A stretch of DNA of 64,000 nucleotides from Lacibacter sp. H407 (lineage in GTDB: Bacteria; Bacteroidota; Bacteroidia; Chitinophagales; Chitinophagaceae): the NCBI RefSeq assembly GCF_037892605.1, contig NZ_JBBKTU010000001.1:4402001-4466000 (forward strand), written 5' to 3'. Made by a program: the position numbers and the translations under genes. Position 1 is the stretch's first letter, and every line of letters begins with the position of its first letter. Shown in pieces: positions 1-64,000 of the stretch. The notes below the pieces were generated by a model. It was not told the DNA's origin. It did not search any database and saw nothing but the letters and a program-made list of their open reading frames with translations.

Positions 1-143
1 ATAAACGCTGCGCCATTGTTGTCAAAACCGGCATAATCGCCCATATCCCATACAAGTGTAAAACCAAGCTCTTGAAAAAAATCCCGTGCCTGTTCAAAGT
101 TGCCGCCTGATGGTACAAAAGGGCGCAGTGATAAGAATTTCAT
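1..143 (-). CDS. VOC (glyoxalase/bleomycin-resistance fold) family protein, 5' part only
   Basis: The gene starts with ATG at 143 and runs off the left edge, so only about 47 residues are visible. The N-terminus (MKFLSLRPFVPSG, then an ARDFF helix and LGF strand) has the beta-alpha-beta pattern that opens a glyoxalase/dioxygenase (VOC) half-module. VOC proteins are small cytoplasmic metal enzymes or drug-binding proteins; no metal ligand can be judged from this fragment. It lies 38 bp downstream of an acetyltransferase on the same strand and may be cotranscribed with it. The specific role is unknown. Confidence 0.6.
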   Translation of the reverse strand, partial: MKFLSLRPFVPSGGNFEQARDFFQELGFTLVWDMGDYAGFDNNGAAF

Positions 144-181
144 GTGATGATTGTTTGCTTAAAGATACAGTACCGGAATAG

Positions 182-862
182 TTATTCTCTTTTCAAAAAA
201 TAGAAATTCATTGGCATGGAAACAACAAAACCTAAACGTTCATAAACGGCAATGGCCCGTTCATTATCGTCACGCACATGCAGGAATGGTTGTTGACCAT
301 GACTAAGTATGATCTGCATCTGATGCTGCATTAATGCCGATGCGTAGCCTTTGCCCAAATGATCGGGATGTGTGCATACTGCACTTAGTTCGGTATAGTT
401 TTCACAATGTAAACGCTGCCCTGTCATAGCAACTAAGTTCCCTTTGTCAAAAATGCCGTGGTAGTAACCGAAATCGATGGTGCGTTTTCCAAACGGACCA
501 GGCTTTGTAAGTTTCACCAGTTCGCTCATTGCATTAACATTTTCTTCTGTTAACGGAACGATGTTGGGGAAATCACCGGTAATGATATTACTGCCTTCAT
601 ATACAAACTGCAATCCTTTTATTTCGTGTTGCAGTTGCCAGCCTTTTGGTGTGGTAATCGTAGTGGGCTTTGCATACAATATTCTGCGGCCTGTTGGTAA
701 CAGTTCATACAACTCTGCAAACCCGTTTGCATGATCATGAGAAAACCCGGCATAAGGCGATACTTCTTCGTTGAAATATTTTACCTGCTCAGTGCCGAAA
801 CTGAGATGTTTATCACCGGTAAGTAAAGCGTAGTAAACGGGATTTTCTAATACATAATTCAC
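182..862 (-). CDS. GNAT family N-acetyltransferase
   Basis: The C-terminal third carries the acetyl-CoA-binding core of the GCN5-related (FR47-like) family: a beta-4 strand TELSAVCTHPDHLGKGYA with the Q/R-x-x-G-x-G/A-type pyrophosphate loop (HLGKGYA), followed by the LHVRDDNERAIAVYERLGF motif that closes the fold. The N-terminal half is more divergent, as in acetyltransferases that combine a degenerate and an active GNAT half. The substrate cannot be predicted. The open frame extends upstream to a TTG at 925, but the GTG at 862 (VNYVLENPVYY) gives a more natural N-terminus; the extra 21 residues look like translated intergenic sequence. It is likely a cytoplasmic enzyme. Confidence 0.8.
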   Translation of the reverse strand: MNYVLENPVYYALLTGDKHLSFGTEQVKYFNEEVSPYAGFSHDHANGFAELYELLPTGRRILYAKPTTITTPKGWQLQHEIKGLQFVYEGSNIITGDFPNIVPLTEENVNAMSELVKLTKPGPFGKRTIDFGYYHGIFDKGNLVAMTGQRLHCENYTELSAVCTHPDHLGKGYASALMQHQMQIILSHGQQPFLHVRDDNERAIAVYERLGFVVSMPMNFYFLKRE

Positions 863-963
863 ATAACAAAAGTATCTGTTTTGCAAACGTGTTGAGCTAC
901 CGCAAATGGGGATGGCGGGTTTCAATTGCTAACGTCAACCCCAGCAGCTTTTCATCACGATCT

Positions 964-1947
964 TTATTGCTGCTCCTTACTTGTTTTCGGTTGTTCTTTT
1001 GGTGTGGGCTGTTTTGGTTTGGGAGCATCTTTTTGTATGCGAATGATCTTGCGGATGATATCTGCCACCGGTGCGCCAATACCCAAACGCTGCGCATTGG
1101 AATTTGCAGGAGCAGCCATCCGGTTTACCGGATCGAACAACAGATAATTCCCATGCTGCATTCCTGAAGAATCAAGTATGCCTTCCGGAACGTACAATTG
1201 TATTTTCACCTGCTGGTAACCGTTAGGAAAGTAACGCAGGTAATAACCACCCTCCTGCTTGTACCACTGCTCCTTTTTATAATCGGCTTTGTGAATTACT
1301 GATTTTTCACGCAACACGGCTATCCGTTCAAATGATTCGTATGTACTGGAACCTGTTTCAAACATCCGTTTCATACTCACCTGTGCACCGGTAATGCGTG
1401 CATCGGGCAATGCCTGTGCAACTTGTTTCACCACACCCATCACCCCGCCTTTTAACTGGAAGATCTGTTTCTTGGTTAAGAGTTGCTGTGCGGTCAATTG
1501 AACCGGCCACGAAAGTTTATTGTAATCGGACCCACTAACCACAGACCATAACAGCAGTTGAATATTTTTCTGATTGAGTTGTTGCTGTTGCAAGGAATTG
1601 CGTAAAACCGTTTCTACGATCTCCTTCCGATTCGTTTGCAACGGCATTTGTAAATAAGCATCTCTGTCCGATGGATCGGGTGTGCCGGGTTGCAAACAAT
1701 AACTTTTATAATTCGCTTCATAAAAACCTTCTGCCAATACGATCTGTCCCTCTTCTGTTTGCGGCAGATCGGTCAAGGGCAATGGTTGTTCGTTGATAAG
1801 CATTGTATCGATCAACAATGAAGTTGATACTTCAGGTGTTAAAACCTGTAGTTGTTTAAGGTTACTACTGATATGATCTTGCGAAACAGAAGCGCAGGCT
1901 GTTACAAAAAGAAGCAACCATACATGTTTGAGTAGAGTTACAGGCAT
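964..1947 (-). CDS. Lipoprotein of unknown function
   Basis: I do not recognise the family. The ATG at 1947 is preferred over the upstream ATG at 2007 because it gives a clean lipoprotein signal peptide: MPVTLLKHVWLLLFVTAC, with Cys18 as the likely lipidated residue. The mature part (about 310 residues) is soluble-looking, rich in Gln, Leu and Lys, and ends in a Pro/Lys-rich tail (KPKQPTPKEQPKTSKEQQ) that may be disordered. It lies alone, divergent from the cyclophilin gene with about 210 bp between them. Location is probably the inner leaflet of the outer membrane or the periplasm. Confidence 0.6.
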   Translation of the reverse strand: MPVTLLKHVWLLLFVTACASVSQDHISSNLKQLQVLTPEVSTSLLIDTMLINEQPLPLTDLPQTEEGQIVLAEGFYEANYKSYCLQPGTPDPSDRDAYLQMPLQTNRKEIVETVLRNSLQQQQLNQKNIQLLLWSVVSGSDYNKLSWPVQLTAQQLLTKKQIFQLKGGVMGVVKQVAQALPDARITGAQVSMKRMFETGSSTYESFERIAVLREKSVIHKADYKKEQWYKQEGGYYLRYFPNGYQQVKIQLYVPEGILDSSGMQHGNYLLFDPVNRMAAPANSNAQRLGIGAPVADIIRKIIRIQKDAPKPKQPTPKEQPKTSKEQQ

Positions 1948-2155
1948 ACGGTACGTTTTAGATGAGTGTTGATGAAGAAATAGTCTCCTGATCAACAATA
2001 AATACAATCACAAAATAGAAAACGAATTTTGCATTTGAAAGTTGTACGATCCAAAACATTGTTAAGGTTGGGAAGAACGAATGAATCAGAAAAATGACCG
2101 GCACCTTGAGTACAATTGACTGCTAAATGCTACTTTCGCAGTCTTAAATTATACT

Positions 2156-2602
2156 ATGAGCGAAATAAAATTAACAACCGGCGAAATACATACAGCTAAA
2201 GGCATCATGAAATTTGAATTATACAATGACGATGCCCCCATTGCTGCTGCAAATTTTGAAAAATTAGTGAGCGAAGGATTTTACAACGGATTAAAATTCC
2301 ACCGGGTGATCCCAAGCTTTATGATCCAGGGCGGATGCCCCGATGGCACAGGCGCAGGCGGCCCCGGCTATTCTATTCCATGCGAATTAACAGGCAGCAA
2401 ACAAATTCACGACCGTGGTGTAATGTCAATGGCGCACCGTGGTAGAGACACAGGTGGCAGCCAGTTTTTCATTTGCCATAATCGCAATGGCGTTAAACAT
2501 CTCGACGGTGTACATACCTGCTTTGGACGTATTACTGAAGGACTAGAAATTGTGGATGAAATACGTGCAGGTGATGTAATGTTGAAAGTTGTACTGACGT
2601 AA
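2156..2602 (+). CDS. Cyclophilin-type peptidyl-prolyl cis-trans isomerase
   Basis: This 148-residue protein has the short bacterial cyclophilin layout with no signal peptide, so it should be cytoplasmic and catalyse cis-trans isomerisation of Xaa-Pro bonds. Visible hallmarks are [14 protein letters not shown] (catalytic Arg in FHRVI, and the FMIQGG strand), [19 protein letters not shown] (a variant of the MA-x-x-x-x-x-N-SQFF loop) and [19 protein letters not shown] near the C-terminus. The tryptophan that binds cyclosporin in eukaryotic forms is replaced by His in LDGVH, as in many bacterial enzymes. A terminator follows directly. Confidence 0.93.
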
Positions 2603-2628
2603 ATTTCCTTGCCTCAATGTTTTAAAAG

Positions 2629-2657
2629 TCTCCGGCATTGTGTCGGAGATTTTTTTG
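2629..2657 (+). terminator. Rho-independent terminator after the cyclophilin gene
   Basis: TCTCCG pairs with CGGAGA around a 9-nt loop and is followed by a run of seven T. It sits 27 bp after the cyclophilin stop codon. Confidence 0.8.
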
Positions 2658-2767
2658 TTTGTTACTGATACATGAACGTTACTTCGTTTGCATGTTGTTA
2701 TAGCCAACGTATACGTTGATGCAATTCTTTATTGATATTCCACTTCTGAAAGAGCCTGCATTTACAT

Positions 2768-2797
2768 AAAAAAGATACGGGGCATTCACGCCCCGCA
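2768..2797 (-). terminator. Rho-independent terminator for the lipoprotein gene at 2830-3408
   Basis: CGGGGC and GCCCCG form a 6-bp GC stem around a 6-nt loop. Read on the minus strand it is followed by TATCTTTTTT, placing it about 35 bp after the stop of the minus-strand lipoprotein gene. Confidence 0.8.
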
Positions 2798-2829
2798 TTA
2801 TTAATTTTTGATTTCATTTGCTACTGCAC

Positions 2830-3408
2830 TTATGGACAACTGACGTTTGGATTAAACGGTGTGAAAATTCCATTAGGATTTTCTTTGTGTACCCATACAT
2901 GAAGACTCCAGTGCGGCACCGGAACCGGTGTTCCTCCATCATCAAATGCATGGGAGCCAAACATTGGCCAGCCCTGTCCTGCTTTGATCACAATATATTC
3001 CACTGCCACCAGCCGCAGGTTGCCATCTGGTCCTGTTTCGTACAATACCGCTTCGGGTTTCAGTGGATCAAAAACCGGATCTACAAGAGAGAAATTTGCC
3101 CAGTGGTAACCCATACCGCCCAGTCCCGGTACAGATACACAATGATCATCCGGCTCATATCCGGCCTTAATGGCCTGTGTAGTAGAGTGAAACCTTGCAG
3201 TGGCTGCCCGAAGTGATTTCAGCAATTCAGCATTAGCTGCATGCGATGCCGCAATTCCAGCAGCCGATTCAATTACAACAGGAGCTTTGCCTTGTACAGA
3301 CTGTTTATCAGTCAGACCTTGGGGTTCAATTTGTTTCTGACAACCTGTTACAAGTGTCAGCATGAACACTGCCAGCAGGCAGTAACGCAAAAGAAAATTT
3401 TGTTTCAT
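2830..3408 (-). CDS. Conserved lipoprotein with PGLGGMGYHW motif
   Basis: A lipoprotein signal peptide is clear (LTLVTGC, lipidated Cys23). The mature region has a His-containing segment (about residues 85-110: DDHCVSVPGLGGMGYHWAN) and then LRLVAVEYIVIKAG and HWSLHVWVHKENPNGIF, ending near NVSCP. The combination of a PGLGGMG(Y/F)H segment, a DPLKPEAVLYE segment and a final LHVW...NP.G.F.PFNP segment recalls a widespread hypothetical family in soil bacteria, but I know of no assigned function. The conserved His, Cys and Glu residues would suit metal or ligand binding (inference only). It is a single-gene unit with its own terminator. Confidence 0.6.
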   Translation of the reverse strand: MKQNFLLRYCLLAVFMLTLVTGCQKQIEPQGLTDKQSVQGKAPVVIESAAGIAASHAANAELLKSLRAATARFHSTTQAIKAGYEPDDHCVSVPGLGGMGYHWANFSLVDPVFDPLKPEAVLYETGPDGNLRLVAVEYIVIKAGQGWPMFGSHAFDDGGTPVPVPHWSLHVWVHKENPNGIFTPFNPNVSCP

Positions 3409-3714
3409 GACAAAAGTGATTGGGTTAAAGAATAGATCTTACACTAAACTGAGCAGAAGCTCAACCAGGTTCACTTCATGGTTGGCAGATGAATTTGTGA
3501 TTTCTTCAGATGTGGCGTTGCATTGAAACGTAGTCTCCAATGGAGTACAGAGCAGTATCAAAAGGAAGGATAAGAAAATTAGAAAAAATAAACCGGGATT
3601 GCAAGCATGCCGATGTTTTTAATATTTGCAGGAAACCGTATTAACAACTGTCTCTGTTGGCCGCATGACCAATGACTATCAACTAAAAACATTTAAAAAT
3701 TTATAGAGTGAAAT
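3409..3714. other. Gene-free interval, nothing recognised
   Basis: About 306 bp between two minus-strand genes. I see no open frame, hairpin terminator or dispersed repeat here. It presumably contains the promoter of the lipoprotein gene at 2830-3408. Confidence 0.5.
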
Positions 3715-4680
3715 TTACCCTGCCATCTCCCCGATCCATCGCATGATCTCCGCTCCTTCGTCTGCAGAACAGGGATTGGCCGCATCACCCGAAAAATAAT
3801 TCACCACTGCCTCGATCATGGGTTGCTGCACATGCTGCAACCGATCAAAATCGAAACGGGTTGTATCATTGTTACGTTGCATCGTTATGCTGTTACCGGT
3901 AAAAAAACTGAAACGCAACGAACCTTTGCTGCCAACGATCTCACATACATCATTTGGTTCTGCAGCAGTAAAACACCAACTGCCGGTAAAGACTATTTCA
4001 TTGTTGAAATGAATATTGCCTGTTACAAGATCAGGAGCTGTATAAAAACCACCTTGGTTTGTTGCTAAACCTGTAACAGTTGATACGCTACCAAACAGGT
4101 AATACAAAATATCTAACTGATGCGGAGCAAGATCATGAAAAAGTCCGCCACCAGAAACAGCAGGATCAAACCGCCACACATATTTTTCATCACTGAGTTG
4201 TGCAGCAGTGGGTGGTTGTTGATCGAGTTGCAAACGCACCAATCGTACATCACCAATTGCCTGTTGTTCCAATAGTGATTTTATTTTTTGAAACAACGGC
4301 CATTGTCTTCGATAATGTGCAACCGTTAGTTTTACATTGGCAGTTTTAGCTGCATTTGCCATGTTTTGTGCCGCAGCATAATTCAACGTCATTGGTTTTT
4401 CTACATACACCGGCTTGCCTGCGTTGATAGCAGCCAATGTATACGCTTCGTGTGATGAGGGTGGCGTGGCAATATAAATCGCATTCACATTGGGATCATG
4501 TATTAATTCATCGGCATCGGTATACCATTGCGGCACGCTATGTCGCTTTGCATAGTCTTCTGCTTTGGCTGCATTGCGTCGCATTACTGCTGTCAGCTTT
4601 GAACCTGGCACTTTATTAAATGCCGGACCGCTTTTGATTTCGGTTACATCGCCGCAACCGATAATTCCCCAGTTGATCAT
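3715..4680 (-). CDS. Gfo/Idh/MocA family NAD(P)-dependent oxidoreductase
   Basis: The 321-residue protein opens with a Rossmann dinucleotide loop (INWGIIGCGDVTE, GxGxxx type), has the family-defining YVEKPM motif (Lys at about residue 95) that binds cofactor and substrate, and a C-terminal sheet domain with GGGLFHDLAPHQLDILYYLFG, whose Asp/His pair is the usual catalytic position. Such enzymes oxidise or reduce sugars, inositols or their derivatives; the substrate cannot be told from sequence. No sugar operon adjoins it, and it has no Tat signal, so it should be cytoplasmic. Confidence 0.9.
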   Translation of the reverse strand: MINWGIIGCGDVTEIKSGPAFNKVPGSKLTAVMRRNAAKAEDYAKRHSVPQWYTDADELIHDPNVNAIYIATPPSSHEAYTLAAINAGKPVYVEKPMTLNYAAAQNMANAAKTANVKLTVAHYRRQWPLFQKIKSLLEQQAIGDVRLVRLQLDQQPPTAAQLSDEKYVWRFDPAVSGGGLFHDLAPHQLDILYYLFGSVSTVTGLATNQGGFYTAPDLVTGNIHFNNEIVFTGSWCFTAAEPNDVCEIVGSKGSLRFSFFTGNSITMQRNNDTTRFDFDRLQHVQQPMIEAVVNYFSGDAANPCSADEGAEIMRWIGEMAG

Positions 4681-4856
4681 ACCTGCTTCCTTACTTTTTT
4701 AAACGAATGATGATTGTGTGAAATTAAGAAGGAAAGCTATTGTATTCTGCAATTTTAAATGAGTTTCAAGTACAAGTGTGCGATAGCGGGATTATTTGCT
4801 CAGCACTCTGATATAAAACAAGTAGCAGTGAAATGTGGCCATACCAAAAAAGTCCT

Positions 4857-5444
4857 TTACATATATTCCTTTTCTTCTGATTGTTTCAAATGCTTCAATA
4901 GTTTCAGTTCCCTTCTGTTTGCCTTTATGATCACAAATGCCAGCACCACAAGACTTACAATTCCTGAAACGAGCACATAGAGATAAAACCCTTCAGAAAA
5001 CAATTCCTGAAACACCGGAAGTAATAAAATAAATCCTGTTACATAAGCTGCAAACAGCACTGGTGTAACGATGAGATGGATCACCCGTCGTTTGCTGTAA
5101 AAATCAGTTACTCGTTTCGTGTACGTTTTAAAATCGGCACGGATATCGATCTTGTGCAGCTTTCTGAAACTGATGTATTCAATCACAATACGGATCAACA
5201 ACGAAACGATCATCAGCAATAAACCAATTGAAAAACGGTTGAAGGTTGTTCCGGCATAGGTAGCAAAATACCAGATAATCACAATAACCGTGACCGACAG
5301 AATAGCGATCGTTACCAAATGTTTTGTTCGTACTTGTTTTGCTTTTTGTTCAGCTAACTTAATCAAGGTTTCAGGTTGCGGACGACGCTCACCCGAACCG
5401 GGTTGCTGTTGCCATGCGTTTTCTAAATCTGTAAAGGAACTCAT
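4857..5444 (-). CDS. Four-helix membrane protein coupled to an ECF sigma factor
   Basis: About 195 residues with a cytoplasmic-looking N-terminal segment of about 45 residues (LENAWQQQPGSGERRP...) followed by four hydrophobic helices arranged as two hairpins and a charged C-terminus (KANRRELKLLKHLKQSEEKEYM). The ATG at 5444 overlaps the sigma-factor stop as ATGA, so translation is probably coupled; the upstream in-frame ATG at 5456 is less likely. Genetic coupling to an ECF sigma gene suggests an anti-sigma or membrane signalling role, but no recognised zinc-binding anti-sigma motif (HxxxCxxC) is present, so the role is inference. Confidence 0.7.
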   Translation of the reverse strand: MSSFTDLENAWQQQPGSGERRPQPETLIKLAEQKAKQVRTKHLVTIAILSVTVIVIIWYFATYAGTTFNRFSIGLLLMIVSLLIRIVIEYISFRKLHKIDIRADFKTYTKRVTDFYSKRRVIHLIVTPVLFAAYVTGFILLLPVFQELFSEGFYLYVLVSGIVSLVVLAFVIIKANRRELKLLKHLKQSEEKEYM

Positions 5445-5926
5445 AGTTGTACACAAGTTGAAAGTTGTTTTTTAATACGGTGGATACGCACTCGTAGTGT
5501 GTCTTCGGTGCTGCCTACCACTTCTGCAATGGCACTGTACTCCAATCCTTCCAGCACCATCAGGATGATCATCTTACTTGTTTCATCTAATTTTTGAATA
5601 CATCCATACATTTTTTTCAATCGTTCTTCCTTTACAGGATTGTATTCTTCGGCAACAACATCGGGCAACTGTTCGGTTTTTATTTCTTTTGTTGTGGCCG
5701 GTTTGCGCAACTGCAATAAGCAGGTGTTCACCGCAATTCGATAAAGCCAGGTACTTATTTTCGCATCGCCCCGAAAGCCATCCAGGTGTTGCCAAACTTT
5801 CAGAAAAATTTCCTGTGTTGCATCGGCCGCCATTCCTTCATGCCCGTTGAAATAACCTTTGCACAGTCGAAACACTTTATCGTAATGCGTTTGATAGATG
5901 TTGGTAAACAGTTCTTGTTGCGGCAC
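5441..5926 (-). CDS. ECF-type RNA polymerase sigma-70 factor
   Basis: The 161-residue length and two-domain layout fit the extracytoplasmic-function group: region 2 with YDKVFRLCKGYF, ATQEIFLKVWQHL and STWLYRIAVNTCL (core binding and -10 recognition), a short acidic linker, then region 4 with LDETSKMIILMVLEGLEYSAIAEV and a helix-turn-helix (TEDTLRVRIHRIKKQL) for the -35 element. Start is GTG at 5926; the stop of the upstream hydrolase ends one base before it, and its own stop overlaps the next gene by 4 bp. The three genes therefore form one tight operon. Confidence 0.92.
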   Translation of the reverse strand: MPQQELFTNIYQTHYDKVFRLCKGYFNGHEGMAADATQEIFLKVWQHLDGFRGDAKISTWLYRIAVNTCLLQLRKPATTKEIKTEQLPDVVAEEYNPVKEERLKKMYGCIQKLDETSKMIILMVLEGLEYSAIAEVVGSTEDTLRVRIHRIKKQLSTCVQL

Positions 5927-5927
5927 G

Positions 5928-6764
5928 TTACTTTATGTTTTCTTTTATTTTCGTTAGATACCAATCGGGTTGATCATACATCACAAAATGTGCTGACTGG
6001 TCTGCATAGTGAAGCACTTTGTTGGCCAGCTTTGCATATTGTTCGTTGTATGTTTTTTCGATCCTGGCTTTGTTAGGATGCGTAGCTGCTAAAACAACAA
6101 CCGGAACCTTGATGTTGGCTACCTCTTCCCGCAGGTCCAATTTAAGCAAATCAATATAACCATACACATATGTTTCACGATCGGCCTGCATCATCCAGTC
6201 AACAACTGTGCTTTGCTTTTCTTTATTTAACATCATAAACGACACCTGTTGTTTGGCCTGTGTGCGGAAAGTAGCTGTATCGGTTTGCAGCATTTGTTTA
6301 CTGTATGGATTATCATAAACCATAGTTGCAGAATTGTAATTCGGCATCATCAATGCTCCCGTACATGGCAAGGCATCTACTGCAATTACTTTCTTAAACA
6401 GCGTTTGTTCGGTGGCAGCTAACCACAAGCCGAGTGTGCCACCCAAACTATGACCAATGATCACTGCCCTGTTCAACTTCTTTTCTTTTACATAAGCTAC
6501 TACCTGGTCTTTTATTTTCGGAAGCCATGGTTTTTCAATGGCAGGAACTCCACCAAAACCTGCAAAAGTGAACACATGACATTCGTATTGCAGGCTTAAT
6601 GCTTTAACGGTTTCACTAAATACTTCACCTGTGCAGGCAAAGCCCGGAAATAATAACACCGGACTTCCTTTACCGGTTACGGTTACACGAAATGCCTGCT
6701 GTGCATTTGTATGGAGCACTATCACAAATAAGCTGAGGACGAGAAGAAAAGCATGTTTTTTCAT
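5928..6764 (-). CDS. Secreted alpha/beta hydrolase
   Basis: An N-terminal signal peptide (MKKHAFLLVLSLFVIVLHTNAQ) directs the protein to the periplasm or beyond. The fold is marked by VLLFPGFACTGEVF (oxyanion region), the nucleophile elbow AVIIGHSLGGTLGLW (Ser in GHSLGG at about residue 105), a late acid strand (VPVVVLAATHPNK) and the catalytic His in ADQSAHFVMYDQPDWY. Substrate is unknown; esterases, lipases and proline iminopeptidase-like enzymes share this pattern. It is the first gene of the operon with the ECF sigma factor, which is an unusual partner for a hydrolase. Confidence 0.85.
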   Translation of the reverse strand: MKKHAFLLVLSLFVIVLHTNAQQAFRVTVTGKGSPVLLFPGFACTGEVFSETVKALSLQYECHVFTFAGFGGVPAIEKPWLPKIKDQVVAYVKEKKLNRAVIIGHSLGGTLGLWLAATEQTLFKKVIAVDALPCTGALMMPNYNSATMVYDNPYSKQMLQTDTATFRTQAKQQVSFMMLNKEKQSTVVDWMMQADRETYVYGYIDLLKLDLREEVANIKVPVVVLAATHPNKARIEKTYNEQYAKLANKVLHYADQSAHFVMYDQPDWYLTKIKENIK

Positions 6765-6994
6765 TGCTGATAAGTTTAAAATTTCCTTTATGATACAAGG
6801 GGTGAGGAATTGTTACAGGAAATTTGAAAGTTTTTTTGAGGAAAGTTTGATTGACTTCAAAATGCAATCGGGAAAGTATCGACAGGATTTGTAAAACAAC
6901 CGAATGTTTTTACAGCTACCCTTGTTTTGTGTACTGAGCTTAGTCGAATGTATCATTAACAATGAGTTATTGATATGTATTAGTTTCTTTGTCA

Positions 6995-7170
6995 CTTTTT
7001 GCTTGTCCAAAAAGTAACCAAAAAGGACCCCGAAAACCAATGTACAGCCTGGTTTTCGGTAACCGCCCTGATGAAGCTTTATTGCTACTGTAGTTAAGGA
7101 CAGCTGTTGTTACACAATCATCCTTTGTGTTGCATAGTGACTTGTTGATGCTGTATGATCATCTGATCAA
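6995..7170. repeat. Structured dispersed element, copy A
   Basis: Copy A of a roughly 180-bp element found three times in this window (copies B at 10710 and C at 20018). Hairpin 1 is CTTTTTG-CTTGTC-CAAAAAG (6995-7014). Hairpin 2 is CCGAAAACCA / TGGTTTTCGG (7030-7039 with 7050-7059, loop 10 nt). A further 110 bp (GCC-TGAT-A-G-TTT, CTACTGTAGT, TTACACAA, GCATAGTGA) aligns with the other copies. A palindromic REP-like unit follows at 7178. The flanking sequence 6765-6994 and 7211-7313 shows no gene. Confidence 0.75.
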
Positions 7171-7177
7171 TAAAGTT

Positions 7178-7210
7178 GTCATCCCGAGGATACGAGGGAT
7201 CTGCCGGGAT
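7178..7210 (+). repeat. REP-like palindromic half-element (R1)
   Basis: Carries GTCATCCCGAGG and CGAGGGATCTGC, the same words as the facing pairs at 8367, 8537, 21258 and 21710. A degenerate facing arm (about 7230-7250) may remain. It directly follows structured element copy A. Confidence 0.7.
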
Positions 7211-7313
7211 GGTGTTCGGCTATTCTGGCGTAGATTTCCGACCTGAGCTAATGTTACTCATACAACCGTAGAAGTATAAAACGCTATATTTATTCTCATA
7301 AAATAAATTTGGA

Positions 7314-8342
7314 ATGCGAATCAAAAGTAACGGTTGCAATTGTCTTCAACTTTGTTTTCTTATTTTCTGTGCAACTCTTTTGTCTGCGAATGCAACGGCG
7401 CAATTGCGATCAGGCAATCCCATCCTCAAAGGTTGGTATGCCGATCCGGAAGCGGCTATTTTTGGAAATAACTACTGGATCTTTCCTACTTACTCAGCCA
7501 AATACAAAGAGCAGGTTTTTCTCGATGCATTTTCTTCCAGCAATTTAGTGAGCTGGAAAAAACATAGCCGCATTTTAGATACCGCTGCTGTGAAGTGGGC
7601 GTATATGGCCATGTGGGCACCTGCTGTTATTCAAAAAGACAACAAGTATTATTTATTCTTTTCAGCGAATGATATTCAAAGCAAAGCACGCAACGGAATA
7701 AAAGACGATACACTCGGTGGCATCGGCATTGCAGTTGCAAACAAACCGGAAGGTCCGTACAAAGATTATTTGGGCAAGCCGCTGATCAATCAATTCTACA
7801 ATGGCGCACAGCCGATCGATCAATTTATTTTCCAGGATAAAGATGGTCAGTATTATATCATCTACGGTGGATGGGGGCATTGCAATATCGGTAAACTCAA
7901 CAACGATTTTACAGGCATCATTCCGTTTAATGATGGTACAAAATTTAAAGAGATAACGCCCAAAGGTTATGTGGAAGGACCGTTCATGTTTCTGCGAAAT
8001 AATAAATACTATTTTATGTGGAGTGAAGGTGGCTGGACGGGCCCCGACTATTCAGTTGCGTATGCAATTGCCGATTCTCCTTTCGGGCCGTTTGAACGGG
8101 TGGGAAAAATTTTACAGCAGGATACTACGGTGGCAACTGGTGCAGGGCATCATTCCATCATTCATAACAAAGAAAAAGACAAATGGCATATCGTTTATCA
8201 CCGCAGGCCCAAAGGAGAAACAGCTGCTAACAACCGGGAGACTTGCATTGAAGAATTGTTTTTTGATGAGAAGGGATTTATAAAGCCGGTGAAGATAACG
8301 TTTGAAGGTGTGAAGGAGCAAAGGCTGAAGAGAAAGCGTTAA
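7314..8342 (+). CDS. Glycoside hydrolase family 43 protein
   Basis: A signal peptide (cleavage near ANATAQ, residue 30) precedes a single five-bladed beta-propeller of about 310 residues. The three acidic residues expected for GH43 are visible: Asp44 in WYADPEA (general base), Asp169 in QPIDQFIF (pKa modulator) and Glu221 in YVEGPFMF (general acid). GH43 enzymes are inverting arabinofuranosidases, xylosidases or galactosidases acting on plant polysaccharide side chains; the linkage here cannot be assigned. It is a stand-alone gene with no SusC/SusD pair nearby, so it is not part of a visible polysaccharide utilisation locus. A TAAATTTG box lies just before the ATG. Confidence 0.9.
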   Translation: MRIKSNGCNCLQLCFLIFCATLLSANATAQLRSGNPILKGWYADPEAAIFGNNYWIFPTYSAKYKEQVFLDAFSSSNLVSWKKHSRILDTAAVKWAYMAMWAPAVIQKDNKYYLFFSANDIQSKARNGIKDDTLGGIGIAVANKPEGPYKDYLGKPLINQFYNGAQPIDQFIFQDKDGQYYIIYGGWGHCNIGKLNNDFTGIIPFNDGTKFKEITPKGYVEGPFMFLRNNKYYFMWSEGGWTGPDYSVAYAIADSPFGPFERVGKILQQDTTVATGAGHHSIIHNKEKDKWHIVYHRRPKGETAANNRETCIEELFFDEKGFIKPVKITFEGVKEQRLKRKR

Positions 8343-8366
8343 TGTTGACATGACGTCCAATAGAAC

Positions 8367-8478
8367 GTCATCCCGACGCAGGAGGGATCTCTACTTACCC
8401 GGAAAGTAAGTATGTTATCAGCTTGATTATAATTTACTAGTCTTACTGCGTAGAGATGTCTCCTGCCGTCGACATGAC
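8367..8478. repeat. REP-like facing pair (R2)
   Basis: Left arm 8367-8392 (GTCATCCCGACGCAGGAG, then GGATCTCT) faces a right arm at 8452-8478 whose complement reads GTCATGTCGACGGCAGGAG, then ACATCTCT. The two arms could fold into a long imperfect hairpin with a loop of about 60 nt. Confidence 0.75.
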
Positions 8479-8536
8479 GGACTCCGCAGTTGTTACTTGT
8501 TTACCGATGCTGTACATTTTGCTGCTCACCAAAGTT

Positions 8537-8604
8537 GTCATCCCGAGGATACGAGGGATCTGCTGAGATAATGCCAGACAGATTTCTCCTAACGTCGAAA
8601 TGAC
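8537..8604. repeat. REP-like facing pair (R3)
   Basis: Left arm GTCATCCCGAGG...GGGATCTGC (8537-8563) faces a diverged right arm ending in GTCGAAATGAC (8580-8604). R2 and R3 lie in tandem and fill most of the 331-bp interval between the GH43 gene and the protease fusion gene; nothing else is seen there. Confidence 0.75.
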
Positions 8605-8673
8605 AAGAAGGATAAGCTACAGTACCTACACAATCATTCATCTTACGCAGGCTATTATCAGATGCATTGCCTT

Positions 8674-10509
8674 CTACTTCTTTATATTCTTAATAATCGT
8701 TTCAATTGTAGCAACATCATTATCAAATCCACCGTGCGACGTACTTTTTGAATACAGGCCCGGACTGTGATACGATTTGATCGTTGCCCGTTGGTAGTTG
8801 CTTTCTTTTTCAAAATATTTCTGCATGCCTAAGATGGGTGTTTTTCTGCCCAGCTCAAACGAATTAGAAACGAGGTACAGCAACGATTTGGAATAGATGG
8901 AACAATTATCTTTCAGTTCAATTTCATCACTTAAATGATACTGATAATAATTGCTGATCTTTTTCTGCTGAATAGCTTTGAGAATAGTAGCATCAAACAA
9001 TTCATTGGTTACGGCCGGTGCCATAAACTGAACCGTTTTGAAACTCCAGCTGAGGCTGATCAATTTCTCCACCAAATGACTATGCACAATACTTCCTGCC
9101 GAATGTCCGATGAGATGAATATTGATATGATTCTTTAATTCGCTTTTGGCTGATGTAGCATATTTGTACAGCAACTGTCCACCGCTGTTTTTTTGGTAAC
9201 TGATCGCCTTTGCATTTTCTTTCATCTCCTTCCAAACTTTACTGCCAATTGGAGCTGCCAAACGTTCCAGTCGCTCATCTTTCCAATTGATGATGCGGTC
9301 AATGAATCCACCTGTTCGTGGTTCCTGATCGAGCAAGGTATCTTTGATCATGTTGTTGATGGTGCTTAAAATATCCGTTTCCCACATCAGCATAATGGGA
9401 AATACCTGCGCATCATATAATTTTTTACACCACACTGCATAGCTGTCTGCCGCTGATTTTTCACCCACCAAACCACCGTGAGCATAAATGGCTACATCCA
9501 TCGCTTTGTTTTTTAGTCCCCATCGTTCCCGTGCAATACCTGCATGCTGCGTTACCAATGCTTCAATATCCATTTCAGTAGTGCGGTATTCACCTGAGTT
9601 ACTCAAGCGTCCATTGTTTTCCATATCAATAATAAACGGATCGAGTTCTCTTTTTTTGAGAATTGAATCGGAAGCAATCGCAACTTTATTTCTTTTATCG
9701 AGCCGTAGTGTAGCAGATTGAGCAATGGCCAAATGCAGATCAGTAGTAACACCCATTTGCGCTACCCAGCAATCCATGGCATTCACTTGCCAGTCTTCAT
9801 AAGTTAACACAGCAAGTCCGCCTGTGCCCCACTCTTTGCCCCATGAATTCTGAATAATAAAACCTGTTTGATTATACCCAATGATCACAAAGGCATGACC
9901 TCCATCGCTCTCTTTTACTTTTGTATTCGGAATTTCTTTGTATGGATGATGCGTTGATTTTTTCAGCTCATCCCAACCTGCATGACAAACAGCACTTGCA
10001 TACAAAATACCCAGATCGTTGATGGCACAATGCATGTCTTCAATACTTTTTGGCTCTACTCTGTAATATGCCCCCAACGGATAGTTCACTGAATTGAGCC
10101 ACCAATCACCTTCTTCACCTTTTACATCGGGCTTGGGCATTACTAGCGTTTTCCAGAAACGGTTTTCGCAGGCACCATGTTTGTGCCATCCTTTGATAGC
10201 ACCTCTTAAACTGGAGCCTTCATCTTTTACATAGCCCGGAAATTCATCGTAACGGCGGGCCATGGAATACAACATAAACGGTGATGCGGTAAAGCGTTGA
10301 TTATTTTCCGGATCAATTTTCCGTGCGAGATAATTTACAACCGTGGCCAATGCAAAGCCGGTGCAGGCGCTGGTTTCTTTTTGATGTAATACGGGAAGTT
10401 TTGTTGCCTGGATGAACTCTTTCTTAGGAGCTGTTGTAACGGCTGGTTGATACATTCTGTCTCTGATATCAATTTTATCAGGTACCACATTGTACTTTCT
10501 GTTTTTCAT
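8674..10509 (-). CDS. Papain-like (C1A) cysteine protease fused to an alpha/beta hydrolase
   Basis: Starting at the ATG at 10509 the product has 611 residues and no signal peptide. The N-terminal part (about 1-255) is a C1-family protease: Gln43 and Cys49 in HQKETSACTGFA, His205 in DGGHAFVIIGYN and Asn221 in IIQNSWGKEWGTGG form the full oxyanion/catalytic set. The C-terminal part (about 335-611) is a lipase-like hydrolase: YAHGGLV (341-348), the nucleophile elbow IHLIGHSAGSIVHS (Ser470) and a probable catalytic His592 in TSHGGFDND. A linker of about 80 residues joins them. An upstream ATG at 10638 is in frame but its extension reads into repeat sequence. Function is unknown; a two-enzyme effector or a self-processing hydrolase are possibilities. 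Confidence 0.8.
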   Translation of the reverse strand: MKNRKYNVVPDKIDIRDRMYQPAVTTAPKKEFIQATKLPVLHQKETSACTGFALATVVNYLARKIDPENNQRFTASPFMLYSMARRYDEFPGYVKDEGSSLRGAIKGWHKHGACENRFWKTLVMPKPDVKGEEGDWWLNSVNYPLGAYYRVEPKSIEDMHCAINDLGILYASAVCHAGWDELKKSTHHPYKEIPNTKVKESDGGHAFVIIGYNQTGFIIQNSWGKEWGTGGLAVLTYEDWQVNAMDCWVAQMGVTTDLHLAIAQSATLRLDKRNKVAIASDSILKKRELDPFIIDMENNGRLSNSGEYRTTEMDIEALVTQHAGIARERWGLKNKAMDVAIYAHGGLVGEKSAADSYAVWCKKLYDAQVFPIMLMWETDILSTINNMIKDTLLDQEPRTGGFIDRIINWKDERLERLAAPIGSKVWKEMKENAKAISYQKNSGGQLLYKYATSAKSELKNHINIHLIGHSAGSIVHSHLVEKLISLSWSFKTVQFMAPAVTNELFDATILKAIQQKKISNYYQYHLSDEIELKDNCSIYSKSLLYLVSNSFELGRKTPILGMQKYFEKESNYQRATIKSYHSPGLYSKSTSHGGFDNDVATIETIIKNIKK

Positions 10510-10709
10510 GTTTGCAGTGTTTTGTAACAATGTAGAAATTAAAGAGGAAAAATGCAATGGGGAAAACACGGTGAACCATTTTATAATGGATGAACGTAAA
10601 GGCACTACGCCGTTGTTGGTCGCCTGACCAATCAACAAGTAAAACCGTGCTGCCAGAACTATTTGTTATTTGAATGCTGGCGATGCTTTCACCAAGAAGT
10701 TTTCCTTTT

Positions 10710-10880
10710 CTTTTTGCTTGTCCAAAAAGAAACAAAAAAGACCCCGAAAACCAATGCAAAGCCTGGTTTTCGGTTAACGCCTTGATTAAGATTTTGTACT
10801 ACTGTAGTGAAATACATTTGTAATTACACAAACATTCTATGTGCTGCATAGTGATGAATAGATGCTGTTTGATTTACTGT
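10710..10880. repeat. Structured dispersed element, copy B
   Basis: Copy B of the element described at 6995. Hairpin 1 is CTTTTTG-CTTGTC-CAAAAAG (10710-10729); hairpin 2 is CCGAAAACCA / TGGTTTTCGG (10744-10753 with 10764-10773). The downstream 110 bp aligns with copies A and C (ACGCCTTGATTA, CTACTGTAGTG, ATTACACAAACAT). As in copy A, a REP-like unit follows about 116 bp after hairpin 2. Confidence 0.75.
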
Positions 10881-10888
10881 TCAACAGG

Positions 10889-10975
10889 TTGTAGTACCGA
10901 GGAACGTCCTGTCCCGTCTTAGCGGGAAGGTATCTGTTTGGAGAATGTACCAGCAACAAGGGATTTCTACTCTGC
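10889..10975. repeat. Degenerate REP-like element (R4) with inserted short palindrome
   Basis: GTTGTAGTACCGAGGAACG resembles the left arm of R1 (GTTGTCATCCCGAGGA). It is followed by a short palindrome, TCCCGTCTTAGCGGGA (10911-10926), and a poor match to a right arm. The remaining sequence to 11129 shows no gene or motif that I recognise. Confidence 0.4.
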
Positions 10976-11129
10976 AGCACTGCATTACCGCTGCTGATAA
11001 CAAACAATGACGGCTAAGGAATATTGTTGAGAAAGGATGACCAACAAAGGCAAAAAAATTCTGATAAGCAACATCTTATATCAGATATATTTGTGTTGGT
11101 GGCAATGTTGCCTGACACTTCATCTAAAC

Positions 11130-11570
11130 ATGACAAAATTTAAACCTTACGAACCTGAGCTTTATCAAGAGGAGAATGTGAAAGTTGATTGTTTTAAGTA
11201 TGAAAATAAAAGTATCATGCTTATAAAATTAACAGGTGAACTTCCTGATGGCAGTAAAGCACAGCCAGACTGCAGTTATATCAAACAACAACTAACGATC
11301 AACTTACTTGCCATGCGTCCGATATCGTTGTTGCTTGACATGTCGCTGTTGAAGTATTCCTTTGGCAATTCATTCATTGATGCCTTAAGTCCGCTATTTG
11401 AATTACAAATTTTTGAAGATAAGTACGATATCGCTTTTCTACTTTCAGACCTTAATAAATATGGCTTGTCAAGTCTATGGGGTTTTGATATTAACCAGCA
11501 TCCGATCAATATTTTCTTTGCGTATGAAGAGGCACTACAGTATGTTGAAGCGAAATATGATAGCCTGTAA
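11130..11570 (+). CDS. Hypothetical protein
   Basis: Not recognised. Using the ATG at 11130 gives 146 residues; an in-frame ATG at 11037 adds 31 residues that look like intergenic translation. The sequence alternates hydrophobic strands and helices (IMLIKLTGELPDG, RPISLLLDMSLLKYSFGNSFIDAL, KYDIAFLLSDLNKYGL, INIFFAYEEALQYVEAKY), a pattern like a small alpha/beta STAS-type domain in which the LLLDMSLLKYS segment would be the loop before helix 1. That fold is a guess from the pattern only. No signal peptide or membrane helix. It is followed by the duplicated 3' element. Confidence 0.5.
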   Translation: MTKFKPYEPELYQEENVKVDCFKYENKSIMLIKLTGELPDGSKAQPDCSYIKQQLTINLLAMRPISLLLDMSLLKYSFGNSFIDALSPLFELQIFEDKYDIAFLLSDLNKYGLSSLWGFDINQHPINIFFAYEEALQYVEAKYDSL

Positions 11571-11587
11571 AGATGTATGATTCACCT

Positions 11588-11754
11588 TCTCTTGCGCAAG
11601 TGTACAGCAAGATCACTTGTGCCTTTTAGTTTAGCCCGATTGTATCGGGCATCTGAAATGCTGTTGTTAAAGGATGTTGAAATAGCATATTACAAAACAG
11701 GAACTTCAGTTTGCTAATTCCCCGATACATCCGATAGCTAGCGGATCGGAGTAG
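11588..11754 (+). repeat. Duplicated 3' element, copy 1 (with terminator hairpin)
   Basis: A stretch of about 165 bp repeated directly at 13434-13591. It starts with a terminator-like hairpin (GCGCAAGTG / CACTTGTGC, 11594-11622, then CTTTT), followed by the palindrome GCCCGAT-TGT-ATCGGGC (11634-11650), then shared words (GAAATGCTG, CAAAACAGGAACTT, TTTGCTAATTCCCC). It begins 18 bp after the stop of the hypothetical gene. Confidence 0.75.
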
Positions 11755-11824
11755 AATTTGTGCAATTATTTTTTGTACATTCAACGTATCCTGCCTTCTT
11801 TTTTCATGTACTAATTCTTTTACA

Positions 11825-13423
11825 ATGACCAGACTAATTACTATACTCCTGCTGTGTGTGCTGTGTTATACTGCAATGGCACAACAACCTTTACCGAACG
11901 ATTATTTACAGAAAGAATTTCATAAAGGCAGACGTGAGGCGCTGCGGAAAATGATGCCTGCCAATTCAGTGGCGGTGATATTTGCTTATCCCGAGCGGGT
12001 GTTTTCCAGGGATGTAACTTATGCCTATCACCCCAATCCCGATCTGTATTATTTCTCCGGCTATAAAGAACCGAATGCTGTGCTGCTCATTTTTAAAGAA
12101 ATGCAACAAGGCACAGATGGAGCATACAATGAATTATTTTTTGTACAGAAACGAAATGCATTGATGGAAAGGTGGTCGGGCAGACGTTTGGGTGTGGAAG
12201 GTGTAAAAGCACAATTGGGTTTCACCCATGTGTACAATGATGAAGAGTTTGCTAGTTATCCTCTTGATTTAAAAAAGTTCAGCCAGGTTTTGTATGATGC
12301 GTTTCCTGATGATGCAGGCGCCGGAATGTTGCAAACGCTCATCAATGCATTTAAGCAGAAGGCAGGCATTCAAAAAAGTATGAGCAAATACCTGGTTGAA
12401 GATTATACTGTTCTTTTAAAATATACAACGTCGGCGAATGTTGCAGCGAGAGTCAACCGGTTTAAAACCAGGATGGCGCAGCTGCAGGATGAAGAATACA
12501 AAAAAGATCCGCTGCTGAACGAGCTGATTCAACAACCGGATTCGGCCACATTTGTAAAAGTGATTGCACAACTGAAGCAGATGTCGTTTGAGTCGTATGC
12601 GTATAACGAGCTGGTGGGCTTACTGCGTGAAATAAAAACGCCGGAAGAGCTGGAGCTGATGCGCAAGTCGAGTTATTACTCGGCCATGGCGCATGTGGAA
12701 GTGATGAAGGCCATTCATCCTGCCATGTCGGAGACAGAGCTGATGGGTACGTTTGAATATATTCATAAGAAATACGGTGCCGAAGGCGAAGGCTATCCGC
12801 CCATTGTAGGTGCAGGCGCCAATGGCTGTATCCTCCACTATATCGAAAACAACGTGACGCAGGTGAACAATCAACTGGTACTGATGGATGTGGCATCGGA
12901 GTATCATGGTTATTCATCGGATGTTACACGCACGGTACCTGCTAATGGAAAATTTTCTGCCGAACAGCGGGCTATTTATCAACTTGTGTTAGAGGCACAG
13001 GAAGCTGTAATTGCTCTTTGTAAAGAAGGAACGCCTTACCCGCAATTAAATGCAAAGGCTACTGAAGTACTGGCCAACGGATTGGTAAAGCTGGGTATTA
13101 TCAAGGATGTGAAAGAGGTAGGTCAGTATTATATTCATGGTGTGTCGCACCACGTGGGACTTGATGTGCATGACAAATTTTCGAGCACGGTCTTAAAAGA
13201 AAATATGATACTAACCGTTGAACCCGGTTTGTATATCCCCAAGGGAAGCAACTGCGATCCGAAATGGTGGGATATTGCTGTGCGTATTGAAGATGTGGTG
13301 GTTATTGGAAAAACAAGCGGCGAAAATATTTCAGCTGCGGCCCCCCGAACCATTGATGCAGTGGAAAAGATGGCGGCCCAAAAAAGCAAGCTGAACGAAC
13401 TGCAGTTACCGGCATTTAAATGA
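11825..13423 (+). CDS. Secreted Xaa-Pro aminopeptidase (M24B)
   Basis: A signal peptide (MTRLITILLLCVLCYTAMAQ) exports this 532-residue enzyme. The N-terminal creatinase-like domain is followed by a pita-bread catalytic domain with the dinuclear metal site in order: Asp in LMDVASEYHGYSSDVTR (two ligands), His in YIHGVSHHVGLDVHD (about residues 438-450), Glu in LTVEPGLYIP and Glu in RIEDVVVI. These five ligands and the second His are intact, so it should release an N-terminal residue from peptides with proline in position two. It probably works in the periplasm in peptide scavenging. It is bracketed by two copies of the 3' element. Confidence 0.92.
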   Translation: MTRLITILLLCVLCYTAMAQQPLPNDYLQKEFHKGRREALRKMMPANSVAVIFAYPERVFSRDVTYAYHPNPDLYYFSGYKEPNAVLLIFKEMQQGTDGAYNELFFVQKRNALMERWSGRRLGVEGVKAQLGFTHVYNDEEFASYPLDLKKFSQVLYDAFPDDAGAGMLQTLINAFKQKAGIQKSMSKYLVEDYTVLLKYTTSANVAARVNRFKTRMAQLQDEEYKKDPLLNELIQQPDSATFVKVIAQLKQMSFESYAYNELVGLLREIKTPEELELMRKSSYYSAMAHVEVMKAIHPAMSETELMGTFEYIHKKYGAEGEGYPPIVGAGANGCILHYIENNVTQVNNQLVLMDVASEYHGYSSDVTRTVPANGKFSAEQRAIYQLVLEAQEAVIALCKEGTPYPQLNAKATEVLANGLVKLGIIKDVKEVGQYYIHGVSHHVGLDVHDKFSSTVLKENMILTVEPGLYIPKGSNCDPKWWDIAVRIEDVVVIGKTSGENISAAAPRTIDAVEKMAAQKSKLNELQLPAFK

Positions 13424-13433
13424 TGTGCATCGT

Positions 13434-13591
13434 TCTCAACTGGCACAAGTGTTCTGCAAGATCACTTGTGCCTTTTTAATTTAGCCCGATTGTATCGGGC
13501 ATTTGAAATGCTGATGCTGAATGATGTTTAAATAGCTTAGCACAAAACAGGAACTTTCGTTTGCTAATTCCCCAATGCAATCGGGGCAGAA
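13434..13591 (+). repeat. Duplicated 3' element, copy 2 (with terminator hairpin)
   Basis: Second copy of the element at 11588. The terminator hairpin is perfect here: GGCACAAGTG / CACTTGTGCC (13442-13451 with 13463-13472) followed by TTTTTAATTT. The GCCCGAT-TGT-ATCGGGC palindrome and the downstream words are kept, ending in CCCCAATGCAATCGGGG. It starts 11 bp after the aminopeptidase stop. Confidence 0.8.
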
Positions 13592-13884
13592 TCAGTGGGC
13601 ATCAAGTGATCCACTGAGGTGGAACACTTGCGCCAGTGGATTATTAGTTACTATAATTGTTATTGTGGTAACACTTGTTTAAAACCAATTTGAATAGCCA
13701 TTATTGGGACGAAGTAGTAATAGGACTTTTTTTGGCTTTTTTTTGAACAATTCTGTTCAGGCACAAGAAGCCAATACACAAAACATGCGCCTCATTCTTG
13801 CGCCAGCCTTACTATACTTGGACCAGATGGTGGCGAACATTAGAATTTTATATTGAGCAAGAAACGCCAACAGCGGCAAAAAAC
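13592..13884. other. Interval between the aminopeptidase and the three-gene operon
   Basis: About 290 bp with no recognisable gene. It contains a region rich in T (13727-13743) and a short CAGTGG/CCACTG-type imperfect palindrome (13595-13640). It may hold the right-hand junction of an inserted island, but no attachment repeat was found when compared with 15910-16306. Confidence 0.4.
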
Positions 13885-14664
13885 TTATACAGTAATAGAT
13901 TTTATAATTCTCTCTTCTACTTCTTTAATACCTAAAGGAGTTATGCGAGATACCGCTTTACGCTTATCATATTCAATCAATCTTTTTTTATGATAAGGTT
14001 CTAAAATATTCTTACGAAACATATTCAATGTACTATACTCAACCCAATCACATAAGTCTTGATCTTTTACCCATGAAGGTTTAGTGTGTAACAACAGTAG
14101 AGTTTGGTCTCCCATTTTCATTGTTGGCTTTAAAACTCTTCGAATATTACCAACTTCCCAAATAAGCGGACTCTTCCTTTCGATAAGAACATCAACTGTT
14201 TCTTGGGCTTCTTGAGTTGTAACATTATGAAAAACCCGTACTAACTCAGCAAGTACCCAGCTAGTCATGCTATACACTGCCGTTGCATCAAGAAAATTAG
14301 GGTCGACATCACCGCCAACGTGTCCAACGCCTCTGTTATTTCTTATTTCATATAAGACGGGTAGAATCCGGGGAATTAAAACACGTACACTTCGATCACC
14401 AACTCTACTAGGGTTTGATGGTTGCCTTTCTAAAGCCTGACATGCTGAAAGCATATTCGCAGGCTTTGCAGGTTTTGAAGGATAAGCCCCACTAATGTAA
14501 CCGTTGATAATGGCGTAAACAACTTCACAAAATTTTCCACCGTTCAACTCAGAAGGTTCCCATTTATGTTCAGTATAATTAGAAACTACTTTTTGAAAGC
14601 ATTCAATTAAAGGGTCACGCAAGCTCTTAGGTATATGGTTAAGTACTTTAGAAGAATCAGACAT
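13885..14664 (-). CDS. Unrecognised protein with HEPN-like R-x6-H motif and C-terminal winged helix (third gene of operon)
   Basis: The 259-residue protein is mostly helical in its first 160 residues and contains IRNNRGVGHVGGDVDPN (about residues 106-122), an R-N-x5-H arrangement within the R-x(4-6)-H range of HEPN ribonucleases and at a helix start, followed by a long hydrophobic helix (VYSMTSWVLAELVRVFHNV). The last 60 residues (DLCDWVEYSTL..., LIEYDKRKAVSRITPLGIKEVEE) look like a winged helix with a basic wing. No signal peptide. The stop of the preceding gene is one base upstream, so the two are surely cotranscribed. A nuclease toxin or defence effector is inference; the family is not one I can name. 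Confidence 0.65.
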   Translation of the reverse strand: MSDSSKVLNHIPKSLRDPLIECFQKVVSNYTEHKWEPSELNGGKFCEVVYAIINGYISGAYPSKPAKPANMLSACQALERQPSNPSRVGDRSVRVLIPRILPVLYEIRNNRGVGHVGGDVDPNFLDATAVYSMTSWVLAELVRVFHNVTTQEAQETVDVLIERKSPLIWEVGNIRRVLKPTMKMGDQTLLLLHTKPSWVKDQDLCDWVEYSTLNMFRKNILEPYHKKRLIEYDKRKAVSRITPLGIKEVEERIIKSITV

Positions 14665-14665
14665 T

Positions 14666-15226
14666 TTACTTTTGGGTTATTTCTTTTATAATCGATGCGC
14701 CGTGTTTTAATCCTGGCGATGTCAATTTCCAACCTGAATCGGCGGAGCCAGTAAAAACATTACCCTTCTCTCTTATATATTTTGCATGATTTTTTGTATC
14801 GTAGCACCCAGAATTCTCGCACAACGATCTTGCAGTTTTATCGTCAAAATTTGGAATACCTGATGTCAAAAAATCAGCAATACCTTGCAAAACGTACGCA
14901 TTTATTGTTTTGGTCTTTAAAAATTTCCCCGGTATATCCGAGGCAATTACGTCTGCTTTTTCGCCATCAATATGAAAAACTTCTGAAATGGCTTCATTGG
15001 TAATCCCATTTTGCTTCATCCATGTAGTTACCAGTCTTGAAAAGCCGTTACCTACTTCATTCTCCTCCCCCTCTTCACTACCATTGTCCTTACTTTTTGA
15101 TTTAATGTTTACTTCCCCTAATAACGTAAACGACGCTTGCATTACTCTATGTCTTTCTTCCGATTCAAAAGGCAATAGCAGATCTACAATTTTTGTTGTA
15201 ACATCAGTTAATTTAAGTTTTGTCAT
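14666..15226 (-). CDS. Unrecognised protein (second gene of operon)
   Basis: A 186-residue cytoplasmic protein. The N-terminal 50 residues are helical, followed by a very acidic, Ser/Glu/Asn-rich linker (about 44-58: KSKDNGSEEGEENEVGNG), then a helical middle (FSRLVTTWMKQNGITNEAISEVF resembles a helix-turn-helix) and a C-terminal module with CENSGCYDTKNHAKYIREKG and VFTGSADSGWKLTSPGLKHGA, whose W-x-L-T-x-x-G-x-x-x-G ending looks like a winged-helix wing. It lies 11 bp after the first gene and 1 bp before the third. I do not recognise a function. Confidence 0.6.
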   Translation of the reverse strand: MTKLKLTDVTTKIVDLLLPFESEERHRVMQASFTLLGEVNIKSKSKDNGSEEGEENEVGNGFSRLVTTWMKQNGITNEAISEVFHIDGEKADVIASDIPGKFLKTKTINAYVLQGIADFLTSGIPNFDDKTARSLCENSGCYDTKNHAKYIREKGNVFTGSADSGWKLTSPGLKHGASIIKEITQK

Positions 15227-15237
15227 TTTTTAATATT

Positions 15238-15864
15238 TTATTTTTTATTCTCTTCTTTATTTGACCAGTTTTTTGTGCAAAATGAATTTGCAATAGTGTA
15301 TGCCTTTGAGATTTGAGATGGATTTATTACAACCACGCCACCTGGCCGACTTTGAAGCCACGGCGTTAATTTAATCCCACGGCTTGCATTTTTATCTAAA
15401 ACACCAATAACCTTTAATACACCCAATGCTTGTGATTGAATTGGGTTACCCAAACCAATTTCATTGAACCATAAACAAAGAAGTGTCGCAGAAAGGGCTG
15501 TCGGGCTAATTGCACCTTTACCTCGCTGAGGTGTATTTTTTTTCATTGCTTCCCAACAATGTCTATCAAGATGTAAATATGGAGGGTCAGATGACGGGTC
15601 AAGTGCTCCTTTCAACACGGATTCCGAAACGCCTATTAGATGACTGAATCGACTAAGAGTACTATCATTTTTAGGTTTGACTTCATTTATATTTTCTGCA
15701 ACTACTCCGTCCTCTTGAAATTTATTTTTACCTATAGGATTTTCTAATAAATTCCCATGTATTAAAGAGAGTACTTTCTGCCAAAGTATTGGGTCTTCTA
15801 CTTCAGCAACAATTGTGTTGTCGGCCTTTAAGATAACAGTAAGTTTTGCTTTTTTTGTTGACAT
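15238..15864 (-). CDS. Unrecognised protein (first gene of operon)
   Basis: A 208-residue soluble protein. Residues 1-30 (KLTVILKADNTIVAEVEDPILWQKVLSLI) look like a small strand-strand-helix; residues about 70-100 (LSRFSHLIGVSESVLKGALDP) resemble a helix-turn-helix; the C-terminal half has a helical hairpin (ISPTALSATLLCLWFNEIGLGNPI) and a wing-like RGIKLTPWLQSRPGG segment. A DNA-binding or adaptor role would fit but is inference. It heads the operon and lies 25 bp below a perfect inverted repeat, so it may be the autoregulator. Coding sequence looks more AT-rich than the neighbouring hut genes (by eye, not computed). Confidence 0.6.
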   Translation of the reverse strand: MSTKKAKLTVILKADNTIVAEVEDPILWQKVLSLIHGNLLENPIGKNKFQEDGVVAENINEVKPKNDSTLSRFSHLIGVSESVLKGALDPSSDPPYLHLDRHCWEAMKKNTPQRGKGAISPTALSATLLCLWFNEIGLGNPIQSQALGVLKVIGVLDKNASRGIKLTPWLQSRPGGVVVINPSQISKAYTIANSFCTKNWSNKEENKK

Positions 15865-15888
15865 AACATTATATTTTCAGGTCAAAAA

Positions 15889-15909
15889 TAAGACATTGTC
15901 AATGTCTTA
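15889..15909. promoter_or_regulatory. Perfect inverted repeat, candidate operator of the three-gene operon
   Basis: AAGACATTG-T-CAATGTCTT is a perfect inverted repeat with 9-bp arms (15890-15908), extended by one more T/A pair. A third half-site ATAAGACA follows at about 15911-15918. On the operon strand the downstream edge merges with TATTTTTG, which matches the Bacteroidota -7 consensus TAnnTTTG, placing the palindrome between the -33 and -7 boxes and about 25 bp above the first start codon. This geometry suits a repressor. Confidence 0.65.
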
Positions 15910-16306
15910 AATAAGACAACTTATCCACAAAAAAAAATATAGATGTTGAAACTCAATGTCACAAGTAATTCTAACGGTAAAATAAGAGGGAAAATTGAGG
16001 CAATAGTATAAAAAATTAGACGCCAAACAAATAACCAAGTACATCTATATTTCTCTTATCCCAACACCATAGCATATTTATTTTCAGGCGTTTATTGCCG
16101 CATAGAAATACTAACCGCACAAGAGTGCGACGCAACAACAGCTCAATAGCAGCACTTGCTTCTGCTACTAAATCATTTGTATTTGGATTTGGCAATGGAG
16201 TTTCGTCTTTGCAGCTTTATTGAGATGAGTGCATGTTCTCAACAGGTCCCTCCTGCGTCGGGATGACAGCTATGTTGGGCGGACTGCAATATTGAGCAGT
16301 TGAATA
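15910..16306. other. Interval upstream of the three-gene operon
   Basis: About 400 bp without a gene. It holds the distal half-site of the candidate operator, the word GCACAAGAGTGCGACGCAAC (16119-16138), and one REP-like half-element at 16246. The hutU stop lies at its right edge. No integrase, tRNA or attachment site is seen. Confidence 0.45.
16246..16267 (-). repeat. REP-like half-element (R5)
   Basis: GTCCCTCCTGCGTCGGGATGAC split here as GTCCCTCC and TGCGTCGGGATGAC: the right-facing arm of the palindromic family, without a partner arm nearby. It lies 40 bp after the hutU stop codon on the opposite reading side. Confidence 0.65.
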
Positions 16307-18088
16307 TTACTTCAACCGCTCTTTAAAATCAAGATCGTTTGCTTTGAGAGTTTCCTTTGCAATATCATAACCTGCATCCGCATGTCGTATCACTCCCATT
16401 CCCGGATCGTTGCGGAGTACACGTTTCAAACGTTGTTCAGCATCATCGGTACCATCGGCCACAATCACCATACCGGCGTGGATGCTGTAACCCATACCCA
16501 CACCACCACCATGATGCAGGCTTACCCAACTGGCGCCGCCTGCGGTGTTAACGAGTGCGTTGAGGATGGGCCAATCGGCCACGGCATCGCTGCCATCGAG
16601 CATGCTTTCGGTTTCACGGTTGGGGCTGGCTACAGAGCCGGTATCGAGATGATCACGACCAATAACAATGGGCGCTTTTACTTTGCCGGTGCGTACGAGT
16701 TCGTTAAAGGCGAGTCCTGCCTTTTCACGTTCGCCCTGGCCAAGCCAGCAGATGCGTGCTGGTAATCCCTGGAAAGCAATTTTTTCCTGCGCCATTTTCA
16801 TCCAGCGCAACATGCCTTTGTTGTGGGGGAACATGTTCATGATGAGTTCGTCGGTTACGGCAATATCATTGGCATCGCCACTGAGTGCTGCCCAACGGAA
16901 GGGGCCTTTGCCTTCGCAGAACAAGGGCCTAATATAAGCAGGTACAAATCCCGGAAAGGAGAAGCATCTTCCAATGGGAAATTCGTGAATGGTGAGTGGT
17001 GAGTGGTGAGTGGTGGGCTCCGTAGCGGAAGCTTTTTCACGACTGACGATTGACGACTGCCGATTCACGACTGCCGCCTGACGATCTTCAAATTCTTTCG
17101 CTCTTGCACGAATATTATTTCCATAATCGAACGTGATAGCTCCCTGGTCCATAAGTTGCAACATGAGTTGCACATGGAGGTACATGCTTTCGTAACTGAG
17201 TTGCAGGTAACGTTCGGGATTATTTGTACGCAGTTCGTTTGCTTCGGCGTTGCTGAGTGTATGCGGTATGTAACCAATGAGCGGATCGTGTGCACTTGTT
17301 TGATCGGTAAGTGTATCAGGGATAATATCACGTGAGATCAAATGATCGAGCAGGTGAATGGCATTGCATACCACGCCGATGCTGCGGGCAATGCCTTCCT
17401 TACGGTAATGCACAGCCGCATTAATGGCTTCGTCGATGCTGGTATATTTTTCGTCGAGGTATTTTGTTTCGATGCGTTTATCGATGCGCCACTCTTCTAC
17501 TTCGGCAATGAGTGCCACGCCTTCGTTCATTGTTATAGCTAAAGGTTGTGCGCCCCCCATGCCGCCGAGTCCGGCAGTAACGTTGAGTGTGCCTTTGAGT
17601 GTGCCGCCGAAATGTTTATCGGCAATGGCGGCGTATGTTTCATACGTGCCTTGCACAATGCCTTGTGAGCCGATGTAGATCCAGGAGCCGGCGGTCATTT
17701 GTCCGTACATCATGAGTCCTTTTTTCTCCAGCTCATCGAAGTGTTTCCAGTTGGCCCAGTTGGGTACTAACTGACTGTTGCTGATGAGTACTCGTGGTGC
17801 ATCTTTGTGTGTCTTTAATATGCCGACGGGTTTACCGCTTTGGATGAGTAGTGATTCATCGTTCTCCAATACTTTGAGTGCAGCAATGATATTGTCGAGT
17901 GCTTCGAAGTTGCGGGCTGCTTTGCCTCGTCCGCCGTAGACAATAAGATCGTCGGGACGTTCGGCTACATCGGGGTTGAGGTTGTTGAGGAGCATGCGTA
18001 AGGCTGCTTCTTGGATCCAGCCTTTGCATGATCTTTCACTGCCCGTGGGGGTTTTGTATTTAACAGCATCGTAAGTTGTCTGAACCAT
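16307..18088 (-). CDS. hutU: Urocanate hydratase (urocanase)
   Basis: Second enzyme of histidine degradation: adds water to urocanate to give imidazolone propionate, using tightly bound NAD+. The 593-residue product keeps urocanase hallmarks along its whole length, including [11 protein letters not shown], the NAD-binding [16 protein letters not shown], and near the end the [19 protein letters not shown] signature with the redox-sensitive region. It is about 36 residues longer than the usual 557; the excess is a low-complexity segment at about residues 335-368 (ending [10 protein letters not shown]) encoded by heptamer repeats, while the flanking core resumes in frame. hutH lies 270 bp upstream on the same strand; hutI and hutG/hutF are not in the window. 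Confidence 0.96.
16985..17086. repeat. Degenerate heptamer repeats inside hutU
   Basis: Two heptamer tracts lie within the coding sequence: GAATGGT followed by GAGTGGT three times (16987-17014), and a series nTGACGA / nTGCCGA / TTCACGA (17037-17086). They encode the extra segment of HutU and preserve the reading frame. Confidence 0.85.
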
Positions 18089-18118
18089 GATTTATGGGAT
18101 TGAAGAGATTAATAAGAT

Positions 18119-18358
18119 TTAATTGCGGCCACAGATAAACACAAATGAACACAGTTTTTTTTGCCACTGATTGCACGAATACACACGAATTGTTTTTTTG
18201 CCACAAAGACGGGAAGACTCGAAGTTCACAAAGAAGAAACCACGAATCACACGAATTGATTTGCTTGTTGTCAATTGTTTATTGGCTTTTGCCTTTTCAC
18301 TATCCACAAACGACTAACCACTACCGGCTTCTTTTTTCTTCCTTTGCGCCTTTGCGCC
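18119..18358. repeat. Patchwork of short dispersed repeat words between hutH and hutU
   Basis: The 270-bp gap is filled with repeated words: CACAGATAAACACAAATGAA (18130-18149), GCACGAATACACACGAATT, GCCACAAAGACGGGAAGACT, CACGAATCACACGAATT, and CCTTTGCGCCTTTGCGCCTT at the hutH stop codon. No gene is seen. It separates two genes of one pathway that would normally be close together. Confidence 0.7.
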
Positions 18359-19858
18359 TTAGTGGCCAAACTCCTGACTTATAAACGATACTGCATTCAT
18401 CATATCATCATGCAACACACGATCCTTATCAACAAAACTTACTTGCTTGCGAAAGGCACTCATCACCTCTTCTACCTTTGCTGAACTTTTTAATGGTCTG
18501 CGGAAATCCAATGCCTGTGCAGCGCTGAGCAGTTCGATAGCCAATACTTTTTCTACATTCTTCATCACACGATAGGCTTTGGTGGCTGCGTTGGCACCCA
18601 TGCTTACATGATCTTCCTGGTTGTTGCTACTCGAGATACTATCCACACTTGCAGGTGTACAGAGTTGTTTGTTTTCGCTTACAATACCTGCGGCTGTGTA
18701 TTGCGGAATCATAAAACCACTGTTGAGTCCGGCTTCTTTTACAAGGAACATCGGCAGGTTTCGTTGTCCGCTGATGAGTTGATAGGTTCTTCGTTCGCTG
18801 ATGTTAGCGAGTTCACTCATTGCTATTGCATAATAATCCAATGCTAACGCTAACGGCTGACCGTGAAAGTTACCACCGCTTACAATCAAATCTTCATCGG
18901 GAAATACATTCGGGTTATCGGTTACTGAATTTATCTCTGTTAAGAATACATTCTTTACATGCGCAATGGCATCTTTGGTTGCTCCATGCACTTGTGGTAT
19001 ACAACGGAAACTATACGGATCCTGTACCTGTTGTTTTTTCTGTTGACCAATTTCACTGCCGCTTAAAATGTTTCTTAATTGTTGGGCCGTGTGTATCTGT
19101 CCGCTGTGTGGACGGATGGTTTGTATTTTTTCGTGAAAGGGTTGATCGATACAATCAAATGCATCAAACGAAATAGCAGCAATGAGATCGGCCCATTGCA
19201 TCAATCGCTCAGCTTGTACCAAACAGTACATGCCATAAGCACTCATGAATTGTGTACCGTTGATGAGTGCTAATCCTTCTTTGCTTTTTAAATGAATAGG
19301 CTGCCAGTTGAGTTGCTTGAGTATCTCTTGTGCCTTGACCCTTGTGCCTTGGTAGTTGACTTCTCCCATACCAATTAATGGCAAACTCAAATGACTGAGT
19401 GGTGCCAGATCGCCACTTGCACCCAATGATCCCTGCTGATAAATAACGGGCAGTACATTGTTGTTGTGCATATCCATTAAACGCTTCACCGTATCTACCT
19501 GCACGGCGCTGTAACCATAACTGAGCGATTTTATTTTTAAGGCGAGCATGAGCTTTACAATTTCTTCCGGCACTTCTTCGCCCATACCGCATGCATGGCT
19601 CATCAACAGATTATTCTGCAGTTGCTCCAACTGATCATCAGCAATGATTACGTTTTGCAGAAAACCAAAACCGGTGTTGATACCGTAGAATGCTGTATCG
19701 CTTTCGGCTACTTTTTTATCGAGGTATTGTCTGCATGTTTCGATCTTATGGTGTGCACGAAATGTAATGGACACAAACTGTTTGAACTGCAGGTAATTCT
19801 TCACTTCATCGAAGGTTAGTTGCTGCTCGTCGAGGGGGAGATAATTGTATTCGGTCAT
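18359..19858 (-). CDS. hutH: Histidine ammonia-lyase
   Basis: First enzyme of histidine degradation: removes ammonia from L-histidine to give urocanate, the substrate of the adjacent hutU product. The Ala147-Ser148-Gly149 triad in GSLGASGDLAPLSHLS cyclises to the MIO electrophile. Other landmarks are YGINTGFGFL (catalytic Tyr loop), NGTQFMSAYG, a QDPYSFRCIPQVHGA segment and EDHVSMG near the C-terminus. At 499 residues it has normal length. A heptamer tract (CTTGTGC, CTTGACC, CTTGTGC) lies inside the gene at about residues 169-177 without disturbing the fold-defining motifs. The stop codon overlaps another repeat word. Confidence 0.96.
   Translation of the reverse strand: MTEYNYLPLDEQQLTFDEVKNYLQFKQFVSITFRAHHKIETCRQYLDKKVAESDTAFYGINTGFGFLQNVIIADDQLEQLQNNLLMSHACGMGEEVPEEIVKLMLALKIKSLSYGYSAVQVDTVKRLMDMHNNNVLPVIYQQGSLGASGDLAPLSHLSLPLIGMGEVNYQGTRVKAQEILKQLNWQPIHLKSKEGLALINGTQFMSAYGMYCLVQAERLMQWADLIAAISFDAFDCIDQPFHEKIQTIRPHSGQIHTAQQLRNILSGSEIGQQKKQQVQDPYSFRCIPQVHGATKDAIAHVKNVFLTEINSVTDNPNVFPDEDLIVSGGNFHGQPLALALDYYAIAMSELANISERRTYQLISGQRNLPMFLVKEAGLNSGFMIPQYTAAGIVSENKQLCTPASVDSISSSNNQEDHVSMGANAATKAYRVMKNVEKVLAIELLSAAQALDFRRPLKSSAKVEEVMSAFRKQVSFVDKDRVLHDDMMNAVSFISQEFGH
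19327..19352. repeat. Heptamer tract inside hutH
   Basis: CTTGTGC-CTTGACC-CTTGTGC-CTTGG: the same CTTGnnn heptamer as the intergenic arrays at 24262 and 24809, here in coding sequence for NYQGTRVKAQE. Confidence 0.75.
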
Positions 19859-19918
19859 AGTTATTGCAATCGGGGCGAAAGTAGGAAATTATGGAGAGAA
19901 TGCGAACTGGTGTTAGTG

Positions 19919-19953
19919 GGAAGTACGGGGTACGAGGTTAGATGTACGGCCCC
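19919..19953. repeat. Short degenerate heptamer tract
   Basis: GAAGTAC-GGGGTAC-GAGGTTA-GATGTAC reads as four related 7-nt units just upstream of hutH. It is short, so chance similarity is possible. Confidence 0.45.
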
Positions 19954-20017
19954 CGTCGTTTCAGACATAATGAAGCTAATGCACTTTGACGGCGGTTGCA
20001 CCGCAGCTCTTTCTGTT

Positions 20018-20200
20018 CTTTTGTCTTGACACAAAAGAACCAAAAAGTCAAGACGGAACATATTACCCCCATGTTCCGTCGAACGCCTTGATTATGGCTT
20101 TGTGCTACTGTGGTGAATTACAGTTGGAGTTACATCAGCATACTGTGTGCATCACTCTACTTTTTTGTAGGCATGATTTATGCAAAGTCTCTCGTGCATT
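20018..20200. repeat. Structured dispersed element, copy C
   Basis: Copy C of the element at 6995. Hairpin 1 is CTTTTGT-CTTGAC-ACAAAAG (20018-20037) and hairpin 2 is GACGGAACAT / ATGTTCCGTC (20052-20061 with 20071-20080, loop 9 nt). The stems differ in sequence from copies A and B yet remain fully paired. An alternative stem GTCTTGAC / GTCAAGAC (20023-20030 with 20047-20054) overlaps both hairpins. Downstream words ACGCCTTGATTA and CTACTGTGGTGAA match the other copies; no REP unit follows. Confidence 0.75.
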
Positions 20201-20230
20201 TGGAATGATGCATTACTTACATTTGATAAT

Positions 20231-21226
20231 ATGAAACAACTTCTTTTCTGTGTTTTTTTTGCCGTTTGCAGTTTGCAATCATTTGCACAAACCATTCAAT
20301 TGCTTGACAGTGGTAAAACAAATTCCATACGTGGGTTGAGTGTGGTGAATGACAATATTGTTTGGGTGAGTGGTGCCAATGGAATGATTGGTCGTTCGAT
20401 TGATGGTGGCGCAACGTTCAAATGGAATAAGGTTGACGGTTTTGCAAAAACTGATTTCAGGGATATCGAAGCATTTGATGCAAACACTGCTATCATCATG
20501 GGCATTGATACGCCTGCCGTGATCTTGAAAACAATTGATGGTGGCATCAGCTGGAAGATCGTGTTTCAGGATAAACGGCCGGGTATGTTTTTGGATGCGA
20601 TGGAATTTTTTAATGAAAAAAGTGGTGTTGTGCTAGGTGACCCGATCAATGGAAAAATATTTATGGCCGTAACAGTTGATGCAGGCAATAACTGGCGTGC
20701 AATGCCTGAAGCGTTTGCTCCTGCTGCAGAAAAGGGCGAAGCGATGTTTGCCAGCAGTGGCACCAATGTGCGTACGGTTGGTAAACAGGAATTACTGTTT
20801 ATTACAGGTGGTACTTATTCACGCCTCTTTATTCGTAACGATAAAATTGTATTACCGATCATCCAGGGAAAAGAAACAACGGGTGCTAATTCATTAGCGG
20901 TGTGGGATAAAAAAACATTTGCTGTTGTTGGTGGTGATTTTAATAATGCCACATCCGTTGAAAAGAATTGTGTTCTTACAAAAGATGGAGGTAAAACTTT
21001 CTTAACGCCCACTACTCCACCGTTTGGTTACAGAAGTTGTGTGGAGTATTTATCGAAATCAAAATTGATCACATGCGGTATCACCGGTATTGATGTGAGT
21101 GAAGATGGCGGTATGAACTGGCGTACCATTTCTGCTGAAGGTTTTCATGTGGTGCGCAAAGCGAAGAAAGGGAAGGCTGTTTATTTGGCTGGTGGTAAAG
21201 GAAGAGTGGCGAAGTTGGTTTGGTGA
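20231..21226 (+). CDS. Secreted YCF48/BNR-type beta-propeller protein
   Basis: The ATG at 20231 gives a good signal peptide (MKQLLFCVFFAVCSLQSFAQ); the longer frame from 20180 starts in repeat sequence. The mature part of about 310 residues repeats Asp-box-like elements (S-x-D-G-G-x-x-W): RSIDGGATFKW, KTIDGGISWKI, TVDAGNNWRAM, TKDGGKTFLT and SEDGGMNWRTI, one per propeller blade. This matches proteins annotated as oxidoreductase-like or photosystem II assembly factor-like in Bacteroidota. An enzymatic function cannot be assigned; a structural or ligand-binding envelope role is more cautious. Confidence 0.8.
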   Translation: MKQLLFCVFFAVCSLQSFAQTIQLLDSGKTNSIRGLSVVNDNIVWVSGANGMIGRSIDGGATFKWNKVDGFAKTDFRDIEAFDANTAIIMGIDTPAVILKTIDGGISWKIVFQDKRPGMFLDAMEFFNEKSGVVLGDPINGKIFMAVTVDAGNNWRAMPEAFAPAAEKGEAMFASSGTNVRTVGKQELLFITGGTYSRLFIRNDKIVLPIIQGKETTGANSLAVWDKKTFAVVGGDFNNATSVEKNCVLTKDGGKTFLTPTTPPFGYRSCVEYLSKSKLITCGITGIDVSEDGGMNWRTISAEGFHVVRKAKKGKAVYLAGGKGRVAKLVW

Positions 21227-21257
21227 TGCGTATGGCTGTCATCAGCACAAGTGACCT

Positions 21258-21331
21258 GTCATCCCGAGGCACGAGGGATCTGCCCGGCAGTGGTACAACA
21301 GTTGAGCAGATTCCTCCTGCGTCGGAATGAC
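21258..21331. repeat. REP-like facing pair (R6), left of GIY-YIG gene
   Basis: Left arm GTCATCCCGAGG...GAGGGATCTG (21258-21282) faces right arm CAGATTCCTCC...GTCGGAATGAC (21307-21331) across a 24-nt loop. It ends 50 bp before the GIY-YIG start codon. Confidence 0.85.
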
Positions 21332-21381
21332 AAAAAATTTCATCTTTTGTATTATTTTAAACTACAGTAAACGCAACTGTA

Positions 21382-21696
21382 ATGAAACCTATCGGAACGC
21401 ACAACTACTTCGTGTACATTACCACTAATCAAAACAAAACGGTTCTTTACATTGGAGTAACCAATGATCTTTCTGCAAGACTCATCCAACATCAACAGAA
21501 CGCAGCGCCTTACACACATAATAGCTTCGCCGGAAAATACAATGCTTATTATTTGCTTTACTATGAACGCTTCGGTCAAATAGAACATGCTATCGAACGG
21601 GAGAAAGAGTTGAAAGGATGGCGGAGAAGCAAGAAAGAAGAACTGATCAATTCATTTAATCCTGAATGGAGATTTCTGAATGATGAAATTGAATAA
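21382..21696 (+). CDS. Single-domain GIY-YIG endonuclease
   Basis: The 104-residue protein consists almost entirely of one UvrC-type GIY-YIG domain: YFVYITTNQNKTVLYIGVTNDL is the GIY...YIG pair (here VYI and YIG), with Arg in SARLIQHQ, an AYYLLYYERF strand and Glu in AIEREKELKGWRRSKKEELI as the metal-binding residue. Such proteins cut DNA with one divalent metal ion; members of this stand-alone group are often labelled excinuclease ABC subunit C-like although they lack the rest of UvrC. The gene is bracketed by two facing pairs of palindromic repeats (ending 50 bp before it and starting 14 bp after it), making a 525-bp module that suggests a mobile or repeat-spreading role (inference). Confidence 0.92.
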   Translation: MKPIGTHNYFVYITTNQNKTVLYIGVTNDLSARLIQHQQNAAPYTHNSFAGKYNAYYLLYYERFGQIEHAIEREKELKGWRRSKKEELINSFNPEWRFLNDEIE

Positions 21697-21709
21697 CGCT
21701 AAACAGAGA

Positions 21710-21782
21710 GTAATCCCGACGCAGGAGGGATCTGTCGGGCTTTAGCACTTACTTCAGCAGATCCCTCGTACCTCGGGATGAC
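21710..21782. repeat. REP-like facing pair (R7), right of GIY-YIG gene
   Basis: Left arm GTAATCCCGACG...GAGGGATCTG (21710-21734) faces right arm CAGATCCCTCG...CTCGGGATGAC (21758-21782) across a 23-nt loop. It starts 14 bp after the GIY-YIG stop codon and has the same geometry as R6. Confidence 0.85.
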
Positions 21783-21886
21783 AAATAACTTCAACAAAAT
21801 TATCTGACAACAATCATCGCTTCTTTTGATGGCTGACATTGGGTTGTGAAAAAAGGGCTTCTACCTTCACTTTCAAATTACAACCT

Positions 21887-22297
21887 ATGCATATTCAATT
21901 GCACGATAACATTACGCTCAAAGAAATAAAAACTGTTTTTTCTGATTACTATCCTTATCTGAAACTGGAATTTTATTCGAAGCCACATCTCCTGTATGAA
22001 TCATCTGATGAATGGGATGTGTTGCCTGATGATAAGCGGTTAAAAGACATCAAGGAAATTCATGTTGATGGTATCATCGATATTCAACCCACCGAAAAGG
22101 TAACCGATCTTGAATTTGAATTTCAACGACGCTTTGGTTTACCGGTACAGGTGCTGCGTATGGAGCAAGGCGTATGGAGGCAAACAACAGGCATGGATAC
22201 GTTTACACTCAAAGATGTAAACCAGTTCAGTAAAAATGATTCGGATGATGACCTGGTTGACGAATACGAAGAAGGATTTGAAGAACAGGCTACCTGA
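21887..22297 (+). CDS. Conserved hypothetical protein
   Basis: The ATG at 21887 gives 136 residues; the upstream frame to 21839 is probably not translated. Sequence begins MHIQLHDNITLKEIKTVFSD and ends in a highly acidic tail (SKNDSDDDLVDEYEEGFEEQ). The middle contains an EFEFQRRFGLPVQVLRMEQGVWRQTT segment with helix-strand alternation. I recall similar uncharacterised proteins in Bacteroidota but no assigned function. It has no signal peptide and converges on the thioredoxin-fold gene. Confidence 0.6.
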   Translation: MHIQLHDNITLKEIKTVFSDYYPYLKLEFYSKPHLLYESSDEWDVLPDDKRLKDIKEIHVDGIIDIQPTEKVTDLEFEFQRRFGLPVQVLRMEQGVWRQTTGMDTFTLKDVNQFSKNDSDDDLVDEYEEGFEEQAT

Positions 22298-22316
22298 TTT
22301 GTAATAATAGCTGCCC

Positions 22317-22892
22317 TTATAACTGCGCTGCAATTTCGTTTACCGATGGCCGTTTGCGATAATCAGCATCAAAATAACGCCATACAATTTTTCCGTTCTT
22401 GATGATATATACGGCAGGTACAGGAAGATTTGTTCCGTTTACTCCATTGGCTTCATTAAAATCAATATTGAAACGCTTGTATCGTTCGATCGTTTTTTCA
22501 TCGACTGCAAAAGCAACTTTGTATTGATTCATTACACTTAATCCCTGATCGGTCAATATCGGAAACGCAGCTTTTGTTTTCTCGATGGTCTTTTGCACAT
22601 TGGCCGGTATCTCAGGCGTAATGGCAACAACGGTGGCTCCTTTATCAGCAATGAGTTGCATGGAATCCTGCAGACCTTTGATCTGCTTGCTGCAATAGGG
22701 GCACCACTGTCCACGATAAAAAATCAACACAACTGTTTTCTCCCTGTTCGTTTGTTTGAGTTGAAATGGTTTACCCGATTGATCATTCAATGTAAAATCG
22801 GGAGCTGCTGCACCTACCGGTAGTCCTGTTGGCTGTTGTGCATGTGTGATGAATGAAGTAACAAGAGCAAGTATCGTGAAGACTAATTTCAT
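22317..22892 (-). CDS. Exported AhpC/TSA-type thioredoxin-fold protein
   Basis: The ATG at 22892 gives a signal peptide (MKLVFTILALVTSFITHAQ), so the protein acts in the periplasm. APDFTLNDQSGKPFQL opens an AhpC/TSA domain, and VVLIFYRGQWCPYCSKQIKG has a CPYC pair where peroxiredoxins have their peroxidatic Cys (the second Cys makes it CxxC). It ends with a typical VPAVYIIKNGKIVWRYFD strand pair. It may be a peroxiredoxin or a disulfide reductase; peroxidase activity is not proven by the motif. Confidence 0.85.
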   Translation of the reverse strand: MKLVFTILALVTSFITHAQQPTGLPVGAAAPDFTLNDQSGKPFQLKQTNREKTVVLIFYRGQWCPYCSKQIKGLQDSMQLIADKGATVVAITPEIPANVQKTIEKTKAAFPILTDQGLSVMNQYKVAFAVDEKTIERYKRFNIDFNEANGVNGTNLPVPAVYIIKNGKIVWRYFDADYRKRPSVNEIAAQL

Positions 22893-22960
22893 ACTGTAAG
22901 ATTTACGCAAACCTACCGGATTGCAATCTCATGCGATGTCGTTATTACGACAATGAACTG

Positions 22961-23293
22961 TTATTTCTTAAACATGAAATAAACGGCACCTAAAAGAAAA
23001 AGAAAACTTACAATATATTTCCAGTGAAACGGTTCTTTGAGATAAACCACCGCAAACACGCCGAACACAACCAGCGTAATTACTTCCTGGATCATTTTTA
23101 ATTCGAATGCATTTACACCGCTTTGGTAACCGATGCGGTTGGCAGGCACCATCAAACAATATTCAAAAAAAGCAATGCCCCAACTGATAAGCACTACTTT
23201 CCATAACGGTACGTTTTGATGACGTAGATGTCCGTACCACGCAATGGTCATGAATATATTCGAGAAGAGCAATAACAGAATTGCACGAAGCAT
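22961..23293 (-). CDS. DUF486 / DMT-superfamily small membrane protein
   Basis: A 110-residue protein with four hydrophobic helices and the family pattern NIFMTIAWYGHLR, ISWGIAFFEYCLMVPANRIGY and AFELKMIQEVITLVVF. DUF486 proteins resemble half of a drug/metabolite transporter and are thought to dimerise; the substrate is unknown. The gene starts 5 bp after the pyrB stop, so it is probably read from the same transcript. Confidence 0.85.
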   Translation of the reverse strand: MLRAILLLLFSNIFMTIAWYGHLRHQNVPLWKVVLISWGIAFFEYCLMVPANRIGYQSGVNAFELKMIQEVITLVVFGVFAVVYLKEPFHWKYIVSFLFLLGAVYFMFKK

Positions 23294-23298
23294 GACAA

Positions 23299-24231
23299 TT
23301 AATTTTCTGAACGTTTACCCGCCAGCAAATACAACGCAGCCATCCGCACCGCTACTCCATTCTCCACCTGTTGCAGAATGATGGATTGTTTGCTATCAGC
23401 TACATCACTATCCAGTTCCACCCCACGATTGATGGGACCGGGATGCATGATGATGATCTCTTTATTAATTGAATCGAGCAGGCGACGGTTGATACCGTAT
23501 GCAAGATTGTATTCCCGTAATGATGAGAAGAGCGGTTGATTTTGTCGTTCCAGTTGAATACGCAATACATTCGCCACATCGCACCACTTTAATGTTTCTT
23601 CAATGTTGTACGATACGTTTACACCAAATGCCTGTTGCAAATATTTTGGGATGAGCGTGGGCGGGCCTGCGACGGTAACTTCGGCACCCATCTTCTTTAA
23701 TAAATAAATATTGCTGAGCGCTACACGGCTGTGCATGATATCACCGAGTATCGCCACCTTCTTTCCTTCCAGTGTTCCTAATTTTTCACGAATTGAAAAT
23801 GCATCCAATAAAGCTTGTGTGGGATGTTCATTAATTCCATCGCCTGCATTTACAATGGCTGCAGGAATATGTTGCGCCAGAAAATGCGGTGCTCCACTTG
23901 CACTGTGCCGCATCACCACCATATCCACTTTCATGCTAAGGATATTGTTGACCGTGTCTAACAAAGTCTCCCCTTTTGCAGCAGACGAACCTGAAGCGGT
24001 AAAGTTGATGGTATCGGCACTTAATCGTTTCTCTGCCAGTTCAAACGAAATACGTGTGCGGGTGGAATTTTCGTAAAACAAATTCACAATTGTTACATCA
24101 CGCAGCGATGGAACTTTTTTGATGGGTCGCTGTAAAACTTCTTTGAATTGGGCGGCTGTATCAAGGATGAGTTGAATATCCTGTGCCGTGAGATCTTTAA
24201 TGCCGAGCAGATGACGAGTGGATAGTTGCAT
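23299..24231 (-). CDS. pyrB: Aspartate carbamoyltransferase, catalytic subunit
   Basis: Catalyses the first committed step of pyrimidine synthesis, joining carbamoyl phosphate and aspartate. The carbamoyl-phosphate loop FYENSTRTRISFE, the MRHSASG and HPTQALLDAFSI segments (His and Gln at the carbamoyl site), and HPGPINRGVEL near the C-terminus are all intact. At 310 residues it is of normal length. No pyrI regulatory subunit is adjacent. It shares a strand with pyrR, from which it is separated by a four-helix-bundle gene and heptamer repeats. Confidence 0.96.
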   Translation of the reverse strand: MQLSTRHLLGIKDLTAQDIQLILDTAAQFKEVLQRPIKKVPSLRDVTIVNLFYENSTRTRISFELAEKRLSADTINFTASGSSAAKGETLLDTVNNILSMKVDMVVMRHSASGAPHFLAQHIPAAIVNAGDGINEHPTQALLDAFSIREKLGTLEGKKVAILGDIMHSRVALSNIYLLKKMGAEVTVAGPPTLIPKYLQQAFGVNVSYNIEETLKWCDVANVLRIQLERQNQPLFSSLREYNLAYGINRRLLDSINKEIIIMHPGPINRGVELDSDVADSKQSIILQQVENGVAVRMAALYLLAGKRSEN

Positions 24232-24261
24232 TAAAAAGCAAAGCTAAGGTAAAAGAGGAAA

Positions 24262-24382
24262 AGGAACAAGAGACAAGATTCAAGGCACAAGGAAGGAAGA
24301 AACAAGGCGCAAGATTCAATGGACAAGGAAGAAAAGACAAGGGACAAGATAAAGGTTCAAGGAACAAAATTCAAGGCTCTAG
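24262..24382 (+). repeat. Heptamer array (CAAGnnn), left flank of four-helix-bundle gene
   Basis: About 120 bp of degenerate 7-nt units with CAAG at the front: CAAGATT, CAAGGCA, CAAGGAA, CAAGGCG, CAAGATT, CAATGGA, CAAGGAA, CAAGGGA, CAAGATA and more. The register slips once or twice by one base. It fills the space between pyrB and the four-helix-bundle gene. Confidence 0.85.
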
Positions 24383-24413
24383 TTTAAAAACAAGTTCCAC
24401 GGTGAAAGATTGT

Positions 24414-24761
24414 TTAGCCTCCGAGTTTGTTGATGATAGCTGAAAGTATCTTGCGGATTTGTTCAGCTTCATCAATTAGCCAGCTTCTTTCAGTTTCTGC
24501 GTGCGCATTTCCATAAGTCAGTATTAGTCGCAGCCATTGAATGGACTCTTTGGCCTCACGTCGGGATATTTTTAATTTCATCTTCTCGTCGGCTTTGCCC
24601 AAATCATCTGAAGCTTCAATATAGTTGGCCGAAACCGACCCACTTGATCGTACCAGTTGCTTAATGTACTCTGTGTTGACAATATCCCATTTTACTGAAC
24701 AACAAAAATCCCGGCTTCGTTCAGCAAAGTTGTAAAAGCGTGTTTCCAATTCAAGCGACAT
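24414..24761 (-). CDS. Four-helix-bundle protein (23S rRNA-intervening-sequence / S23 family)
   Basis: A 115-residue all-helical protein: helix 1 LELETRFYNFAERSRDFC, helix 2 EYIKQLVRSSGSVSANYIEA, helix 3 DEKMKLKISRREAKESIQWLRLIL, helix 4 LIDEAEQIRKILSAIINKL. SANYIEA and the REAKES-x-x-W-L segment are typical of the S23/IVS family, first noticed in rRNA intervening sequences and structurally related to the Avd accessory protein of diversity-generating retroelements. No reverse transcriptase is present here. The gene sits inside the pyrR-pyrB interval and is flanked by CAAG heptamer arrays in opposite orientations. Function is unknown; nucleic-acid binding is plausible. Confidence 0.88.
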   Translation of the reverse strand: MSLELETRFYNFAERSRDFCCSVKWDIVNTEYIKQLVRSSGSVSANYIEASDDLGKADEKMKLKISRREAKESIQWLRLILTYGNAHAETERSWLIDEAEQIRKILSAIINKLGG

Positions 24762-24808
24762 CGATTAATGTATTATGTGGTTACAATTACTTTAACTGAT
24801 CGAGCTAT

Positions 24809-24840
24809 ACTTGTGCCTTGAACCTTGATTCTTGTGCCTT
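24809..24840 (-). repeat. Heptamer array (CTTGnnn), right flank of four-helix-bundle gene
   Basis: CTTGTGC-CTTGAAC-CTTGATT-CTTGTGC: four heptamers that are the reverse complement of the array at 24262, so the gene between is framed by inverted arrays. The tract abuts the pyrR stop codon. Confidence 0.85.
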
Positions 24841-25348
24841 ATAAGAGTACGACCTCCGGTTTTTCCCAATCAACGGTTACTTTTTGGCTCAGGATGGAGT
24901 CGATGGTTTTGCCGGTATAATCGGGCTGGATGGGTAGCTGGCGGTTGAAACGGCGATCGACCAATACGCAGAGCTCTACTTTGGATGCACGGCCGAAATC
25001 GAGTAAAGCATCCATTGCGGCACGGATGGTGCGGCCGGTGTACAGCACATCATCGATGAGGATCACATTTTTATTTTCGATGCTAAACTGGATCGTAGTT
25101 TGATTGGCCACATGCAATTCCTTGTGCACATCATCACGGTAAAACGTAATGTCGAGTTTGCCGTATTGCAGTTTTACATCGGGGTAATTTTCCCGGATCG
25201 CTGCCACAATTCTATCAGCAAGGAATACACCTCTCGGTTGCAGGCCCACGATAACGGTATCGGTAAACGGGTAATGATTTTCGATCAACTGATGACTGAG
25301 CCGCTGTATGGTGAGTTGTAACTGTTCGTTTGATAAGATGGTCTTCAC
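24839..25348 (-). CDS. pyrR: PyrR-type pyrimidine regulator / uracil phosphoribosyltransferase
   Basis: A phosphoribosyltransferase-fold protein with the PRPP-binding motif NVILIDDVLYTGRTIRAAMDAL and PyrR-like features (VIVGLQPRGVFLADRI, LDITFYRDDVHKE). The reading frame extends upstream to 25534, but the GTG at 25348 (VKTILSNEQLQ) gives 170 residues, close to the usual 175-180, and removes a basic stretch antisense to the divergent gene. PyrR binds uridine nucleotides and in other phyla regulates pyr mRNA; whether it does so here is not shown. Its stop codon touches a heptamer array. Confidence 0.9.
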   Translation of the reverse strand: MKTILSNEQLQLTIQRLSHQLIENHYPFTDTVIVGLQPRGVFLADRIVAAIRENYPDVKLQYGKLDITFYRDDVHKELHVANQTTIQFSIENKNVILIDDVLYTGRTIRAAMDALLDFGRASKVELCVLVDRRFNRQLPIQPDYTGKTIDSILSQKVTVDWEKPEVVLL

Positions 25349-25406
25349 TACTCGTAAATTTTGATAAAAATAAACACTTCGTGGTAAAATCCTTAAATTG
25401 GTTTTG

Positions 25407-26105
25407 ATGCAATTGCTCAAACGCTTTGTAAGGCTTCTTCTGTTTTTTGTACAGCTCCTGGCCGATCTGCTGCTGCTGTATGTTTGCTTCGCCTTGATCG
25501 GTTGTTTTTGGCCGAGAAATAAAGATGAGATCAAACAGAGCAGCGGTATTCCATTACTGATTCACGGCGATGGATTTCATACCGAATTGTATTTGCCGGT
25601 TGAGGATTCACTGCACATCATTAACTGGATGGATTGGTTTGATGACAGTACCATGCGCAGTAAACACAGCGACCGGAAGCTGATCAGTTTTGCATGGGCC
25701 GATGAGGACTGGATGACAGAAGTTGCGCAGAAAAGAGCACACCGTGTTTCAACCATAGCTGAAATTATGTTGAAGCCCGGCAACAGCAGTGTAATGCACA
25801 TTCAATGGCGGGATACAGTATGGCCCTTGAAACTACCGGTTACGGTGAAGCGCTTTTTATCATTTGATCAGTACCTGGAACTGATCGATTATATTCAATC
25901 AGGTTTTGTAACGGAAAAGCGAAAACCAGTGATCCAATCGTACAAAGGATTTTATGGCTACGATTATTTTTACAGATCAACTTTCAATTACAATCTTTTT
26001 ACCACCTGTAATCAATGGACGGGCAATGCACTCCATGCATGTGGTATCCGTACTGCACTCTTTTCTCCATTTGGCTGGAGCATATTTTATCAACTAAAAA
26101 AATAG
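25407..26105 (+). CDS. DUF2459 (TIGR02117-like) membrane-anchored protein
   Basis: An N-terminal hydrophobic helix (about residues 5-30) anchors a soluble domain of about 195 residues. IHGDGFHTELYLPV and the C-terminal TTCNQWTGNALHACGIRTALFSPF match the DUF2459 family, known from urease-region conserved hypothetical proteins. The conserved His and Cys residues (GFHTE; TCNQW) suggest a papain-like/NlpC-type catalytic pair, which is inference. The ATG at 25407 is chosen over TTG at 25398. It is transcribed divergently from pyrR with about 58 bp between. Confidence 0.8.
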   Translation: MQLLKRFVRLLLFFVQLLADLLLLYVCFALIGCFWPRNKDEIKQSSGIPLLIHGDGFHTELYLPVEDSLHIINWMDWFDDSTMRSKHSDRKLISFAWADEDWMTEVAQKRAHRVSTIAEIMLKPGNSSVMHIQWRDTVWPLKLPVTVKRFLSFDQYLELIDYIQSGFVTEKRKPVIQSYKGFYGYDYFYRSTFNYNLFTTCNQWTGNALHACGIRTALFSPFGWSIFYQLKK

Positions 26106-26134
26106 AGCTGCATGCACAAGTGCACACAGCTCTT
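26094..26134 (-). terminator. Terminator of the outer-membrane protein gene
   Basis: AGAGCTG (26104-26110) pairs with CAGCTCT (26127-26133), with an inner TGCAC/GTGCA stem. On the minus strand it is followed by ATTTTTTTAG, 18 bp after the stop of the gene at 26152. It overlaps the 3' end of the convergent DUF2459 gene. Confidence 0.7.
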
Positions 26135-26151
26135 CGTTCTTCATGGGTCGA

Positions 26152-26724
26152 CTAATACTTATGTCTGAAGACATAAAATAAACCCACCTGGAACCCTCTG
26201 TTATATAGATCTGTTGGACCACCATCATTGATGCGGGTGATGCCATGGTTGTAACGTCCGTCAATACCAAGTCCCGATTCACCTACATAACTGGCACCAA
26301 TTGTCCAGCCAAGTTCAGCTGTTTTAAAAGAGCTTTTTACATCGGTCTTTGTATCGCCTTGTTTAATATTTGCTGCTGCTAATATTCCCAACTGAGGTCC
26401 TGTTTGAATTCGGAACCCTTTATCAAACATATACTGCAACTGCACAGGCACATTGATATAATCGAGTTTAACTTTTGCATTGTTTGCCTGCGCACCCTGA
26501 CCTGAATACATGATCTCAGGCTGTATGGCCCATGATTTATTTAAGTGAATATGAGCCAATCCGCCGGCATAAAATCCTGCTTTTGTTTCGTAGTTAACAT
26601 CAGGAGAACTGGCAAGATTTGTAATGTTGACCCCGCCTTTTAATCCATAATGTACGTTACTCTTGTGTTGTGCATGTGCAAAGCCTGCCAATAATAATGC
26701 TCCTGAAAAGATTAATAGTTTCAT
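26152..26724 (-). CDS. Porin-family outer membrane beta-barrel protein
   Basis: The ATG at 26724 gives a signal peptide (MKLLIFSGALLLAGFAHAQ). The 170-residue mature part alternates amphipathic strands: YGLKGGVNITNL, KAGFYAGGLAHIHL, WAIQPEIMYSGQGAQ, YINVPVQLQYMF, FRIQTGPQLGILAAA, and ends FQVGLFYVFRHKY with a C-terminal aromatic-rich strand. This is the PF13568-type eight-strand barrel common in Bacteroidota. Its role is unknown. A terminator follows. Confidence 0.88.
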   Translation of the reverse strand: MKLLIFSGALLLAGFAHAQHKSNVHYGLKGGVNITNLASSPDVNYETKAGFYAGGLAHIHLNKSWAIQPEIMYSGQGAQANNAKVKLDYINVPVQLQYMFDKGFRIQTGPQLGILAAANIKQGDTKTDVKSSFKTAELGWTIGASYVGESGLGIDGRYNHGITRINDGGPTDLYNRGFQVGLFYVFRHKY

Positions 26725-26966
26725 CTGAATATTTTTTAGTGTTATAGTCAAATGTTATACGCCACAAAATCCTTCAGTTGTACCTGATACAACAATGAAC
26801 AATACAATGGCGCATTCCATCGTAACTGATTTTGATTCTACACTCCCGTGCACGGAGACGACTATCCTCTTTAAAAAACCGTGCCAAAACATGTATCAGA
26901 CCGATAGCAACATCGCTATCAACGTGTTTAATGAACTGATTTTTAGCGAAAAAAGCGGTGCATAAA

Positions 26967-26993
26967 AAAAGCCACCGAACATGGTGGCTTTTA
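26967..26993 (-). terminator. Terminator of pruA
   Basis: AAAAGCCACC pairs with GGTGGCTTTT around a 6-nt loop; on the minus strand the stem is followed by a run of T. It lies 18 bp after the pruA stop codon. Confidence 0.88.
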
Positions 26994-27010
26994 CTAAAAA
27001 GAATGATTTT

Positions 27011-28642
27011 CTATTCTTCACCCAAAAACGGATAACGGTAATCTGTTGGCGGGTTAAATGTTTCTTTAATTGTTCTTGCACTCAACCAACGATATAAATT
27101 CAAAATACTTCCTGCCTTATCGTTGGTACCACTTGCTCTTGCTCCACCAAATGGTTGTTGACCAACTACTGCACCTGTTGGTTTATCGTTGATATAAAAA
27201 TTACCGGCGCAGTTGCGAAGCTTTGCTGTTGCCAGTTCCACTGCATCACGATCCTGTGAAATCACCGCACCTGTTAATGCATAAGGTGAAGTTGTATCAA
27301 CCAATTCCAATGCACGTTCAAAACTGTTTGCCGGATATACGTACACTGTTAGTACCGGCCCAAAGATCTCTTCGCACATCGTTACATATTTCGGGCTCTT
27401 AGCTTCAATTACCGTTGGCTGTACAAAGTATCCTTCTTTTTTATCACACTTCCCTCCTACCCATATTTCTGCTTTCTCATCTTTCTTTGCATTGTCGATG
27501 TAGCGTTTGATATTATCAAAACTCTTTTCATCGATCACTGCATTAATAAAATTGGAGAAATTTTCTACCGTTCCCATTTTGAAACTCTTCACTCCGGCAA
27601 TCAATTTCTTCTTTACTTCTTCAGCAATATTACTTGGAATATATGCTCTTGATGCGGCTGAACATTTTTGTCCCTGGTATTCAAATGCACCACGTAACAA
27701 AGCTGTTACCACCACATCAGGATCTGCACTCTTATGTGCTAATACAAAATCCTTTCCACCTGTTTCACCAACGATACGTGGATAGCTGCGGTACATACCC
27801 ATGTTCTTTCCAATGGTTTCCCACATATTGTTGAACACACCTGTTGAACCGGTGAAATGCACACCGGCAAAATCTTTGTGATTGAAACATACTTTACCAA
27901 CCGTTGGTCCATCAACATAAATAAGGTTAATAACACCATCAGGTAAGCCTGCTTCCTTCAATACACGCATGATCATTTGTGCACTGTACACTTCTGTATT
28001 CGCAGGTTTCCAAACCACCACATTACCACACATGGCAGCACTAGTTGGGAGGTTACCAGCAATAGCTGTAAAGTTGAATGGTGTTACTGCCAAAACAAAA
28101 CCTTCGAGCGGACGGTATTCCATACGGTTATGCATACCTGCACCACTGATCGGTTGCTGACGATAAATATCACTTAAGAAATGGACGTTGAATCGAAGAA
28201 AGTCGATGATCTCACATGCACTGTCGATCTCTGCCTGGTACACATTTTTGCTTTGTCCCAGCATGGTTGTACCATTCATGTACGGACGATACTTGGTAGC
28301 GATAAGATCAGCAGCACGCAGGAAAATATTTGCACGGCTTTCCCAACTCATATTGGCCCAGCTTTCTTTTGCTGCTAATGCTGCATCAATTGCCTGTTGA
28401 ACATGTTTCTCTTCACCTTCATGAAAATAACCGAGTACATGCTTGTGTTCATGCGGCGGTCGCATGGCATGTTTTTTATTTGTACGAACTTCTTTGTTAC
28501 CGATGTACATAGGCACATCGATCTCTGTACTTATTAATTCAGCTAATACTTCTTTTAAGCGTTTCTTTTCTGCTGAACCGGGAGCATAGTTTAATACTGG
28601 CTCATTCACCGGTAAAGGATAGTTGAAATAACCTAAGTTCAT
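27011..28642 (-). CDS. pruA: L-glutamate gamma-semialdehyde dehydrogenase (1-pyrroline-5-carboxylate dehydrogenase)
   Basis: Oxidises glutamate semialdehyde to glutamate with NAD+, the second step of proline catabolism. The 543-residue length and the long N-terminal extension match the stand-alone P5C dehydrogenase group. Catalytic motifs are VTPFNFTAIAGNLP, the glutamate general base in RIVGETGGKDFVLAH, and the nucleophile Cys in FEYQGQKCSAASRAYIP; GPVLTVYVYP is the late aldehyde-dehydrogenase signature. Proline dehydrogenase is not in the window. It starts 25 bp after the prfB stop and may be cotranscribed. Confidence 0.95.
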   Translation of the reverse strand: MNLGYFNYPLPVNEPVLNYAPGSAEKKRLKEVLAELISTEIDVPMYIGNKEVRTNKKHAMRPPHEHKHVLGYFHEGEEKHVQQAIDAALAAKESWANMSWESRANIFLRAADLIATKYRPYMNGTTMLGQSKNVYQAEIDSACEIIDFLRFNVHFLSDIYRQQPISGAGMHNRMEYRPLEGFVLAVTPFNFTAIAGNLPTSAAMCGNVVVWKPANTEVYSAQMIMRVLKEAGLPDGVINLIYVDGPTVGKVCFNHKDFAGVHFTGSTGVFNNMWETIGKNMGMYRSYPRIVGETGGKDFVLAHKSADPDVVVTALLRGAFEYQGQKCSAASRAYIPSNIAEEVKKKLIAGVKSFKMGTVENFSNFINAVIDEKSFDNIKRYIDNAKKDEKAEIWVGGKCDKKEGYFVQPTVIEAKSPKYVTMCEEIFGPVLTVYVYPANSFERALELVDTTSPYALTGAVISQDRDAVELATAKLRNCAGNFYINDKPTGAVVGQQPFGGARASGTNDKAGSILNLYRWLSARTIKETFNPPTDYRYPFLGEE

Positions 28643-28667
28643 AAGAGATAATTTGAAAATTAGTTAA

Positions 28668-29763
28668 TTACTTCGCTTCTGTTTCTTTCTCGTTCATCAA
28701 ATAGGCTTTGATAAATCCATCGAGTTCACCGTCCATTACCGGACCCACATTGCCCACTTCATAATCGGTACGATGATCTTTGATCATTTTGTACGGATGG
28801 AACACATAGCTGCGTATCTGGCTGCCCCACTCGATCTTTTTCTTCTTTGCATTAGTAGCATCCTTCAACTCATTCCGCTTTTGCAGTTCCATTTCATACA
28901 ACCGGCTCTTCAACATCTGCATCGCCAGTTCACGGTTACCCAGCTGACTTCTGTCTTGCTGACAAACCACCACAATACCTGTTGGAATATGCGTTAACTG
29001 TACTTTCGTTTCTACTTTGTTTACGTTCTGTCCACCCGCACCACCACTTCGTGATGTTTCCATTTTTACATCCGCCGGATTGATCTCGATTGTAATTGTA
29101 TCATCCACTAACGGATACACATACACGCTTACAAACGAAGTATGCCGTCTTGCATTACTATCAAAAGGTGATATACGAACCAACCGATGCACACCACTTT
29201 CAGCTTTCAGAAAACCGTAGGCAAACGGACCTTCAAACTGGTAGGTACAGGTTTTAATACCGGCACCATCCCCATCCTGCCAATCCATTTCGGTTACTTT
29301 CCAGCCCTGCTTTTCGCCATACATGCGATACATCCGTGCAAGCATTTCGGCCCAATCCTGGCTTTCCGTTCCACCGGCACCGGAGTTGATCTGTAAAACT
29401 GCGGGTAATTCGTCTTCGGGTTGATTAAGCGTGCTTTTAAATTCCGCATCTTCAATTGCATTCACTGCATTCTCGTATGCTTCTTTTGTTTCTTCTTCTG
29501 TAGCATCACCTGCTTTCCAGAATTCAAACAGCACAGCAAAATCTTCAACGGCAGAATTGGTATCCTCATAAAGTTTTACCCAATACTCGTTGTTCTTCGT
29601 CTCCTTTAAAATTTCGGTTGCCCGCTTATTATCGTCCCAGAAACCGGGACTTAGAGAGAGTTGCTTGTCTTCTGCGATTTTATATAGTCGGTTCTCGACG
29701 TCAAAGAAACCTCCTCAGGACAAGTATGCGTTCCCTTATATCGTTTAATTTTTCTAATGTCAT
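28668..29763 (-). CDS. prfB: Peptide chain release factor 2 (programmed +1 frameshift)
   Basis: Recognises UGA and UAA stop codons and triggers peptide release. The gene is read in two frames: ATG at 29763 opens 20 codons ([13 protein letters not shown]...) ending in CTT before an in-frame TGA at 29703-29701; after a +1 shift translation continues from GAC at 29702 ([16 protein letters not shown]) to 28668. The full product is about 364 residues, the normal RF2 length. The GGQ peptidyl-hydrolase motif ([14 protein letters not shown]) is present and the anticodon-mimic loop (SPF, as in [14 protein letters not shown]) fits RF2. The shift site makes the gene autoregulatory. Confidence 0.96.
29700..29715 (-). 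promoter_or_regulatory. RF2 programmed +1 frameshift site
   Basis: On the coding strand: AGGAGG (Shine-Dalgarno-like, 29715-29710), TTT spacer, CTT slippery codon, TGA stop, C. The spacing of three bases between the AGGAGG and CTT and the TGA-C context match the classical prfB site. Low RF2 slows termination at this TGA and favours the shift. Confidence 0.95.
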
Positions 29764-29862
29764 AAGGTTGCAAATGTAAGGAGTTTAAGGGAGTTTCCGT
29801 TTGGAACCGTTTGCGCAAACCAAAACCTGAAGCAAGATTGTTTTTCGTAATTTGCCAACCGA

Positions 29863-31791
29863 TTGATTACACAGGATACCATACAACAAATTCTCAGCCG
29901 CATCGATATCATTGAGATCGTAGGCGGCTTTGTGAAACTGAAAAAAAGAGGCACCAGTTATCTCGGTCTTTGTCCGTTTCATAATGAGAAAACACCTTCG
30001 TTCACAGTTTCGCCTACCAAAGAAATTTACAAATGTTTTGGATGTGGCCGCAGCGGCAATGCTGTGAGCTTTCTCATGGAGCATGAGAAGTACAGTTATG
30101 TAGATGCCCTGCGCTATCTGGCAGCGAAATACAACGTAACCGTTGAGGAAACCTATTCTTCACCGGAAGTGGTGCAACAACGGCAAACTGCCGACAGTCT
30201 ACATATCATTAATTCGTTTGCACAACAGTTTTTTAGTCAGCAATTGTTTGAAACGGAAGAAGGAACATCCGTTGCATTAACGTATTTGAAAGAACGTGGT
30301 TTCCGTGAAGAGGTGATCAGGAAATTTCAGATCGGTTATTCACCACGGCAACGGGATGCATTTACAAGTGAAGCCATCAAACAACAATACAACCCGGAGT
30401 TACTTACCAAAACAGGATTAGTAGCGGAACGTAATGGTGAGTTGATGGACAACTACCGTGAGCGAATCATTTTTCCTGTACACAACAGCACCGGAAAAGT
30501 AATCGGCTTTGGTGCACGTATCATTGGCAAAAAAGAAAATGCACCGAAGTACATCAATACACCGGAAAATGAGATTTATGTAAAAAGTAAAATTCTTTAC
30601 GGTACTTATTTTGCACGACAGGCGATTGATAAGAATGATGAATGTTTATTGGTGGAAGGTTATACCGATGTTGTTTCGTTGCACCAGGCCGGTATTGAAA
30701 ATGTGGTAGCAAGTGGTGGTACATCGCTTACACCTGATCAATTGCGATTGATCAAAAAATACAGTAACAATCTTACCATTTTGTATGATGGTGATGCAGC
30801 CGGGGTAAAAGCTGCCATGCGTGGTTTAGATCTTGCACTGGAAGAAGGCTTGAATGTAAATCTTGTATTGATTCCTGATAAAGAAGATCCGGACAGTTAT
30901 GTAAATAAAGTGGGTGCTTCCGGTTTTATTGAGTTCATCAAACAAAATAAAAAAGACGTTATTCTTTTTCAGCTGGAAGTAATGCTGAAAGATGCGGGCA
31001 ATGATACTACGAAGAAAGCTGCAGCCGTAAATACGATCGCAGAAAGCATCAGTCGTATTAACAAGGTTGAAGACTTTACCCGTCAGCAGGATTACATTCA
31101 TAAAAGTGCAGAACTGTTACGCATCGATGAAACAGGTTTGCATGCATTGGTCAATAAGTTCATTCGTGAACGTGTTACCAAGTTTGAACAGAAAGCACAA
31201 CAAACTGCAGACATGCCACCGGATATGCCGGTATATGAGGATGGCATTGGTGATACAGCAGAATTGTTCACAACGGATGAACAACATGAACGTGCACTCG
31301 TTCGATGCCTGCTTGATTTTGGTTTGATGCCGTGGGATGAAACACAAACGGTTGCTCAATACATCATGGCAGAAGCGGATGAATGGGAAATGATCGACCA
31401 TCCGGACCTGCAACAGATCACGGCGCAATACAAACAATGGCTCAACGATGGGTTAGAGCCGAATATGAAAAACTTTTTGTTTCATGAAGATCAAACGCTT
31501 AGTAAAAATGTAGTTGCCTTAGCTGATTTCAGTGAAGAGCTCAGCCCGAACTGGATCCGGATTTACGAAAAGCCATTTGCTACAAGAGAAGAAATGTACA
31601 TGCAGGAAGTATTATCGGTTGTTACGTATCTGAAACTGCGTAAGATCAAAAAAATGATGGATGAAAACCAGCGTGATATGGAACGTCCGCATACTTCGGA
31701 AGAGCTGGTAACACTTATTAAAACACATCAGCATTTAAAACAACTGGAAATGGCGCTCACCAAAGAAATGGGCACAGTGATTTTTCGTTGA
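29863..31791 (+). CDS. dnaG: DNA primase
   Basis: Makes RNA primers for chromosome replication. The zinc-binding domain has Cys37, His40, Cys58 and Cys61 in LCPFHNEKTPSF and YKCFGCGRSG. The TOPRIM catalytic core shows LVEGYTDVVSLHQAG and the metal-binding LYDGDAAGVKAA. A C-terminal helicase-binding region of about 200 residues follows. At 642 residues the length is typical. The start is TTG at 29863 (LITQDTIQQIL read as Met); no ATG fits before the zinc finger. It is divergent from prfB. Confidence 0.96.
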   Translation: MITQDTIQQILSRIDIIEIVGGFVKLKKRGTSYLGLCPFHNEKTPSFTVSPTKEIYKCFGCGRSGNAVSFLMEHEKYSYVDALRYLAAKYNVTVEETYSSPEVVQQRQTADSLHIINSFAQQFFSQQLFETEEGTSVALTYLKERGFREEVIRKFQIGYSPRQRDAFTSEAIKQQYNPELLTKTGLVAERNGELMDNYRERIIFPVHNSTGKVIGFGARIIGKKENAPKYINTPENEIYVKSKILYGTYFARQAIDKNDECLLVEGYTDVVSLHQAGIENVVASGGTSLTPDQLRLIKKYSNNLTILYDGDAAGVKAAMRGLDLALEEGLNVNLVLIPDKEDPDSYVNKVGASGFIEFIKQNKKDVILFQLEVMLKDAGNDTTKKAAAVNTIAESISRINKVEDFTRQQDYIHKSAELLRIDETGLHALVNKFIRERVTKFEQKAQQTADMPPDMPVYEDGIGDTAELFTTDEQHERALVRCLLDFGLMPWDETQTVAQYIMAEADEWEMIDHPDLQQITAQYKQWLNDGLEPNMKNFLFHEDQTLSKNVVALADFSEELSPNWIRIYEKPFATREEMYMQEVLSVVTYLKLRKIKKMMDENQRDMERPHTSEELVTLIKTHQHLKQLEMALTKEMGTVIFR

Positions 31792-31795
31792 CAGA

Positions 31796-32410
31796 TTAAT
31801 CCCAATCTTTTTTTCGCAGCAACCAACTCAGGAAAAAGGAACTGAGAAATCCTACTGCCGCTCCCATCAATACATCTTCTGCAAAATGCTGTCCTAAATA
31901 AATACGGGAATAACCAATGGTTACTGCAATGGCGAAGTATAAAAACTGTACAAATTTATTTCGTGTTGCGAAAGCAAGTAAGCTGAATGTGGCAAAAGCA
32001 GTGGTTGTATGTCCACTTGGAAAACTGTTCTTCCCTTTCAACAATACATCATCAACTCTGTGAATGATATCGGGATTTTGAAAATGCAATCCCGGCCTTG
32101 GTCGTGCTTCAATTCGCTTGATCGATTGTGCAAGCAAACCACTTAGTAAAAATGAAAGTAACATTAACACACCGAGCTTGCGGAAGCGGAAGAGCAACAA
32201 CACTAAACCCAGCCCGATCATAAAAATTCCATCACCGATATAGGTGAAGTATTTCAGGATCACATCTGCGGTATAAGTATGTTGGTGATTAAGCCATAAA
32301 AACACCTGCTCTTTGTTCCAGTAAAACAGGGCAGCCGCTCCCAGCAACAAAAAAAGAATCGTTGCATAGGTAAACAGATTACGTGTAGGATGGTTATACT
32401 TCCAATTCAT
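31796..32410 (-). CDS. PAP2-family membrane phosphatase
   Basis: A 204-residue protein with about six membrane helices and the three phosphatase signatures in order: SIKRIEARPRP (K-x6-R-P), FPSGHTTTAFA (P-S-G-H) and SRIYLGQHFAEDVLMG (S-R-x5-H-x3-D). These enzymes remove phosphate from lipids such as phosphatidic acid, phosphatidylglycerophosphate or undecaprenyl pyrophosphate; which one is not determinable. It ends 4 bp from the convergent dnaG stop and is preceded by the CYTH gene with a 13-bp gap. Confidence 0.9.
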   Translation of the reverse strand: MNWKYNHPTRNLFTYATILFLLLGAAALFYWNKEQVFLWLNHQHTYTADVILKYFTYIGDGIFMIGLGLVLLLFRFRKLGVLMLLSFLLSGLLAQSIKRIEARPRPGLHFQNPDIIHRVDDVLLKGKNSFPSGHTTTAFATFSLLAFATRNKFVQFLYFAIAVTIGYSRIYLGQHFAEDVLMGAAVGFLSSFFLSWLLRKKDWD

Positions 32411-32423
32411 TTCCTTTACAAAA

Positions 32424-32945
32424 CTACGTTGCTTTCAGTAACAGGTCGCTGTAAGAATGCGTTAAAAGATCAGCCGCCTGTATGTTAAATTGCTTCAGGT
32501 AATAGTCGCATTGTTCGGTAATCTTTTCAAAACCGAGTGTACCATCTTTATCAATCGCTTCTATTTCTACAAAACTGCCAAGTCCTTCCACTTCATCAAT
32601 GTGAAACTTTACATTTTCAATGAAATAAATTTCCCGTTTCTTTTTCACTACCACTTTCACACCATTGGCGTGCATCAGCAGTTCTTTTAACTGTTCACTG
32701 TTTTTTTCTACCTGCAGCAAATGCACTTCACTCAGCTTTGGACCGGCACTGTCGGCTCGTTTATAAAATATGAGTGAATTTTCAATGGCACCCTGCCGCA
32801 ATTTCAACCGACCGTTATTTGTGTGGAAGTACGTATCCGTTTGTTCATCTACTCCTTTGAAGAATGCATCTTTTTGAAGAAGATAGTTGCGGATGAAGGA
32901 CGCATCTGCACAGCGTGCTTTTATTTCAACATTCTGGTGGCTCAT
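32424..32945 (-). CDS. CYTH-domain (class IV adenylate cyclase / thiamine triphosphatase-like) protein
   Basis: The N-terminal NVEIKAR is the ExExK-type signature of the CYTH triphosphate tunnel fold (here EIKAR with a preceding VE). Further tunnel residues are in DTYFHTNNGRLKLRQG, LIFYKRADSAGPKLSEV, VVVKKKREIYFIENVKFHIDEVEGLGSFVEIEAI. Such proteins hydrolyse inorganic triphosphate or thiamine triphosphate or, in one class, make cAMP. The G-x-F-V-E-I-E ending is the usual acidic metal site. It forms a probable two-gene unit with the PAP2 gene. Confidence 0.85.
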   Translation of the reverse strand: MSHQNVEIKARCADASFIRNYLLQKDAFFKGVDEQTDTYFHTNNGRLKLRQGAIENSLIFYKRADSAGPKLSEVHLLQVEKNSEQLKELLMHANGVKVVVKKKREIYFIENVKFHIDEVEGLGSFVEIEAIDKDGTLGFEKITEQCDYYLKQFNIQAADLLTHSYSDLLLKAT

Positions 32946-32951
32946 GTAAAC

Positions 32952-32977
32952 TAAAAAGCCGCCTTTGCAGACGGCTA
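32952..32977 (-). terminator. Terminator of the gene at 33000-33446
   Basis: AGCCG / CGGCT stem with a 10-nt loop; on the minus strand it is followed by TTTTT. It lies between the stop at 33000 and the CYTH start. Confidence 0.7.
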
Positions 32978-32999
32978 GTGTAATTAGTTGGTGAACGGA

Positions 33000-33446
33000 T
33001 TAAGCTTCAGCCGGTGTTAACCTTGAAGTTCTGTTTGTTCTTGTTGGTTTTGGAGCTAATGCCATGGCGTGTTCAAAACGCATAGCTGTCCAAACATGAT
33101 CCAACACCACTTCTTCTGAAGTTTCAAATCCGCACTGGCAAACGAACTGCCAGCTTCCATCACGGTTTAAATCACTCACAATTTTAGAAGCCGTTTTCGG
33201 ATATGCTACCCAGAACTTGGCATTTGGAGCCAAAGCAGGTAACACTTCCTTTAAGATCCCGTTCAATTGATTCTGATTTACCGCAAAAATCAGGGCGAAG
33301 TCAATCTTCTTACTACGTAACAACGGAGTGACGTTTTTTGCAAACGACAGCTTCACAAATTGTTTTTCGATTGAAGAGGGTAATCCCTGAATGAGTAAGT
33401 TCTTTTCTTCGTTCAATTGGAGTTTTTCCAAGAGAGAAATAGACAT
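33000..33446 (-). CDS. Conserved hypothetical protein
   Basis: The ATG at 33446 gives 148 residues (MSISLLEKLQLNEEKNLLIQ); the 27-residue upstream extension to 33527 is poor. Visible segments are LIQGLPSSIEKQFVKLSFAK, KKIDFALIFAVNQNQLNGIL, NAKFWVAYPKTASKI and LDHVWTAMRFEHA. The alternation fits a small alpha/beta domain. I recall close relatives in Bacteroidota with no known function. The C-terminal tail is Thr/Arg/Pro-rich. It has its own terminator. Confidence 0.6.
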   Translation of the reverse strand: MSISLLEKLQLNEEKNLLIQGLPSSIEKQFVKLSFAKNVTPLLRSKKIDFALIFAVNQNQLNGILKEVLPALAPNAKFWVAYPKTASKIVSDLNRDGSWQFVCQCGFETSEEVVLDHVWTAMRFEHAMALAPKPTRTNRTSRLTPAEA

Positions 33447-33550
33447 GCCAATGTAAATTTTGATGAGAACTAGAGTTGGACTGCAAAAGTAGTCCATTTT
33501 ACCCGTAAATGTGCATACACAGGGCATCTTTTTTACCCGGTATGTACAAA

Positions 33551-33577
33551 AAAAATCCCTCCGGAAGGAAGGGATTT
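33551..33577 (-). terminator. Terminator of the M48 peptidase gene
   Basis: AAATCCCT pairs with AGGGATTT; on the minus strand the stem runs into a string of eight T. It lies 25 bp after the stop at 33602. Confidence 0.85.
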
Positions 33578-33601
33578 AATATGTAAACAACTGGTTTATA
33601 A

Positions 33602-34414
33602 TTATTTACCTAACGGTTTGTAGTAAGGCATCGCTTCTTTTACGTAAGTCTGCATTTTTTGAATACGTGTAGCATCGGAAGGGTGAGTGCTCAACAATTC
33701 CGGCGGTTTTTGACCACCGCTGGCCTGTGCCATCCGTTGCCAGAAAGGAATTGCTTCCTGCGGGTTGTAACCGGCCATAGCTGCAAATCGAAGCCCGAAC
33801 TGATCGGCTTCAAGCTCCTGTTTACGAGAAAACGGTAAGGTTCCTCCTACTGTTGAGCCAATGCCGTAAGCCGTCATAAACAGATTTTGTGTTTCTGCTG
33901 ATTTATTGGCAACTGCAACAGATAACGCCACCCCCCCTAATTGTTGCGCCAAACCCTGGCTCATACGCTCGTTACCATGCAGGGCAATGGCATGGGCAAT
34001 TTCATGCCCCACAACCACCGCAAGCGCTGCTTCGTTTTGTGTAACAGGTAATAAGCCTGTGTACACAACCACTTTACCACCCGGCATACACCAGGCATTC
34101 ACTTCTTTATTATCGATCAGGTTAAATTCCCATTTGTAACCTTCCAGCAGATCGCCTTTCCCTTCCTTCTGTAAATATTGGGTAATGGCAGACGCAATAC
34201 GAGTGCCCACACGCCTTACCATTTCGGCATCTTTGTTTACGTTTACCGGCACTATTTTATTCTGCGACAGAAATTGTTGGTATTGCTGTGTTGCCATCGA
34301 CTGCAATTCTTTTTCGGGTAATAACCGAAGTTGACTACGGCCTGTTACCTGGTTTTTTGCACAACCTGCCATGAGGAAGGCAACTACAACAAATGAGCTG
34401 AGTATTTTTTTCAT
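33602..34414 (-). CDS. M48-family metallopeptidase, lipoprotein
   Basis: A lipoprotein signal (MKKILSSFVVVAFLMAGC, lipid at Cys18) precedes a zinc protease domain. The active site HEIAH lies in LAVVVGHEIAHAIALHGNERMS, and the third ligand Glu is in RKQELEADQFGLRFAAMAGYNP. LLSTHPSDATRIQKM is the conserved C-terminal segment of the BepA/LoiP-like group. Such periplasmic proteases take part in outer-membrane protein quality control; that role is inferred from family. 270 residues; no TPR domain. Confidence 0.93.
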   Translation of the reverse strand: MKKILSSFVVVAFLMAGCAKNQVTGRSQLRLLPEKELQSMATQQYQQFLSQNKIVPVNVNKDAEMVRRVGTRIASAITQYLQKEGKGDLLEGYKWEFNLIDNKEVNAWCMPGGKVVVYTGLLPVTQNEAALAVVVGHEIAHAIALHGNERMSQGLAQQLGGVALSVAVANKSAETQNLFMTAYGIGSTVGGTLPFSRKQELEADQFGLRFAAMAGYNPQEAIPFWQRMAQASGGQKPPELLSTHPSDATRIQKMQTYVKEAMPYYKPLGK

Positions 34415-34483
34415 CGTTCGTTGATTTGTTTTATAGATTTCAATTTGTGTACCAAGTTTAAAATAAGAATATCGTACAGAATG

Positions 34484-35116
34484 TTAAGGTTTCTTTTTCT
34501 TTCTGAATCCGTTAAACTTATGTTCTTTCCCCGAAAACAACCTGAGAATGTTGGACCAATGCATCCCGGTCACCAATGTTGCTGCAATTACCGAAAACCA
34601 ACGCATGTAAATATTACTTTCAACAACCGCAAACCAAACACATGCAGCAAATACTACTACTGCAATGATGGACCCTAACGAAATATATTTCGTTAAAAAT
34701 ACCACGATCAAAAAAGCGCCTACACTAATCAGTGCTGTCCACGGTTGAATAGCGATAACCACTCCAAATAAAGTAGCCACGCCTTTCCCTCCTCTGAAAC
34801 CTGCAAATATTGGAAAGATGTGTCCGGCAACTGCTGTTAATCCGAATATCAATTTCCAGAATGTAAGTTCCGTTCCTAACCATGAAGACGATTGAACAGC
34901 AGCTGCAAGTTGCACAGCAGCGATTCCTTTTCCCATATCGATCAACAGTACAATAATTCCCCATACAGCACCTAATACCCGAAACGTATTGGAGGCACCC
35001 ATATTTTTACTGCCATGTTCACGGATATCAATATTGAAAAAGAGTTTGCCGATCCAGTAAGCAGTTGGAATGGAACCGATGAGATAAGCAGCTATGATCA
35101 ACAATGCAAGGTTCAT
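34484..35116 (-). CDS. plsY: Acyl-phosphate glycerol-3-phosphate acyltransferase
   Basis: Transfers an acyl group from acyl-phosphate to glycerol 3-phosphate, the first step of phospholipid synthesis, in the inner membrane. Hallmark loops are SIPTAYWIGKLFFNIDIREHGSKN(M)GASN region with the G-S-x-N-x-G-A-x-N motif, GHIFPIFAGFRGGKGVAT, and the C-terminal HWSNILRLFSGKE. Five to six membrane helices, 210 residues. The ATG at 35116 lies one base after the prmA stop, so the two genes are cotranscribed; the longer frame to 35257 overlaps prmA and is rejected. Confidence 0.95.
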   Translation of the reverse strand: MNLALLIIAAYLIGSIPTAYWIGKLFFNIDIREHGSKNMGASNTFRVLGAVWGIIVLLIDMGKGIAAVQLAAAVQSSSWLGTELTFWKLIFGLTAVAGHIFPIFAGFRGGKGVATLFGVVIAIQPWTALISVGAFLIVVFLTKYISLGSIIAVVVFAACVWFAVVESNIYMRWFSVIAATLVTGMHWSNILRLFSGKEHKFNGFRKKKKP

Positions 35117-35117
35117 C

Positions 35118-35939
35118 TTATGCTTGTTTGCTGAACAATAAACAACTCCATTGATTCCGTTCCGATGATTGTTGCAATTGCAATTGCTGAGTGTTTGCAG
35201 CATCAATGAGCAATTGATCTTCGGTTGCATAGAATCCACTGATGAGCAAATAACCATTGCTGTTTAATGCAGTTGCCATTGTTCCCATTGTTGCGAGCAG
35301 AATATGACGATTGATGTTCGCCAGTATGATATCAAACTTTTTTTCTTCCGGTGGTGCGGTTGCTTTTTCCACACGAATGTTTTTGCAATGATTGTTCGTT
35401 ACATTCTCCAATGAATTTTCAACACATATTTCATCGTTATCAATAGCTATTATGTCAGTTGCACCAAGCTTTTCTGCAAGGATGGCCAGCACACCTGTAC
35501 CACAGCCAAAATCAAACACTGTTTTGTTGTTGAAATCGATCTGCTGCATTTGTTTCATCATTTGCCAGGTAGTGGCATGATGCCCCGTACCAAAACTCAT
35601 TTTTGGTGTGATGACAATTTCATGCTGCACAGTTGTAATGGGTTGATGAAAATGCGCACGTACAGCCACAAAATCATTCACGATCACCGGCTCATAATTT
35701 TGCTCCCACTCCTGGTTCCAGTTGCGGGGAGCAATGAGTTCCTTTTGATATGTTTTAGAAAAAGGTTGCAACAACTCTGTTAGTTGGGCTTCGTTAAATT
35801 CCTGTTCACTGATGTAGGCGTTGAGTTGATCTTCCGTTTCTTCAAAACCATCATAACCTTCTTCGCTCAGCAAAGCAAGCAATAATTCCTGCTCCTGTTC
35901 TTCAGTAACGGTGATGCTTATCTTAATATAGTTGTCCAT
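35118..35939 (-). CDS. prmA: Ribosomal protein L11 methyltransferase
   Basis: SAM-dependent enzyme that methylates ribosomal protein L11. An N-terminal L11-binding domain (about 1-85) is followed by a class I methyltransferase with ITPKMSFGTGHHATTWQMM, the SAM-binding VFDFGCGTGVLAILAEKLGA and the catalytic-site DIILANINRHILL (N-x-N variant of NPPY-like loop). The ATG at 35939 gives 273 residues; the upstream ATG at 35984 would run through the pnp terminator. It is coupled to plsY. Confidence 0.92.
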   Translation of the reverse strand: MDNYIKISITVTEEQEQELLLALLSEEGYDGFEETEDQLNAYISEQEFNEAQLTELLQPFSKTYQKELIAPRNWNQEWEQNYEPVIVNDFVAVRAHFHQPITTVQHEIVITPKMSFGTGHHATTWQMMKQMQQIDFNNKTVFDFGCGTGVLAILAEKLGATDIIAIDNDEICVENSLENVTNNHCKNIRVEKATAPPEEKKFDIILANINRHILLATMGTMATALNSNGYLLISGFYATEDQLLIDAANTQQLQLQQSSERNQWSCLLFSKQA

Positions 35940-35944
35940 ATGTA

Positions 35945-35973
35945 ATAAAAAAGGTCCCGCTTTTGGCGGGACC
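35945..35973 (-). terminator. Terminator of pnp
   Basis: GGTCCCGC (35953-35960) pairs with GCGGGACC (35966-35973) around a short loop; the minus strand continues with TTTTTTATTAC. It separates pnp from prmA. Confidence 0.9.
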
Positions 35974-35998
35974 GTAAAGGTCATTTATTTAAATGAAA

Positions 35999-38179
35999 TT
36001 AAAGACGCTCTTCACCATTGTTTCCTTCTTCGTTGCGGGGCTGTACCTGCGGACGTGGGGCTGCATCTGGTTTTGGCATCAACGCTTTGCGGCTCAGTTT
36101 AAACTTACCGGTACGTGGATCTAAACCAATCAATTTCACTTTTACTACGTCGCCTACGTTCAGTACACCTTCCATGCTATCCAAACGCTTCCAGCTTATT
36201 TCACTGATGTGTAATAAACCTTCTTTCTTTGGCAGGAATTCTACGAATGCACCAAACTCTTTAATTCCTTTTACAGTAGCTTCATATACGCCACCTACTT
36301 CAGGAACCATCACGATACCTTTTACCCAAGCAACCGCTTTATCCAATCCAGTTTTCTCTTGTGAGAAGATGCTTACTTCACCATAGTTACCTACTTCTTC
36401 AATGGTAATTGTAGTACCTGTTTCACGTTGAATTTCCTGGATCACTTTACCACCTGGTCCGATCACTGCACCAATAAATTCTTTATCGATGATCAGTTTT
36501 TCCATACGTGGTGCATGTGGTTTCACCTCAGGACGAGCTTCCGGCATACACTCGTACATGGCATCAAGAATATGTAAGCGACCTGCTTTTGCCTGGTTCA
36601 ATGCTTCACGCATTACATCCATGCTCAAACCATCTACTTTAATATCCATCTGCACACCGCAAATACCTTCACGTGTACCGGTTACTTTAAAGTCCATATC
36701 TCCCAAATGATCTTCATCACCAAGAATATCAGTTAAGATCGCATACTTACCATCGCCACGAGTGATCAATCCCATTGCAACACCACTTACGTGTTTTTGC
36801 ATCGGCACACCTGCATCCATCAACGCCAATGAACCGGCGCAAACTGTTGCCATTGAAGATGACCCGTTTGATTCAAGGATATCACTCACTACACGAACCG
36901 TGTATGGATATTCGCTGCCCGGCATCATTTGTTTCAATGAACGTTGTGCAAGGTTACCATGCCCAACTTCACGACGGCCAACGCCACGCATCATTTTCAC
37001 TTCACCTGTAGAGAAAGGAGGAAAATTATAATGGAGGAAGAATTTTGAATAGTTACTGTTTGCAGCACTTTCTACCAACAACTCATCGAGTTTTGTACCT
37101 AAGGTTACAGTTGTTAAAGATTGTGTTTCGCCACGAGTAAACAAAGCTGAACCGTGTGGAGTTGGCAATGGCTCAATTTCCATTGCAAGCGGACGTACCT
37201 CATCTAATTTGCGTCCATCCAAACGAACACGATCTTCAAGGATCATATTACGCACTACTTCCCATTTCAGATCTTCGTAGTATTTCTTTGCAAACTTTTT
37301 ATCCGCATCGGTTGCTTCTTCTCCGAGGCTTGCAATCAACTCTTCTTTCAGTTTGCTGTAAGCTTCACTGCGTTCGTTCTTTGCACTGCCAGCTCTTGAA
37401 ATAGCATACACTTTATCTTTTGCAAAAGCGATCACCTTTTGGTTGATCTCTTCATTTGATTCCGGCTTCCTATAATCACGCTTACCGGCAACTGCTTTCA
37501 GGTCTCTTAATTCAGCTTGTGCTTTAATTTGAAGACGAATGGCATCATGTGCCATTTCCAAAGCCTTTACCAGATCTTCTTCACTGCACTCTTTTGCTTC
37601 ACCTTCCACCATCATCAGATTCTTTTCAGTAGCTGCGATAAGGAATTCAGAAGTGGCTCTTGCCAATTGTGAACGGGTTGGGTTGATCACCATTTCTCCG
37701 TCAACTGTTGCAATACGTACTTCCGAAATAATTTCTTTGATCGGAATATCTGAAACAGCTAAAGCAGCCGATGCAGCCAAACAAGCCAATGCATCGGGCA
37801 TAACCTCTGCATCAGAGGAAACGAGACTGATCAAGACCTGCACATCGCACAAATAATCTTCAGGGAACAACGGACGTAATGCACGGTCAATTAAACGACT
37901 GGTGAGAATTTCATAATCGTTCAATCTTGCTTCACGCTTAAAAAATGAACCGGGAATACGACCTGCAGAAGCAAATTTTTCCTGGTAGTCAACAGACAAC
38001 GGGAAAAAATCCTGTCCTTCTCTTGGTTCCTTATTGGCAACAACGGTTGCGAGCAAAATACAATTGCCCTGGCGAACGGTTACAGCACCATCGGCCTGGC
38101 GGGCCAGTTTACCGGTTTCAATGGTAACAATACGGCCATCACCCAAATCGAATGATTTACTGATAGGTTGTGATAACAT
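35999..38179 (-). CDS. pnp: Polyribonucleotide nucleotidyltransferase (PNPase)
   Basis: Phosphorolytic 3'-5' exoribonuclease that degrades mRNA and can add tails. Two RNase PH domains are visible (REGQDFFPLSVDYQEK and later FSTGEVKMMRGVGRREVGHG plus SNGSSSMATVCAGSLALMDAGVP with active-site residues), then a KH domain (FIGAVIGPGGKVIQEIQ) and an S1 domain (GGVYEATVKGIKEFGAFVEFLPKKEGLLHISEIS). The ATG at 38179 gives 726 residues; the ATG at 38206 is also possible. As in many bacteria it lies directly downstream of rpsO. Confidence 0.96.
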   Translation of the reverse strand: MLSQPISKSFDLGDGRIVTIETGKLARQADGAVTVRQGNCILLATVVANKEPREGQDFFPLSVDYQEKFASAGRIPGSFFKREARLNDYEILTSRLIDRALRPLFPEDYLCDVQVLISLVSSDAEVMPDALACLAASAALAVSDIPIKEIISEVRIATVDGEMVINPTRSQLARATSEFLIAATEKNLMMVEGEAKECSEEDLVKALEMAHDAIRLQIKAQAELRDLKAVAGKRDYRKPESNEEINQKVIAFAKDKVYAISRAGSAKNERSEAYSKLKEELIASLGEEATDADKKFAKKYYEDLKWEVVRNMILEDRVRLDGRKLDEVRPLAMEIEPLPTPHGSALFTRGETQSLTTVTLGTKLDELLVESAANSNYSKFFLHYNFPPFSTGEVKMMRGVGRREVGHGNLAQRSLKQMMPGSEYPYTVRVVSDILESNGSSSMATVCAGSLALMDAGVPMQKHVSGVAMGLITRGDGKYAILTDILGDEDHLGDMDFKVTGTREGICGVQMDIKVDGLSMDVMREALNQAKAGRLHILDAMYECMPEARPEVKPHAPRMEKLIIDKEFIGAVIGPGGKVIQEIQRETGTTITIEEVGNYGEVSIFSQEKTGLDKAVAWVKGIVMVPEVGGVYEATVKGIKEFGAFVEFLPKKEGLLHISEISWKRLDSMEGVLNVGDVVKVKLIGLDPRTGKFKLSRKALMPKPDAAPRPQVQPRNEEGNNGEERL

Positions 38180-38284
38180 ACTAAAATGTTGTTTTTGAAT
38201 TGACAAGCAGGCAGGCGGGAAGAAAGCCGTACAGGCAATTCAGTGAATAATGAATTGAAGGGAGAAACCTGTAACAAAAACAAA

Positions 38285-38314
38285 ATTCCCAACCGCATTA
38301 ACTGTGTTGGGAAT
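38285..38314 (-). terminator. Terminator of rpsO
   Basis: ATTCCCAAC pairs with GTTGGGAAT around a 12-nt loop; the minus strand continues TTTGTTTTTG. It lies between rpsO and pnp, so pnp may have its own promoter or depend on read-through. Confidence 0.8.
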
Positions 38315-38338
38315 AATGAATTATTTACATATCCGTTG

Positions 38339-38611
38339 TTATTTACGGAGACCTAATTTCTCAAGTAACGCACGGTAAGCAAGCAAATCAGTTTTGCTCA
38401 GGTAGCTGAGTAAACTTTTACGTTGACCTACCAGTTGCATCAGACCACGATTGGTAGAAAAATCTTTTTTGTTGATTTTCTGATGTACTGCGATGTGATT
38501 GATACGCTCAGTAAGAAGAGCGATCTGTCCTTCTGTTGAACCGGTGTTTTTCTCGTTACCACCGTAAGTTGCGAAAATGCTTGCTTTTTTTTCTTTTGTA
38601 ATTGCTGACAT
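38339..38611 (-). CDS. rpsO: 30S ribosomal protein S15
   Basis: A 90-residue primary binder of 16S rRNA. NTGSTEGQIALLTERINHIAVHQKINKKDF, then RGLMQLVGQRKSLLSYL is the S15 signature with the conserved His and basic helix; both parts are complete. Normal length. It precedes pnp. Confidence 0.98.
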   Translation of the reverse strand: MSAITKEKKASIFATYGGNEKNTGSTEGQIALLTERINHIAVHQKINKKDFSTNRGLMQLVGQRKSLLSYLSKTDLLAYRALLEKLGLRK

Positions 38612-38702
38612 CTCAGATTTTTTTAATTGACATCCAAATTTTTCATCTATAAATTGGCGGCAAAGGTAGGGGAAAACTCTTTAAATGCAAGAAAAAGGCG
38701 GG

Positions 38703-39167
38703 CTAAAAATTCTTCGAAATAGAGCGATTGAGGCCTTCACGGGCTGTTTTTTGTAGTTTTTTCCGGAAAAAATAGGTGCCGCCCAGTAATTTGCCCTTCC
38801 AGCCCATGGCTTGCCCTGCCCAGCGATGGAGATCAAACGAATCAGTATGGCGGAAGATTTTCCCGTCTTTAAATTCAAACTCAGCATGGATCCGGTTGAT
38901 GACCCTGCGGCCTGTAGCTGAAAAAATATAAACCGCCACCCAATCGGCACTGCCTGTTTGCTCATTAGCCTGCACATGACTGTAGGTAATTTCCAGTTCC
39001 CCTTTGCTCCGTTCAATCAACATCTTCCACATAGCCGGCACTTCGGTTCCCTTCAAGCCAACAAATACCTCATCGGTAAATTCGGCTTCGGGATGGTAAC
39101 AGGCTTCCATGGTTTGCCAATCGCCCCTGCTAAAAGCAGCATAAAAGGTATTGATGAGTTCTTTCAT
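38703..39167 (-). CDS. NTF2-like / SnoaL-like domain protein
   Basis: A 154-residue protein with the cone-shaped NTF2 pattern: N-terminal helix LINTFYAAFSRGDWQTMEACYHPEAEFTDEVF, an AMWKMLIERS helix, then antiparallel strands ending INRIHAEFEFKDGKIFRHTDSFDLHRWA. The fold hosts isomerases, hydrolases and binding proteins; no clear catalytic set is seen. Cytoplasmic, monocistronic. Confidence 0.82.
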   Translation of the reverse strand: MKELINTFYAAFSRGDWQTMEACYHPEAEFTDEVFVGLKGTEVPAMWKMLIERSKGELEITYSHVQANEQTGSADWVAVYIFSATGRRVINRIHAEFEFKDGKIFRHTDSFDLHRWAGQAMGWKGKLLGGTYFFRKKLQKTAREGLNRSISKNF

Positions 39168-39250
39168 AATGAACAGTTAAGATAACATATTGAATGCTGA
39201 AAAGAAATAAAAACCAACAGCATTTTCTATTTTCGATGAAATACTTAAGT

Positions 39251-39838
39251 ATGAAACCCATCATCACCATTTTATCATTCCTCATTCTGTTCCAGGCAAA
39301 GGCGCAGGAAAAAAAGTACACAGAAAACGTTCTCACGGCAACAATTCTATCTCCCGGTATTTCGTACGAACTGGCAGTCGGAAACAAACTAACTGTAAAA
39401 GGCAAGGCAGCATTCATTGCCGGCGGGTCTTTTTCATATTCATCATCACTAGGTACTTCATTTTCGCCTGCGGCTTTAGCATCCGGCCAAATTCGTTACT
39501 ATTATAATTTCGCTTTGCGTGAACAGAAAGAAAAAAACAGTTCACGTAATTCTGCTAACTATATTTCTTTTTTAGCCAAATATGCTTATTCAGGTATCAC
39601 GTATAGATATGGTGATTCATTTAGTGAATCCTTCGGAGGCCCGAGAAATTATTCTATCAAACGAGCATCACATATGCCCAATCTTGGAATTGTATGGGGC
39701 ATACAACGCAATTATAAAAATCGATTCAGTATTGATTGCAGTATTGGTCCCAGCCTTTACACGCCTTTCGCAGACAATGAATTTACATTTATCGGCGATA
39801 TTTCACTTGGATTATGGCTTGGAAAGAAATCTAAATAA
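39251..39838 (+). CDS. Exported beta-rich outer-membrane-like protein
   Basis: The ATG at 39251 (MKPIITILSFLILFQAKAQ) gives a signal peptide; further in-frame ATGs at 39236 and 39194 lie upstream. The 175-residue mature part has alternating strands with aromatic girdles (IRYYYNFALREQ, YISFLAKYAYSGITYRYG, NLGIVWGIQRNYKNRFSIDCSIGPSLYTPF) and ends with DISLGLWLGKKS, consistent with a small outer-membrane beta-barrel. I do not recognise a specific family. It precedes the glycosyltransferase pair by 24 bp. Confidence 0.6.
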   Translation: MKPIITILSFLILFQAKAQEKKYTENVLTATILSPGISYELAVGNKLTVKGKAAFIAGGSFSYSSSLGTSFSPAALASGQIRYYYNFALREQKEKNSSRNSANYISFLAKYAYSGITYRYGDSFSESFGGPRNYSIKRASHMPNLGIVWGIQRNYKNRFSIDCSIGPSLYTPFADNEFTFIGDISLGLWLGKKSK

Positions 39839-39862
39839 AGATTAAACATTCTATTTCATAAT

Positions 39863-40996
39863 TTGCACGAAACCAAATACCGCTTGGCAAGCATCATCTG
39901 TACAGTAACCAATGACCTTACATACGATCAACGGATGATCCGCATCTGCAGTTCATTGGCGCAGCAAGGTTATGCAGTAACGTTGGTTGGCCGAAAGCTC
40001 AAACAATCTTCACCGCTAGACAGCAAACCATTTTCACAAAAGCGATTGTATTGTTTTTTCAGCAAAGGTTTTTTGTTTTATGCTGAATATAATCTGCGGT
40101 TATTTATCTGGTTATTGTTTCAAAAAACAGATTGTATTTGTGCTATCGATCTGGATACCATTCTCCCCTGCCTCTTTGCATCGAAACTAAAAAACACAAA
40201 ACGGGTGTATGATGCACATGAATTGTTTTGTGAGATGAAAGAAATTGTAACACGCCCATCCCGTTACAAAGTCTGGAAAAGGATCGAGCGTTATGCTGTA
40301 CCACAATTCAACGATGGTTATACCGTTTGCAAACCCATTGCAGATGAATTTGAGAAGATGTATGGTGTGAAGTATGAGGTGGTGAGGAATGTTCCGACAA
40401 AGCATGGCGAAAAGGCTCAAGACACAAGGAACAAGGAAAACAGGAAACAACCTTCAACCTTCTTACTCTATCAAGGTGCAGTTAACGAAGGACGAAGTTT
40501 TGAAACATTGATCCCTGCTATGAAGCATGTATCAGTTCCTTTACATATTTATGGCGATGGAAATTTTCTGCAGCAAACAGAACAACTGATCCGGCAATAT
40601 CAACTGCAGGAAAATATTTTATTGAAAGGGAAACGAACACCACTTGAATTGAAAGAAATTACCTCGCAAGCTTATGCAGGTATTACATTGTTTGAAAACA
40701 ACGGACGAAGTAATTACCTTTCACTGGCCAACCGGTTCTTTGATTATATACAGGCAGGCATTCCCCAGTTATGTGTTGACTACCCCGCCTACCGTTCCAT
40801 CAATGATCAATTTGAAATTGCGTTACTGATCCCGGATACAAGTGAGGAAGCAATTGCAGCAGGTTTAAACCTTTTGCTCACTGATGCTGTTCTATATGAA
40901 CGTTTGAAATTCAACTGCCGGATAGCTGCTGAACAATTGAACTGGCAGCAAGAAGAAAAAATACTTATTTCATTTTACAAACATATCCTTGAGTAA
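39863..40996 (+). CDS. Glycosyltransferase (GT-B, family 4-like)
   Basis: The 377-residue protein has an N-terminal Rossmann domain (TYDQRMIRICSSLAQQGYAVTLVG; RVYDAHELFCEM) and a C-terminal GT-B donor domain (LLYQGAVNEGRSFETLIPAM; LHIYGDGNF; YAGITLFENNGRSNYLSL with the donor-binding Glu; FDYIQAGIPQL). The start is TTG at 39863. A heptamer tract lies in the coding sequence at about residues 185-192 between the two domains, where an insertion is tolerated. The next gene starts 8 bp before this stop, so the two are translationally coupled. A role in surface polysaccharide synthesis is likely; the acceptor is unknown. Confidence 0.85.
   Translation: MHETKYRLASIICTVTNDLTYDQRMIRICSSLAQQGYAVTLVGRKLKQSSPLDSKPFSQKRLYCFFSKGFLFYAEYNLRLFIWLLFQKTDCICAIDLDTILPCLFASKLKNTKRVYDAHELFCEMKEIVTRPSRYKVWKRIERYAVPQFNDGYTVCKPIADEFEKMYGVKYEVVRNVPTKHGEKAQDTRNKENRKQPSTFLLYQGAVNEGRSFETLIPAMKHVSVPLHIYGDGNFLQQTEQLIRQYQLQENILLKGKRTPLELKEITSQAYAGITLFENNGRSNYLSLANRFFDYIQAGIPQLCVDYPAYRSINDQFEIALLIPDTSEEAIAAGLNLLLTDAVLYERLKFNCRIAAEQLNWQQEEKILISFYKHILE
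40416..40438. repeat. Heptamer tract inside the glycosyltransferase gene
   Basis: CTCAAGA-CACAAGG-AACAAGG: three CAAG-containing heptamers within the coding sequence at the inter-domain linker. Frame is preserved. Confidence 0.65.
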
Positions 40997-42107
40997 ACAG
41001 ATCCATATCGTTTCATTTGATGTTCCCTTCCCTGCCGATTACGGCGGTATCATTGATGTGTTTTACAAGATCAAAGCATTGCATACCATTGGTGTAGCTG
41101 TGCATTTGCACTGTTTTGAATATGGAAGAGGCATACAGCCCGAACTGGAAAAATATTGTGCATCAGTCCATTACTATAAACGACAGGAAGGGCACAAAGG
41201 CTTTTCATTGCAACTACCCTACATTGTAGCATCACGCAATGATGCACAACTATGGGAACGGTTAAATGCGGATGAACATCCTGTTTTGTTTGAAGGCGTA
41301 CATACCACCTATGGACTTACAAATGGTGCTGTGAAGAAAAAAAATGTTGCCATCCGTTTACACAATACCGAATTTGAATATTACAAGCAGTTAGGACAAT
41401 GGGAAATATCGGTGGTAAGGAAAGCGTATATGCATCATGAGAGCAGGTTGCTCAAACGATATGAAGCAACGTTGAAAGATCATTCCATCTTTGCACTGTC
41501 GCAAGATGATTGCATCACCTATAAAAAACAATTTAAAGCAAACCGAATCTCCTATCTTCCGGCATTTATTCCCAACAATATGGTGACCTGTAAAACTGGA
41601 ACAGGAACCTTTGCATTGTATCATGGAAATTTGTCTGTGGTTGAAAATGAAAAGACAGCTACCTGGCTGCTGGAGAAAATTTTTCGTGATCTTGAAATAC
41701 CGTTTGTGGTAGCAGGCAAAAATCCATCAGCCAAACTTATTGAACTGGCGCATAAACGGGCGCATACCTGTATTGTTGCAAACCCCACCGAAGCTGAGTT
41801 GAACGATCTGATGCATAAAGCCCAGTTGCATATTCTGCCCTCGTTCACAAATTCAGGTATTAAATTAAAATTATTGAATGCCTTATTTAAAGGCCGACAT
41901 ATTTTGGCGAATGATGCCATGTTGCACGGAACAGGATTGGAAAAAGCATGCCAGCTGGCGAATAATCCAACAGAGTTGAAATACCATGCATTCCGTTTAT
42001 TTCACAAAGCATTTACGGATGATGATGTTGAATTACGGGAAGGTTTGTTACAGCAGCATTTCAACAACAAAAAAAATGCAGAGCAGCTTATGCATGCTCT
42101 ACAGTAG
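40989..42107 (+). CDS. Glycosyltransferase (GT-B fold), second of a pair
   Basis: A 372-residue protein starting at TTG 40989, which overlaps the previous stop by 8 bp. N-terminal IHIVSFDVPFPADYGGIIDVFYKIKAL is the substrate loop typical of GT4-type enzymes (P-x-x-x-G-G), and the C-terminal domain has FALYHGNLSVVENEKTATWL, VVAGKNPSAKL, CIVANPTEAELNDLM and the ILPSFTNSGIKLKLLNALFKGR donor-site segment. Specificity unknown. It converges with ftsE, overlapping its 3' end by 20 bp. Confidence 0.82.
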   Translation: MSKQIHIVSFDVPFPADYGGIIDVFYKIKALHTIGVAVHLHCFEYGRGIQPELEKYCASVHYYKRQEGHKGFSLQLPYIVASRNDAQLWERLNADEHPVLFEGVHTTYGLTNGAVKKKNVAIRLHNTEFEYYKQLGQWEISVVRKAYMHHESRLLKRYEATLKDHSIFALSQDDCITYKKQFKANRISYLPAFIPNNMVTCKTGTGTFALYHGNLSVVENEKTATWLLEKIFRDLEIPFVVAGKNPSAKLIELAHKRAHTCIVANPTEAELNDLMHKAQLHILPSFTNSGIKLKLLNALFKGRHILANDAMLHGTGLEKACQLANNPTELKYHAFRLFHKAFTDDDVELREGLLQQHFNNKKNAEQLMHALQ

Positions 42108-42774
42108 CATTATCCCATACTTTACCGCCTTCGGTTTTTACCATGCGTGCAGGGAATTTTTTGATCACCATAAAATCATGGGTTGCCATGATCACAGCTG
42201 TATTATAGTCTTTGGCCACCTGAATGAGCAGGTTCATGATCTCATCGCTTGTTTCGGGATCGAGGTTACCCGTCGGTTCATCGGCCAATATTAATTTCGG
42301 AGAGTTGAGTAGTGCACGTGCAATATCTACACGTTGCTGTTCGCCACCACTCATTTCAAAAGTCATTTTAAATCCTTTCGATTTCAAACCCACTTTATCC
42401 AACACATCGTTGATCTTTTCTTCCATCAGGTTTTCATCTTTCCAACCCGTTGCTTTCAAAACAAATTTTAAATTCTCGTGTACATTCCGATCGGTCAGCA
42501 ATTGAAAATCCTGAAACACAACACCAAGACTGCGGCGCAAAAACGGAACTTTCTTCCAATCCATTTGTCGCAGATTAAACCCTGCAACCGTAGTTTCACC
42601 TTCGGTCAAAGGCAATTCGCCATACAATGTTTTCAACAACGATGATTTGCCTGTTCCTGTTTTACCAACGAGGTAAACAAACTCGCCTTGGTTCACGGTT
42701 AGATTCACATCATTAAGGATCAAATTTCCACTCTGATAAATATTAACGTTCTTTATTTCTACGATTGGAGGCAT
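42088..42774 (-). CDS. ftsE: FtsE-like ABC transporter ATP-binding protein
   Basis: A 228-residue ATPase with Walker [10 protein letters not shown], the signature [15 protein letters not shown], Walker [14 protein letters not shown] and the H-loop [36 protein letters not shown] and the [24 protein letters not shown]-loop closely follow FtsE, which with FtsX regulates peptidoglycan hydrolases at division. ftsX is not adjacent, so the assignment to FtsE rather than a LolD-like ATPase is by sequence only. The last 20 bp overlap the convergent glycosyltransferase gene. Confidence 0.85.
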
Positions 42775-42834
42775 TCTGTTTGGCTTTTGGCAAAAGTATG
42801 TAAATTAGTACCAACTCAAACCACCTTACATAAC

Positions 42835-43236
42835 ATGAAAAACATATTAACGCTACTTTTTGTATTTACGTTTTATCATTCGTTTGCTCAATCAGATACT
42901 GTTATTTCCAAAACAATTGTTGATCCAACAGCAATGGTTGCAGGATCATTTGGAGGTACAATTCAGGCAACAACTTTTAAGGTAGCGAAAAAGATAGATG
43001 TGAAAGCTGCTGATACTTCTGCTTCAGTTACATCCTACACAATTTATTTTCAAGGCACAGGTTTTGAAACCGCACCGGGTATGTTAGAAAATATCAAAGG
43101 CAATCTTTTTACGAAAGATGTTGTCCGCTTACTTGCAAAATGTGTTCCCGGCACCACCGTTACCATCGACGATATAAAAGTTATGTCGGGCGGCGTTATC
43201 AAAAAGGTCCCATCACTCCATTTTATTCTTCAGTAA
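42835..43236 (+). CDS. Exported small protein resembling the GldM C-terminal domain
   Basis: ATG at 42835 gives a signal peptide (MKNILTLLFVFTFYHSFAQ) and a mature part of about 114 residues. ASVTSYTIYFQGTGFE, LLAKCVPGTTVTIDDIKVMSGGVIKKVPSLHFIL resembles the last beta domain of GldM, where a long strand pair ends with DIK...GG...RK(L/V)P. GldM is the periplasmic shaft of the gliding/type IX machinery; this stand-alone domain may be an accessory or a relative with another role. The assignment is by motif reading only. Confidence 0.55.
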   Translation: MKNILTLLFVFTFYHSFAQSDTVISKTIVDPTAMVAGSFGGTIQATTFKVAKKIDVKAADTSASVTSYTIYFQGTGFETAPGMLENIKGNLFTKDVVRLLAKCVPGTTVTIDDIKVMSGGVIKKVPSLHFILQ

Positions 43237-43265
43237 ACGTTTCGATTTTCGGTAAAAAACTCTTT

Positions 43266-43301
43266 AACTAAATTTTTAGTTGTTAAACTAATTTTTTAGT
43301 T
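43266..43301. promoter_or_regulatory. Two BlaI-type operators
   Basis: AACTAAATTTTTAGTT (43266-43281) and AACTAATTTTTTAGTT (43286-43301) are near-identical palindromes with the AACTAA-N4-TTAGTT consensus of BlaI/MecI/CopY-family repressors, centred exactly 20 bp (two helical turns) apart and ending 13 bp before the blaI-like start codon. This implies autoregulation by cooperative binding. Confidence 0.88.
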
Positions 43302-43314
43302 ATACATTCGGTTT

Positions 43315-43686
43315 ATGAATACGGAAAAACTAAAACCGCTTACAAAAGCTGAAGAGCAGGTGATGCAGATCATCTGGAAACTCAACAAAGCTTTTCTGCG
43401 GGAGATCGTGGATGCCATGCCGGTTCCAAAGCCACATCAAAACACGGTGGCAACGATTCTTAAAATCCTGATCGACAAAAAATATGTAAAGGCCGATGTA
43501 ATTGGCCGCATGCATCAATATTACCCCGCAGTATCGAAAGACATTTATTCGAAAGCCAGTATGAAAAACCTGGTGAAAGGATATTTTGAAGGATCGTTTT
43601 CCGATGCTGTTTCATTTATGGTAAAAGAAAACAACCTGAGCATTGAAGAACTGGAGCTTCTATTGCAAACACTGAAAAAGAAATAA
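43315..43686 (+). CDS. BlaI/MecI/CopY-family transcriptional repressor
   Basis: A 123-residue winged-helix repressor. LTKAEEQVMQIIWKLNKAFLREIVDAM, then HQNTVATILKILIDKKYVKAD is the DNA-binding domain with the recognition helix; the C-terminal SFMVKENNLSIEELELLLQTLK is the dimerisation helix region. In this family the partner M56 membrane protease senses a signal and causes cleavage of the repressor. The M56 gene starts 2 bp downstream, and two matching operators lie upstream. Confidence 0.95.
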   Translation: MNTEKLKPLTKAEEQVMQIIWKLNKAFLREIVDAMPVPKPHQNTVATILKILIDKKYVKADVIGRMHQYYPAVSKDIYSKASMKNLVKGYFEGSFSDAVSFMVKENNLSIEELELLLQTLKKK

Positions 43687-43688
43687 CC

Positions 43689-46511
43689 ATGACTGCCTTT
43701 GCTGAATACCTGTTGAAAGTAATGATCTGTTCCGGTGTGCTTACCGGCTATTACTGGCTTGCACTCCGCAATAAATTATTTCACAGCTGGAACCGGTTTT
43801 ATTTATTGGCGGCTGCTGTTACATCGCTGCTGTTACCATTTGTCAAGATCAGTTTTACAACGGAGCCACAACCGGATAATTTACCTGCTTATACCATTCT
43901 GCAAACTGTTACTACCAACGATGTTTGGTTTCCTGAACAAACAGTTACAGCACCTGCAACATTTACCAAAGAACAGATAAGCATTCTTTCATATTCCATT
44001 GTTTCACTTGTACTTTTTGCTGCGCTGTTATTAACGCTGTTACGTATCAAAAAACTGATCACCGCTTATGAGCATTGGAAAATGAAAGACCTCACGTTTG
44101 TTGATACCGATGCAAAGGGCACACCGTTCTCATTTCTCCATTATATTTTCTGGAACAGGGAAATTGATTTTGAATCAGCACAGGGGCAACAAATCTTCAA
44201 ACACGAACTGATTCATGTAAAAGAAAAACATAGTGTCGATAAATTATTTCTGCAGCTTGTATTGATCGTGTTCTGGATCAATCCCTTCTTCTGGATCATC
44301 CGGAAAGAGTTAACCATGATCCATGAATTTATTGCGGATCGCAAATCAGTAAAAGACAGTGATGCTTCTGCACTTGCTGCCATGATCCTTACTGCTGCAT
44401 TTCCCGGACATACCCTGTCGCTCACCAATCCATTTTTTTATTCACCTATTAAACGAAGACTCCTTATGCTTTCCAAACTTCAAAACCCGAAAGTGGGCTA
44501 CATCAGCCGCTTATTGCTACTGCCGTTGCTAACCGTTTTATTTACTGCATTCGCTTTAAAAATTAAAGAGAAAGATGCAGCTTCAGGTATTCCACGATTA
44601 GAAAGATCATTGACGGTTGTGATAGATGCAGGACATGGATTTGTCAAAGGCAATCCACATGGCGCCATTGGATTAAATAAAATTTCAGAAGATGAAATTG
44701 CATTGGCCATTACAAAAAAGATCGAACAACTGAATACAGATAATAACCTGAAATTAATTTTTACAAGAAAAGACGAAAACTTTATTGATAGTAAAAGAAG
44801 AGTGAAGATCGCTGAAGAGAATAATGCCGACCTTCTTATATCTATTCATGCATCGTTTGTGCCAGCACTTAAAAAGGATGGAAAAGATGTCGAGAATCCT
44901 GCGAACGGATTTGAATTATATGTTACAAAAGATGGAAATGAAAATCTGCCACAAAGTAAAGAGTTGGGCTCTGCTATTATTCATGAAGTAAAAAATTTTA
45001 TGCCTATTCGGGAACCCGGTATTAAACAACGAAACGTTGGAATCTGGGTAATTGAAGCAGCCCCCTGCCCTGCTGTGTTTCTTGAATGTGGCTTCGTTTC
45101 CAATTCAAAAGACCTTGCGTTTCTTACCAATGAGAAGAACCAGGAAAAGATTGCGGAAGCGGTATTGAAAGGGATTGTAAATTATGCAAGGAATAATAAT
45201 CAGAGACCACTGCAGCAAGCCGCAAAAGAACTAAATAACGCTGATACGATTCCGGACAAAAAATCAGAAGTGTCTTTAGCTAAAACCGAAGCGACTGCTG
45301 ATTTTAAAGGCGGCATAAAAGAATGGAATAAATATGTAGAGGCTTTTTTAGAAAACTATATTGCAACGCTTGAGAAAGATCCTGCTAGTATCAATAACAG
45401 CTGCATGCTACAGTTCACTGTTCAAAAAGATGGATCCATCACAGACATACAGGTTATTACCAATACTGAAAGTGAACTGGCAAAGATCAGTGTTGAATTG
45501 TTGAAAAAAAGTCCGAAGTGGCAATCTGCAATGGAGAACGGAGTTCCTGTTGCAACTGTTATAAAAAGATCAATCCATTTTTTTGATAAGTACGGCAGGG
45601 AAAGGATGAAAGACGCAACCAAAACATCCGAACAAAAAGAAAAAAGTTATACATCATTTGCAGAAAAACACGGGCTTCACATTCTAAACGGGAAAGTCAT
45701 CACAAAAGAAGAAATGATCACTTTCCTCAAGGAGAACAAGGTACATAAGAACTGGCAGATAAGTTCAATGGACGGTCTGGGAGGAAGAAACCGATTTGGC
45801 GAAAAGGGCAGTAATGGAGTTTTTGAAGTAACAACCAAAGAAATCAGACCTACTGTAGCGATTGCGGCAGAAAACATTAATATCCTTTATGCAACAATTG
45901 AAAATCCTTTAAAGATCGCAATCAGTGATGTACCTGAAACTCATTTAGAAATCGAAGCTTCCCAAGGAATACTTGAGAAGAAAGAAAACAGGTATATTCT
46001 CAAAAATTTAAAAACGGGTGAAGTTGTTATTAAGATCGGATACTATTATAAAACAGATCAAAAGAAGATCGAAGAGGTTCGATTTAAAGTGATTCCCGAT
46101 CCGTCTAATACAATTGTAGAAAAAAAGACAGAAAATGAGATAACAGATCGGGAAGGCTCTCGAATTTTTACCAAAGCTGAAATAATGCCACAGTTCCCTG
46201 GCGGGCAAAATAAATGGAATCGATATATTGAAAAAATTACAACAGATAATATCACAAGTTTGGTTGCTGATGGGAAAGAAGGAACCTGCGAAGTTGAATT
46301 TATTGTTCACACAGATGGGACTGTTTCTAATATCAGAGTTAAGACAATGGCAAATACTAAACTGGCTTCAATAGCAGTTAAAGCAATTACTACTGGACCG
46401 AAATGGCTACCTGCAATTCAAAATGGTAAACAAGTTCAATGCTGGACTACTCAAAAAATAAGTTTTCAATTCCCTGCAACAGAAACTATCCCTGAGCCAA
46501 GAAAACCCTAA
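43689..46511 (+). CDS. M56 (BlaR1-type) membrane metalloprotease fused to an amidase, GldM-like and TonB C-terminal domains
   Basis: A 940-residue mosaic. Residues 1-290: BlaR1/MecR1-type M56 peptidase with four membrane helices, zinc motif HELIH (172-176) and HEFIADRKS (212-220). Residues about 307-495: N-acetylmuramoyl-L-alanine amidase (Amidase_3) with zinc ligands in VVIDAGHG (313-317), SEDEIAL and SIHAS (385-389) and the catalytic Glu466 in FLECGFVSN, all intact. About 530-625 and 835-930: two TonB C-terminal-like domains (each with F-x-G-G-x-x-x-W-N-K/R-Y at the front). About 735-815: an immunoglobulin-like GldM-type domain (NILYATIENPLKIAISDVPE). The BlaI-like repressor is its presumed substrate. 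An envelope sensor with its own wall hydrolase is inferred. Confidence 0.88.
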   Translation: MTAFAEYLLKVMICSGVLTGYYWLALRNKLFHSWNRFYLLAAAVTSLLLPFVKISFTTEPQPDNLPAYTILQTVTTNDVWFPEQTVTAPATFTKEQISILSYSIVSLVLFAALLLTLLRIKKLITAYEHWKMKDLTFVDTDAKGTPFSFLHYIFWNREIDFESAQGQQIFKHELIHVKEKHSVDKLFLQLVLIVFWINPFFWIIRKELTMIHEFIADRKSVKDSDASALAAMILTAAFPGHTLSLTNPFFYSPIKRRLLMLSKLQNPKVGYISRLLLLPLLTVLFTAFALKIKEKDAASGIPRLERSLTVVIDAGHGFVKGNPHGAIGLNKISEDEIALAITKKIEQLNTDNNLKLIFTRKDENFIDSKRRVKIAEENNADLLISIHASFVPALKKDGKDVENPANGFELYVTKDGNENLPQSKELGSAIIHEVKNFMPIREPGIKQRNVGIWVIEAAPCPAVFLECGFVSNSKDLAFLTNEKNQEKIAEAVLKGIVNYARNNNQRPLQQAAKELNNADTIPDKKSEVSLAKTEATADFKGGIKEWNKYVEAFLENYIATLEKDPASINNSCMLQFTVQKDGSITDIQVITNTESELAKISVELLKKSPKWQSAMENGVPVATVIKRSIHFFDKYGRERMKDATKTSEQKEKSYTSFAEKHGLHILNGKVITKEEMITFLKENKVHKNWQISSMDGLGGRNRFGEKGSNGVFEVTTKEIRPTVAIAAENINILYATIENPLKIAISDVPETHLEIEASQGILEKKENRYILKNLKTGEVVIKIGYYYKTDQKKIEEVRFKVIPDPSNTIVEKKTENEITDREGSRIFTKAEIMPQFPGGQNKWNRYIEKITTDNITSLVADGKEGTCEVEFIVHTDGTVSNIRVKTMANTKLASIAVKAITTGPKWLPAIQNGKQVQCWTTQKISFQFPATETIPEPRKP

Positions 46512-46530
46512 AAAATCAATACATCAAATA

Positions 46531-46555
46531 AAAAGCGAGGCAGCGCCTCGCTTTT
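46531..46555. terminator. Bidirectional terminator between convergent genes
   Basis: AAAAGCGAGGC and GCCTCGCTTTT form a perfect 11-bp stem around AGC. T and A runs on both sides let it serve the M56 gene and the convergent purM-like gene. Confidence 0.92.
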
Positions 46556-46564
46556 CGATATTTC

Positions 46565-47737
46565 TTAAAACACTAATTCTTCATCCTTCAACTTAATCAC
46601 TAACTCTTTCTTCTCACTCGCTTCTACCCTACCAATCACCTGTGCATCTACAGCAAATGATTTTGAGATGTTGATCAATGTATCAGCATCTTTTTCATTT
46701 GTATAGATCTCCAGCCGAGTACCCATGTTAAACACCTGGTACATTTCACGTGCATCTGCACCGGAAGCATCTTTGATCAAATCAAAAATAATGGGTGGCG
46801 TGAAGAGATTGTCCTTCACGATCTTCATCGGGCCCGGTAAATATTTCAGGCATTTGGTTTGTCCGCCACCACTGCAATGGATCAAGCCATTCACTGCATC
46901 AAAATGATGTTGCAGTATTTCTTTAAGTACAGGTGCAAACGTTCGTGTTGGAGAAAGTAACAGACGACCGATCAATGAAGTTTCACCGTTAGGCAATTGC
47001 ACCTCATCAGCCAACCGATGTTTTCCGATATACACCACTTCATCTTTCAGCTTTGCTTCAAAGGTTTCAGGGAAATGATGCGCATAATATTTTTCCAACA
47101 CATCATGTCGTGCACTTGTTAAACCGTTACTTCCCAAACCACTGTTGTACGATGTTTCATAATTCGCCTGTCCAAATCCTGCTAAGCCAACAATCACATC
47201 ACCAGCCTTGATCTTATCATTACTGATCACTTTGTTTTTTGGCCAACGTGCTGTCATGGTTCCGTTCACAGCGATCGTACGCACCACATCACCCACATCA
47301 GCCGTTTCGCCACCGAGATAATGAATGTTTACACCATACTCTTTCAACTGTGCAAACAATTCAGCAGAACCATTGATGATCTGCTCCAGTACTTCCCCCG
47401 GAATCAATGTTTTGTTACGATCAACTGTTGAGGAGAATAAAATGTTATCGTAGATACCAACGCAAAGCAGGTCGTCCAGATTCATCACAATTGCATCCTG
47501 CGCAATGCCTTTCCAAACAGATGCGTTACCGGTTTCTTTCCAATACAGATACGCCAGAATACTTTTTGTGCCGGCACCATCGGCGTGCGTTACGTTTACC
47601 CAATCGGCATCGCCACCCAAATAATCGGGATATAGTTTGCAAAATGCATTGGGATATAATCCCTGGTCGAGATGTTCTACTGCCTTGTGTACTTCTTCCT
47701 TTTGTGCCGAAACACCCCGTTGGTTATATAAAGACAT
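46565..47737 (-). CDS. purM: Phosphoribosylformylglycinamidine cyclo-ligase-like (PurM) protein
   Basis: Purine synthesis enzyme that closes the imidazole ring of AIR with ATP. The ATG at 47737 (MSLYNQRGVSAQKEE) gives 390 residues, longer than the usual 340-350 but as found in Bacteroidota. Hallmarks are THADGAGTKSILAYLYW, the acidic NLDDLLCVG metal loop, IHYLGGETADVGDVV, GDVIVGLAGFGQ and IHCSGGGQTKCLKYLPG, where the Gly-rich loop binds the nucleotide. Alternative: the longer related PurM paralog. It is divergent from ribF. Confidence 0.88.
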   Translation of the reverse strand: MSLYNQRGVSAQKEEVHKAVEHLDQGLYPNAFCKLYPDYLGGDADWVNVTHADGAGTKSILAYLYWKETGNASVWKGIAQDAIVMNLDDLLCVGIYDNILFSSTVDRNKTLIPGEVLEQIINGSAELFAQLKEYGVNIHYLGGETADVGDVVRTIAVNGTMTARWPKNKVISNDKIKAGDVIVGLAGFGQANYETSYNSGLGSNGLTSARHDVLEKYYAHHFPETFEAKLKDEVVYIGKHRLADEVQLPNGETSLIGRLLLSPTRTFAPVLKEILQHHFDAVNGLIHCSGGGQTKCLKYLPGPMKIVKDNLFTPPIIFDLIKDASGADAREMYQVFNMGTRLEIYTNEKDADTLINISKSFAVDAQVIGRVEASEKKELVIKLKDEELVF

Positions 47738-47808
47738 GCTGCTGTGTTTGAGAGCCGCAAAACTAACACTTCCACACATCAAATGTGTTACTTTTGCCAC
47801 TTCAAATT

Positions 47809-48744
47809 ATGAAGGTTTACAGAAGTCTGCAGCAGTTGCCCGTTTTTAACAGGGCCGTTCTTACCATCGGCACTTTCGATGGTGTGCATCTTGGTCATCA
47901 GCAGATCATTCGCCAGTTATTGATGGAAGCGGAAGAAACGGGCGGAGAATCGGTGCTGATCAGTTTTTATCCACACCCCCGGAAGATCGTTCAGCCCGAC
48001 AGACAAATCGCTGAACTCACCACATTAGATGAGCGGATCGAACTATTGAAACGACAGGGTTTGGACAATCTTGTTGTGGTTCCTTTCAACAAAGAATTTT
48101 CAGAACAACCCGCAGAAGAATATATCAAGCGTTTTTTGGTCGATCGTTTTCATCCAGCATGTATCATTATTGGTTACGATCATAAGTTTGGCAACAACCG
48201 TGAAGGTGATTATCGTTTATTGGAACAGATGGGTGAGCAATATAACTATGTGGTGAAAGAAATTCCGCAGCAGTTGATCAATGAAGTAGCCATCAGCTCC
48301 ACCAAAATCAGAAACGCACTTTCCAATGGCGATGTTGAAACGGCCAATCAATTACTGGGCTATCCTTATTTCTTTAAAGGAAATGTGATTGAAGGAAATA
48401 AACTCGGTCGCAAACTTGGCTACCCTACTGCCAACCTGCAGATACAGGATCCTGATAAATTAGTTCCGGCCAATGGCGTGTATGCCGTAGAAGCGCAGAT
48501 TGAAGGTGAAACAAGCATGCTGAAAGGAATGATGAACATTGGCAACCGTCCAACGGTGGATGGTACACGCAGAAGTATTGAAGTGCATTTATTTGATTTT
48601 GATAAAGACATTTACAATCGTCATTTAAAAGTGCATGTTCGTTTTCACTTGCGGAACGAAGTGAAATTTGACGGACTGGATAAACTCATTGAACAATTAC
48701 ATAAAGACAAAGAAATTTCGATCAGTAAACTGGCTGATACCTAA
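47809..48744 (+). CDS. ribF: Bifunctional riboflavin kinase / FMN adenylyltransferase
   Basis: Converts riboflavin to FMN and FMN to FAD. The N-terminal adenylyltransferase has the HIGH-like [15 protein letters not shown] and the [16 protein letters not shown] and [14 protein letters not shown] loops; the C-terminal kinase has [36 protein letters not shown] and [20 protein letters not shown]. The ATG at 47809 gives 311 residues, the normal length. pgi follows after 16 bp. Confidence 0.96.
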
Positions 48745-48760
48745 ACTTAAACCATTCAAC

Positions 48761-50389
48761 ATGCTCTCATCGATTAACCCAACTACAACCAACGCCTGGA
48801 AACAATTAACTGCACATGCTGCACAAATGAAACAAGTGCACATGCGTGATCTGTTTAAAGCAGATGCCAATCGTTTTAAAAAGTTCAGCACTTGTGAAAA
48901 TGACATGGTGTTTGATTATTCAAAGAATATCATCACGGAAGAAACGATGCAGTTACTGTTGCAACTTGCTGATGAATGCAACGTGAAAGAAGCCATTGAA
49001 AAAATGTTTGGGGGAGATGTGATCAATCATACCGAAAAGAGAGCTGTACTGCATACTGCACTTCGCAACTTTTCTGACAAAGAAGTGTTGGTTGATGGAA
49101 AGAATGTAATGCCCGACATTAAACGTGTATTGGAACAGATGAAAAACTTTTGTGCCAATATACACAGCGGCGAGTGGAAAGGCTATACGGGTAAGAAAAT
49201 AAAATACATTGTCAATATTGGTATTGGTGGCAGTGATCTTGGCCCGGTAATGATCACAGAAGCATTAAAACCATATTGGGTGGATGGTATTGAAACTTAT
49301 TTTGTCAGCAATGTTGATGGAACACATATTGCTGAAACCTTGAAGAAGGTTACACCCGATGAAACATTATTCCTTATTGCATCAAAAACATTTACCACGC
49401 AGGAAACTATGACCAATGCACACAGTGCAAGAAACTGGTTTTTAGAACATGCAAAAGATGAAGCACATGTAGCGAAACATTTTGCTGCCTTATCAACCAA
49501 CGAAAAAGATGTGGTGAAGTTCGGCATTGATAAAGCCAACATGTTTGAATTCTGGGATTGGGTTGGTGGCCGTTACAGTTTGTGGAGTGCAATTGGTTTA
49601 TCCATTGTATTAACGATTGGCTATAACAATTTTGAGGAATTACTGAAAGGTGCTTACCAGGCCGATGAACATTTCCGTACAGAAAAATTTGCAACAAATA
49701 TCCCGGTGATCATGGCATTGCTCGGCACCTGGTATGTAAACTTCTTTGATGCAAAGAGTGAAGCAATTCTCCCCTACGATCAGTACCTGCATCGCTTTGC
49801 TGCTTATTTCCAGCAAGGCAATATGGAAAGCAATGGTAAGTATGTTGATCGCAGTGGCAATAAAGTAGATTACAGCACAGGCCCTATTATTTGGGGTGAG
49901 CCGGGTACCAATGGTCAGCATTCATTTTATCAATTGATTCACCAGGGCACACATTTAATTCCTGCTGATTTTATTGCACCGGCCATCAGTCATAATCCGC
50001 TGAGCGATCATCATCCAAAACTCATGAGTAATTTCTTTGCACAAACAGAAGCACTCATGAATGGCAAATCAAAAGAAGAAGTAATTGCTGAAGGCGTAAA
50101 AGAAGAATTGATTCCGTATAAAGTATTTGAAGGCAACCGCCCAACAAACTCTATTCTTCTGAAAAAGATCACACCATTTACCTTGGGTGAATTAGTAGCA
50201 CTATATGAACACAAGATCTTTGTACAAGGAGTTATCTGGAATGTTTACAGCTTCGATCAATGGGGTGTTGAGCTGGGCAAACAACTGGCAAATAAAATTT
50301 TACCTGAGTTAATAACAGATGATGCAGTATCATCGCATGATGCATCCACCAACGCACTTATCAATTTGTATAAGAACTTCCGCAAATAA
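48761..50389 (+). CDS. pgi: Glucose-6-phosphate isomerase
   Basis: Interconverts glucose 6-phosphate and fructose 6-phosphate in glycolysis and gluconeogenesis. The 542-residue product has [19 protein letters not shown], the SIS sugar-phosphate loop [32 protein letters not shown] with the active-site Arg, [23 protein letters not shown] (catalytic Glu and His) and [11 protein letters not shown] with the Lys. It follows ribF with 16 bp and ends in a terminator. Confidence 0.97.
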
Positions 50390-50391
50390 GT

Positions 50392-50413
50392 AAAGCCCCC
50401 GATTGGGGGCTTT
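50392..50413 (+). terminator. Terminator of the ribF-pgi unit
   Basis: AAAGCCCCC pairs with GGGGGCTTT around GATT, immediately after the pgi stop; it can also serve the convergent metalloprotease gene. Confidence 0.92.
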
Positions 50414-50441
50414 ACAATTATGCTTTTATAAGGTCACTCAA

Positions 50442-51230
50442 TTAATAGAGATAACTTAAAGCTGTTTTATCGTTGTTATTAAACGGACGATTTGTAGATG
50501 CACTTAAGCAAGCTAACATCCAAGAACCCGGGTCAGCTACAGTAGGGGTCCCAGGAATATGAATTGCACCTACAGTACTTGCGCCTTCATTTGCAGTACC
50601 ACCACCGCAGCTATATGAACGATCCATATAATCAGTATGGCGGAAACCAATGCAATGACCGATTTCATGTGCAAGAACGGTTGTCATAAAATTAAGACTA
50701 TAAGTAGTATATGTTTTTGCATAGTTGATGGTGCCATAAGGATTTCCACCGCTTGGGAATCCAGCAGAGGCAATGTATTGCCGTGTATTTACAATCCTAA
50801 TATTAATATTGCCGCCACTTGTTACTCGGGAAAATGTAAGAGTGAGATTTTCGGCATTGTAACGGGCAATTGCCGCATCTACTGCTGCTAAAAAATTAGA
50901 AGGTAAATTAGTACCTGAAACACTTACAGTAATGTTTCGTGGTCCGCTAACAAGATTTGTTGTCCGGTACTGCTCTGCATTTGCTACAACAAGCTTATGG
51001 GCTGTTTGCTTTGTTTTTAAATCTGCAGGTGAAAGAAAAATATCACCCTCTACTACAAAACCGCCATCAGCAGCGATCACATTGTCTGTTGAAAAACCGA
51101 GATCAGAAATTTGATTTAGCGTTTCCTGCGAAACTTCTGCTTGCACATCTTCTTTACCTGCTTTTGAACAGGCCACAATAAAAAGTGCTGCGAATGCAGC
51201 AACCCCAATAATTGACAATAGTTTTCTCAT
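50442..51230 (-). CDS. HEIGH-type (M57) zinc metalloprotease lipoprotein, paralog 1
   Basis: A lipoprotein signal (AALFIVAC, Cys21) precedes a pro-like segment of about 90 residues and a catalytic domain with TVLAHEIGHCIGFRHTDYMDRS, an extended zinc motif H-E-x-x-H-x-x-G-F-R-H typical of dual-action HEIGH metallopeptidases (M57). Three His ligands are visible. It ends at AL(S)YLY. The neighbouring gene at 51393 encodes a close paralog. Surface or periplasmic proteolysis is likely; substrate unknown. Confidence 0.9.
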   Translation of the reverse strand: MRKLLSIIGVAAFAALFIVACSKAGKEDVQAEVSQETLNQISDLGFSTDNVIAADGGFVVEGDIFLSPADLKTKQTAHKLVVANAEQYRTTNLVSGPRNITVSVSGTNLPSNFLAAVDAAIARYNAENLTLTFSRVTSGGNINIRIVNTRQYIASAGFPSGGNPYGTINYAKTYTTYSLNFMTTVLAHEIGHCIGFRHTDYMDRSYSCGGGTANEGASTVGAIHIPGTPTVADPGSWMLACLSASTNRPFNNNDKTALSYLY

Positions 51231-51340
51231 GTTTGAAATGTTTAGGTTTAGAATGAGCTATCAAATTAAACAAAATAATTGAAGTTTCAAGGAATACATG
51301 CCATCGTAAAACTACGTATAGCTATATTTTCCGAAATGAT

Positions 51341-51370
51341 AAAAGCATCCTGTGTACACAGGATGCTTTT
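51341..51370 (-). terminator. Terminator of metalloprotease paralog 2
   Basis: AAAAGCATCCTGTGT and ACACAGGATGCTTTT form a perfect 15-bp stem with no or minimal loop, 22 bp after the stop of the gene at 51393. Confidence 0.88.
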
Positions 51371-51392
51371 ATGTGTTGAATACAAATCACAA

Positions 51393-52202
51393 TTAATAAA
51401 CGTAATTCAATGCCGTTTGATCAGCACTTGTAAACGGACGGTTGAATGAAGAAGAGGTACTTCCGCAGGCAAGCATCCATGAACCGGCACTTGGTCCTGA
51501 TGGAGTACCCGGAATATAAACAGCACCAACACCTGCCGAGCCTTCATTTACTGCAGAACCACCGCAACTGTAAGAGCGGTTCATATAATCTGTATGACGG
51601 AAACCGATACAATGCCCCATCTCATGTGCAATAGTTGTAGCCAATGCATTTACAGCAATACTTGGTGTGTACCAATACCGGTTCATTTGAATCTGACTGT
51701 AAGGATTTCCGCTGCTGGTTGGAAATCCGGCAGACCCCAATGTGTTACTTACCTGGTAATAGGTAACAATGTTGATGTTGGCAGTTGCTGTTCCGGTAAT
51801 ACGTTGAAACTTTACACGCAGGTTTAACGCATTGTAACGGCGAATGGCCTCATCTGTTGCCGATACAAAATTTGCTTGTGTGGTATTCAGCTTTACCGTG
51901 ATCGTTCTTGGCAAACCTGTAACAAGATAAGTTGTGCGATAATGTTCTTCATTCGCATAGATCAACTCATTCGAAGTTGGCGTTTGCTTCAGGTTGTCTG
52001 GGGTAAGAAGAATATCTCCTTCAACAATATACCCTCCCTCCGTTTGAACAACCCCTTCGGTTGAAAAACCTTGTGCGGCGATCTGGTTTAATACATCCTG
52101 CGGCACTTCAGATGCAAGCGTTTCTTTTGCAGCTTTCTTACATGCAACAATAAATAATGCAGAAAATGCAAGCGCTGTGAAAACAAAAACAATTTTTCTC
52201 AT
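51393..52202 (-). CDS. HEMGH-type (M57) zinc metalloprotease lipoprotein, paralog 2
   Basis: Start ATG 52202 gives MRKIVFVFTALAFSALFIVAC with a lipoprotein Cys. The layout repeats paralog 1: a QDVLNQIAAQGFSTEGV pro-segment, a GYIVEGDILLTPDNL segment, and the zinc motif TIAHEMGHCIGFRHTDYMNRS. Tandem duplication is obvious along the entire length; the loop between strand regions differs (KLNTTQANFVSATDEAI versus SVSGTNLPSNFLAAVDAAI). Both have separate terminators and promoters, suggesting independent expression. Confidence 0.9.
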   Translation of the reverse strand: MRKIVFVFTALAFSALFIVACKKAAKETLASEVPQDVLNQIAAQGFSTEGVVQTEGGYIVEGDILLTPDNLKQTPTSNELIYANEEHYRTTYLVTGLPRTITVKLNTTQANFVSATDEAIRRYNALNLRVKFQRITGTATANINIVTYYQVSNTLGSAGFPTSSGNPYSQIQMNRYWYTPSIAVNALATTIAHEMGHCIGFRHTDYMNRSYSCGGSAVNEGSAGVGAVYIPGTPSGPSAGSWMLACGSTSSSFNRPFTSADQTALNYVY

Positions 52203-52395
52203 GTTTAAATTGTGTTTAGGTTGAAAAATGATTGACACTTTAAATTATTTATTTTTATAACCTGTAAACAGTTCATCATTGCAGCAGCGTTGCAAACACG
52301 CAGCAGCGTTCAACAAAAAGTAGAAACACTAAGAAAGATTACACAAATAATAATCAACGCATGAGTTTGATTTTTTTTAAGGAGATTTATACCCG

Positions 52396-55056
52396 ATGAG
52401 ATTTTATTCAATCATTTCATTCTTTTGTACGATAATAAAATGGCGAACATTCCTGTGTTCAATATTTTTTTTAATGAGCGTTGTTTCAGCCGCACAGGTA
52501 ACTGACAAAAAAATTGTGGATAAGTTATTGCCTTTGTTCAAGGAGCAAATGAGGTTTTCAAAACCAACCGGCAAAGGTTTGTATACAGTTGCAGTAACGG
52601 ATCTTCAACAATTTGAAAAACTCCTGCAAAAAAACAAATCGGTTCAACTCATTTCTACCTATGCACCGGCAAAAATTGTGGTGATTGAATGCAGTTGGAG
52701 CGACCTTGAAAAAATTATCTCCGATGCTATTGTACTTGCAGTTGATGCAACAAAAAAAGCAAAAGAAGAATTGTTATTTGGTTTTGTTGACTATGCAGCC
52801 AACAGAATATCAACCATTCATAACCGTTTCTCATTATTCAATGCTGCGGGTATCAATCTTTCAGTAAAGGAGCAAAAGTTCGACACGAGTGATATTGATT
52901 TTAAAGGACGCATCCTCCCTTCAACATTTGCTGCAACAACTGTATCAGGTCATGCATCGATCATGGCAACGATGATGGCTGGTGGTGGTAATACATGGTA
53001 TAATACAAAAGGTGCTGCATGGGGCAGCCGCATCAGTTCGGCCAGCTTTGACAATCTTTTACCTGAACCCAACAGCTATTATAACTCTTCCTCTATTCTT
53101 GTACAGAACCATTCGTATGGAACTGTTGCAGAAAGTTATTATGGCGCTGAGGCAGCGGCTTACGATGCATCTGTGATCAACAATCCTTCATTGGTTCATA
53201 TTTTTTCGGCAGGCAACTCAGGAACACAAACTCCTGCCACCGGACCTTACGCAACTGTTACAGGTTATTCAAATCTCACCGGCAATTTCAAACATGCAAA
53301 AAATATTATTACGGTTGGCCATACCGATTCGTTTGGTGTAGTATTGTCGCCAAGCTCAAAAGGTCCTGCATTTGATGGAAGAGTAAAGCCGGAGCTGGTT
53401 GCGTTTGGAGAAGATGGAAGTTCTGGTGCGGCTGCTTTGGTATCGGGTATTGCAGGTGTGTTGCATCATACCTACAAACAACAAAACAATGGGAATACGG
53501 CACCTGCTTCACTCATTAAAGCAGTTTTGTTGAACAGTGCAGATGATGTTGAATCGCCCGGTATTGATTTTAAATCGGGGTATGGAAATGCAAATGCATT
53601 CAACGCTGTCAATACAATTGTGCAAGGGCATCATTTTACCGGATTGGTTTCTGCATCAACACAACAACAATTCAACATAACAATTCCTGCAGGCATCAAG
53701 CAATTGAAAGTAACATTGGTGTGGAGCGATCCGCAGTCAACTCCCAATACAACAAAAGCGTTACTGAATGATCTTGATCTGGAACTCACGCACACAGCTT
53801 CATCAACTACATGGCAACCATGGGTGTTGAACAGTACAGCATCTATGGCTGCTATTCAACAATTGCCTGTTCGTAAAAGAGACAGTTTGAATGTAGTTGA
53901 ACAAATCAGCATTGATAATCCGGCAGTTGGTGATTATATAATTACAGTAAAAGGGTTTTCTGTTCCTGCCGGTGCACAAACATTTTCCATAGCTTATCAA
54001 TTTGATACAGCTGATACATTCCGTTGGGATTTTCCCACTTCATCTGATCATCTGTTTCCCAATCAAACCAATGTGCTTCGTTTTAAATCGGGTTATAGTG
54101 CAGCAACAGGGCAATTAGAAATGAGTACAGATGCCGGGAGTAATTGGCAAACAGTTGATAACAATGTGGATCTTTCAAATGGTTATTATAAACTTTCAAC
54201 CCTTGACCTTATCAGTAAAGCATTGTTGCGAATGCGCATTAACACTAACATTTACGCATCCGATACATTTACAATTTCAAAACGTATTGGAACAGCAGTA
54301 GGTTTTGCTTGTGTTGATTCCTTTTTATTATTGTGGGATAAAGTTCCTTCAGCCGCAGCTTACCGCATCCGCCAATTGGGAAATCAATATATGGAACCAT
54401 TGCTGGTAACAACTGATACATTTGCAATTCTCTCTACAGTAAACAGCGCTGCCAAACATTATTCTATTACAGCCATCATTGACGGGAAAGAAACAGTAGG
54501 CAGTTATACATTCAATTATGAAACAGCAGGAACCGGTTGCTATGTGAAAGCATTTCTTGCCGACCTCAACCTAAACAATGAAGCTGCTTTGCTGCTTGAG
54601 TTGGGAACTACATTGCGCATCAAACGAATCTCGTTTGAAAAACAATTGGCGAATGGTTTTACTTCGATCGCAGCATTTACTACCATCAATCAATTGCAAT
54701 ACTCAGCAACAGATCAAAACTTACATGCAGGAAGTAATCGTTACAGAGCCGTGCTGGAATTAACCGATGGCCGGTTGATCTATTCAGAAATTGCAACACT
54801 TTATTTTACAGGAAATAAGCCTGCTGTTGTTTACCCTAACCCTGTGCCGAGAAACGGATCGTTGACTGTTCTTACCGAACAGGATGAAGATATGCTTTTC
54901 CAATTGATCGATACGTATGGACGGGTAGTATTACAAAATCAACTGAATGATTATCCTCAACAAATCTCCGTTAACAATCTTGCAAAAGGAATGTATTACT
55001 TCCGCCTGTTGAAGAAAAATAAAAAAGTACAAACTGGTATAGTTATTATCAACTAA
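52396..55056 (+). CDS. Subtilisin-like (S8) peptidase with type IX secretion sorting domain
   Basis: 886 residues: a signal segment ending near VVSAAQ, an S8 catalytic domain (about 130-395), two beta domains and a C-terminal type IX sorting domain (VVYPNPVPRNGSLTV... KGMYYFRLLKKNKKVQTGIVI). Catalytic His is in VSGHASIMATMMAGGG and the Ser in GSSGAAALVSGIAGVL (in place of GTS-M-A-A-P); NHSYGT and FSAGNSGTQ mark the substrate cleft. The Asp is less clear; DTSDIDFKGR is the best candidate. It should be exported across the outer membrane and anchored. A strong AAGGAGA lies 10 bp before ATG, unusual in this phylum. Confidence 0.9.
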   Translation: MRFYSIISFFCTIIKWRTFLCSIFFLMSVVSAAQVTDKKIVDKLLPLFKEQMRFSKPTGKGLYTVAVTDLQQFEKLLQKNKSVQLISTYAPAKIVVIECSWSDLEKIISDAIVLAVDATKKAKEELLFGFVDYAANRISTIHNRFSLFNAAGINLSVKEQKFDTSDIDFKGRILPSTFAATTVSGHASIMATMMAGGGNTWYNTKGAAWGSRISSASFDNLLPEPNSYYNSSSILVQNHSYGTVAESYYGAEAAAYDASVINNPSLVHIFSAGNSGTQTPATGPYATVTGYSNLTGNFKHAKNIITVGHTDSFGVVLSPSSKGPAFDGRVKPELVAFGEDGSSGAAALVSGIAGVLHHTYKQQNNGNTAPASLIKAVLLNSADDVESPGIDFKSGYGNANAFNAVNTIVQGHHFTGLVSASTQQQFNITIPAGIKQLKVTLVWSDPQSTPNTTKALLNDLDLELTHTASSTTWQPWVLNSTASMAAIQQLPVRKRDSLNVVEQISIDNPAVGDYIITVKGFSVPAGAQTFSIAYQFDTADTFRWDFPTSSDHLFPNQTNVLRFKSGYSAATGQLEMSTDAGSNWQTVDNNVDLSNGYYKLSTLDLISKALLRMRINTNIYASDTFTISKRIGTAVGFACVDSFLLLWDKVPSAAAYRIRQLGNQYMEPLLVTTDTFAILSTVNSAAKHYSITAIIDGKETVGSYTFNYETAGTGCYVKAFLADLNLNNEAALLLELGTTLRIKRISFEKQLANGFTSIAAFTTINQLQYSATDQNLHAGSNRYRAVLELTDGRLIYSEIATLYFTGNKPAVVYPNPVPRNGSLTVLTEQDEDMLFQLIDTYGRVVLQNQLNDYPQQISVNNLAKGMYYFRLLKKNKKVQTGIVIIN

Positions 55057-55099
55057 CCGGTTTGTACTTAGATTAATTATGGAAGGATTTGAATAGGTT

Positions 55100-55999
55100 T
55101 TAACCCCACAACGAAGATGGATATTCTCCTGCAGCTACAAGTTCATCTACACTTTTCTGCACACCCGGCGCATCTTCTTTATACGTAACACCAAACCATT
55201 GTGATGATGTTGGAATTACTTTAACCACACCAAGTCCTTCTTTAATATAGGTATCCGCAACAATCGGAATAAAGAATTCTGATTTCTCTTCCTGTCCGTG
55301 CTGTTGAAGAAATGTTTCGAACAAGTTGGCGGTTACCGAAAAAACAGAAGCATCAAAACACCAGAAGTTCATACTTACACTGGAGTTAAAAGGTACTTCG
55401 TGCTTTCCGTTAGCATCTTCATACACGATCTTATCGCCTTCGCCATAGATCTTGGTACGCTCTGAAATACTAACCAGGTTATTTGCTGCATCTACTTCAC
55501 ACACACCACGACTTACAGTTCCATTTGCACTCAGCGTTCGTGCAAGCTCGTAACCAATGATCGCCTGCTTTTGCGGACTGCATTCTGTTGTTAAAAACGT
55601 AAACGCTTTTTCAAATGCATCACGTCCATAAAAATCATCTGCATTGATCACCGCAAATGGTTCCTTGATAGTATCTTTTGCACAAAGAATAGCATGCGCA
55701 GTACCCCATGGCTTTGTACGTGTTGCGGGAACATCGTACCCATCTGTAAATGAATCGAGTTGCTGATATACATAATCAATTTCAACACGGCCTTTCAGTT
55801 TGGGTTCAAATACAGCTTTGAAATTATCTGCAAAATCTTTGCGGATGATAAATACGATCTTTCCAAAGCCTGCACGAATGGCATCATAAATGGAATAATC
55901 CATAATAGTTTCGCCTGAGGGACCAAACCCTTCCATCTGCTTCATGCTGCCATAACGGCTGGCCATTCCTGCTGCTAAAATCAATAAAGTTGGTTGCAT
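55100..55999 (-). CDS. Sugar nucleotidyltransferase-like protein
   Basis: The ATG at 55999 (MQPTLLILAAGMASRYGSMKQ) gives 299 residues and starts directly at the nucleotide-binding LAAGMASR-x-x-x-K motif of NDP-sugar pyrophosphorylases. NADDFYGRDAFEKAF supplies the metal-binding Asp residues, and KPWGTAHAILCAKD the nucleotide-binding loop. It differs from classical RmlA/GlmU and matches a class annotated only as nucleotidyltransferase; the sugar is unknown. The longer frame to 56176 overlaps the divergent gene and is rejected. Confidence 0.85.
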   Translation of the reverse strand: MQPTLLILAAGMASRYGSMKQMEGFGPSGETIMDYSIYDAIRAGFGKIVFIIRKDFADNFKAVFEPKLKGRVEIDYVYQQLDSFTDGYDVPATRTKPWGTAHAILCAKDTIKEPFAVINADDFYGRDAFEKAFTFLTTECSPQKQAIIGYELARTLSANGTVSRGVCEVDAANNLVSISERTKIYGEGDKIVYEDANGKHEVPFNSSVSMNFWCFDASVFSVTANLFETFLQQHGQEEKSEFFIPIVADTYIKEGLGVVKVIPTSSQWFGVTYKEDAPGVQKSVDELVAAGEYPSSLWG

Positions 56000-56054
56000 G
56001 TAATCGGTTATTTTTGAACGCTGCGAAGATAGGAAACTATCATTGCCAACCATC

Positions 56055-56960
56055 ATGCAAACAGATGCGCAAAAAATATACAACAGCCCGGTAACATGGG
56101 AATTGAACAACGGTTTATTCTTTTCATTTATTGTTGCACGGCTTGATCTGTTACATCCATTCGTATCTGGAAACAAATTTTTTAAACTGAAGTATAACCT
56201 TCAACGAACGATCGCTGAAAACAAACAGGGGATCGTTACAATGGGTGGTGCTTATTCCAATCACCTCGCAGCAACAGCATGGGCATGCTATGAAAATAAG
56301 TTGACATCGGTTGGCATTATCCGTGGAGATATACAAAACCCATTGAATAATACGTTATTGTTTTGTCAACAGCATGGCATGAAACTGATCGCTGTTGATC
56401 GAGGTCAATATCACCGAAGCAGTGCAATTGTACAACAGATCATTGCATCGTATGATCAATATTTTTTTGTACCCGAAGGAGGTGATAATGAAGAAGGGCT
56501 GCAGGGCTGCACAGAAATTCTATCATTTCTGAAAGATGCCGACTCCTTTACTCATATCGTTTGCTGTATGGGAACAGGTACAACATTTCAGGGTATTTCC
56601 AGAGCCGCTGCCAGTGATCAAACTGTTATTGGCATTCCGGTATTAAAAATTAAAGAAGCAGATCAACTATTATTTCAGCAGCAACAGATCAGCAATGCGG
56701 CTGCAGCAAAACAAGTGATCCTGTTTGATCATGCAGGAGCAGGTTATGCGAAAACATCTGCACAGCAACTTGATTTTATGAATTTGTTTTATCAAAAAAC
56801 AACAATTCCAACCGATATTGTGTACACCGGCAAGTTGATGCAGGCTGTATTGCAACTGGCAGAACAGAATTATTTTACAGCAGCTGATAAGGTTGTTGTA
56901 CTGCATACCGGTGGATTACAGGGGAATAACAGCATTGCAGATGGCCGGTTGTTATTCTGA
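56055..56960 (+). CDS. PLP-dependent ACC deaminase / D-cysteine desulfhydrase-like enzyme
   Basis: A fold-type II PLP enzyme of about 301 residues. Lys in FVSGNKFFKLKYNL is the Schiff-base lysine; MGGAYSNHLAATAWAC binds the substrate carboxylate; GTGTTFQGISR is the phosphate loop; VVLHTGGLQGN closes the site. The family includes 1-aminocyclopropane-1-carboxylate deaminase and D-cysteine desulfhydrase; sequence alone cannot separate them. ATG at 56055 is preferred over TTG at 56043. Divergent from the nucleotidyltransferase. Confidence 0.88.
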   Translation: MQTDAQKIYNSPVTWELNNGLFFSFIVARLDLLHPFVSGNKFFKLKYNLQRTIAENKQGIVTMGGAYSNHLAATAWACYENKLTSVGIIRGDIQNPLNNTLLFCQQHGMKLIAVDRGQYHRSSAIVQQIIASYDQYFFVPEGGDNEEGLQGCTEILSFLKDADSFTHIVCCMGTGTTFQGISRAAASDQTVIGIPVLKIKEADQLLFQQQQISNAAAAKQVILFDHAGAGYAKTSAQQLDFMNLFYQKTTIPTDIVYTGKLMQAVLQLAEQNYFTAADKVVVLHTGGLQGNNSIADGRLLF

Positions 56961-57012
56961 ACGGCATTATATTTGCGCATACGTAGAACAACCAACAGAC
57001 ACAGAACATCCC

Positions 57013-57714
57013 ATGAAGAAACTAAGCTTACTCTTTATTCCACTCTTTTGCTGCTTATCGGCAATTGCACAAACAGATACGCTTCCGAAATTTTCTGCCG
57101 TTAAAAAGAAAAGTGGTGAAATATTTATCAGTTGGGCAAGTACGTTCAAGAATGTATCACAAATAAATATTCAGCGTTCAAAAGACAGTTTACGAAATTT
57201 CAGCACCATTCATTCCGTTCCAAATCCAAATCTTCGTTCCTACATATTTTTAGATAAATCTGCTAAGAACGATAGTGGGTATTACCGCATTTTTATTTTG
57301 TTTGAAGGTTCAAACTACGTATTCACTCCATCAAAACAATTAACGATCGATACGTCTACTTCAATTGTGCCGGTAAAAGAATCAAATACCCGTCCGGACT
57401 ATACTCCTGCAACAAAAGAAAAAGAAGAAAAACCATCGGCTCCACCTAAACCGGTATGGGTTCCTTCCATTTATGTATTTACCGGAAATGATGGCAACCC
57501 TGTTATCAAATTACCCGATGCCGGTTCGAAAAAATACAGCATTCGTTTTCTGAAAGAAGATGGCAGCCTCCTCTTTATGATCCCTTCGATCAGCGAACCA
57601 TATCTTACTTTAGATAAGGTTAATTTCCTGAAATCGGGCTGGTATCATTTTGAATTGAAGGAAAACGGCAATCTTAAAGAGAAGAATAAGTTCCTCGTTA
57701 CCAGAGATTATTAA
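57013..57714 (+). CDS. Exported protein of unknown function
   Basis: ATG at 57013 gives a signal peptide (MKKLSLLFIPLFCCLSAIAQ) and a 213-residue mature part. FSAVKKKSGEIFISWASTFKNVSQINIQRSKDSLRNF followed by YIFLDKSAKNDSGYYRIFILFEG resembles a fibronectin type III-like or Ig-like beta module (W, then Y-Y-R-I). A Pro/Lys/Glu-rich linker (RPDYTPATKEKEEKPSAPP) leads to a second beta region. No enzymatic motif. Probably periplasmic. Confidence 0.65.
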   Translation: MKKLSLLFIPLFCCLSAIAQTDTLPKFSAVKKKSGEIFISWASTFKNVSQINIQRSKDSLRNFSTIHSVPNPNLRSYIFLDKSAKNDSGYYRIFILFEGSNYVFTPSKQLTIDTSTSIVPVKESNTRPDYTPATKEKEEKPSAPPKPVWVPSIYVFTGNDGNPVIKLPDAGSKKYSIRFLKEDGSLLFMIPSISEPYLTLDKVNFLKSGWYHFELKENGNLKEKNKFLVTRDY

Positions 57715-57800
57715 TTATTTTTTTAACTTGTTTTGGATAATGGCGCTGTTTTTGTAATTTGTTGTTCACTTGCAGAACTATTTCATCTGCATACCCACAT

Positions 57801-58607
57801 ATGAAACAAAAGCAGCTTACTTTATTGCTTGTGCTATTATCAATTATTCCTTCATTTTTATTTGCCCAACGTGTAGGACGCAGAGGCGTAAATCCGGTCA
57901 ACACCACTTCATCAAAAAAAGGACCTGTATACAATTTTACCCTCGAGCAATTGCAAGGCAGATGGCAGGAAATAAAACGTTCTGATGCTGATAAATCAGA
58001 GTTACCGATCGGCGATACGATTTACCTGCATTTTACCGAAGCAAATAAGGTAGAAACAAGAGATGGCACTAAAACTATTATGCGTGGGGTTGCTATAATT
58101 GACGAGCCCGGTAATGTGTTAATAGCCGCTGCTGATATTTATACGATCGGTGCTGTTTCTGCAACAGAGCTTTTGTTGCTGGATGATGATGGCACAGTTC
58201 ATACACTTACGAAGAAAGAGATATTCTGGAGAGAAACTTTAGGAAAAAATGCTGTAACTGATCAAGTGTTGGATACACCACTTGATCCCAATCTTGCTGA
58301 TCTGGCGGGTGTTGACTGGACCGTTTACCGTCGCAGAGCAAAACCCGGTGCAGTTAGTAATGAATCGTTTCTGATACGCTATATAAAATCTATAAAAGAT
58401 AATGGCGATAAAACTGCAACAGCTGAACTTACATTTTATTCAAAGGATAAAACGGAAGTAATGCCTTGCACCATTACAGTGGTGAAAAATCAAATAGAGA
58501 TCAAATCAGGTGAGCATTCATGGCTGATGTTCGTGTATAAAGTAGAAAAGGATGAATTGATATTTGGCGATCATAAAACCTTACTGTACTACGCCAAGCC
58601 CCTTTAA
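57801..58607 (+). CDS. Exported protein of unknown function
   Basis: ATG at 57801 gives a signal peptide (MKQKQLTLLLVLLSIIPSFLFAQ). The mature 245 residues have a lipocalin-like opening (TLEQLQGRWQEIKRSD, with the G-x-W motif) and two similar strand-rich halves with IYLHFTEANKVETRDG and later ELTFYSKDKTEVMPCTI. I do not recognise the family. Its last 27 bp overlap the 3' end of lipB on the opposite strand. Confidence 0.65.
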   Translation: MKQKQLTLLLVLLSIIPSFLFAQRVGRRGVNPVNTTSSKKGPVYNFTLEQLQGRWQEIKRSDADKSELPIGDTIYLHFTEANKVETRDGTKTIMRGVAIIDEPGNVLIAAADIYTIGAVSATELLLLDDDGTVHTLTKKEIFWRETLGKNAVTDQVLDTPLDPNLADLAGVDWTVYRRRAKPGAVSNESFLIRYIKSIKDNGDKTATAELTFYSKDKTEVMPCTITVVKNQIEIKSGEHSWLMFVYKVEKDELIFGDHKTLLYYAKPL

Positions 58608-59333
58608 CGTAACATCAAATACGTTCTCAAATTTTTGTTTTACTTTTTCTTTTGCCTCTTCAAAATCAACAGGAGCTCCTAATTCTTTTTGTAAGGAAGT
58701 GACGGCTTTATTTTCAATACCGCATGGAATAATGTGGTTGAAATAGTTCAAATCTGTATTTACATTGAATGCAAATCCATGCATGGTTATCCAACGGCTG
58801 CAACGCACTCCCATTGCACAAATTTTTCGTTCTTTTCCTTTTACATCCGGATCAAGCCACACGCCAGTTTCACCTTTGCTGCGCTTTCCTTTTAATCCAT
58901 ACTCTGCCATGGTTAAAATAATCACCTCTTCCAGTTTGCGCAGGTATTTCCCAATATCTGTTTCAAATTTTTCCAGATCAAGAATCGGATAACCAACGAT
59001 TTGTTGCGGACCATGGAAGGTGATATCGCCGCCACGATTGGTTGGATAAAACTCGATCCCTTTTTGTAAACGATCTTCTTCCGAGATCAAGATATTTTTC
59101 ACGTCGCCGCTTTTGCCAAGTGTGTATACGGGAGGATGTTCTACTAAAAGCAAATGATGGTGGGTGGTGAGTGGCGAGTGGTGAACATCATCAACTATCG
59201 GCTCAGTGCTATTGGCTTTATTGCGTAACTCTGCTTTGATCGCCAGATTTTCAGTCAATAAAGATTCCTGGTAATCCCATGCTTCTTTGTAGGGCATTGC
59301 ACCTAGATCTTCAAATAGAACCGTTTGCTTCAT
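58581..59333 (-). CDS. lipB: Octanoyl-[acyl-carrier-protein] transferase (lipoate biosynthesis)
   Basis: Transfers octanoate from ACP to the lipoyl domains of pyruvate and other 2-oxoacid dehydrogenases. GGDITFHGPQQIVGYPIL is the signature, ICAMGVRCSRWITMHGFAFNVNTDL the second, and the acyl-Cys is in NHIIPCGI. With ATG at 59333 the product has 250 residues, somewhat longer than typical LipB; the excess lies at about residues 40-60, partly encoded by GTGAGTG-type heptamers ([12 protein letters not shown]) just before the conserved VEHPPVYTLGKSG. It is divergent from rluD. Confidence 0.93.
   Translation of the reverse strand: MKQTVLFEDLGAMPYKEAWDYQESLLTENLAIKAELRNKANSTEPIVDDVHHSPLTTHHHLLLVEHPPVYTLGKSGDVKNILISEEDRLQKGIEFYPTNRGGDITFHGPQQIVGYPILDLEKFETDIGKYLRKLEEVIILTMAEYGLKGKRSKGETGVWLDPDVKGKERKICAMGVRCSRWITMHGFAFNVNTDLNYFNHIIPCGIENKAVTSLQKELGAPVDFEEAKEKVKQKFENVFDVTLKGLGVVQ
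59156..59185. repeat. Heptamer tract inside lipB
   Basis: GTGGGTG-GTGAGTG-GCGAGTG-GTGAAC: the same GTGAGTG heptamer family as in hutU at 16985, coding for a His/Ser/Thr-rich insert. Confidence 0.8.
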
Positions 59334-59390
59334 TGCCTGCAAAGCTACGGGGAATTGGATGGATGCTCAAACGACTTACTTTTGCAGCTT

Positions 59391-60470
59391 ATGAAAGAAG
59401 AAGAAATACTCGAACAGGATAGTGAACTGGAAAACGGTGATGGTTCGGAAGAGTTATATGAACGAAAGCGTTTTGTGGTGAGCAAAGGGCAAGAACCGTT
59501 GCGTATCGACAAATACCTGATGACCAAAATTGAAGGCGCTACCCGAAACAAAGTGCAACGGGGAATTGAAACAGGCCTGGTATTAGTTAACAATGAAATT
59601 GTAAAAGCGAATTACAAAGTACGCCCCGATGATGAGATCATCACTTTTTCTGATACAGCACCGGAAGATACTGAGATCAAACCGGAAGAACTGCCACTCA
59701 ATATTGTATTTGAAGATGAATCGGTGGTGGTTGTAAATAAAGTAGCAGGCATGGTGATGCACCCCGGCAGTGGTAATTACAGCGGCACGCTTGTAAACGG
59801 AATTGTGTGGTATCTCAAACAACAGCAACCGGAATTAACAGCCGATCAATTACCACGCTTTGGCATGGTCCATCGTATTGATAAAAACACAAGTGGATTG
59901 GTGGTGCTTGCAAAAAATGAACAGGCAAGTGTGCATTTGGCCAAACAGTTTTTTGATCATACAGTTGAGCGAAAATACATTGCGTTGGTTTGGGGCGATA
60001 TAAAAGAAGACAGCGGCACCATTACGGGACATGTAGGCCGACATCAACGTTTCCGCAAGATCATGGATGTATATCCTGATGGAGAATATGGGAAAGAAGC
60101 TACAACTCACTATACAGTACTGGAGCGTTTCGGTTATACAACACTGGTAGAATGCAGGCTTGAAACCGGTCGTACACACCAGATACGTGTTCACATGCAG
60201 CATGTTGGTCACCCGTTGTTTAATGATGATACCTATGGCGGCGACCGAATTGTAAAAGGAACGGTTTACACCAAGTACAAACAGTTTGTCGATAATTGTT
60301 TTGCCATCTGTTCACGACAAGCTTTGCATGCGCAAACCTTAGGATTCACGCATCCGAAAACGCAGAAGCGGATATTGTTTGAAAGTGAGTTGGCAACTGA
60401 TATGCAGAAAGTGATCGAGAAATGGCGGGTGTATACAAAGGCGAAGAATTTAACGGGAGATGATGAATAA
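59391..60470 (+). CDS. rluD: Ribosomal large subunit pseudouridine synthase D-like (RluD family)
   Basis: Converts uridines of 23S rRNA to pseudouridine. The ATG at 59391 opens with an acidic tail (EEEILEQDSELENGDG), then an S4 RNA-binding domain (LRIDKYLMTKI...VQRGIETGLVLVNN) and a catalytic domain with the RluA-family motif HRIDKNTSGLVV containing the catalytic Asp, and CRLETGRTHQIRVHMQHVGHPLFND. 359 residues, normal length. The RluD assignment over RluC is by overall layout. Confidence 0.93.
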   Translation: MKEEEILEQDSELENGDGSEELYERKRFVVSKGQEPLRIDKYLMTKIEGATRNKVQRGIETGLVLVNNEIVKANYKVRPDDEIITFSDTAPEDTEIKPEELPLNIVFEDESVVVVNKVAGMVMHPGSGNYSGTLVNGIVWYLKQQQPELTADQLPRFGMVHRIDKNTSGLVVLAKNEQASVHLAKQFFDHTVERKYIALVWGDIKEDSGTITGHVGRHQRFRKIMDVYPDGEYGKEATTHYTVLERFGYTTLVECRLETGRTHQIRVHMQHVGHPLFNDDTYGGDRIVKGTVYTKYKQFVDNCFAICSRQALHAQTLGFTHPKTQKRILFESELATDMQKVIEKWRVYTKAKNLTGDDE

Positions 60471-60473
60471 AAG

Positions 60474-60503
60474 AATCCCCGATATCTGTTGATATCGGGG
60501 ATT
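60474..60503 (+). terminator. Terminator of rluD
   Basis: AATCCCCGATATC pairs with GATATCGGGGATT around TGTT, a 13-bp perfect stem just after the rluD stop. It may also terminate def from the other side. Confidence 0.85.
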
Positions 60504-60539
60504 TATCATTCGAATCAGATCAATCAGTTTATCTGTGGT

Positions 60540-61118
60540 CTACTTCGGAAACACCATCTTGTAATCTACACTCACCTTTCCTCTTGAAATATCATCAAGT
60601 TTACCCTTGAGTAATTTACGTTTCAACGGTTTGAGATGATCAATGAATAATTTTCCTTCGATGTGATCGTATTCATGCAGAATTACTCTTGCTGTTAATC
60701 CATCAAAAGTTTTTACATGCTCCGTAAACGTTTCGTCCATATAACGGATGGTTACCTCTTCTGCACGATACACATCTTCCCGTATTTTAGGAATACTCAG
60801 GCAACCTTCGTTATACAACCAATCATCGCCAAGTAATTCTTCCACCTGCGCATTAATAAACACCTGTTTTATACCTGGACGGTCTGAATAAAGTAAGGTT
60901 TCTGTTTCGTCCATATTGGCAAACATTTGTGCACTATCCACCACAAACAAACGGATGTCTTTGTTCACCTGAGGTGCAGCCAAACCTACTCCACTCGACG
61001 AGTACATGGTTTCCCACATATCGGCAATAAACTTTTCCAAACCCGGATAATCAGGAGTAATGTCTTTGCTTACTTTCCGTAACACATCAAAGCCGTAGGC
61101 GACAATGGGAAGAATCAT
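60540..61118 (-). CDS. def: Peptide deformylase
   Basis: Removes the formyl group from nascent peptides. The three motifs are intact: GVGLAAPQVN, EGCLSIP (Cys metal ligand) and HEYDHIEG (HExxH). 192 residues. ruvX lies upstream on the same strand with a 134-bp gap containing repeat words (CAGATTTACGATTTTAGATC at 61128-61147). Confidence 0.97.
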   Translation of the reverse strand: MILPIVAYGFDVLRKVSKDITPDYPGLEKFIADMWETMYSSSGVGLAAPQVNKDIRLFVVDSAQMFANMDETETLLYSDRPGIKQVFINAQVEELLGDDWLYNEGCLSIPKIREDVYRAEEVTIRYMDETFTEHVKTFDGLTARVILHEYDHIEGKLFIDHLKPLKRKLLKGKLDDISRGKVSVDYKMVFPK

Positions 61119-61252
61119 GCTTATTTCAGATTTACGATTTTAGATCTGTCTGCCGACAGGGAGGTTGCAGATTTATACCACAACTGTAAAAATTAGCTGC
61201 AAATATAAGCACTGGAGCCGTAGGAATTGATCTGCAATTGTAAATCTGAACT

Positions 61253-61663
61253 CTATAATCTTGCTAAATATTCCTGTAGCATGATCGTTGCCGCTATCTC
61301 ATCTACCAGTTTTTTATCCCTACGTTGACTTTTTTTGAGTCCCATTTCAAGCATGGCATTCTTGGCCATTTTGGAAGTATAGCGCTCATCTACCGTTTCA
61401 ATAGGGATTGCAGGGAAGTTTTTTTTCAGCTGTTCAATGGCACGCTTCACTAACGGCGTTGCATGGGTATCACTATCATCCCAATTGGTGGGCATACCGA
61501 TCAGTATCAGCTCTACTTGTTCTTTGCTGAAATAATCATTGAGAAACGGTATGAAATTTTTTGTTTCAATGGTAGTTAAACCGGTGGCAATGATCTGCAA
61601 CGGATCTGTTACCGCAATGCCGGTGCGTTTACCGCCGTAGTCGATGCACATTATCCTTGCCAT
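61253..61663 (-). CDS. ruvX: Putative pre-16S rRNA nuclease / Holliday-junction resolvase-like protein YqgF
   Basis: A 136-residue RNase H-fold protein with IMCIDYGGKRTGIAVTDPL, LILIGMPTNWDDSDT, VDERYTSKMAKNAM and a final DEIAATIMLQEYL, the acidic residues of the catalytic core. Members process the 5' end of 16S rRNA in E. coli; resolvase activity was originally proposed. Length and motifs are normal. Confidence 0.94.
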   Translation of the reverse strand: MARIMCIDYGGKRTGIAVTDPLQIIATGLTTIETKNFIPFLNDYFSKEQVELILIGMPTNWDDSDTHATPLVKRAIEQLKKNFPAIPIETVDERYTSKMAKNAMLEMGLKKSQRRDKKLVDEIAATIMLQEYLARL

Positions 61664-61674
61664 AATTCGAAGCC

Positions 61675-61751
61675 GTCATGTCGACGCAGGAGACATCTCT
61701 AAAATTGCAACCAGTTTGAGTTTTATGAGACCTCTCCTTCGTCGAGGTGAC
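61675..61751. repeat. REP-like facing pair (R8)
   Basis: Left arm GTCATGTCGACGCAGGAG, then ACATCTCT (61675-61700), facing right arm AGACCTCTCC...GTCGAGGTGAC (61728-61751). The left arm is closest to the right arm of R2 (shared GTCATGTCGACG and ACATCTCT). It fills the gap between ruvX and the prenyltransferase gene. Confidence 0.8.
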
Positions 61752-61769
61752 GTACTAAGTTTGTTTTCG

Positions 61770-62708
61770 TTAAATAAATATATCCGCAATCACAAACACT
61801 GCAAACACTACACTGGCAATTCCATTCGCCGTCATGAATGCTAAGTTTACTCTCCGCAGATCAGTTGGTTTTACAACGGAATGTTGATAGATCAACATGC
61901 TCACAAAAACTGCCACGCCGATCCAATACAACCATCCAAAGCCTCCATAAAAACCAGCTGCAATTACACACAATGCAGCCAATACATGCAACCATTCCGA
62001 TACACGCAATGCTTTTGCTTTGCCCAACCAGGCAGGAATTGATTTCAGTTCATACTGCTTATCAAACTCTTCATCCTGCAATGCATAAATAATATCGAAA
62101 CCACTCACCCAAAATAACACAGTGAACGAAAAGAGAATGGGCAACACGGCAAATGCACCTGTTACTGCTAAATAAGCCCCAATGGGCGCCAACGCTAAAC
62201 CTAATCCCAACACCAAATGACAAAGCGGTGTAAATCGTTTGGTATAACTGTAACCTAACACTACAAACAATGCAACCGGCGACAATGCAAAACAAAGGAT
62301 ATTGATGAAATAAGTTGTAACTACAAACAACACGCTATTGACGATGGTGAAAATCAAAGCACTATTGGCCGAAATAATTCCTGCCGGGATTTCACGAATA
62401 GCCGTGCGTGGATTTTTTGCATCAAAACTTCTGTCTAAGTAACGATTGAATGCCATGGCGGCACTGCGGGCGAAGATCATGCAGAGAAGAACTAGAAAAA
62501 ATTTTTTGAGAATTGTTTGCCCATAATGCTGAAAAAAAGATGGCTCAAACGGTTTCGGTCCCCAACCTATTGTTTCATTTAAGTTCCAGTGAGAATGTTG
62601 AATATTTCCGCTCATCAAAGCCAGAAAAAATCCAATCAATGCAAACGGCAATGCAAAAATGGTATGTGAAAATTTTATAAGCGATAAATAGTTCTTTACT
62701 GTGCTCAT
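61770..62708 (-). CDS. UbiA-family prenyltransferase, probably menaquinone (futalosine route) type
   Basis: A 312-residue protein with eight or nine membrane helices. The first Asp-rich motif is FNRYLDRSFDAKNPRTA (N-x-x-x-D-x-x-x-D) and the second is YALQDEEFDKQYELKSIP. It matches the group labelled 4-hydroxybenzoate polyprenyltransferase-like, which in menaquinone-making bacteria includes MqnP of the futalosine pathway. Since Bacteroidota make menaquinone, a quinone ring prenylation role is likely, but no other mqn gene is in the window. Confidence 0.85.
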   Translation of the reverse strand: MSTVKNYLSLIKFSHTIFALPFALIGFFLALMSGNIQHSHWNLNETIGWGPKPFEPSFFQHYGQTILKKFFLVLLCMIFARSAAMAFNRYLDRSFDAKNPRTAIREIPAGIISANSALIFTIVNSVLFVVTTYFINILCFALSPVALFVVLGYSYTKRFTPLCHLVLGLGLALAPIGAYLAVTGAFAVLPILFSFTVLFWVSGFDIIYALQDEEFDKQYELKSIPAWLGKAKALRVSEWLHVLAALCVIAAGFYGGFGWLYWIGVAVFVSMLIYQHSVVKPTDLRRVNLAFMTANGIASVVFAVFVIADIFI

Positions 62709-62723
62709 GTTGTTCGATCCTGA

Positions 62724-63260
62724 TTATTGGTTCAATATACCTTTTCTTGCCATTTCCCAGAGCACCACGCCTGCTGCTACTGAAATATTGAGTGAATGCT
62801 TCATTCCAAACTGCGGTATTTCAATACAGCCTTCACATTCATGCAACGTTTCCTGTTCCACTCCTTCAGCTTCGTTTCCAAAGATGAGGGCAATTTTTTC
62901 TTCTTTCGCTTTTTCAAAATCCTGGAGTAAAATGCTGCCTTCGGTCTGTTCAATCCCAAACAGCTTATAGCCGCTTGCTTTCAACTCAGCAATTGCCTCG
63001 CTGGTTTTGGCAAAATACTTCCAGTTTACGGTTTCTGTTGCACCCAGTGCTGTTTTGTGAATATCCCTGTGCGGGGGCTGCGGCGTGTAGCCAATGAGGT
63101 AAATAGCTTCCGCTAAAAAGGCATCGGCAGTGCGGAACACGCTGCCCACATTCTGCATGCTGCGGATATTTTCCAGCACCACAATCACCCGGTTTTTATC
63201 TGCTTTTCTGAACTCATCTACCGTTTTACGGTTCAGTTCATCCATGCCCAGTTTTCGCAT
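62724..63260 (-). CDS. TrmH/SpoU-family RNA 2'-O-methyltransferase
   Basis: The SPOUT knot motifs are visible: VVLENIRSMQNVGSVFRTADAF (motif 1, N-x-G-S/A-x-x-R-T-A), ALIFGNEAEGVEQETL (motif 2) and IPQFGMKHSLNISVAAGVVLWEM (motif 3). 178 residues from ATG at 63260. An in-frame ATG at 63350 adds 30 residues that are merely translated heptamer repeats (PLPIAHSPLPIHH) and is rejected. It is a tRNA or rRNA ribose methyltransferase; the target is not determinable. The prenyltransferase gene follows after 15 bp. Confidence 0.9.
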   Translation of the reverse strand: MRKLGMDELNRKTVDEFRKADKNRVIVVLENIRSMQNVGSVFRTADAFLAEAIYLIGYTPQPPHRDIHKTALGATETVNWKYFAKTSEAIAELKASGYKLFGIEQTEGSILLQDFEKAKEEKIALIFGNEAEGVEQETLHECEGCIEIPQFGMKHSLNISVAAGVVLWEMARKGILNQ

Positions 63261-63271
63261 GGCGCAAAGGT

Positions 63272-63415
63272 AATGGTGAATGGGCAATGGTGAATGGGCA
63301 ATAGGCAATGGATAAAAATCTGAAATCGGACATCTGAAATCCGAAATCAACTTATATCATTATTACCGTCAGACAGGATACACGCCGTACCTCTTACCTC
63401 TTACTGCGTACTTCT
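63272..63415. repeat. Heptamer tracts upstream of the SpoU gene
   Basis: Three different heptamer words lie side by side: AATGGTG / AATGGGC / AATAGGC (63272-63311), TCTGAAA / TCGGACA / TCCGAAA (63319-63347) and TACCTCT / TACTGCG / TACTTCT (63388-63415). They fill most of the 207-bp gap between the SpoU and helicase genes. Confidence 0.8.
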
Positions 63416-63467
63416 AGCCCCTCTTCCCCCATAAAGCCTTACCTTTGCCGAAATTTTGACATTAGTT

Positions 63468-64000
63468 ATGAACACATTTGAAGCGCTTGGCTTGGATGAA
63501 AGATTGATGAAAGCGATTAGTGAACTCGGTTTTACAACTCCCACTCCTATTCAGGAAAAAGCAATCCCCGTTCTGCTTAGCGGAACCACGGATTTGATCG
63601 GCCTTGCCCAAACCGGCACCGGCAAAACAGCAGCCTTTGGTTTACCATTGCTGCAATTATTAGACGAAAGCAAAAAACACCCACAGGCATTGATCGTTTG
63701 TCCTACACGTGAACTTTGCCTGCAGATCGTTAAAGAAATAGAAATTTTCAAGAAACACATGAAGGGAATGCAGGTGGTTGCTGTTTATGGCGGCGCCTCT
63801 ATCGGCATGCAGATCCGTGATATCAAACGTGGTATCCAGATCGTTGTAGCTACTCCCGGTCGTTTGATCGATCTGATCGAACGCAAGGCCATCAACCTTG
63901 GTGAAATCAAGTATGTGGTATTGGATGAAGCAGATGAAATGCTGAACATGGGTTTTCAGGATGATATTGAATTCATTTTGCAGAACACACCCAAGAAAGA
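63468..64000 (+). CDS. DEAD-box RNA helicase, 5' part
   Basis: The first 177 codons are visible, then the window ends. Motifs in order: F (NTFEALGLDERL), Q motif (TPTPIQEKAIP), motif I (AQTGTGKT), Ia (PTRELCLQI), Ib (TPGRLIDLI) and DEAD box II (VLDEADEMLNMGF). It unwinds RNA duplexes with ATP, probably in ribosome assembly or cold adaptation; the C-terminal domain needed to subclass it is missing. Confidence 0.95.
   Translation, partial: MNTFEALGLDERLMKAISELGFTTPTPIQEKAIPVLLSGTTDLIGLAQTGTGKTAAFGLPLLQLLDESKKHPQALIVCPTRELCLQIVKEIEIFKKHMKGMQVVAVYGGASIGMQIRDIKRGIQIVVATPGRLIDLIERKAINLGEIKYVVLDEADEMLNMGFQDDIEFILQNTPKK

Follow-up and report, generated by a model that had tools for sequence, protein, structure and literature searches.

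A small GIY-YIG nuclease gene in the genome of Lacibacter sp. H407 (G000) stands alone between facing pairs of palindromic repeats, and the locus raises the question of whether the gene and its repeats together form a minimal mobile element, and what the nuclease would do in it. The window analyzed here is a stretch of 64,000 nt (G000 C1:4402001-4466000).

The cassette and the repeat arms of the window

The initial annotation had described a 104-residue GIY-YIG gene with a facing repeat pair on each side, 74 and 73 bp long with spacers of 24 and 23 nt. These coordinates proved to be exact: the open reading frame occupies 21382-21696 and its product matches PF01541 (E 3e-14), the left pair spans 21258-21331 (74 bp, arms 24 nt apart) and the right pair spans 21710-21782 (73 bp, arms 23 nt apart). 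The same repeats had been reported from at least five other intergenic places, and five further units were indeed found, in four intergenic regions of the window, with arms at 7178, 8367/8456, 8537/8582, 16243 and 61675/61730. The features are as follows (window positions).

7177..7203, + strand: single TGTC-type arm
8366..8479, no strand assigned: CGTC...CTC-type REP pair, the subfamily of the other nuclease clade, whose nuclease G000 lacks
8536..8605, no strand assigned: solo REPIN of the TGTC...CTG subfamily, the nuclease's own
16243..16267, - strand: single arm, remnant of a REPIN that is complete in the congener G120
21255..21783, + strand: whole mobile cassette, REPIN - GIY-YIG gene - REPIN, with its homolog at G119 C24:190259-190780 spanning precisely this interval
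21257..21282, + strand: left outer REP arm, TGTC-ATCCC-gaggcacga-GGGAT-CTG, tag outward
21307..21332, - strand: left inner REP arm, TGTC-ATTCC-gacgcagga-GGAAT-CTG
21382..21696, + strand: GIY-YIG nuclease gene, 104 aa (PF01541)
21709..21734, + strand: right inner REP arm with degenerate tag (AGTAATCCC...GGGATCTG), intact in G120 as TGTCATCCC
21758..21783, - strand: right outer REP arm, TGTC-ATCCC-gaggtacga-GGGAT-CTG, tag outward
61674..61752, no strand assigned: CGTC...CTC-type REPIN, common to G000 and G120 and absent from G128, G084 and G119

Two repeat subfamilies are thus present in the window, TGTC...CTG (the nuclease's own) and CGTC...CTC; neither this division nor the origin of the arm at 16243 from a decayed pair had been noticed in the initial annotation. 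The REPIN at 61675 was considered as an insertion private to G000, which was ruled out because G120 has it too.

Each arm was found to be a hairpin by itself with a covarying stem, a feature that the initial annotation had also missed. The layout consists of a [T/C]GTC tag, 5 bp starting with A-T, a loop of the form GA...GA and then CT; the window arms have 5-bp stems and loops of 9-10 nt. Six full-arm matches were found in the window, with 0.00 expected from dinucleotide shuffles, and the strict pattern GTCANNNNGASGNASGANNNNTCT gave 28 arms in the whole G000 genome (reversed control pattern, 0). In these 28 arms, all 112 unconstrained stem pairs were Watson-Crick and most positions had several types of pair; an extra closing pair was C-G in 15 and G-C in 13, never the mismatch that the pattern permitted. 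Nine of the 12 close pairs in G000 were tag-outward inverted pairs.

The central three loop bases read GNA in 28/28 G000 arms, where the pattern itself fixed G and A. At the homolog loci, where the loop was left unconstrained, 238 of 303 short-stem loops started with GA and ended with GA; among 102 GA...GA loops whose inner part was fully paired around three bases, 92 were GNA and none was TNC. Of 353 hairpins, 335 had a stem starting with AT (the scan itself demanded the A). Single-stranded DNA mini-hairpins with a GNA triloop are known to be exceptionally stable (Yoshizawa et al. 1997, as relayed in PMC11101458). Given this stability, the bias of GNA triloops to the tag strand points to a single-stranded DNA structure, on the basis of conservation and known DNA hairpin chemistry. 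Nearest-neighbour DNA folding of single arms showed no real strand asymmetry; the method does not model the GNA stability.

The nuclease has the GIY...YIG motif, the catalytic R and E and the fold of the GIY-YIG superfamily. Residues Y12, Y23, G25, R33, E74, K78 and N93 were invariant in both nuclease alignments. The AF2 model (pLDDT 89) was closest in fold to UPF0213 (1zg2) and then to Slx1; in the fold search only 1zg2 passed E 0.001, the Slx1 matches being weak by E-value and high in probability. UPF0213 (1zg2, 1ywl) and Slx1 were the closest relatives both by sequence profile and by fold, and to our knowledge neither is REP-bounded. Slx1 is a cellular branched-DNA nuclease and a partner of SLX4. 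The 104 residues contained no extra DNA-binding domain and no NUMOD.

Association of the nuclease with tagged hairpins and with their tag type

Homologs were collected from the same family, the same genus, named plasmids and chromids, and genomes of all phyla, and 126 distinct loci with adequate flanks were scored for a GTCA-tagged hairpin within 300 bp. Such a hairpin was found at 106 loci (∼84%) on any side and at 73 on both sides. Dinucleotide-shuffled flanks gave 2-6 (any side) and 0 (both sides), and windows 600-1200 bp away gave 17-21 and 0-3, respectively. When all 256 tetramers were used as the tag, GTCA scored best on both sides (73) and the runner-up reached 4. Clear cases came from Bacteroidota, Balneolota, Bacillota, Chloroflexota, Planctomycetota, Verrucomicrobiota, Acidobacteriota, Spirochaetota, Pseudomonadota and Cyanobacteriota. 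In these sequences, the nuclease family and the hairpins evidently go together across at least 10 bacterial phyla; coincidental pairing is ruled out by the shuffles, the offset windows and the all-tag scan, and the possibility raised by the initial annotation, that such paralogs generally lack flanking repeats, is contradicted by the 106 flanked loci. In multi-copy genomes, most paralogs lie within their own matching repeats.

At ∼16% of the relatives the strict scan found no such hairpin, including some copies in G311 and G264. In these two multi-copy genomes L207, L209, L210, L213, L214, L216 and L217 are without a REP hairpin and paralogs of the same genome have one; the hairpin-free copies possibly have another target or are decayed elements. 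The strict scan also misses true cases, namely Novosphingobium L077 and R. tumorigenes L083, which have CGTC/CCTC hairpins with stems or tags slightly off.

When loci of a different GIY-YIG family from the same genomes were scanned, none of 20 had a true REP hairpin, and the four scan matches were all tRNA T-arms, which rules out that any GIY-YIG gene has such repeats.

A second, distantly related GIY-YIG family was observed at G000 C1:3029623-3029874 (L002, L223) and at loci L224-L244. Of 22 loci of this family, at least 16 have the nuclease gene immediately 3' of a tRNA gene, the tRNAs including Val, Arg, Met, Ala and Lys. Some loci carry copies of the T-arm end of the tRNA on the other flank as well, and L241/L243 contain tRNA-nuclease units in tandem. 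This family looks like a separate mobile element targeting tRNA genes. Beside the tRNA-linked GIY-YIG gene of L234 (G056), ARAGORN called 'tRNA-Stop' (anticodon tta) at 1393-1466 and 2375-2449, either a mis-call or an unusual tRNA.

Some further arrangements were seen around the nuclease genes. Loci L036, L037, L038, L042, L045 and L218 carry long regular arrays of alternating hairpins around the nuclease, as if amplified locally in tandem, and L221 (1181-2151) has tandem nuclease copies beside a different repeated hairpin (CCGGATAA...TTATCCGG) with no GTC tag. On Planktothrix agardhii plasmid p1 (L081, 16841-21104), a REP-bounded nuclease has an MmeI-like restriction gene on one side and the DISARM gene drmA on the other, in a defence island.

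The base before GTC was T in 68, C in 37, A in 3 and G in 3 of 111 labelled loci, with CCTC at L083. On a tree of 131 nucleases the T/C state of the tag required 8 changes (shuffled mean 30.9; 0/500 shuffles as low), and within the window's own family 1 change over 34 loci (shuffled mean 11.3, minimum 6); the tree was built from few columns and has many unresolved forks, so that the exact change counts are soft. The idea that repeat subfamily tracks nuclease phylogeny was thereby borne out. In each of the genomes G119, G120, G125 and G126 the T-labelled nuclease has TGTC repeats and the C-labelled one has CGTC repeats, and since these genomes carry both kinds, host ancestry cannot explain the match between tag and clade. 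The tag-outward pairs of G000 were 5 TT and 4 CC, and T and C arms were never mixed. Repeat type evidently follows nuclease clade, also within genomes.

These results bear on the reading of the repeats as RNA elements, that is, terminators or hairpins that stabilise mRNA, which accumulate next to many genes and have only an incidental link with the nuclease. REPs are intergenic and can be transcribed (PMC3733652); the enrichment, however, marks this nuclease family specifically and drops within 600 bp, it is not seen beside the other GIY-YIG family, and the tag tracks the nuclease clade. A simple RNA role is disfavoured by the tag and strand bias, and we regard this reading as highly improbable.

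Filled, empty and collapsed sites

The window's site was compared among congeners. It holds REPIN-nuclease-REPIN in G000, G120 and G125, REPs without the nuclease in G084 and G119, a collapsed palindrome (GTCATCCCGAGGCACGAGGGATGAC) in G128, and nothing in G121, G122, G123, G126 and G127. The G119 cassette, with the same ends (21255-21783), lies ∼27 kb off and adjoins the ortholog of a window gene, at a place where G000 is repeat-free. In Azospirillum lipoferum 4B, a full REPIN-nuclease-REPIN unit separates sufB from sufC; in A. ramasamyi, A. oryzae and sp. B510 the spacer between the two genes is short and free of REPs, with flank identity of 94-97%. Filled, empty and collapsed alleles were found in Sphingobium, and filled and collapsed alleles in Sinorhizobium. 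Empty and filled sites in close relatives, the comparison suggested by the initial annotation, were thus available in several genera, and as far as sequence can tell REP(IN)-nuclease-REP(IN) is the unit of movement, or of gain and loss. No target-site duplication or insertion motif was clearly seen; the compared empty sites diverge beside the element ends.

In three unrelated lineages the collapsed allele has the form of a palindrome with two tags (GTC...GAC, or decayed from it); slippage between the end palindromes or cutting and rejoining would, either of them, yield it. Next to the nuclease of S. meliloti is a second unit, which consists of the left REP fused to the last ∼30 nuclease codons and the right REP, at 93-96% identity. 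Judged from this structure, it is an internal-deletion derivative and itself a REP pair. A search for copies of the derivative gave only partial repeats (S. medicae) and nuclease ends (Shinella, Neorhizobium).

The main rival reading of these alleles is that something else spreads the REPs and that the nuclease homes into existing REPs as its cut sites, like a free-standing homing endonuclease. GIY-YIG enzymes are the classic homing endonucleases, REPIN-only and REPIN-nuclease-REPIN alleles occur at one site as homing into a REPIN would give, and orphan REPs exist without the nuclease. A homing gene, however, splits the site it enters, whereas the hairpins on both sides of this nuclease are usually whole and in inverted orientation; the tags point outward in 38/78 innermost pairs and 17/27 single pairs. 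Moreover, close relatives have no REP at the place where the A. lipoferum cassette sits, the internally deleted element of S. meliloti is a REP pair, and no REP enzyme is known for the CGTC repeat class (PMC3733652). Weakened by the intact flanking hairpins, the gain at a REP-free site and the deletion derivative, homing is an unlikely account of the locus. The free-standing homing endonucleases of the I-TevI type share with the window nuclease the GIY-YIG catalytic domain and, on the preferred reading, selfish spread by DNA cutting; unlike them, the window nuclease has no NUMOD domain and lies not in introns or split sites but between intact hairpins.

The abundance of the repeats was then set against the presence of the nuclease, with the strict pattern, which covers one loop class, and with p values uncorrected for phylogeny. 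Among 119 family genomes the nuclease was present in 10 of the 11 with at least 10 strict arms vs 29 of the 108 others (p 5e-5). In the rest of the phylum sample it was present in 4/4 genomes at ≥10 arms (84/210 overall; p 0.02) and in 6/6 at ≥9 arms (p 0.004). Abundance of the repeats in genomes with no such nuclease, the other outcome that had been thought to speak against the proposal, was therefore largely not what was found, although some genomes keep orphan repeats. TGTC arms are kept in G084 and G128, where the TGTC-type nuclease is gone; G000 has 15 CGTC-type arms and no CGTC-type nuclease; and G069, G310 and G326 have 6-12 repeats each with no nuclease detected. The genome of L036 has 8 arms of that locus's subfamily, 6 of them next to the nuclease; the congener lacking the nuclease has 3 decayed ones and 117 other genomes have none, a count that is supportive but small.

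The nuclease itself is patchy (39/119 family genomes; 86/218 in the phylum sample), reaches 9 paralogs per genome, and some copies are broken by in-frame stops. This distribution bears on a host-side role, in which a domesticated repair or housekeeping enzyme would clear replication-blocking REP hairpins and be kept near repeats for regulation. The nearest structural relatives do include Slx1, a nuclease of branched DNA, and domestication has been argued for RAYTs (PMC8266576); patchy presence, movement, multi-copy paralogs and broken copies, however, look selfish rather than housekeeping, and such a role seems very unlikely.

Relation to known repeats and a candidate mechanism

The CGTC-REP superfamily was defined by Di Nocera et al. 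2013 (PMC3733652), with CGTC-to-TGTC changes, AT-starting stems and four families, and no tyrosine or other transposase, and no dedicated one, was linked to it. The likeness to the present repeats extends to an unpaired CGTC/TGTC/CCTC tag at one palindrome end, a stem starting with AT, a predominance of inverted dimers, a C-starting tail (CCA in Proteobacteria) and the same genera, including Neisseria, Azospirillum, Sinorhizobium and Novosphingobium. CGTC-REPs flank nuclease homologs in Azospirillum, Sinorhizobium, Neisseria, Aeromonas, Sphingobium, Rhizobium and Novosphingobium; the flanks in N. gonorrhoeae (CGTC-ATTCCCGC-gcag-GCGGGAAT) and A. lipoferum (CGTC-ATCCCCGC-gaag-GCGGGGAT-CCA) are textbook CGTC repeats. 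The 8-9 bp stem and 4-5 nt loop of the CGTC-REPs are found at the homolog loci of Azospirillum, Neisseria, Rhizobium, Sphingobium and Aeromonas but not in the window arms. By these shared features the window's repeats belong with the CGTC-REPs, the Bacteroidota form with its 5-bp stem and GA...GA loop lying outside the four described families. Where the survey found no enzyme, here a GIY-YIG gene stands between the repeats.

The parallel to RAYT-mobilised REPs drawn by the initial annotation, with a GIY-YIG enzyme instead, is supported by a REP-bordered gene whose repeats are also dispersed genome-wide. Like the REPtron/RAYT system (TnpA_REP; PMC2817692, PMC3116915, PMC8266576), the element has one small gene with short tagged palindromes at its borders, inverted pairs of ∼70-75 bp and singlets across the genome, and repeat-enzyme co-evolution, and for both trans-mobilised derivatives are proposed. 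In contrast to that system, the enzyme is a GIY-YIG hydrolase and not an HUH/Y1 tyrosine transposase, the tag is [T/C]GTC and not GTAG, and the GIY-YIG cassette is itself gained at new sites; the architecture is that of a REPtron with a non-homologous enzyme. With MITEs the repeats share the form of short inverted-repeat derivatives without a gene, including one internally deleted copy (S. meliloti), but the element ends are tagged hairpins, no clear target-site duplication was seen, and the parent encodes a nuclease and not a DDE transposase. No report linking GIY-YIG enzymes to REPs was found in the open full-text literature or in the checked papers citing the CGTC survey.

Mobility and cognate pairing are well supported by the comparisons above. 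The whole suggests, with a probability that we put at roughly 0.7, a minimal mobile element in which one small GIY-YIG gene lies between inverted REP hairpins with the tag outward, the nuclease acting on its own terminal hairpins and the REPs being its non-autonomous derivatives. We somewhat favour the broader proposal that this GIY-YIG family is the missing mobiliser of the CGTC/TGTC REP superfamily in at least 10 phyla, and that it moves by structure-specific hairpin cutting and host repair, without strand transfer of the transposase type. We infer that the nuclease may cleave the hairpins and may drive the spread of REPs in trans.

In such a mechanism, the tag strand of unwound DNA would fold as a single-stranded hairpin or cruciform, with a stem of 5-9 bp and, in many loci, a cap formed of tandem G.A mismatches plus a GNA triloop. 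Its cognate nuclease, related to the structure-selective Slx1/UPF0213 fold, would recognise tag and hairpin and nick or cut at the element edge. GIY-YIG enzymes hydrolyse DNA with no covalent protein-DNA intermediate, so the joining to a new site would have to be made by host repair or replication, through template switching, end joining or gene conversion between REPs. REPs and REPINs would be non-autonomous, MITE-like derivatives served in trans, which would decay or persist as orphans once the nuclease is lost.

The need for a joining activity could also be met by hitch-hiking, in which an unlinked transposase (e.g. IS200/RAYT-like) recognises the REPs and moves the cassette with the nuclease as cargo. 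GIY-YIG chemistry gives no strand transfer, so that another activity must join the DNA, and RAYTs are thought to move non-autonomous REPs in trans in other systems (PMC3116915, PMC8266576). However, no tyrosine or other transposase was found linked to the CGTC repeats by Di Nocera et al. (PMC3733652), and cargo is not expected to co-evolve so tightly with the repeat tags; the chances of hitch-hiking appear slim.

On the preferred reading of a nuclease-driven element, the system is minimal, with ∼530 bp and one 104-aa enzyme, and it is an endonuclease, not a transposase, that seems to maintain both itself and a repeat population throughout the genome. This would assign a function to the very common small ORFs annotated as 'GIY-YIG nuclease family' or 'excinuclease', and it predicts a structure-specific, tag-reading DNA nuclease that is potentially engineerable. 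If the mechanism is as proposed, the cassette would represent a new class of mobile element.
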